Assembly: GCA_017510305.1 (NCBI GenBank)
Contig: JAFWNO010000031.1
Span: 1 to 15,457, forward strand
Direction: 5' to 3'
DNA: 15,457 nucleotides
Source: Candidatus Saccharimonadota bacterium
Lineage (GTDB): Bacteria; Patescibacteriota; Saccharimonadia; Saccharimonadales; Saccharimonadaceae
Notes under the pieces: model-generated
What the model was told of the DNA's origin: nothing
Seen by the model: only the letters and a program-made list of their open reading frames with translations
Database searches by the model: none
In this document: piece by piece, positions 1-15,457 of the stretch
How positions within the stretch are numbered: the first letter of the stretch is position 1
How the letters are laid out: the number at the start of each line of letters is the position of its first letter
Program-made: the position numbers and the translations under genes

Positions 1-1449
1 AGTCTGGTTACTAATACCTATATTGCGCCAGTAGGTAATACTACTACTAGTTCTCTAAACTCTGCTACGGCTTTATCTAATAATACTTGGGGCTTTGCCT
101 TAAGTAGCACTACTCCAGGTATAGTAACTAATAACTTCAATACTGCATCAGAATACGAATCAGAAAGTCAGGCCACCATAAACTCTAATAGGTATACTAC
201 CGTCCCTACTAATAATAACCAAGTCCTCCTACTCCAAGATACCGAACCTACCTCTACCACTACTATCTACTATGGCGTAAAGGCAGACAGAGACATCCCA
301 GCCGGAAGTTATAGTAATACTGTACTATATACTGCCTTAGCCGAGCAGCCGAGTGAGATTAGGGTATCTGGACCTAATGGTTTAAACCCTACCATAGATT
401 TAAATAGTCCCCACCAGACTCTTACTATCTATACCAGCATCAATACTACATCTAGTGAACTAGGTATCGCTACCGTATCATTTACAAATAGTAGTAATAA
501 ACAAATAGATACTTGTTCTAATGTAGTATTAAATACTGATAGCGATAACTATTTATATTTAACTTGTACGTCTCCTGCCATGCCAGCAGATATCTATGAT
601 GTAACAGTTACATTAGATACCTTTGGCAGAGTATTAGAAGCAGATGGTGTAGTTACTTATTCTGGTACTCCGCCAATAAATACTATTACTACTATGCAAA
701 CCCTAACAGCCGATGCTTGTAAAACTGCACCGTTTGCTGATACAGCTGGGAATAACATCTACACCCTAAAAGATAGTAGAGATAACAAATCCTACAAGAT
801 AGCACATCTTGCTGATGGTAACTGCTGGATGGTTTCTAACCTCGCACTAGATGGTAGCCGTACTCTCCAGCCCACCGATAGCAATGTAACGGAAAACCGT
901 ACTCTACCAGCCAATATCTCTGGTGCTACTACATCGCAATATGATGTCGCTCAAATTTATTCTGGTAATGCAAGCTCTACTACTACATCGTGTAGCTCTT
1001 CCTATCCAGATTGTATAGTGTCAGACATAAAATATGGTAACCTGTATAACTGGAACGCGGCTACTGCTGGTGTAGGGAAACAGGCAACAACTGGAACAGT
1101 TACAGAATCTGTCTGTCCGAAGGGCTGGCAACTTCCAAACAATATTGGCGACAATTCGTTTAACGCCCTGATGTCTGCATATTCTCTGCCAACCACCAAC
1201 GGCACAGATCACTTTGCCGTCCAAACCATCCAGCAGTCCCCACTCAATTTTCCTCTTGTCGGCTATTATCTTAACGATGTGTCTTATGTTGTAAGAGTAG
1301 CGGTTTATTGGTCTAATACTGTTTACCCTCCCAATAAGCCGGACGCTGCGTATAGCTTATCATTTGATGCCCAAAATGGTGGCTTTGCTCCTCAAGATAA
1401 TACTTCGAGACGAGTTGGTGCTTCTGTGCGGTGCGTCTTTGGCGGCTAG
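1..1449 (+). CDS. FISUMP-domain surface protein, 5' end outside window
   Basis: The frame is open from base 1 to the TAG at 1447-1449 (482 residues visible). The ATG at 580 is therefore internal and not the start. Residues about 1-225 are a Thr/Ser/Asn-rich extracellular module with the landmarks NTWGFAL (28-34), YYGV (90-93) and GSYSNTVLYTALAE (102-115). The same landmarks recur in the proteins at 7594-9141 and 12036-14279. Residues about 232-482 form one FISUMP domain (Fib_succ_major family): DSRD (258-261), DGNCWM (273-278), YGNLYNW, CPKGW (372-376) and a terminal SVRCVFGG. Paired Cys residues suggest an exported, disulfide-stabilised protein. By analogy with the two paralogues the missing N-terminus should carry a membrane anchor, but this is not visible. 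There is no C-terminal anchor. The function is unknown; FISUMP proteins are generally surface-exposed. Confidence is high for the domain and low for the role. Confidence 0.9.
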   Translation, partial: SLVTNTYIAPVGNTTTSSLNSATALSNNTWGFALSSTTPGIVTNNFNTASEYESESQATINSNRYTTVPTNNNQVLLLQDTEPTSTTTIYYGVKADRDIPAGSYSNTVLYTALAEQPSEIRVSGPNGLNPTIDLNSPHQTLTIYTSINTTSSELGIATVSFTNSSNKQIDTCSNVVLNTDSDNYLYLTCTSPAMPADIYDVTVTLDTFGRVLEADGVVTYSGTPPINTITTMQTLTADACKTAPFADTAGNNIYTLKDSRDNKSYKIAHLADGNCWMVSNLALDGSRTLQPTDSNVTENRTLPANISGATTSQYDVAQIYSGNASSTTTSCSSSYPDCIVSDIKYGNLYNWNAATAGVGKQATTGTVTESVCPKGWQLPNNIGDNSFNALMSAYSLPTTNGTDHFAVQTIQQSPLNFPLVGYYLNDVSYVVRVAVYWSNTVYPPNKPDAAYSLSFDAQNGGFAPQDNTSRRVGASVRCVFGG

Positions 1450-1481
1450 GCTATAAATCTTAGGATAAAAATATAATAAGG

Positions 1482-1503
1482 AAAAAACCCCGGCGTGCCG
1501 GGG
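1482..1503 (-). terminator. Intrinsic terminator of the 105-residue gene
   Basis: CCCCGG(CGTG)CCGGGG at 1488-1503 is a perfect 6-bp GC stem with a 4-nt loop. On the minus strand it is followed by six T (A-run 1482-1487), directly after the stop at 1511. It also sits 39 nt after the convergent plus-strand gene but has no T-run in that direction. Confidence 0.85.
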
Positions 1504-1510
1504 CGGGTGG

Positions 1511-1828
1511 TTATTCTGATTTGTTGTAGATTCTGATGGTGCCATTTGGATTATAGAGTGGCACAGTGTCGGTTGTGTAAAGACCGTGATGTGTGACATG
1601 GTACTCTTTGTAATACATCGCGCCTGAGTACTTGTCGGCAATTATTTCGTATCGATTACCCTGACTATTTCTACTAGACTCGATAATTATAAAAGTTACA
1701 TCTTCGTTTTTAGTGCTTATTTTTTTAATTATTGCATTGCAACCGAATATGCTATGCACTACGCCGATTATACTAGCAATTATCGCAATTATTACAATAG
1801 CCGAAATAATTATTAGAAATATTTTCAT
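1511..1828 (-). CDS. Small membrane-anchored protein, DUF6440-like
   Basis: A 105-residue protein. The start at 1828 is chosen because an ideal AAGGAGGGG Shine-Dalgarno lies just upstream (1834-1842). The longer reading from a TTG at 1900 would begin inside the -35 hexamer and would be mostly untranscribed. Residues 2-24 are a very hydrophobic Ile-rich segment, so the protein is probably anchored by an N-terminal helix. SIFGC at 26-30 vaguely resembles a lipobox but has Phe at -2. The C-terminal part (EIIADKYSGAMYY, then TVPLYNPNG) resembles the small DUF6440 family, which has a DkxTGvxY then tPLxdxdGk pattern. That family assignment is from memory of the pattern, not a search. It has its own promoter and terminator, so it is monocistronic, though read-through from the protease genes upstream is possible. 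Role unknown. Confidence 0.8.
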   Translation of the reverse strand: MKIFLIIISAIVIIAIIASIIGVVHSIFGCNAIIKKISTKNEDVTFIIIESSRNSQGNRYEIIADKYSGAMYYKEYHVTHHGLYTTDTVPLYNPNGTIRIYNKSE

Positions 1829-1871
1829 AAATACCCCTCCTTGATGCGTAAATGAACAACCACTTACTTTT

Positions 1872-1900
1872 ATTGTAGCATAAAAAGTATAAAAAGTCAA
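1872..1900 (-). promoter_or_regulatory. Promoter of the 105-residue gene
   Basis: Minus strand: TTGACT (1895-1900), 17-nt spacer, TACAAT (1872-1877), with TGC directly before the -10 (extended -10). The start site should fall near 1865, giving a leader of about 37 nt. Confidence 0.8.
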
Positions 1901-1930
1901 TAGATACTGGGGTAGTTACAGAGGTGAGTA

Positions 1931-2689
1931 TTACCCGATGGCAATGTAGAGAAGATAGAAGGCGATGCCGTTTTTGAGCATATGGAGGAGAATGCCACTA
2001 TAAATAGTGCCGGTAAGCTCGCGCTGGAGACAGAGGATGATACTCATGATGAAGACATTGATACCGACGTTCCATTGGCCGTGAAGTAGGCCAAAGAGAA
2101 GCGAAACGATGAAAATGGCCAAAGGCAGATTGATGCGAGTGCGGAGCTTGCCATAGAGCCAGCCGCGAAAGATAAGTTCCTCGGCGATGGGGGCAATAAT
2201 AACAAGCGAGACAAAGCCGATTAAAAGATCAATATTATTGGTGAGATTATCAAAGCCGACGTCTTGGGCTTGCTCCATGTCTATCCAGGGGAAGATGACT
2301 TGGACGAGCATCATAATAATGGCGGCGAGGAGAAAATAAACAATTAGGCCGGCGGGGGCGAGGCCGATGTCTGTCCAAGTGGGGGCACCAGAGAGGCCGA
2401 TTTCTTCCCTGCTGGTCTGCCATTTTCTGAAAATGTAGGGCACAAGAACTATTAGAAGAAGCGAGAGAATATACATAACAGCGCTATAAATGGCGGAAAA
2501 AAGCGGCATCTCGAGCATTTCTGCGCTGGTGACGAAATTGACCATGATATAGTAGACAATGAGCTGGCTGGCAAAGATGCAGATACCAACCCAACAGGCC
2601 ATCAAGATGCAAATAGCAAGATTTTTAAAGGTGAATTTGGGGACTTTGGGTAGATTGAAAAATGATAACTTGCCCTGTTTTCCCGTCAT
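1931..2689 (-). CDS. CPBP (CAAX/Abi) family intramembrane metalloprotease
   Basis: A 252-residue polytopic membrane protein with the three motifs of the CPBP family (CAAX processing / bacteriocin-processing proteases): EELIFR (170-175), FGLLH (199-203) and HMLKN (236-240). The glutamates and histidines are the expected metal and catalytic residues inside the bilayer. About six to seven hydrophobic segments are visible, at roughly 22-50, 64-87, 110-134, 153-169, 188-203, 207-222 and 229-250. The ATG overlaps the stop of the upstream site-2 protease gene (TAATG at 2687-2691), so the two are probably translationally coupled and work in the same membrane. The substrate is unknown; family members process prenylated or peptide substrates or confer immunity to bacteriocins. 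No clear terminator follows, so transcripts may run into the 105-residue gene. Confidence 0.9.
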   Translation of the reverse strand: MTGKQGKLSFFNLPKVPKFTFKNLAICILMACWVGICIFASQLIVYYIMVNFVTSAEMLEMPLFSAIYSAVMYILSLLLIVLVPYIFRKWQTSREEIGLSGAPTWTDIGLAPAGLIVYFLLAAIIMMLVQVIFPWIDMEQAQDVGFDNLTNNIDLLIGFVSLVIIAPIAEELIFRGWLYGKLRTRINLPLAIFIVSLLFGLLHGQWNVGINVFIMSIILCLQRELTGTIYSGILLHMLKNGIAFYLLYIAIG

Positions 2690-3918
2690 TATCTAAAGAA
2701 CCTCGTGATGTCTAAAATGGTGATGAGGATAATGAGGGCAAAGAGGACAAAGAAGGCGCGGGAGACGATGCGGGACTCTGTTTCTTGGTCTAGTTTCTTG
2801 CCGCGGAGGCGATAGATAGCGATGAGAAGCCAGCGACCGCCATCGAGAGCGGGAATAGGCAGGACGTTCATGCAGGCGAGCGAGACGGAAATGAGGGCGG
2901 CGAGGAATAGTGTATTGGTAGCGCCGGTAGAAACAAAACTTGGGAAAAGGGTGCCGAGGATGCCGACAGGGCCAGTGAAGGAATCGCCGACTTCGCCGAT
3001 TTTGGTGCGTCCCTGCTCGCGGATGGATTCGTCGCCGCTGAATTGGCTGAAGGCGCCAGTGACAAAATTATAAATAATTGTACCGAAGCCGCGGAAAGTT
3101 TCGCCGGTGAGCTGGACGGTGACAACGGCGCCGACAATAGGTGCAGACCAAGTGGAGCGGTAGGTGGAGAGGCCGGTCTGGGACATGGAGACACCGAGGA
3201 TGTAATCACTGTCTGCGGGATTCAGCGTGGTGGTGAGAAAATGCTCCTCGCCGTCCCTTTCTATGACATAGCCGACTTCCTGGCCGGCGTGGGCGGAGTT
3301 AAAACTGGACAAATCGGCGAATTCGCCAACGATGGAAGTATTATTGATGTCTACGTTGAGATCTACGACTCGAGTGATTTTATCGCCAGATTTAATGCCA
3401 GCTTTGTCGGCGGGACTGCTCTCTACGACGGATTCTACGGCGATAGGCTTGGCGTCTAGATAAGTGTCATTTGCGAGAGTGAATTGATTGTTGATGAATT
3501 TGGGCATACCAGTAGCAGCGAGAATGGTCAAGATAATGAAGGCCATGAGCCAGTTCATGATGACGCCGCCGAATAAGATTTTGGTCTTTTTCCAGAAAGA
3601 AACAGAGCCGAAAGTACCTGGGCGCTCGTCTGCGTCTGATTCCCCGTCCATTTGGCAGAAGCCACCGATAGGTAGCCAGTTTAGTGAGAATACTAGACTT
3701 TTGCGGGCCTTGTTCCAATTTTTACGGGGGATTTTATGCCATTTGCCATCGGGGCCTTTTGTCCAGGCGATAGCGCGAGGCGGGAAGCCGATGCCGAATT
3801 CTTTGACGGTAACGCCGTTTCTCCTGGCCATGATGAAGTGGCCAAATTCGTGGCCAGTAATGAGAATCATTAAGACGATTATACCTACCAAAACACCTAA
3901 AAATATATTCATATACAT
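2689..3918 (-). CDS. rseP: RseP-like site-2 zinc metalloprotease (M50)
   Basis: A 409-residue membrane protease of the M50B/RseP type, which cleaves membrane-spanning anti-sigma factors or remnant signal peptides within the bilayer. The zinc motif HEFGH is at 23-27 in the first transmembrane segment. A PDZ domain spans about 155-235 (SPADKAGIKSGDKI inside). The second active-site motif is NVLPIPALDGGRW at 351-363, where D359 is the third metal ligand. Further hydrophobic segments lie near 113-135, 335-352 and 388-404. The start is uncertain: ATG at 3918 or, two codons on, ATG at 3912. The -10 element ends one base before 3918, which favours a leaderless message starting near 3912. It is coupled to the CPBP protease downstream by a TAATG overlap. 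No anti-sigma or sigma gene is in view, so the substrate is unknown. Confidence 0.92.
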   Translation of the reverse strand: MYMNIFLGVLVGIIVLMILITGHEFGHFIMARRNGVTVKEFGIGFPPRAIAWTKGPDGKWHKIPRKNWNKARKSLVFSLNWLPIGGFCQMDGESDADERPGTFGSVSFWKKTKILFGGVIMNWLMAFIILTILAATGMPKFINNQFTLANDTYLDAKPIAVESVVESSPADKAGIKSGDKITRVVDLNVDINNTSIVGEFADLSSFNSAHAGQEVGYVIERDGEEHFLTTTLNPADSDYILGVSMSQTGLSTYRSTWSAPIVGAVVTVQLTGETFRGFGTIIYNFVTGAFSQFSGDESIREQGRTKIGEVGDSFTGPVGILGTLFPSFVSTGATNTLFLAALISVSLACMNVLPIPALDGGRWLLIAIYRLRGKKLDQETESRIVSRAFFVLFALIILITILDITRFFR

Positions 3919-3919
3919 T

Positions 3920-3948
3920 ATTATACAGGACTATTGAGATTTTGTCAG
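3920..3948 (-). promoter_or_regulatory. rseP promoter, apparently leaderless
   Basis: Minus strand: CTGACA (3943-3948), 17-nt spacer, TATAAT (3920-3925). Only one base separates the -10 from the ATG at 3918, and no Shine-Dalgarno can fit in the transcript. Start of transcription is expected near 3912-3913, at the second in-frame ATG. It interleaves with the frr promoter. Confidence 0.7.
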
Positions 3949-3962
3949 CAGTTTGGTACAAT
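3934..3962 (+). promoter_or_regulatory. frr promoter
   Basis: TTGAGA (3934-3939), 17-nt spacer, TACAAT (3957-3962), with TGG before the -10 (extended -10). The ATG at 3989 is preceded by AGGGAG at 3978-3983. Confidence 0.8.
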
Positions 3963-3988
3963 AAAAGTATAAATAACAGGGAGAAAAT

Positions 3989-4531
3989 ATGTTTGATAGT
4001 AAGGAATATCGGGTAGCTTGCGAGAAGGCGATGGAGAGGTTTCGCTCGGAGATGAGCAAGGTGCGGACTGGGCGGGCGCATCCAGATATGCTAGGCTCAG
4101 TGAAAGTGGAGGCTTATGGGCAGTTTATGCCGCTAAATCAGGTGGCAAATGTGACGATTGGTGATGCAACTTTGCTTCTGATTACGCCATTTGATCCGGC
4201 TAATATTGAGGCGATTTCTACGGCGATACGAGCAGATTCTACTTTGGGGCTAAATCCATCAGATGATGGCCGGCTGATTCGGGTGCCGGTGCCGCCGCTA
4301 ACAGAGGAGCGTCGCCGGGAGATTGTAAAGTCTGCTTCGGCTAAGGTGGAAGAAGCAAAAGTGGCTATTCGTCAGGTGCGTGAGGATGCGAGGAAAGAAA
4401 TTAAGGGGGCAGAGTTGCCAGAGGATGTGGCAAAGCGGGCGGAAAAGGAGATTGACGATATGACAAAGGAATATACGGATAAGGTAGATGGCGAATTCAA
4501 ACAAAAAGAAGCGGAAATTATGTCCATTTAG
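3989..4531 (+). CDS. frr: Ribosome recycling factor
   Basis: 180 residues, close to the usual length of about 185. RRF works with EF-G to split the post-termination ribosome. The N-terminal helix carries the conserved RTGRA (26-30). The central beta domain follows (EAYGQFMPLNQVANVTIGD), and the C-terminal long helices are rich in Lys/Glu/Arg. The start is set by AGGGAG (3978-3983) 5 nt upstream and agrees with the family N-terminus. In many bacteria frr sits directly behind pyrH in an rpsB-tsf-pyrH-frr cluster. Here pyrH is absent and frr lies before rpsB-tsf with its own promoter and a terminator. It is divergent from rseP across 70 nt. Confidence 0.97.
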   Translation: MFDSKEYRVACEKAMERFRSEMSKVRTGRAHPDMLGSVKVEAYGQFMPLNQVANVTIGDATLLLITPFDPANIEAISTAIRADSTLGLNPSDDGRLIRVPVPPLTEERRREIVKSASAKVEEAKVAIRQVREDARKEIKGAELPEDVAKRAEKEIDDMTKEYTDKVDGEFKQKEAEIMSI

Positions 4532-4557
4532 AAAAAGGACGCATTTATGCGTCCTTT
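4532..4557. terminator. Bidirectional terminator between frr and the 46-residue gene
   Basis: A 10-bp perfect stem, AAAGGACGCA (4534-4543) and TGCGTCCTTT (4548-4557), with loop TTTA. A five-A run (4532-4536) gives the minus strand a T-run, so it best terminates the 46-residue gene. On the plus strand it starts two bases after the frr stop. Confidence 0.8.
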
Positions 4558-4576
4558 ATAGTTGAAATGTGCTGGC

Positions 4577-4717
4577 CTACTTCTTGGCTTCGTCCGACCT
4601 CTCGTTGCCGTGGTGGCCGGCGATGATCTTCGCCTCGTGCTCTTTGATAGTCTCCTGTTTGGATTCCCTTACGCCACCCTGAGCGATTGCTTTTTCATGG
4701 CCTAATGCATCTAACAT
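4577..4717 (-). CDS. Unrecognised 46-residue charged protein
   Basis: An open frame from ATG (4715-4717) to TAG (4577-4579). It encodes a 46-residue hydrophilic protein beginning MLDALGHEKAIAQGG and ending GNERSDEAKK, with 9 Glu, 6 Lys and 4 His and no membrane segment. Gene signals are strong: a near-perfect AAAGGAGGG Shine-Dalgarno (4726-4734) 8 nt before the ATG, a TTGACG/17/TACAAT extended -10 promoter, and a terminator 19 nt after the stop. Codons lean to GAG, GCC, GGC and AAG, richer in G+C than the flanking intergenic DNA, as expected for a well-expressed protein. It is divergent from rpsB, with interleaved promoters. I recognise no family; the small, very charged composition would suit a nucleic-acid- or ribosome-associated or stress protein, but this is speculation. 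Confidence 0.8.
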   Translation of the reverse strand: MLDALGHEKAIAQGGVRESKQETIKEHEAKIIAGHHGNERSDEAKK

Positions 4718-4767
4718 AATTTTATCCCTCCTTTTACTCTAATGCTAGACAATAAGCAACTTTCCTT

Positions 4768-4796
4768 ATTGTAGCACTGTTTACTTTTTTCGTCAA
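4768..4796 (-). promoter_or_regulatory. Promoter of the 46-residue gene
   Basis: Minus strand: TTGACG (4791-4796), 17-nt spacer, TACAAT (4768-4773), preceded by TGC (extended -10). Expected start near 4761, giving a leader of about 44 nt. It interleaves with the rpsB promoter. Confidence 0.8.
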
Positions 4797-4808
4797 GTGT
4801 GGTATAAT
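4780..4808 (+). promoter_or_regulatory. rpsB-tsf promoter
   Basis: TTTACT (4780-4785), 17-nt spacer, TATAAT (4803-4808) with TGG before it (extended -10). Expected start near 4815, leaving a leader of about 72 nt before rpsB. Confidence 0.75.
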
Positions 4809-4828
4809 GGAATTATATATCAATTTTA

Positions 4829-4866
4829 ATGAAACAGCCGTGGCAGACTCCCTGAGCAAAGCCACG
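4829..4866 (+). promoter_or_regulatory. Possible rpsB leader hairpin and short upstream ORF
   Basis: In the rpsB leader, CGTGGC (4839-4844) can pair with GCCACG (4861-4866) around a 16-nt loop. An 8-codon frame (MKQPWQTP, ATG 4829 to TGA 4853-4855) overlaps it but has no Shine-Dalgarno. S2 is known to autoregulate rpsB-tsf in Escherichia coli, so a leader structure is plausible, but no known S2-leader consensus is recognised here. Confidence 0.35.
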
Positions 4867-4886
4867 AGCAAAGAGAAAGGGAAGTT

Positions 4887-5573
4887 ATGTCTGTAAAAGT
4901 AGACATCAAAGAGCTACTTGAGTCTGGCGCACATTTTGGTCATAAGACTAGCCGCTGGCACCCAAAGATGGCTCCATACATCCATTCCAAGCGTCAAGAG
5001 GCGCACATTATCAACCTCGAGAAGACCGTTGATGGTCTAGAAAAGGCATTGCCAGAAATTACCAAGCTGACAAAGGCTGGTAAAAAGATTCTTTTCGTTG
5101 GCACCAAGAAGCAGATGAAAGAAATTGTAAAAGCGCACGCTGAAGAAGCTGGCATGCCATACGTAACAGAGCGCTGGGTAGGCGGTACTCTAACAAACGT
5201 TGAGACTGTAAATCGCCAAATCAAGAAGATGAAAGACTTAGAGCGCCGGATGGCTTCTGGTGAGCTGGAGATGCGCTATTCTAAGCTAGAAGTGCAGCGT
5301 TTTCAGGAGGAGATTGACCTTCTAAATAATCGCTATGGTGGCATTAAGGAAATGAGTGAGCAGCCAGCTGCAATTATTGTGGTGGATGCAATTCAAGATA
5401 AAAATGCCATTCGCGAGGCAAATACACTACACATCCCAGTGATTGCTATCTGTGATACTAACGTAGACCCAACAAATGTTGACTATGTTATCCCAGCAAA
5501 CGATGATTCCGTCAAGGCAACTACTTTAATTTTAGATTATATTAACGAAGCCATAAAGGAGGGCAAAAAATAA
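4887..5573 (+). CDS. rpsB: Small ribosomal subunit protein S2
   Basis: 228 residues, within the normal range for bacterial S2 (about 225-260). S2 is a late-assembling 30S protein and a contact for S1 and the mRNA exit site. The N-terminus has the conserved LLESGAHFGHKTSRWHPKM and the HIINLEKT stretch. The middle has the coiled-coil hairpin region around VQRFQEEIDLLNNRYGGI. The C-terminal half has the PAAIIVVDAIQDKNAIREA and IPVIAICDTNVDP motifs. There is only a modest AAGGGAAG Shine-Dalgarno at 4876-4883. The stop overlaps the tsf start (TAATG, 5571-5575), so S2 and EF-Ts are co-expressed as in most bacteria. Confidence 0.98.
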   Translation: MSVKVDIKELLESGAHFGHKTSRWHPKMAPYIHSKRQEAHIINLEKTVDGLEKALPEITKLTKAGKKILFVGTKKQMKEIVKAHAEEAGMPYVTERWVGGTLTNVETVNRQIKKMKDLERRMASGELEMRYSKLEVQRFQEEIDLLNNRYGGIKEMSEQPAAIIVVDAIQDKNAIREANTLHIPVIAICDTNVDPTNVDYVIPANDDSVKATTLILDYINEAIKEGKK

Positions 5574-6163
5574 TGGCAGACATTTCAATTGAACAAATCA
5601 AAAAATTAAAAGAGCTATCTGGCGTGGGCTTGACTGATGCAAAGCAAGCACTTGTAGAGGCTGATGGTGATTTTGATAAGGCACTTGAGGCTATGCGCAA
5701 GAAAGGTCTTACCAAGGCTGAGAAGCGTGGGGACCGCGAAACTCGCGAAGGTAGAATTGACAGCTATGTCCACGATGGCCGTATTGGTGCGATTGTGGAA
5801 GTAAACTGCGAGACATCCTTCGTGGCAAAGACAGAGGAATTTCAGGATCTCGCCCATAAAATTGCAATGCAAGTTGCTAGTATGGCGCCGCTTTATGTAT
5901 CCGTAGATGATATTCCAGAGGAAGAGATGGCCAAGAAGAAAGCAGAATTTGAAGAAAACTTCAAAGGCCCAGAAAAGATGAAAGACCAGATTATTGCTGG
6001 CCAAGTTAAAAAAGCCTTTGCTGATAAAGTTTTGATGGACCAGCCATATATTTTGGATGATTCCAAGACTGTAGCAGAGTTTATTAAAGATAATATCGCA
6101 AAGACTGGTGAGAATATTACCGTGCGCCAGTTTAAGCGGATTGAGTTGGGTGTAACAGAGTAG
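5573..6163 (+). CDS. tsf: Elongation factor Ts
   Basis: 196 residues. EF-Ts is the guanine nucleotide exchange factor for EF-Tu. Residues 1-45 are the UBA-like N-terminal domain (LKELSGVGLTDAKQAL and FDKALEAMRKKG), followed by the core signature VEVNCETSFVA (75-85; the family usually has ETDFVA, here Asp is Ser at 82). The length is that of the short Thermus/chloroplast type, with one core subdomain, rather than the roughly 280 residues of Escherichia coli. The start is fixed by AAAGGAGGG at 5555-5563, inside the end of rpsB, and by the TAATG overlap. No clear terminator follows; the next gene has its own promoter 23 nt on. Confidence 0.97.
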   Translation: MADISIEQIKKLKELSGVGLTDAKQALVEADGDFDKALEAMRKKGLTKAEKRGDRETREGRIDSYVHDGRIGAIVEVNCETSFVAKTEEFQDLAHKIAMQVASMAPLYVSVDDIPEEEMAKKKAEFEENFKGPEKMKDQIIAGQVKKAFADKVLMDQPYILDDSKTVAEFIKDNIAKTGENITVRQFKRIELGVTE

Positions 6164-6185
6164 TCGGCTGCTACCCCTGTAAAAC

Positions 6186-6214
6186 TTGCAAAAATAGTAA
6201 AAATTTGATATAAT
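6186..6214 (+). promoter_or_regulatory. rpmE2 promoter with a very short leader
   Basis: TTGCAA (6186-6191), 17-nt spacer, TATAAT (6209-6214) with TGA before it (extended -10). The ATG is at 6226, so the transcript should start about 5 nt before it. The AAGG at 6215-6218 lies upstream of the expected start and cannot act as a Shine-Dalgarno. Confidence 0.75.
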
Positions 6215-6225
6215 AAGGTTAAGAT

Positions 6226-6573
6226 ATGAGTAAAACAGAATTACATCCTAAAGATTACCGTTTTGTGGTGTTTCGTGATGATGCGGCAGATTATGAATTT
6301 TTGACAAAATCTACCGCAAAAAGCGAAGAAACCATTAAATGGAAAGATGGTAATGAGTATCCTTTGGTGAAGATTCAGATTTCTTCCGCTTCACATCCGT
6401 TCTTTACTGGTGAAGAGAAGATTATCGATACCGAGGGTCGCGTGGACCGCTTTAAGGCTCGCGCGGCGAAGGCTGCAGAGCGCAAGGCTGCTCTTGCTAA
6501 TAAGGCAAAGAAAGTCGCCAAAGAGGCAGAACGTAAAGCTAAAAAGGAAGCAGAGGCTGAAAAGGCTGAGTAG
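6226..6573 (+). CDS. rpmE2: Ribosomal protein L31, type B, with Ala/Lys-rich tail
   Basis: 115 residues. Residues 1-77 match type B (zinc-independent) L31: [14 protein letters not shown], the [19 protein letters not shown] core, SHPFFTG and the DTEGRVDRF end. There is no Cys at all, so none of the zinc-binding CXXC of type A L31. L31 bridges the 50S and 30S at the central protuberance. Residues 78-115 are an added, almost wholly Ala/Lys/Glu/Arg helix-forming tail that ordinary L31 (about 80-90 residues) lacks. Such basic tails on ribosomal proteins can bind rRNA; that role is inferred here. Monocistronic: its own promoter upstream and a strong terminator 18 nt after the stop. Confidence 0.95.
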
Positions 6574-6590
6574 TTCCTTTTTGTAGCGCG

Positions 6591-6623
6591 AATCCCCTCA
6601 GTGTAGAGCTGGGGGGATTTTTT
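6591..6623 (+). terminator. Intrinsic terminator after rpmE2
   Basis: Stem AATCCCCTCAG (6591-6601) with CTGGGGGGATT (6609-6619), an 11-bp stem including one G-T pair and loop TGTAGAG. It is followed by a six-T run (6618-6623, the first two T shared with the stem). Confidence 0.9.
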
Positions 6624-6624
6624 G

Positions 6625-6633
6625 TGGTATAAT
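6625..6633 (+). promoter_or_regulatory. Extended -10 promoter of the SDR gene
   Basis: TGGTATAAT at 6625-6633 is a perfect extended -10. The -35 position would fall inside the preceding terminator and has no good match, so this promoter must rely on the TGn element. The leader is about 60 nt, with AAGGAG at 6687-6692 before the ATG at 6700. Confidence 0.65.
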
Positions 6634-6699
6634 AACAGATAGAGGGCTGATTTGGCCTAGATGTGAGAGCATATTTAATATAAGAAAAGGAGAAAAAAT

Positions 6700-7467
6700 A
6701 TGTTTAATTTAAGTGGCAGAGTGGCAGTAGTTACTGGGGCATCTTCGGGGCTAGGTGTGCAGATTGCTAAAGCCTATGCTGGGGCTGGCGTAGATACGCT
6801 GGTGCTTTTGGCGCGGCGCGAGGAGCGGCTAAATGATTTGGCAGAGAAACTTCGCAAGCAGCATACTAAACTGAATGTTTTGCCGATTCGTTGCGATGTG
6901 ACAGATACAGAAAGCGTCAACGCGGCAGCGGAGCAGGTAGATAAAGCAATTGGCCGGGTGGACATCTTAGTGAATTGTGCTGGCTCGTCGAAAGATAAAG
7001 GCGTGTTGGAGATGACGGATGAGGAGTGGGATTTTACCATTGCTACGGATGAGACGTCAGTCTTTAAGATGACGCGGGCTTTTGCGAATCTGATGAAGAA
7101 AAATCACTACGGGCGGATAATCAATATCGCCTCGATGTATGGCTTGGTTGGCAATACGGAGATTCATACGGTGGCGTATCATGCGAGCAAGGGAGCAGTA
7201 GTGAACTTTACGCGAGCAGTGGCGGCGGAGTTAGCACTTGATGGGATTACCTGCAATGCGATTTGCCCTGGGTATTTTGAAACGGAGCTGACAAAGTCGG
7301 TGCTCGATACGGAGCAGTTCCAGCAGTTTGCAAAGACTCATGTGCCGATGCAGCGCTATGGTAAGCCTGGAGAGCTGGATGCACCGGCGGTGTTTCTGGC
7401 TAGCGATGAAGCGAGCTATGTGACTGGCGCAATATTGCCGGTGGACGGCGGGTATACTGCCGTATAA
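6700..7467 (+). CDS. SDR-family oxidoreductase (FabG / gluconate 5-dehydrogenase-like)
   Basis: 255 residues, the length of a classical short-chain dehydrogenase/reductase, cytosolic NAD(P)-dependent. It has the cofactor motif TGASSGLG (12-19), an ARR after strand two (38-40) that suggests NADP preference, and DV (66-67). NCAG at 92-95 takes the place of NNAG. Catalytic Ser145, Tyr160 and Lys164 (YHASK) are followed by CPGYFET. The fourth tetrad residue, normally Asn, appears to be Asp117 (TDETSVF). The C-terminal PVDGGYTAV is typical of FabG/IdnO-type members. The substrate cannot be told from sequence; no fatty-acid or sugar genes are adjacent. Start supported by AAGGAG at 6687-6692. Monocistronic, between two terminators. 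Confidence 0.93.
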   Translation: MFNLSGRVAVVTGASSGLGVQIAKAYAGAGVDTLVLLARREERLNDLAEKLRKQHTKLNVLPIRCDVTDTESVNAAAEQVDKAIGRVDILVNCAGSSKDKGVLEMTDEEWDFTIATDETSVFKMTRAFANLMKKNHYGRIINIASMYGLVGNTEIHTVAYHASKGAVVNFTRAVAAELALDGITCNAICPGYFETELTKSVLDTEQFQQFAKTHVPMQRYGKPGELDAPAVFLASDEASYVTGAILPVDGGYTAV

Positions 7468-7551
7468 AGCGATGGTAGGCTTAACAGGGGGTGCCCCTGG
7501 GCTGGACTTGAACTGAGCCGGACCGGACGATTACCACTAACTAATTAAACA

Positions 7552-7581
7552 AAAATCCCCGACCGATTGGCCGGGGATTTT
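7552..7581. terminator. Bidirectional terminator between SDR and surface-protein genes
   Basis: AAAATCCCCG (7552-7561) pairs with CGGGGATTTT (7572-7581). The stem continues inside as CC(GATT)GG after one A-C mismatch. It has T-runs on both strands and lies between convergent genes. Confidence 0.9.
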
Positions 7582-7593
7582 AAGATGATTGTA

Positions 7594-9141
7594 TTATTCA
7601 TCTTTTTCGTCTTTTTCGCGCTTCTTGATGATGAAGAAGGCGATACCGCCAGCGGCGACCATAGCGGTAGCTGCGGCTGCGATAGTGATAGCATTGTTTG
7701 TGCCAGAGTCTGAATCGCCAGCAACGGATGCCGTAGTCTTGGCGTCAGCATTATTAACGCCTAACGGAGTGTTATATGTACTGTCCGTATTGTTGTTGGT
7801 GGTGTCGTCGGTGGTTGTGTCGCTAGAGGACGAACTGCTACTTTGCATAGTGGCAGATCTTAGACTTCTATTGCCTGAAGTGGAGTTATTAGTATTGAGA
7901 GTGGGGGACGCTGAGTTATTGGACGATGTATTGTTGTTTGATGGGGTATTGTCAGCAATTTGCTGCTCGTTTTGAGAATCTGAGTTTTTATAGGTGAAGA
8001 TATTACTCTCGTATAGGGTAGTCGACAAATTAGATAGGGCAAGTTCAACGCCGTATGATTGGTCAAGGGTCAGAGCGGGTACTGTGCAAGTCACATATAG
8101 GTAATTATTTGTGTCTAGATTGACGGTAGGATTAGTACATGTGCCGCTTTCGGTCTTTGTAACTTCACCAGTTTCACTGTCAGTAGACTCTTGGTAGAAT
8201 TTAACGGTAGCAGATTCGCCGGTAATATTTGTTGTATTGATTGAAGTATAAACAGTAAGAGTAGCACCGGCTATGGCGTTTTTAGGGGAGATCCTGATTT
8301 GGGTGGGCTGCTCGGCTAGGGCAGTATAGAGCATTACATTGCCATATTCGCCGCCTACTATGTTTTTCTCGGCATAGACGCCGTAGTAGATAGTTGTAGT
8401 AGAAGTAGGCTCGTTGTCTTGGCGGACGAGGATTTCATTGCCAGAGTTAGGGACTTTGGCCCATTTGCTAGTTTTGGTAGGGTTAGAATAGTCAGGGTCG
8501 AAATTGTTTTCAGGGATACCTTCACTATTAGAGGCGAGTGCAAGACCCCAAGTGTTTTGACCTAGTGTAGCAGCAGTAGTAAGAGAGTTGCCGCCACCTG
8601 GAGCAAAGTAAGTATTAGCGGCAAGGGAGCTATCTTTGACTACGGTGCTTGTGCTAACGAGATTGTTTGCTACGAGAGAGGTGTCTATGTCACCGACGGT
8701 ATATGTGCCCGTAGTACTGAGGAGGAGCTGATGTGTGAGCGGACTGTTAGACTCGACATAAACTGAATCGGAAGCGAAGGCAAGATTACCAAGAGCTGTA
8801 CGCCCCTCTTCGCTACCAAATGCCATAGAGATAGGTGTGCTAGAAGCGCCATGATCAGAACGGACAGTAATGTAATAGAAGAGTGGATTGTTATTAACGG
8901 TAACGCTAAGATTTTGATTTTGCTTGCGGCAAATAGAGCCAGATTCGGTAGTATTGGTAGACTCATCGCAATCTTCTGGGGTATCGGTAGCGGAAGTGTT
9001 TTGGAATGGAGTAGTAAGGCTGATAGTAGCATAAACCACCAAAAATGCAAATATACCAAGTGCTGAATTCTTTAGTACTAACGATATTTTGTCTTCTTTA
9101 TGGGGGGATTTGTCGAAACGACTTTTATTTTTGCCTAGCAT
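7594..9141 (-). CDS. Surface protein with N- and C-terminal membrane helices
   Basis: 515 residues. A basic N-terminus (1-24) is followed by a hydrophobic helix at about 25-45. The extracellular region contains the same module as the FISUMP proteins: NTWGLAL (196-202), YYGV (252-255), GGEYGNVMLYTALAEQP (263-279) and an Ig-like stretch to about 387 with paired Cys335/Cys352. It has no FISUMP domain. Residues about 388-482 are a Ser/Thr/Asn linker, including seven consecutive Ser, suited to spanning the wall. A second helix at 484-505 ends in the basic KKREKDEKDE tail. This could be a sortase-type or plain anchor; no LPxTG is present. Start supported by AAAGGAG (9151-9157), 9 nt from the ATG. 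Probably a wall-spanning adhesin-like protein, but the function is not demonstrated. Confidence 0.88.
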   Translation of the reverse strand: MLGKNKSRFDKSPHKEDKISLVLKNSALGIFAFLVVYATISLTTPFQNTSATDTPEDCDESTNTTESGSICRKQNQNLSVTVNNNPLFYYITVRSDHGASSTPISMAFGSEEGRTALGNLAFASDSVYVESNSPLTHQLLLSTTGTYTVGDIDTSLVANNLVSTSTVVKDSSLAANTYFAPGGGNSLTTAATLGQNTWGLALASNSEGIPENNFDPDYSNPTKTSKWAKVPNSGNEILVRQDNEPTSTTTIYYGVYAEKNIVGGEYGNVMLYTALAEQPTQIRISPKNAIAGATLTVYTSINTTNITGESATVKFYQESTDSETGEVTKTESGTCTNPTVNLDTNNYLYVTCTVPALTLDQSYGVELALSNLSTTLYESNIFTYKNSDSQNEQQIADNTPSNNNTSSNNSASPTLNTNNSTSGNRSLRSATMQSSSSSSSDTTTDDTTNNNTDSTYNTPLGVNNADAKTTASVAGDSDSGTNNAITIAAAATAMVAAGGIAFFIIKKREKDEKDE

Positions 9142-9172
9142 AGCATTACGCTCCTTTATGATACTTATTTTT

Positions 9173-9181
9173 ATTATAGCA
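9173..9181 (-). promoter_or_regulatory. Extended -10 promoter of the 515-residue surface gene
   Basis: Minus strand TGCTATAAT (9173-9181). There is no good -35 at 16-18 nt. The surrounding AAACTGTTCATGCTATAAT closely resembles the 88-residue gene's promoter at 11969-11987 (AAACAGCTCATGCTATACT). Confidence 0.7.
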
Positions 9182-9242
9182 TGAACAGTTTAAGAGTGGT
9201 AGTGTTTTATTTACAACGTCTGCTTAGAATATCGTGTCATGT

Positions 9243-9265
9243 AAAACCCCCGACAGAGTCGGGGG
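9243..9265 (-). terminator. Terminator of the 532/186-residue operon
   Basis: CCCCCGAC (9247-9254) and GTCGGGGG (9258-9265) with a 3-nt loop form an 8-bp GC-rich stem, followed on the minus strand by TTTT (9243-9246). It lies 17 nt after the stop. Confidence 0.85.
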
Positions 9266-9282
9266 CTTTAGTTTTATTATTT

Positions 9283-9843
9283 TTATTCTGCCGTTGTTGA
9301 TTTTTTAACTTTTAATGCGAAGAAGATGCCGGCGGCGACTACGATGACTGCAGCGGTGGCAACGATGGCAGGAATGATATTTTCGCTAGAGTAATCGTTG
9401 GACTTGGTGACACCACTACCAGTGTTGGCGGTAGAGGCGGAATTATTGCTATCGGCATCATCGGTATTATCTCCGGTATCGTCGTCTGCTAAGGTAATAG
9501 TGACAGTATCAGTGGCGAACGTATCGGTGCTACCGTTATAATCGGCGGCCTTGACGATATAAGTGCCAGAGTTGGTCATAGTAAAAGTATCTTGATAAGT
9601 GTTGTCGCTAGCTACGGACGTAGTGTGCATGGCAAGGACAGTAGTGCCGTCTTCAGCATAAACGGCGATAGCTACGGCGACGACGCCGGCTCCTGCTTCC
9701 CCAGATACGCTGATAACACCAGTAGTATCATTTCCATCTGCAACGATGGTATTGATAGATCCAGCGCTAGCAAGATTTGCTGGAGCTAATGCCATAAAAG
9801 TTGCGATGGCTGCTGTAGCGATGGTTTTTAGAATAGTTTTCAT
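9283..9843 (-). CDS. Small secreted Ig-like protein with C-terminal sorting-type anchor
   Basis: 186 residues. The signal peptide is 1-27 (basic start, Ala-rich core, cleavage after NLASA). Residues about 29-118 look like one beta-sandwich of Ig-like or bacterial adhesin type, alternating hydrophobics and ending in DTVTITLAD; no family is recognised with certainty. An Asp/Asn/Ser/Thr linker follows at 119-137. TANTG (138-142) then precedes a hydrophobic helix at 156-177 and the basic KVKK. That order resembles a cell-wall sorting signal with an LAxTG-like motif whose first residue is Thr. Start: ATG overlaps the stop of the 532-residue gene (TAATG, 9841-9845), with GGAGG at 9851-9855. The coupling implies a stoichiometric partnership, perhaps an anchored subunit for the secreted protein upstream. 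Confidence 0.85.
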   Translation of the reverse strand: MKTILKTIATAAIATFMALAPANLASAGSINTIVADGNDTTGVISVSGEAGAGVVAVAIAVYAEDGTTVLAMHTTSVASDNTYQDTFTMTNSGTYIVKAADYNGSTDTFATDTVTITLADDDTGDNTDDADSNNSASTANTGSGVTKSNDYSSENIIPAIVATAAVIVVAAGIFFALKVKKSTTAE

Positions 9844-11441
9844 TATCGGACCTCCACATTATAATTATTTAGATAATTAACTTCGCGGGTTTCGGCATCG
9901 TAGTAAGAGCCGGCACCAGAACCGCTAAAGGTACCACCGTAGGAATTGCCAGAGAGTGCGCCTTTTTTGATGATGGTAAAGTAGGCTCCAGCTATCTTGG
10001 ATTTATCTACGGAGATCTTAAAGGATGATGCGCGGAGGTTTTGACCGCCACTTTCATTTTGAGTGCTAATGGTGTCTAAGATTTGGAAGTCAGTAGTGCC
10101 ATCATTGTAGATAACATTAGCGACTACTTGAAAATCATCATAATTGTAGGTTGTAGGATAGTATGCGTCAATAATGAGGGATGGATCGGTTTCATCGGGA
10201 CCGAAATTGTCGTGGACTTTAATGGCGGTGCGGGCGACCATGGCGTAATAAGTGCCATTAGCATCAGTAATCTCAAATACGACTCGGTCGTAATAGTTGG
10301 AGGCAAAGGTGAGTGTCCAGATGCCACCGGCATTGTCAATAGTGACGGCACCTGTTGGAGCATTGATTGCGGTTATGCTAGTAACGACATCATTTAGACC
10401 ATTTAAGATGACATTTGGCTCGTTGAGGTAGCTTTCGATGATTGCTGGCTGCTCGGCAGTAGTCTCGGAGATGTCAATTACTGGGTTATAGGTGAAGCCT
10501 GGCTCCCAGAAGCCTGGGAAGTAAGTGTAATCGGCCGGATCGTTAGATACTTCAACGGCGACATATTCTGCACCGTGCAAGACGACTTGGAATTGCATAG
10601 CAACATTGGTAGAGAGTGAATTTTTACCCTTACCGAAGTCGATTGGATTTAGTTTGCCACCATCGATATGCTGAGATTCGTTGCCGTAGAGAATTAATTC
10701 GGTGGTGGTATAGATATCGTTAAGATGTGCGCCGATATAGTCCCAACCGGCGAGGTCTTTTCCCTGCTCATTGACGGAAGCTTCTATGCCAACCCAACCT
10801 TGATTATGTTCATCGCCGAGAGTATAGTGCTTGGAATTGTCGGTATCGTCGGTGATATTAGAATCTAGGAGATTAATAGTCTGACCAATTGGGGTGCCAG
10901 TTTCTGTCCAGATGTCTGTGAAATGGTGATAACAGACGCCGTTACAATCCCAGACAAAGTAGATATTGCCATCAAATGGCTCATCTGGACCGGGCTGTGG
11001 GTCCTGCCCGCTGGCATCTTGGATAAGGACGCTATGATTGGCGCTGCTAGCGTTGAAGGCTGTCTCTGCGCCAACTTGACTGCCACCAGCAAAGAGGGCG
11101 AAAGCGCCACTATTATAATTGATGTAGCCAGTATCGCCAGAATCTACGGTGATATAGCATTCGGTAGCACCAGCGTTACAGGAGGTAGTGCCGATGCGAG
11201 TGTTATTATCTTCTGGATTTGTGCGAAGTTCGACATATTGACTGTCTCCGCCATCTACGCTGACTAAAAGATGAGTACCATCAGAACTCATTGCGTAGGA
11301 ATGCTCCTGTGGCTGCGAATTGACGCTAAATGTAAGGGTGTATTCCCCAGTTGCGTTAGTGTTTATTGCTGGGATGCTAGCGCCAACGCATAATCCAACA
11401 ATAATTAATCCCCCGAGTAGTATATTCTTTATTTTGCCCAT
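9843..11441 (-). CDS. Large secreted protein of unknown family
   Basis: 532 residues. The N-terminus MGKIKNILLGGLIIVGLCVG is a classical signal peptide with a likely cleavage after Ala30 (NTNA/TGEY). The rest is acidic, rich in Thr, Asn, Asp, Gly and aromatic residues, with strand-like alternation, and ends without a membrane helix. Two Cys pairs (SCNAGATEC, then WDCNGVCYHH) suggest disulfides. A short Pro/Asp/Gly linker (QDPQPGPDEPFDGN) separates an N-terminal domain of about 120 residues from a large central part. The end (YGGTFSGSGAGSYYDAET) is Gly/Ser/Tyr-rich. I recognise no enzyme motif or known domain. It has a strong promoter and is translationally coupled to the anchored 186-residue protein, so a cell-surface complex is the best guess. 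Start supported by AAAGGT at 11451-11456. Confidence 0.85.
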   Translation of the reverse strand: MGKIKNILLGGLIIVGLCVGASIPAINTNATGEYTLTFSVNSQPQEHSYAMSSDGTHLLVSVDGGDSQYVELRTNPEDNNTRIGTTSCNAGATECYITVDSGDTGYINYNSGAFALFAGGSQVGAETAFNASSANHSVLIQDASGQDPQPGPDEPFDGNIYFVWDCNGVCYHHFTDIWTETGTPIGQTINLLDSNITDDTDNSKHYTLGDEHNQGWVGIEASVNEQGKDLAGWDYIGAHLNDIYTTTELILYGNESQHIDGGKLNPIDFGKGKNSLSTNVAMQFQVVLHGAEYVAVEVSNDPADYTYFPGFWEPGFTYNPVIDISETTAEQPAIIESYLNEPNVILNGLNDVVTSITAINAPTGAVTIDNAGGIWTLTFASNYYDRVVFEITDANGTYYAMVARTAIKVHDNFGPDETDPSLIIDAYYPTTYNYDDFQVVANVIYNDGTTDFQILDTISTQNESGGQNLRASSFKISVDKSKIAGAYFTIIKKGALSGNSYGGTFSGSGAGSYYDAETREVNYLNNYNVEVR

Positions 11442-11466
11442 ATAATATTAACCTTTCTTAATATTA

Positions 11467-11494
11467 ATTATACTTGGTATAATGTGGGTGTCAA
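11467..11494 (-). promoter_or_regulatory. Promoter of the 532/186-residue operon
   Basis: Minus strand: perfect TTGACA (11489-11494), 16-nt spacer, perfect TATAAT (11467-11472). This is the strongest consensus promoter in the window and lacks the TGn element. A TGGTATAAT also reads on the plus strand at 11475-11483, but no gene follows it. Confidence 0.85.
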
Positions 11495-11509
11495 TAGCTT
11501 TATGTTTAT

Positions 11510-11543
11510 AAAAAATATCCCCAGATTTTGCTGGAGATATTTT
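11510..11543 (-). terminator. Terminator of the 88-residue gene
   Basis: AAAATATC (11512-11519) pairs with GATATTTT (11536-11543), and inside that CCAG (11521-11524) with CTGG (11531-11534) around a 6-nt loop. A six-A run (11510-11515), overlapping the stem start, gives the minus strand its T-run. Confidence 0.8.
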
Positions 11544-11552
11544 GCGAACCTT

Positions 11553-11819
11553 TTAGGCAGAAAGGATGTGCCAAGAAAGATCCAGAGAATTGAATTCTAG
11601 GCGATATTTCTCCTTTCCTGCTAAAACATCAAAGATGTGATGGGTGGCACCCTTTACGAAATTGATATGGGTGCGCAGAAGCTCGGTGACTTCTATTTCC
11701 CTGCCGCCACGGCGCTTGAAGCTGAGTGGCTGGCAAGGTGTCATCTCGTAGCCGAAAAGGGCCATTACCTCGACGCGTTCGCTTTTGTCATTATTGTTAA
11801 GGTTGATATTGGTTTTCAT
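11553..11819 (-). CDS. Small soluble protein, 88 residues, hypothetical
   Basis: The start at 11819 is taken because AAGGAG (11826-11831) lies 6 nt upstream. The longer frame to 11855 would begin upstream of this Shine-Dalgarno and has none itself. The N-terminus is Asn/Lys-rich and probably disordered. Residues 29-86 form a compact beta-rich unit: PLSFKRRGGREIEV, then HIFDVLAGKEKYRLEF, then LSWHIL. The pattern (P-x-F-x-x-x-x-GR-x-x-x-V, later a W/FDV strand, YRLEF and a closing W-x-L) recalls the small actinobacterial DUF6504-type domain. That is a visual resemblance only. It has no signal peptide or helix, so it is cytosolic, unlike its neighbours. It is preceded by a roughly 150-nt structured leader and two extended -10 elements. 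Confidence 0.8.
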   Translation of the reverse strand: MKTNINLNNNDKSERVEVMALFGYEMTPCQPLSFKRRGGREIEVTELLRTHINFVKGATHHIFDVLAGKEKYRLEFNSLDLSWHILSA

Positions 11820-11847
11820 AAGTAACTCCTTGATTAGATTAAATTTT

Positions 11848-11922
11848 GGAGTCATTTATGCGAGCCGAATTGACTTTATGATGGTTTTCAATCGTTGGCT
11901 CTTGGCCACAGTGGCAAATGAC
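11848..11922 (-). promoter_or_regulatory. Structured leader of the 88-residue gene
   Basis: Three nested complementary segments: GTCATTT (11851-11857) with AAATGAC (11916-11922), GAGCC (11862-11866) with GGCTC (11897-11901), and ATTGA (11869-11873) with TCAAT (11888-11892). A side hairpin GCCA/TGGC lies at 11905-11915. The RNA segment ACTCC (11848-11852), overlapping the outer helix, is complementary to GGAGT of the Shine-Dalgarno (11825-11829). Confidence 0.45.
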
Positions 11923-11968
11923 GGTAACCGACTGCGACTTATGAAATTTTCTCTATGCTAGGGACCGA

Positions 11969-11998
11969 AGTATAGCATGAGCTGTTTATATTATAGCA
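11969..11998 (-). promoter_or_regulatory. Two tandem extended -10 elements of the 88-residue gene
   Basis: Minus strand TGCTATAAT (11990-11998) and, 21 nt downstream, TGCTATACT (11969-11977). Neither has a convincing -35. The downstream one sits in an inverted repeat, ATGCTA (11955-11960) and TAGCAT (11973-11978). Confidence 0.6.
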
Positions 11999-12035
11999 CA
12001 GTTTAAGGTAAATATTTGAAGTTTTGCCTCGTGGA

Positions 12036-14279
12036 TTAGCTACCGAAGACGCAGCGGACAGATGTAGCGCCAACAGTAGTTGATGCGCCTGGCTGTACGC
12101 CAAAATAATAGAACCCGCCGTAATATCCAAAACTAAATATTGTACGAGCAACCGAATAATCAATAAGATTATTTGCAGAAATTGCAACATTGTATGAGTT
12201 TCCATAAGAATAATAACCTGCTTTTGGGTAATATAACGGAGATTGTTCTATTCTTTGGATTAGAATAATAGATTCATCACCTGTTATATATTGTGTTGAA
12301 AGATCATAATATGGGAGTAATGTGTCTAAATCAGCATTGGAAACCAAACGCCAATTTTTAGGGCAAATAGACTCGTTAGATAATTGATTCATGTCTACAG
12401 CGTTAGCATGAGCGGCAATATAGTTATATTGGTTCCCATATTTTGTTCCTTCACCATCTATATTATTAGCATGGGATGCATAAATATTGGCTGAGTTAGT
12501 TGTATATGTACCGTCTGCCATATTTGCCGACAAGTTATGACTTGTTGTTACATTACTATCTTGTGGAGTGAGGGTGCGGACGGTGCCGAGACCATTATTA
12601 CCATCGAGAGCGAGGTTAGAAGTCATCCAACAATTACCATCGGCGAGCTTACTTACCTTATAAAATTTACCATCGCGGGAATCTATCATTGTTTTTCTAT
12701 TATCGGCAGCAGTGGTACTTTCGGCAAGATTGCTACACATTGTAGCAGTAAAGTTTTGCATAATTTCATCTGACTGGCCGGTAAAGATACATCTAACGGA
12801 TTCACCTGTTGCTTTAGATACTTCTGAGTAGGGTATAAAATAATTATAATATGAATCTGGCTTAATAGACATCCAAAATCTGCCATACGAACTAGCATTA
12901 ACAGTGTAGTTTGCAATTTCGCCACCATTTAGCCCTATACTGATAGAAATTGAGTTTTCTTCATGAGTATAATTGCTGTTCATCGGGATATAAAATGGTG
13001 CAGTTTGTACAGCAGCAATAGCACTGGCATTTACAGTAACACCTGTTGGTAAGCCATATTTGCCAAATAAATTCGGCCAGCTAAAATCATTTCCATACTG
13101 TGGAAGAGACCATCCCTTTGGACAAATACTGGTAGTGGCACTACCTTCAAAGCTAGCCGTGCCTTGTCCGGCAGTTGCTGCCATAAAATTATAAAGATTA
13201 CCATAAGGCATCTTAGTGCCATCTGTGGCTGTCTGGGTTGTAGTGGCATAACTATCATCAACAATGCCATTAGTAGAGCCAGAGAAAATCTGCATAGCAT
13301 CGGAGGATGCTACTGTACCATCTATAATGTTTGGCGCAAGAGTCACATTTGTAGTAACATTGGAATCATTTGGAGTAAGGGTGCGAACATTGCCGGCTTT
13401 ATCGGTGCCGTCTAGAGCAAGGTTATCCGTCATCCAGCAGTGACCATCAGCCATCTTTGTTACACGGTAATATTTATCGTCACGGGAGTCGGAAAGATTG
13501 ATGCTCGTATTAGTCCCCATCGCATCACACTGGGCGGAGGTGAAATCTTGCATGGTGGGAAAGACGTTGACGCCTTCGGAAATAGCCGTATAAGTCACCT
13601 CCGTACTATAACTCCCCGTTGGTAAAGTGGTAGAAGCATTGATGCCGTAGAAAATATCTAGATCGGTGCCGTCGGGGCTGTTATAGTCGGAAGTTTCGGC
13701 GATTTTGGCGTTAGAGGAATTTGCGTATTTTGGCACTTCGGCCCAAGTAGAATCGGCAGAAGGATTGCCAGTGCTATAATAATCGATATTAGCAAAGTTG
13801 GCAGAGAAAGGATCGCCGGTGCTACTATCTAGAGCAAAGCCCCAAGTGTTTTGGGTGAGTTTGGCAGGGCTAGAAATGGTGCCAGAGCCTGGCTGGAAAT
13901 AACCCTCTGAAGCGGAGGAGGAAGAGCCGCCTTGATAAATATTATTATCATTAACAGAGGTAGAAACATAGAGTTTGTAACCATTAGGAGAATTAGTAAC
14001 AACATTAATAGTATCCTTAGCGATAGCCATTTGGCCGGTGGGCGAGGCCGTAACATCTAATCCTAGAGAATCGGCGGAGGTGATTTGGATAAAGAAATCT
14101 GAAGTATTATTATTGATGACTACCGTGCTAGCATCGGAAGATTTGACGGGCGTGAGAGTGCTGGCAACAACGTAGGCGCAGAGGAACGAAAAAAGCCCAA
14201 GCGCGAATAGTTTATAATACTTGGGATTGAAAATGAAACTCTGATGTAATGTTAGACTTTTTTGTTTATTATTGCTCAT
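12036..14279 (-). CDS. Membrane-anchored surface protein with two FISUMP domains
   Basis: 747 residues. A basic N-terminus (KYYK at 20-23) precedes one hydrophobic helix at about 24-42 with no clear cleavage site, so it is anchored with the rest outside. Residues 50-240 are the shared surface module: NTWGFAL (144-150), FYGI (210-213), TGSYSTEVTYTAISEG (221-236). FISUMP domain 1 is about 242-498 (DSRD 264-267, DGHCWM 278-283, CPKGW 386-390, SVRCIF 494-499). FISUMP domain 2 is about 507-747 (DSRD 533-536, DGNCWM 547-552, CPKNW 639-643, SVRCVFGS at the end). The repeats have diverged, so the duplication is not recent. Start fixed by the full AAGGAGGT at 14286-14293. It has a long leader. Function unknown; surface display is the safe inference. 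Confidence 0.92.
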   Translation of the reverse strand: MSNNKQKSLTLHQSFIFNPKYYKLFALGLFSFLCAYVVASTLTPVKSSDASTVVINNNTSDFFIQITSADSLGLDVTASPTGQMAIAKDTINVVTNSPNGYKLYVSTSVNDNNIYQGGSSSSASEGYFQPGSGTISSPAKLTQNTWGFALDSSTGDPFSANFANIDYYSTGNPSADSTWAEVPKYANSSNAKIAETSDYNSPDGTDLDIFYGINASTTLPTGSYSTEVTYTAISEGVNVFPTMQDFTSAQCDAMGTNTSINLSDSRDDKYYRVTKMADGHCWMTDNLALDGTDKAGNVRTLTPNDSNVTTNVTLAPNIIDGTVASSDAMQIFSGSTNGIVDDSYATTTQTATDGTKMPYGNLYNFMAATAGQGTASFEGSATTSICPKGWSLPQYGNDFSWPNLFGKYGLPTGVTVNASAIAAVQTAPFYIPMNSNYTHEENSISISIGLNGGEIANYTVNASSYGRFWMSIKPDSYYNYFIPYSEVSKATGESVRCIFTGQSDEIMQNFTATMCSNLAESTTAADNRKTMIDSRDGKFYKVSKLADGNCWMTSNLALDGNNGLGTVRTLTPQDSNVTTSHNLSANMADGTYTTNSANIYASHANNIDGEGTKYGNQYNYIAAHANAVDMNQLSNESICPKNWRLVSNADLDTLLPYYDLSTQYITGDESIILIQRIEQSPLYYPKAGYYSYGNSYNVAISANNLIDYSVARTIFSFGYYGGFYYFGVQPGASTTVGATSVRCVFGS

Positions 14280-14314
14280 GGCAAGACCTCCTTATTTTAC
14301 CTTGTGCCTCGCTA

Positions 14315-14358
14315 GCACCATTTTAGTTTGGAGGTATTTGAGCCAACTAAAATGGTGC
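14315..14358. repeat. Inverted repeat A-B
   Basis: GCACCATTTTAGTT (14315-14328) and its exact complement AACTAAAATGGTGC (14345-14358). After one unpaired T (14329) the stem continues with GG (14330-14331) and CC (14343-14344). The loop is 11 nt. No T-run follows on either strand, so it is not a classical terminator. Confidence 0.85.
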
Positions 14359-14440
14359 CACGAAACTTTAGGAAAAAGACCCAGCAATAAGCATCTAATC
14401 TGGTTAGGCATTATCGTAAGGTGTTCGTGGCACCATTTTA
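14348..14440. repeat. Inverted repeat B-C
   Basis: TAAAATGGTGCCACGAA (14348-14364) is the perfect complement of TTCGTGGCACCATTTTA (14424-14440), 17 bp with a 59-nt gap. It shares arm B with the other repeat, so the two pairings exclude each other in RNA. A, B and C all contain the GCACCATTTTA core, in alternating orientation. Confidence 0.85.
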
Positions 14441-14545
14441 ACGTCTAAACAGATTTTGCTTCCCGACTTTGGGTTATAAATATAAATTTTCCAAATACTA
14501 TAAAAGCGATGCCTTTATCTATTACTGAATCTTTTTCCTAACTCT

Positions 14546-14573
14546 ATTATAGCAAGTGGCACAAAAAATGCAA
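14546..14573 (-). promoter_or_regulatory. Promoter of the double-FISUMP gene
   Basis: Minus strand: TTGCAT (14568-14573), 16-nt spacer, TATAAT (14546-14551) with TGC before it (extended -10). It lies just after the stop of the LiaF-like gene (14594). Expected start 14539-14542. Confidence 0.75.
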
Positions 14574-14593
14574 GCGTTTATTCTATCTTCTAT

Positions 14594-15280
14594 TTATTTA
14601 ATTTCGATGCCGCCGAAGATGGTGGTGGCGTCTAGATAGATAGTTGGCTGGTTTTCGGACTTTTTGGTGTTTTTGCGTTTATCCTCTACGCCGCCAAAAA
14701 TAGCATTTGATTCAAATTCAAGATTGATATCTTCTGGGGCTTTGATGGTGATGCCGCCGAAGATGGCACTGGCATTAACGACAACATCCTTTTTTATAAT
14801 TGCTTTGCTTAAGTCTATATCAATGCCGCCGAAGGCTGCGACGAATTTTGCACCTTTGAATTCTTTTTCATCATAATTATATTTCTCGCCAGAAAAGACT
14901 GAAGCATTAGTAACTTTATTATCGCTCTTTTCGTTTAGTTCTTTAATTTTAGCATTAGTGTTGTGGTGAAGGATGGTTTTAATGATAATAGAGCAGCCGA
15001 TGATTATAATGATGGCTGGAATGATAAGCTGCCAGATGATGCCAAAATCCACTACGCTAAGGCAGGCGAGAAGCAAAATAACGCCGATTGTGAAGATGAT
15101 GATGCTGGCGGTTTTGTCTTTGTCGGTAACGAAGCTGATGGCGGATGGAACGAGAATAAAAACTGTCCACCAGCCGGGAAAGAAAATGTTTAAATTAAAG
15201 ATGCCGAGAGCGTTGCCGCCGATAATGATACCGAGGACAATGAGGACGATTCCCCACATGATTTGTTTTGCTTGTTTCAT
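14594..15280 (-). CDS. LiaF-like membrane protein (DUF5668 plus IFGG beta repeats)
   Basis: 228 residues. Four hydrophobic segments at about 7-24, 36-52, 57-75 and 80-101 match the N-terminal LiaI/LiaF-type membrane region (GIVLIVLGIIIGGNALGIFN, then FFPGWWTVFILVPS). Residues 105-125 are a charged linker. Residues 126-228 have repeated beta turns with F(S/G)G at 129-131, 150-152, 174-176, 195-197 and 222-224, as in the cell-wall-active antibiotics response family. In Firmicutes LiaF negatively regulates the LiaRS envelope-stress two-component system. No liaR or liaS is in the window, so a sensor role is only analogy. The Shine-Dalgarno is weak (AAAAAGG at 15293-15299, 12 nt away). The gene begins 37 nt after a tRNA on the same strand with no terminator or promoter between, so co-transcription is likely. 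No terminator follows it. Confidence 0.88.
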   Translation of the reverse strand: MKQAKQIMWGIVLIVLGIIIGGNALGIFNLNIFFPGWWTVFILVPSAISFVTDKDKTASIIIFTIGVILLLACLSVVDFGIIWQLIIPAIIIIIGCSIIIKTILHHNTNAKIKELNEKSDNKVTNASVFSGEKYNYDEKEFKGAKFVAAFGGIDIDLSKAIIKKDVVVNASAIFGGITIKAPEDINLEFESNAIFGGVEDKRKNTKKSENQPTIYLDATTIFGGIEIK

Positions 15281-15317
15281 AGTTATTTATTTCCTTTTTA
15301 TTCTTCGTCTTCTACGC

Positions 15318-15394
15318 TGGTGGATCCTAGAGGATTCGAACCTCTGACCTTACGAATGTGAATCGTACGCTCTAGCCAACTGAGCTAAGGATCC
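15318..15394 (-). tRNA. tRNA-Val (anticodon CAC), CCA encoded
   Basis: 77 nt on the minus strand with a full cloverleaf: acceptor GGATCCT/AGGATCC, D-stem GCTC/GAGC with a 9-nt loop, anticodon stem TACGA/TCGTA with loop TTCACAT, variable AGGTC, T-stem AGAGG/CCTCT with loop TTCGAAT, discriminator A and a genomic CCA. Anticodon CAC reads GUG, valine; A73 agrees with valine identity. Confidence 0.95.
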
Positions 15395-15403
15395 AAGTAA
15401 ACT

Positions 15404-15430
15404 GGGCTTTTCTTTGAAAAGAAAAGTCCC
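15404..15430. other. Unassigned hairpin upstream of the tRNA
   Basis: GGGCTTTTCTT (15404-15414) pairs with AAGAAAAGTCCC (15419-15430) with one bulged T and a TGAA loop. It lies 9 nt upstream of the tRNA 5' end. It lacks a following T-run, so it could be a processing signal or a weak terminator of a gene outside the window. Confidence 0.4.
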
Positions 15431-15457
15431 AACGAAAAGAAACTTTGGATGTTTTTA

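Follow-up and report, generated by a model that had tools for sequence, protein, structure and literature searches.

Introduction

In cobalamin riboswitches, a loop makes contact with the output region, and in the preQ1-II and SAM-II riboswitches a pseudoknot hides the Shine-Dalgarno (SD) sequence. T-box leaders are long and carry alternative helices. To our knowledge, little is known about gene regulation in the host-dependent Saccharibacteria, for which hardly any genetics exists.

The leader described here precedes a FISUMP gene on a 15,457-nt stretch of a Candidatus Saccharimonadota genome (contig JAFWNO010000031.1), the whole of which is called the window. An original prediction, made from the sequence, held that one arm of this leader (B) could pair either with an upstream arm (C) or with a downstream arm (A), and that the choice between the two would switch translation. 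In the literature covered on regulatory RNA in Saccharibacteria and Patescibacteria and on FISUMP, which included few subscription titles and part of PMC11665869, no such leader was found.

Results

Structure of the leader in the window

The elements of the leader, from the promoter to the gene, are as follows.

14546..14573, minus strand: promoter, with an extended -10 TGCTATAAT (TATAAT at 14551-14546, preceded by TG) and a weak -35, TTGCAT, at 14573-14568 (3/6 match to TTGACA)
14520..14541, minus strand: 5' strand of P1, the closing helix at the transcript start (fold, inverted-repeat search, alignment)
14508..14513, minus strand: 5' strand of the inner extension of P1 (fold and alignment, helix 3)
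14458..14507, minus strand: P2 hairpin, GCUUUU...GGAAGC, very variable in length among relatives (fold and alignment)
14397..14455, minus strand: P3 hairpin, with arm C within its apical part (fold and alignment)
14424..14440, minus strand: arm C, pseudoknot partner of B or partly closed locally (GGUG 14434-14431 with CACC 14423-14420)
14390..14395, minus strand: 3' strand of the inner extension of P1 (fold and alignment)
14368..14389, minus strand: 3' strand of P1 (fold and inverted-repeat search)
14348..14364, minus strand: arm B, directly 3' of P1, pairing with C or A
14349..14352, minus strand: UUUU after the B core, at the site of U5 in most relatives (sequence)
14330..14335, minus strand: element D, the anti-SD ACCUCC, apical within the A:B hairpin and present in 7/7 close copies
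14306..14331, minus strand: 3' strand of the A:B hairpin, comprising arm A (14315-14328) and an extension (fold and inverted-repeat search)
14286..14291, minus strand: SD GGAGGU, identical in 7/7 close copies
12036..14279, minus strand: regulated gene, ATG at 14279, encoding 747 aa with two FISUMP stretches and an N-terminal hydrophobic segment

The original prediction had placed ACCTCC at 14335-14330, GGAGGT at 14291-14286 and the promoter upstream of them, and all were present there. Inverted-repeat searches returned both of its pairings, B/C (14348-14364 with 14424-14440, 17 nt, 100%) and A/B (14315-14328 with 14345-14358, 14 nt, 100%, plus an extension), and the 747-aa product does hold the two FISUMP stretches for which the gene had been called double-FISUMP. 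A consensus promoter scan of the window did not list the leader promoter. When the minus-strand leader was folded (at 37 C, as were all RNAs here), a strong structure of -92 kcal/mol was obtained, far below shuffled sequences (-58.65, sd 4.39; z -7.6; 0/200 shuffles as low). In the best fold, P1 encloses P2 and P3, arm C is apical in P3, and the A:B hairpin follows, then the SD. P1 also appears as an inverted repeat (14368-14389 with 14520-14541, 22 nt, 86%), which the original prediction had missed. Because C is apical in P3 and B lies directly 3' of P1, the C:B helix would be a pseudoknot.

Around the leader, the upstream gene (14594-15280, minus strand) encodes a LiaF-like membrane protein (PF22570, PF09922) and is itself preceded by a tRNA (15321-15394, minus strand). 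Two large open reading frames on the minus strand, 7594-9141 and 9843-11441, have no Pfam match; the former resembles the N-terminal part of FISUMP proteins (E 2.2e-12). A terminator-like CCCAAG...CTTGGG followed by CTTTTTTC (14187-14228, minus strand) is situated early in the coding sequence of the FISUMP gene; it also occurs in several close paralogs of the same genome and is absent from C39 and C13.

A search of the window and 20 related loci against Rfam 15 returned tRNAs alone at the gathering score, in agreement with the prediction that no known riboswitch class would be recognised, and a sub-threshold scan over the leader gave only weak matches to unrelated families. Like alternative-helix riboswitches, the leader combines a scaffold, a pseudoknot from an apical loop to the output region, mutually exclusive helices and a putative SD or terminator output. 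Unlike them, it has no Rfam class, hardly any unpaired base of P1-P3 is conserved apart from arm C, the helix exchanged is a long duplex, and up to about 30 copies per genome precede surface-protein genes. The family may resemble intrinsic-terminator attenuators, in that most relatives have a U-tract after a GC-rich candidate stem ahead of the gene, and a structure that competes with it. Here, however, the 5' strand of the stem comes from the loop of a hairpin further upstream, the competing arm A follows the U-tract, and the window leader itself has UUUU only. As in T-box leaders, the leader is long and has alternative helices, and the B arm of the window contains GUGGCACC, which resembles part of the T-box core; however, the B core is not conserved as a T-box in relatives, and FISUMP and other exported-protein genes lie downstream. 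Given also the absence of an Rfam T-box match, the T-box reading was dropped, as was a cobalamin-like reading for want of an Rfam match. We conclude that the leader represents a new, probably cis-regulatory RNA family that would work like known alternative-structure switches, and we claim no riboswitch class for it.

Leader copies in the window's own genome

DNA BLAST revealed six further copies of the leader, 74-86% identical to it, in the window's assembly. The 59 other genomes searched, of which 35 belong to the same genus, gave no match. As matches were thus confined to 1/60 genomes, a covariance model was needed. Inspection of the starts of FISUMP-like genes yielded two more copies, C18 and C31, divergent in sequence and built on the same plan. 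The window's genome (G000) therefore holds nine leaders, each directly upstream of a FISUMP-type gene; the C25 and C18 genes run off the end of their contigs and were assigned to the family by N-terminal similarity. The remaining FISUMP-like genes of the assembly include three with apparently short leaders that lack the element (C20, C7 and C29), two for which no start was obtained (C42 and C24), one with 19 nt ahead of its start (C15) and one that starts at a contig end (C10).

B:C pairing was retained in 9/9 copies, with compensatory changes. These extra copies and the pairing kept in all nine indicate that the leader is not a chance structure. RNAalifold on seven copies gave 75 pairs, 25 of them with two-sided changes. 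A first covariance model, R1, built from these seven copies, recovered C18, which was outside the training set, with E 1.8e-9, and gave 38.5 bits for C31 in a search of its locus.

Distribution within and outside the genus

In the genus, R1 matched at least 7/174 genomes. A second model, R2, built from 17 leaders, matched at least 44/174 at E<=0.01 (best E<=1e-5 in at least 40) and at least 26/110 good-quality genomes; the strict filters of all R1 and R2 surveys, from genus to phylum, make the leader counts lower bounds. Deeper scoring at E<=0.001 gave 31 matches in G080, 33 in G100, 32 in G175, 26 in G180, 10 in G104 and 11 in G125. With opposite-strand repeats set aside, these correspond to 30, 32, 32, 25, 10 and 8 distinct places, respectively, some of which are cut by contig ends. 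Even at this depth there were zero leader matches in the FISUMP-rich genomes G033, G003 and G019, which have 36, 39 and 7 FISUMP matches. Across 20 genomes of 0.5-0.9 Mb, FISUMP expansions ranged from 6 to 56 matches per genome.

Outside the genus, and under the same strict filters, R1 found no match: among 199 genomes of the family and 392 of the order it hit members of the genus alone. R2 matched one genome of another genus among 295 of the family, gave one marginal match in another family among 294 genomes, and matched G000 and G072 alone among 286 genomes of the phylum. The match in the other genus (G277, E 4.5e-7) was discarded, the fetched sequence being a different SD hairpin; that locus (L229, G277:C4:26576-26710, minus strand) carries an unrelated ATACCTCC...GGAGGTA hairpin before a small membrane protein gene. 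The match in the other family (G511, E 2.5e-4) was also rejected, being absent among E<=0.001 matches when its locus, L140, was rescanned. Under these filters the element thus appears nowhere convincing outside the genus. Exact 20-nt leader patterns had no match in viral_contigs; of two sought in genome_contigs, one matched three contigs of RGIG5864, a Candidatus Saccharibacteria genome from sheep jejunum, and the other none.

For comparative analysis, 94 and 42 aligned matches were combined. One leader present twice (L089) was counted once, and six more were removed, namely three opposite-strand repeats and the weak or short L141, L142 and L227. The resulting 129 leaders are the fetched R2 matches of the genus at about E 1e-5 or better, plus G027 and C31, and exclude the extras from deeper scoring. 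A start codon was in range in 119/129, which formed 69 clusters; the 10 others (L161, L189, L214, L117 and L202 among them) may be contig ends, decayed copies or longer leaders.

The P1-P3 scaffold and the promoter

An alignment of 17 leaders, made to fit the structure, had 95.8% of its 1178 cells paired, and sliding the partners by 1-3 columns reduced this to 39-43%. Two-sided changes occurred at 59/75 pairs (shuffled mean 31.6, 0/500 as high). Over 52 cluster rows, P1-P3 cells contained 238 G-U against 47 A-C, an excess that points to RNA pairing from this strand and not to a DNA palindrome.

Nearly all of the 69 clusters had a -10 box at the start of the element, with 0 mismatches in 42, 1 in 26 and 2 in 1; in a control region 110-90 nt upstream, 2 had 0 mismatches and 19 had 1. 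Folded freely and alone, the 5' domain was closed by P1 in 69/69 clusters. A two-branch junction was obtained in 34/69, with arm C within the second branch in 33/34; in 32 others, P2 often being very small, the domain folded into one long hairpin. P1 arms were shorter where P3 or P2 was longer (rho -0.54 in both cases), an apparent coupling that probably reflects differences in how the folds apportion helices and that was not used. Comparison between leaders supports a structured RNA family consisting of a P1-P3 scaffold and a C:B pseudoknot, an architecture that had gone unseen in the original prediction.

Pairing of arm B with arms C and A

The C:B pairs are absent from the pairs of R1 and R2 and hence provide a separate test, though the sequence profile of the models does reflect both arms. 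When B was matched against the 5' domain, its best partner reached <= -20 kcal/mol in 67/69 clusters, the exceptions being L219 and L224, which have no good C:B, and in 64/69 clusters 0/100 shuffles were as low. In an ungapped 12-position core from 60 clusters, selected for a good anchored C:B (<= -20), 96.5% of 720 cells were paired versus 87.7% when rows were permuted (0/2000). Two-sided changes were seen at 10/12 positions, with 89 G-U against 18 A-C. The spacing from C to B was 39-67 nt in the 33 folds measured.

The A:B helix varies from 8 to 23 bp and, among 68 clusters, beat shuffles (p<=0.05) in 42/49 long and 12/19 short leaders. For C:B, A:B and loop:SD pairing alike, a leader's own arms paired better than those of other leaders (0/2000 permutations each). 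Since the cores are alike, however, no other partner scored higher than the own one in just 14, 7 and 8 of 66 clusters, respectively. The check on related leaders for covariation therefore bore out both rival pairings as well as the P1 scaffold, and the predicted mutual exclusion follows from the fact that two conserved, covarying helices share B.

The leader might instead be static, with P1 and A:B protecting the 5' end or setting translation and C:B serving as a folding aid, so that no switching takes place. A:B is indeed local and, in the window clade, very stable (duplex -28.7 to -35.0 kcal/mol in 13 of 18 leaders compared, these 13 being from G000 and G125) and may always win, the minimum free energy fold showing A:B only. 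We nevertheless consider a static leader unlikely, since one helix would then suffice, whereas two incompatible B helices are maintained by compensatory change, with biased wobble in C. This bias is seen at position 7 of the B core, compared over 68 clusters: the base of C that faces it is U in 49/65 paired cases, 47 of them as U-G, whereas the base of A that faces it is C in 55/61. Over the whole core, G-U makes up 94/719 C:B pairs and 49/619 A:B pairs. The position-7 pattern looks as if C:B formed first and A:B then replaced it.

SD masking and the U-tract

The original prediction was that A-B leaves translation on and B-C turns it off through the anti-SD. In the window clade (the nine leaders of G000, five of G125 and that of G083, 15 in total), 13/15 leaders have ACCUCC or CCUCC between B and the SD, the two that lack it being C31 and G083. 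In these 13, predicted SD accessibility was 0.64-0.87 with B and fell to 0.17-0.36 with B removed, which mimics its capture by C; upon the same removal C31 stayed at 0.51 and G083 went from 0.48 to 0.34. The printed fold of the window shows the anti-SD paired with the SD, a pairing absent from the printed best folds of C18 and G125C8, in which the SD is paired otherwise. Dinucleotide shuffles of the intervening stretch (200 each) reached the observed value in 11 cases for the window, 7 for C13 and 5 for G125C32; in G125C8 (24), G125C17 (44) and C18 (121) the effect was not significant, which counts against a strand-exchange switch. Given the drop in accessibility, the predicted on/off logic is plausible for the window clade according to these folding models, though the shuffle control is modest.

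It did not extend to the genus. In 60/69 clusters, masking of the SD was not stronger in own leaders than in chimeras (0.449 vs 0.448, p=0.38), although accessibility was 0.454 without B vs 0.559 with B (p=0.007). It was higher in the AB state than in the CB state by >0.2 in 21/60 and lower in 9. Genus-wide loop:SD complementarity averaged -10.42 vs -8.54 in cross pairs, a striking single case being L115, in which CCUCACUUAG faces CUAAGUGAGG. With no gain over chimeras, the idea that SD masking holds for the whole genus was given up as unproven. This result also weighs against strand exchange, as do the clear two-branch junction in only 34/69 clusters (5' domain folded alone), the poor C:B of L219 and L224 and the missing anti-SD of C31 and G083.

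What is general after the B core is R-UUUUU-R, with at least 5 T of 7 bases in 58/69 clusters; the window's cluster was mis-anchored in this count, its leader in fact reading AUUUUAG. Such a U5 after the C:B core makes a terminator-type output the main rival. The leader would then be a transcription attenuator in which C:B, as a pseudoknotted intrinsic terminator, stops polymerase before A and the SD are made. The apical pairing of P3 that hides C would be the antiterminator, and the window clade would have moved to translational control while its U-tract decayed to UUUU. Several features fit: the U columns (~95% U) are stricter than the C bases that face them (~76% A), short leaders in the B-A fold leave most of the U-tract unpaired, and GG/CC sits at the stem base adjoining the U-tract. 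On the other hand, 5 or 6 of the 6 U-tract bases pair with C in 58/65 clusters, and this pairing may explain part of its conservation; the C-B spacing of 39-67 nt is not that of an ordinary terminator loop; A:B is conserved even though a stop at this site would come before A; and the window leader has only UUUU, C31 no U-tract at all. We regard an attenuator as possible, and hold the idea tentatively.

Genes downstream of the leader

An N-terminal hydrophobic segment was found in 103/106 downstream proteins of >=60 aa, compared with 12/49 other open reading frames of >=150 aa from the same loci. We searched 58 proteins, the window's and those of 57 cluster representatives (L146 omitted), many of them cut by the fetched stretch: 37/58 matched FISUMP TIGR02145, 24 PF09603, 9 Flg_new and 1 Lcl_C. 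Conversely, in five leader-bearing genomes a leader lay <=3.5 kb upstream of 36/58 FISUMP matches among those listed (8/10, 10/16, 7/13, 7/10 and 4/9 per genome), a tally that omits 8 matches too close to a contig start. From both counts, the device goes mostly but not always with the FISUMP family, some members of which have no leader.

Paralog patterns and the trigger

Within G125, paralogous leaders are 0.85-0.96 identical from B to the start codon and 0.55-0.60 in the 5' domain. Between C13 and G125C1 the values are 0.76 and 0.87, so that this 5' domain is common to two species. In L106, L091 and other leaders of G125 and G000, the B-to-start segment likewise resembles that of same-genome paralogs, which is local homogenisation; the pair C18/G125C17 shows none (0.68 and 0.77). 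Such homogenisation would suit inverted repeats acting at the DNA level, as a recombination, inversion or gene-conversion site that shuffles surface genes. However, on this strand G-U is about five times as common as A-C in both P1-P3 and C:B, as RNA pairing would have it, pairing is retained where the sequence changes, and the C18/G125C17 pair does without homogenisation, and we hold a DNA-level role to be highly improbable.

The B core is uniform in 9/9 leaders examined in G100 and 7/7 in G005, and mixed in G132, G007, G104, G000 and G125. Since each leader's C still matches where the B core is uniform, the copies could share an RNA code through which every one of them responds in trans to attenuated leaders or to the same regulator, although we think this quite unlikely. 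If it were true, the cell would choose its FISUMP surface proteins jointly or one at a time.

A typical metabolite aptamer is unlike P1-P3, in which unpaired conservation is nearly absent. Among unpaired P1-P3 columns other than those of arm C with its A-run, conservation of >=80% was confined to two isolated A columns (52 cluster rows, columns of >=70% occupancy), in a test that tertiary pockets could escape. Since sequence conservation is nearly limited to the three arms and the U-tract/SD region, we think that the trigger is less likely to be a metabolite than a protein, a further RNA or the speed of transcription, with C as the point of action.

Discussion

On balance, we think it somewhat probable that the leader is a cis-acting strand-exchange RNA switch before a family of surface-protein genes. 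P1, P3, C:B and A:B are supported by comparison of leaders, from which we infer an order of events. The transcript would begin at P1, and the scaffold of P1 (~25 bp) and P3 would present C in the apical part of P3. Emerging B would pair with C to form the pseudoknot; emerging A would then capture B in a local hairpin and free C. In the window clade, folding and conservation suggest that the C:B state leaves ACCUCC free to pair with the SD, turning translation off, and that the A:B state would hold ACCUCC in a loop and leave the SD open, turning translation on. In most other members, U5 follows the C:B core, which may then serve as a terminator. If the output does differ from clade to clade, the family would be one sensor with exchangeable platforms.

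A single RNA device occurs at 25-32 places in each of four genomes of 0.8-0.9 Mb, largely before expanded FISUMP genes, and it is plausible that the FISUMP surface proteins are host-contact proteins. The wobble pattern among C, B and A would be a natural case of evolved strand displacement. If the proposed action is true, one mechanism would govern much of a parasite's surface repertoire.
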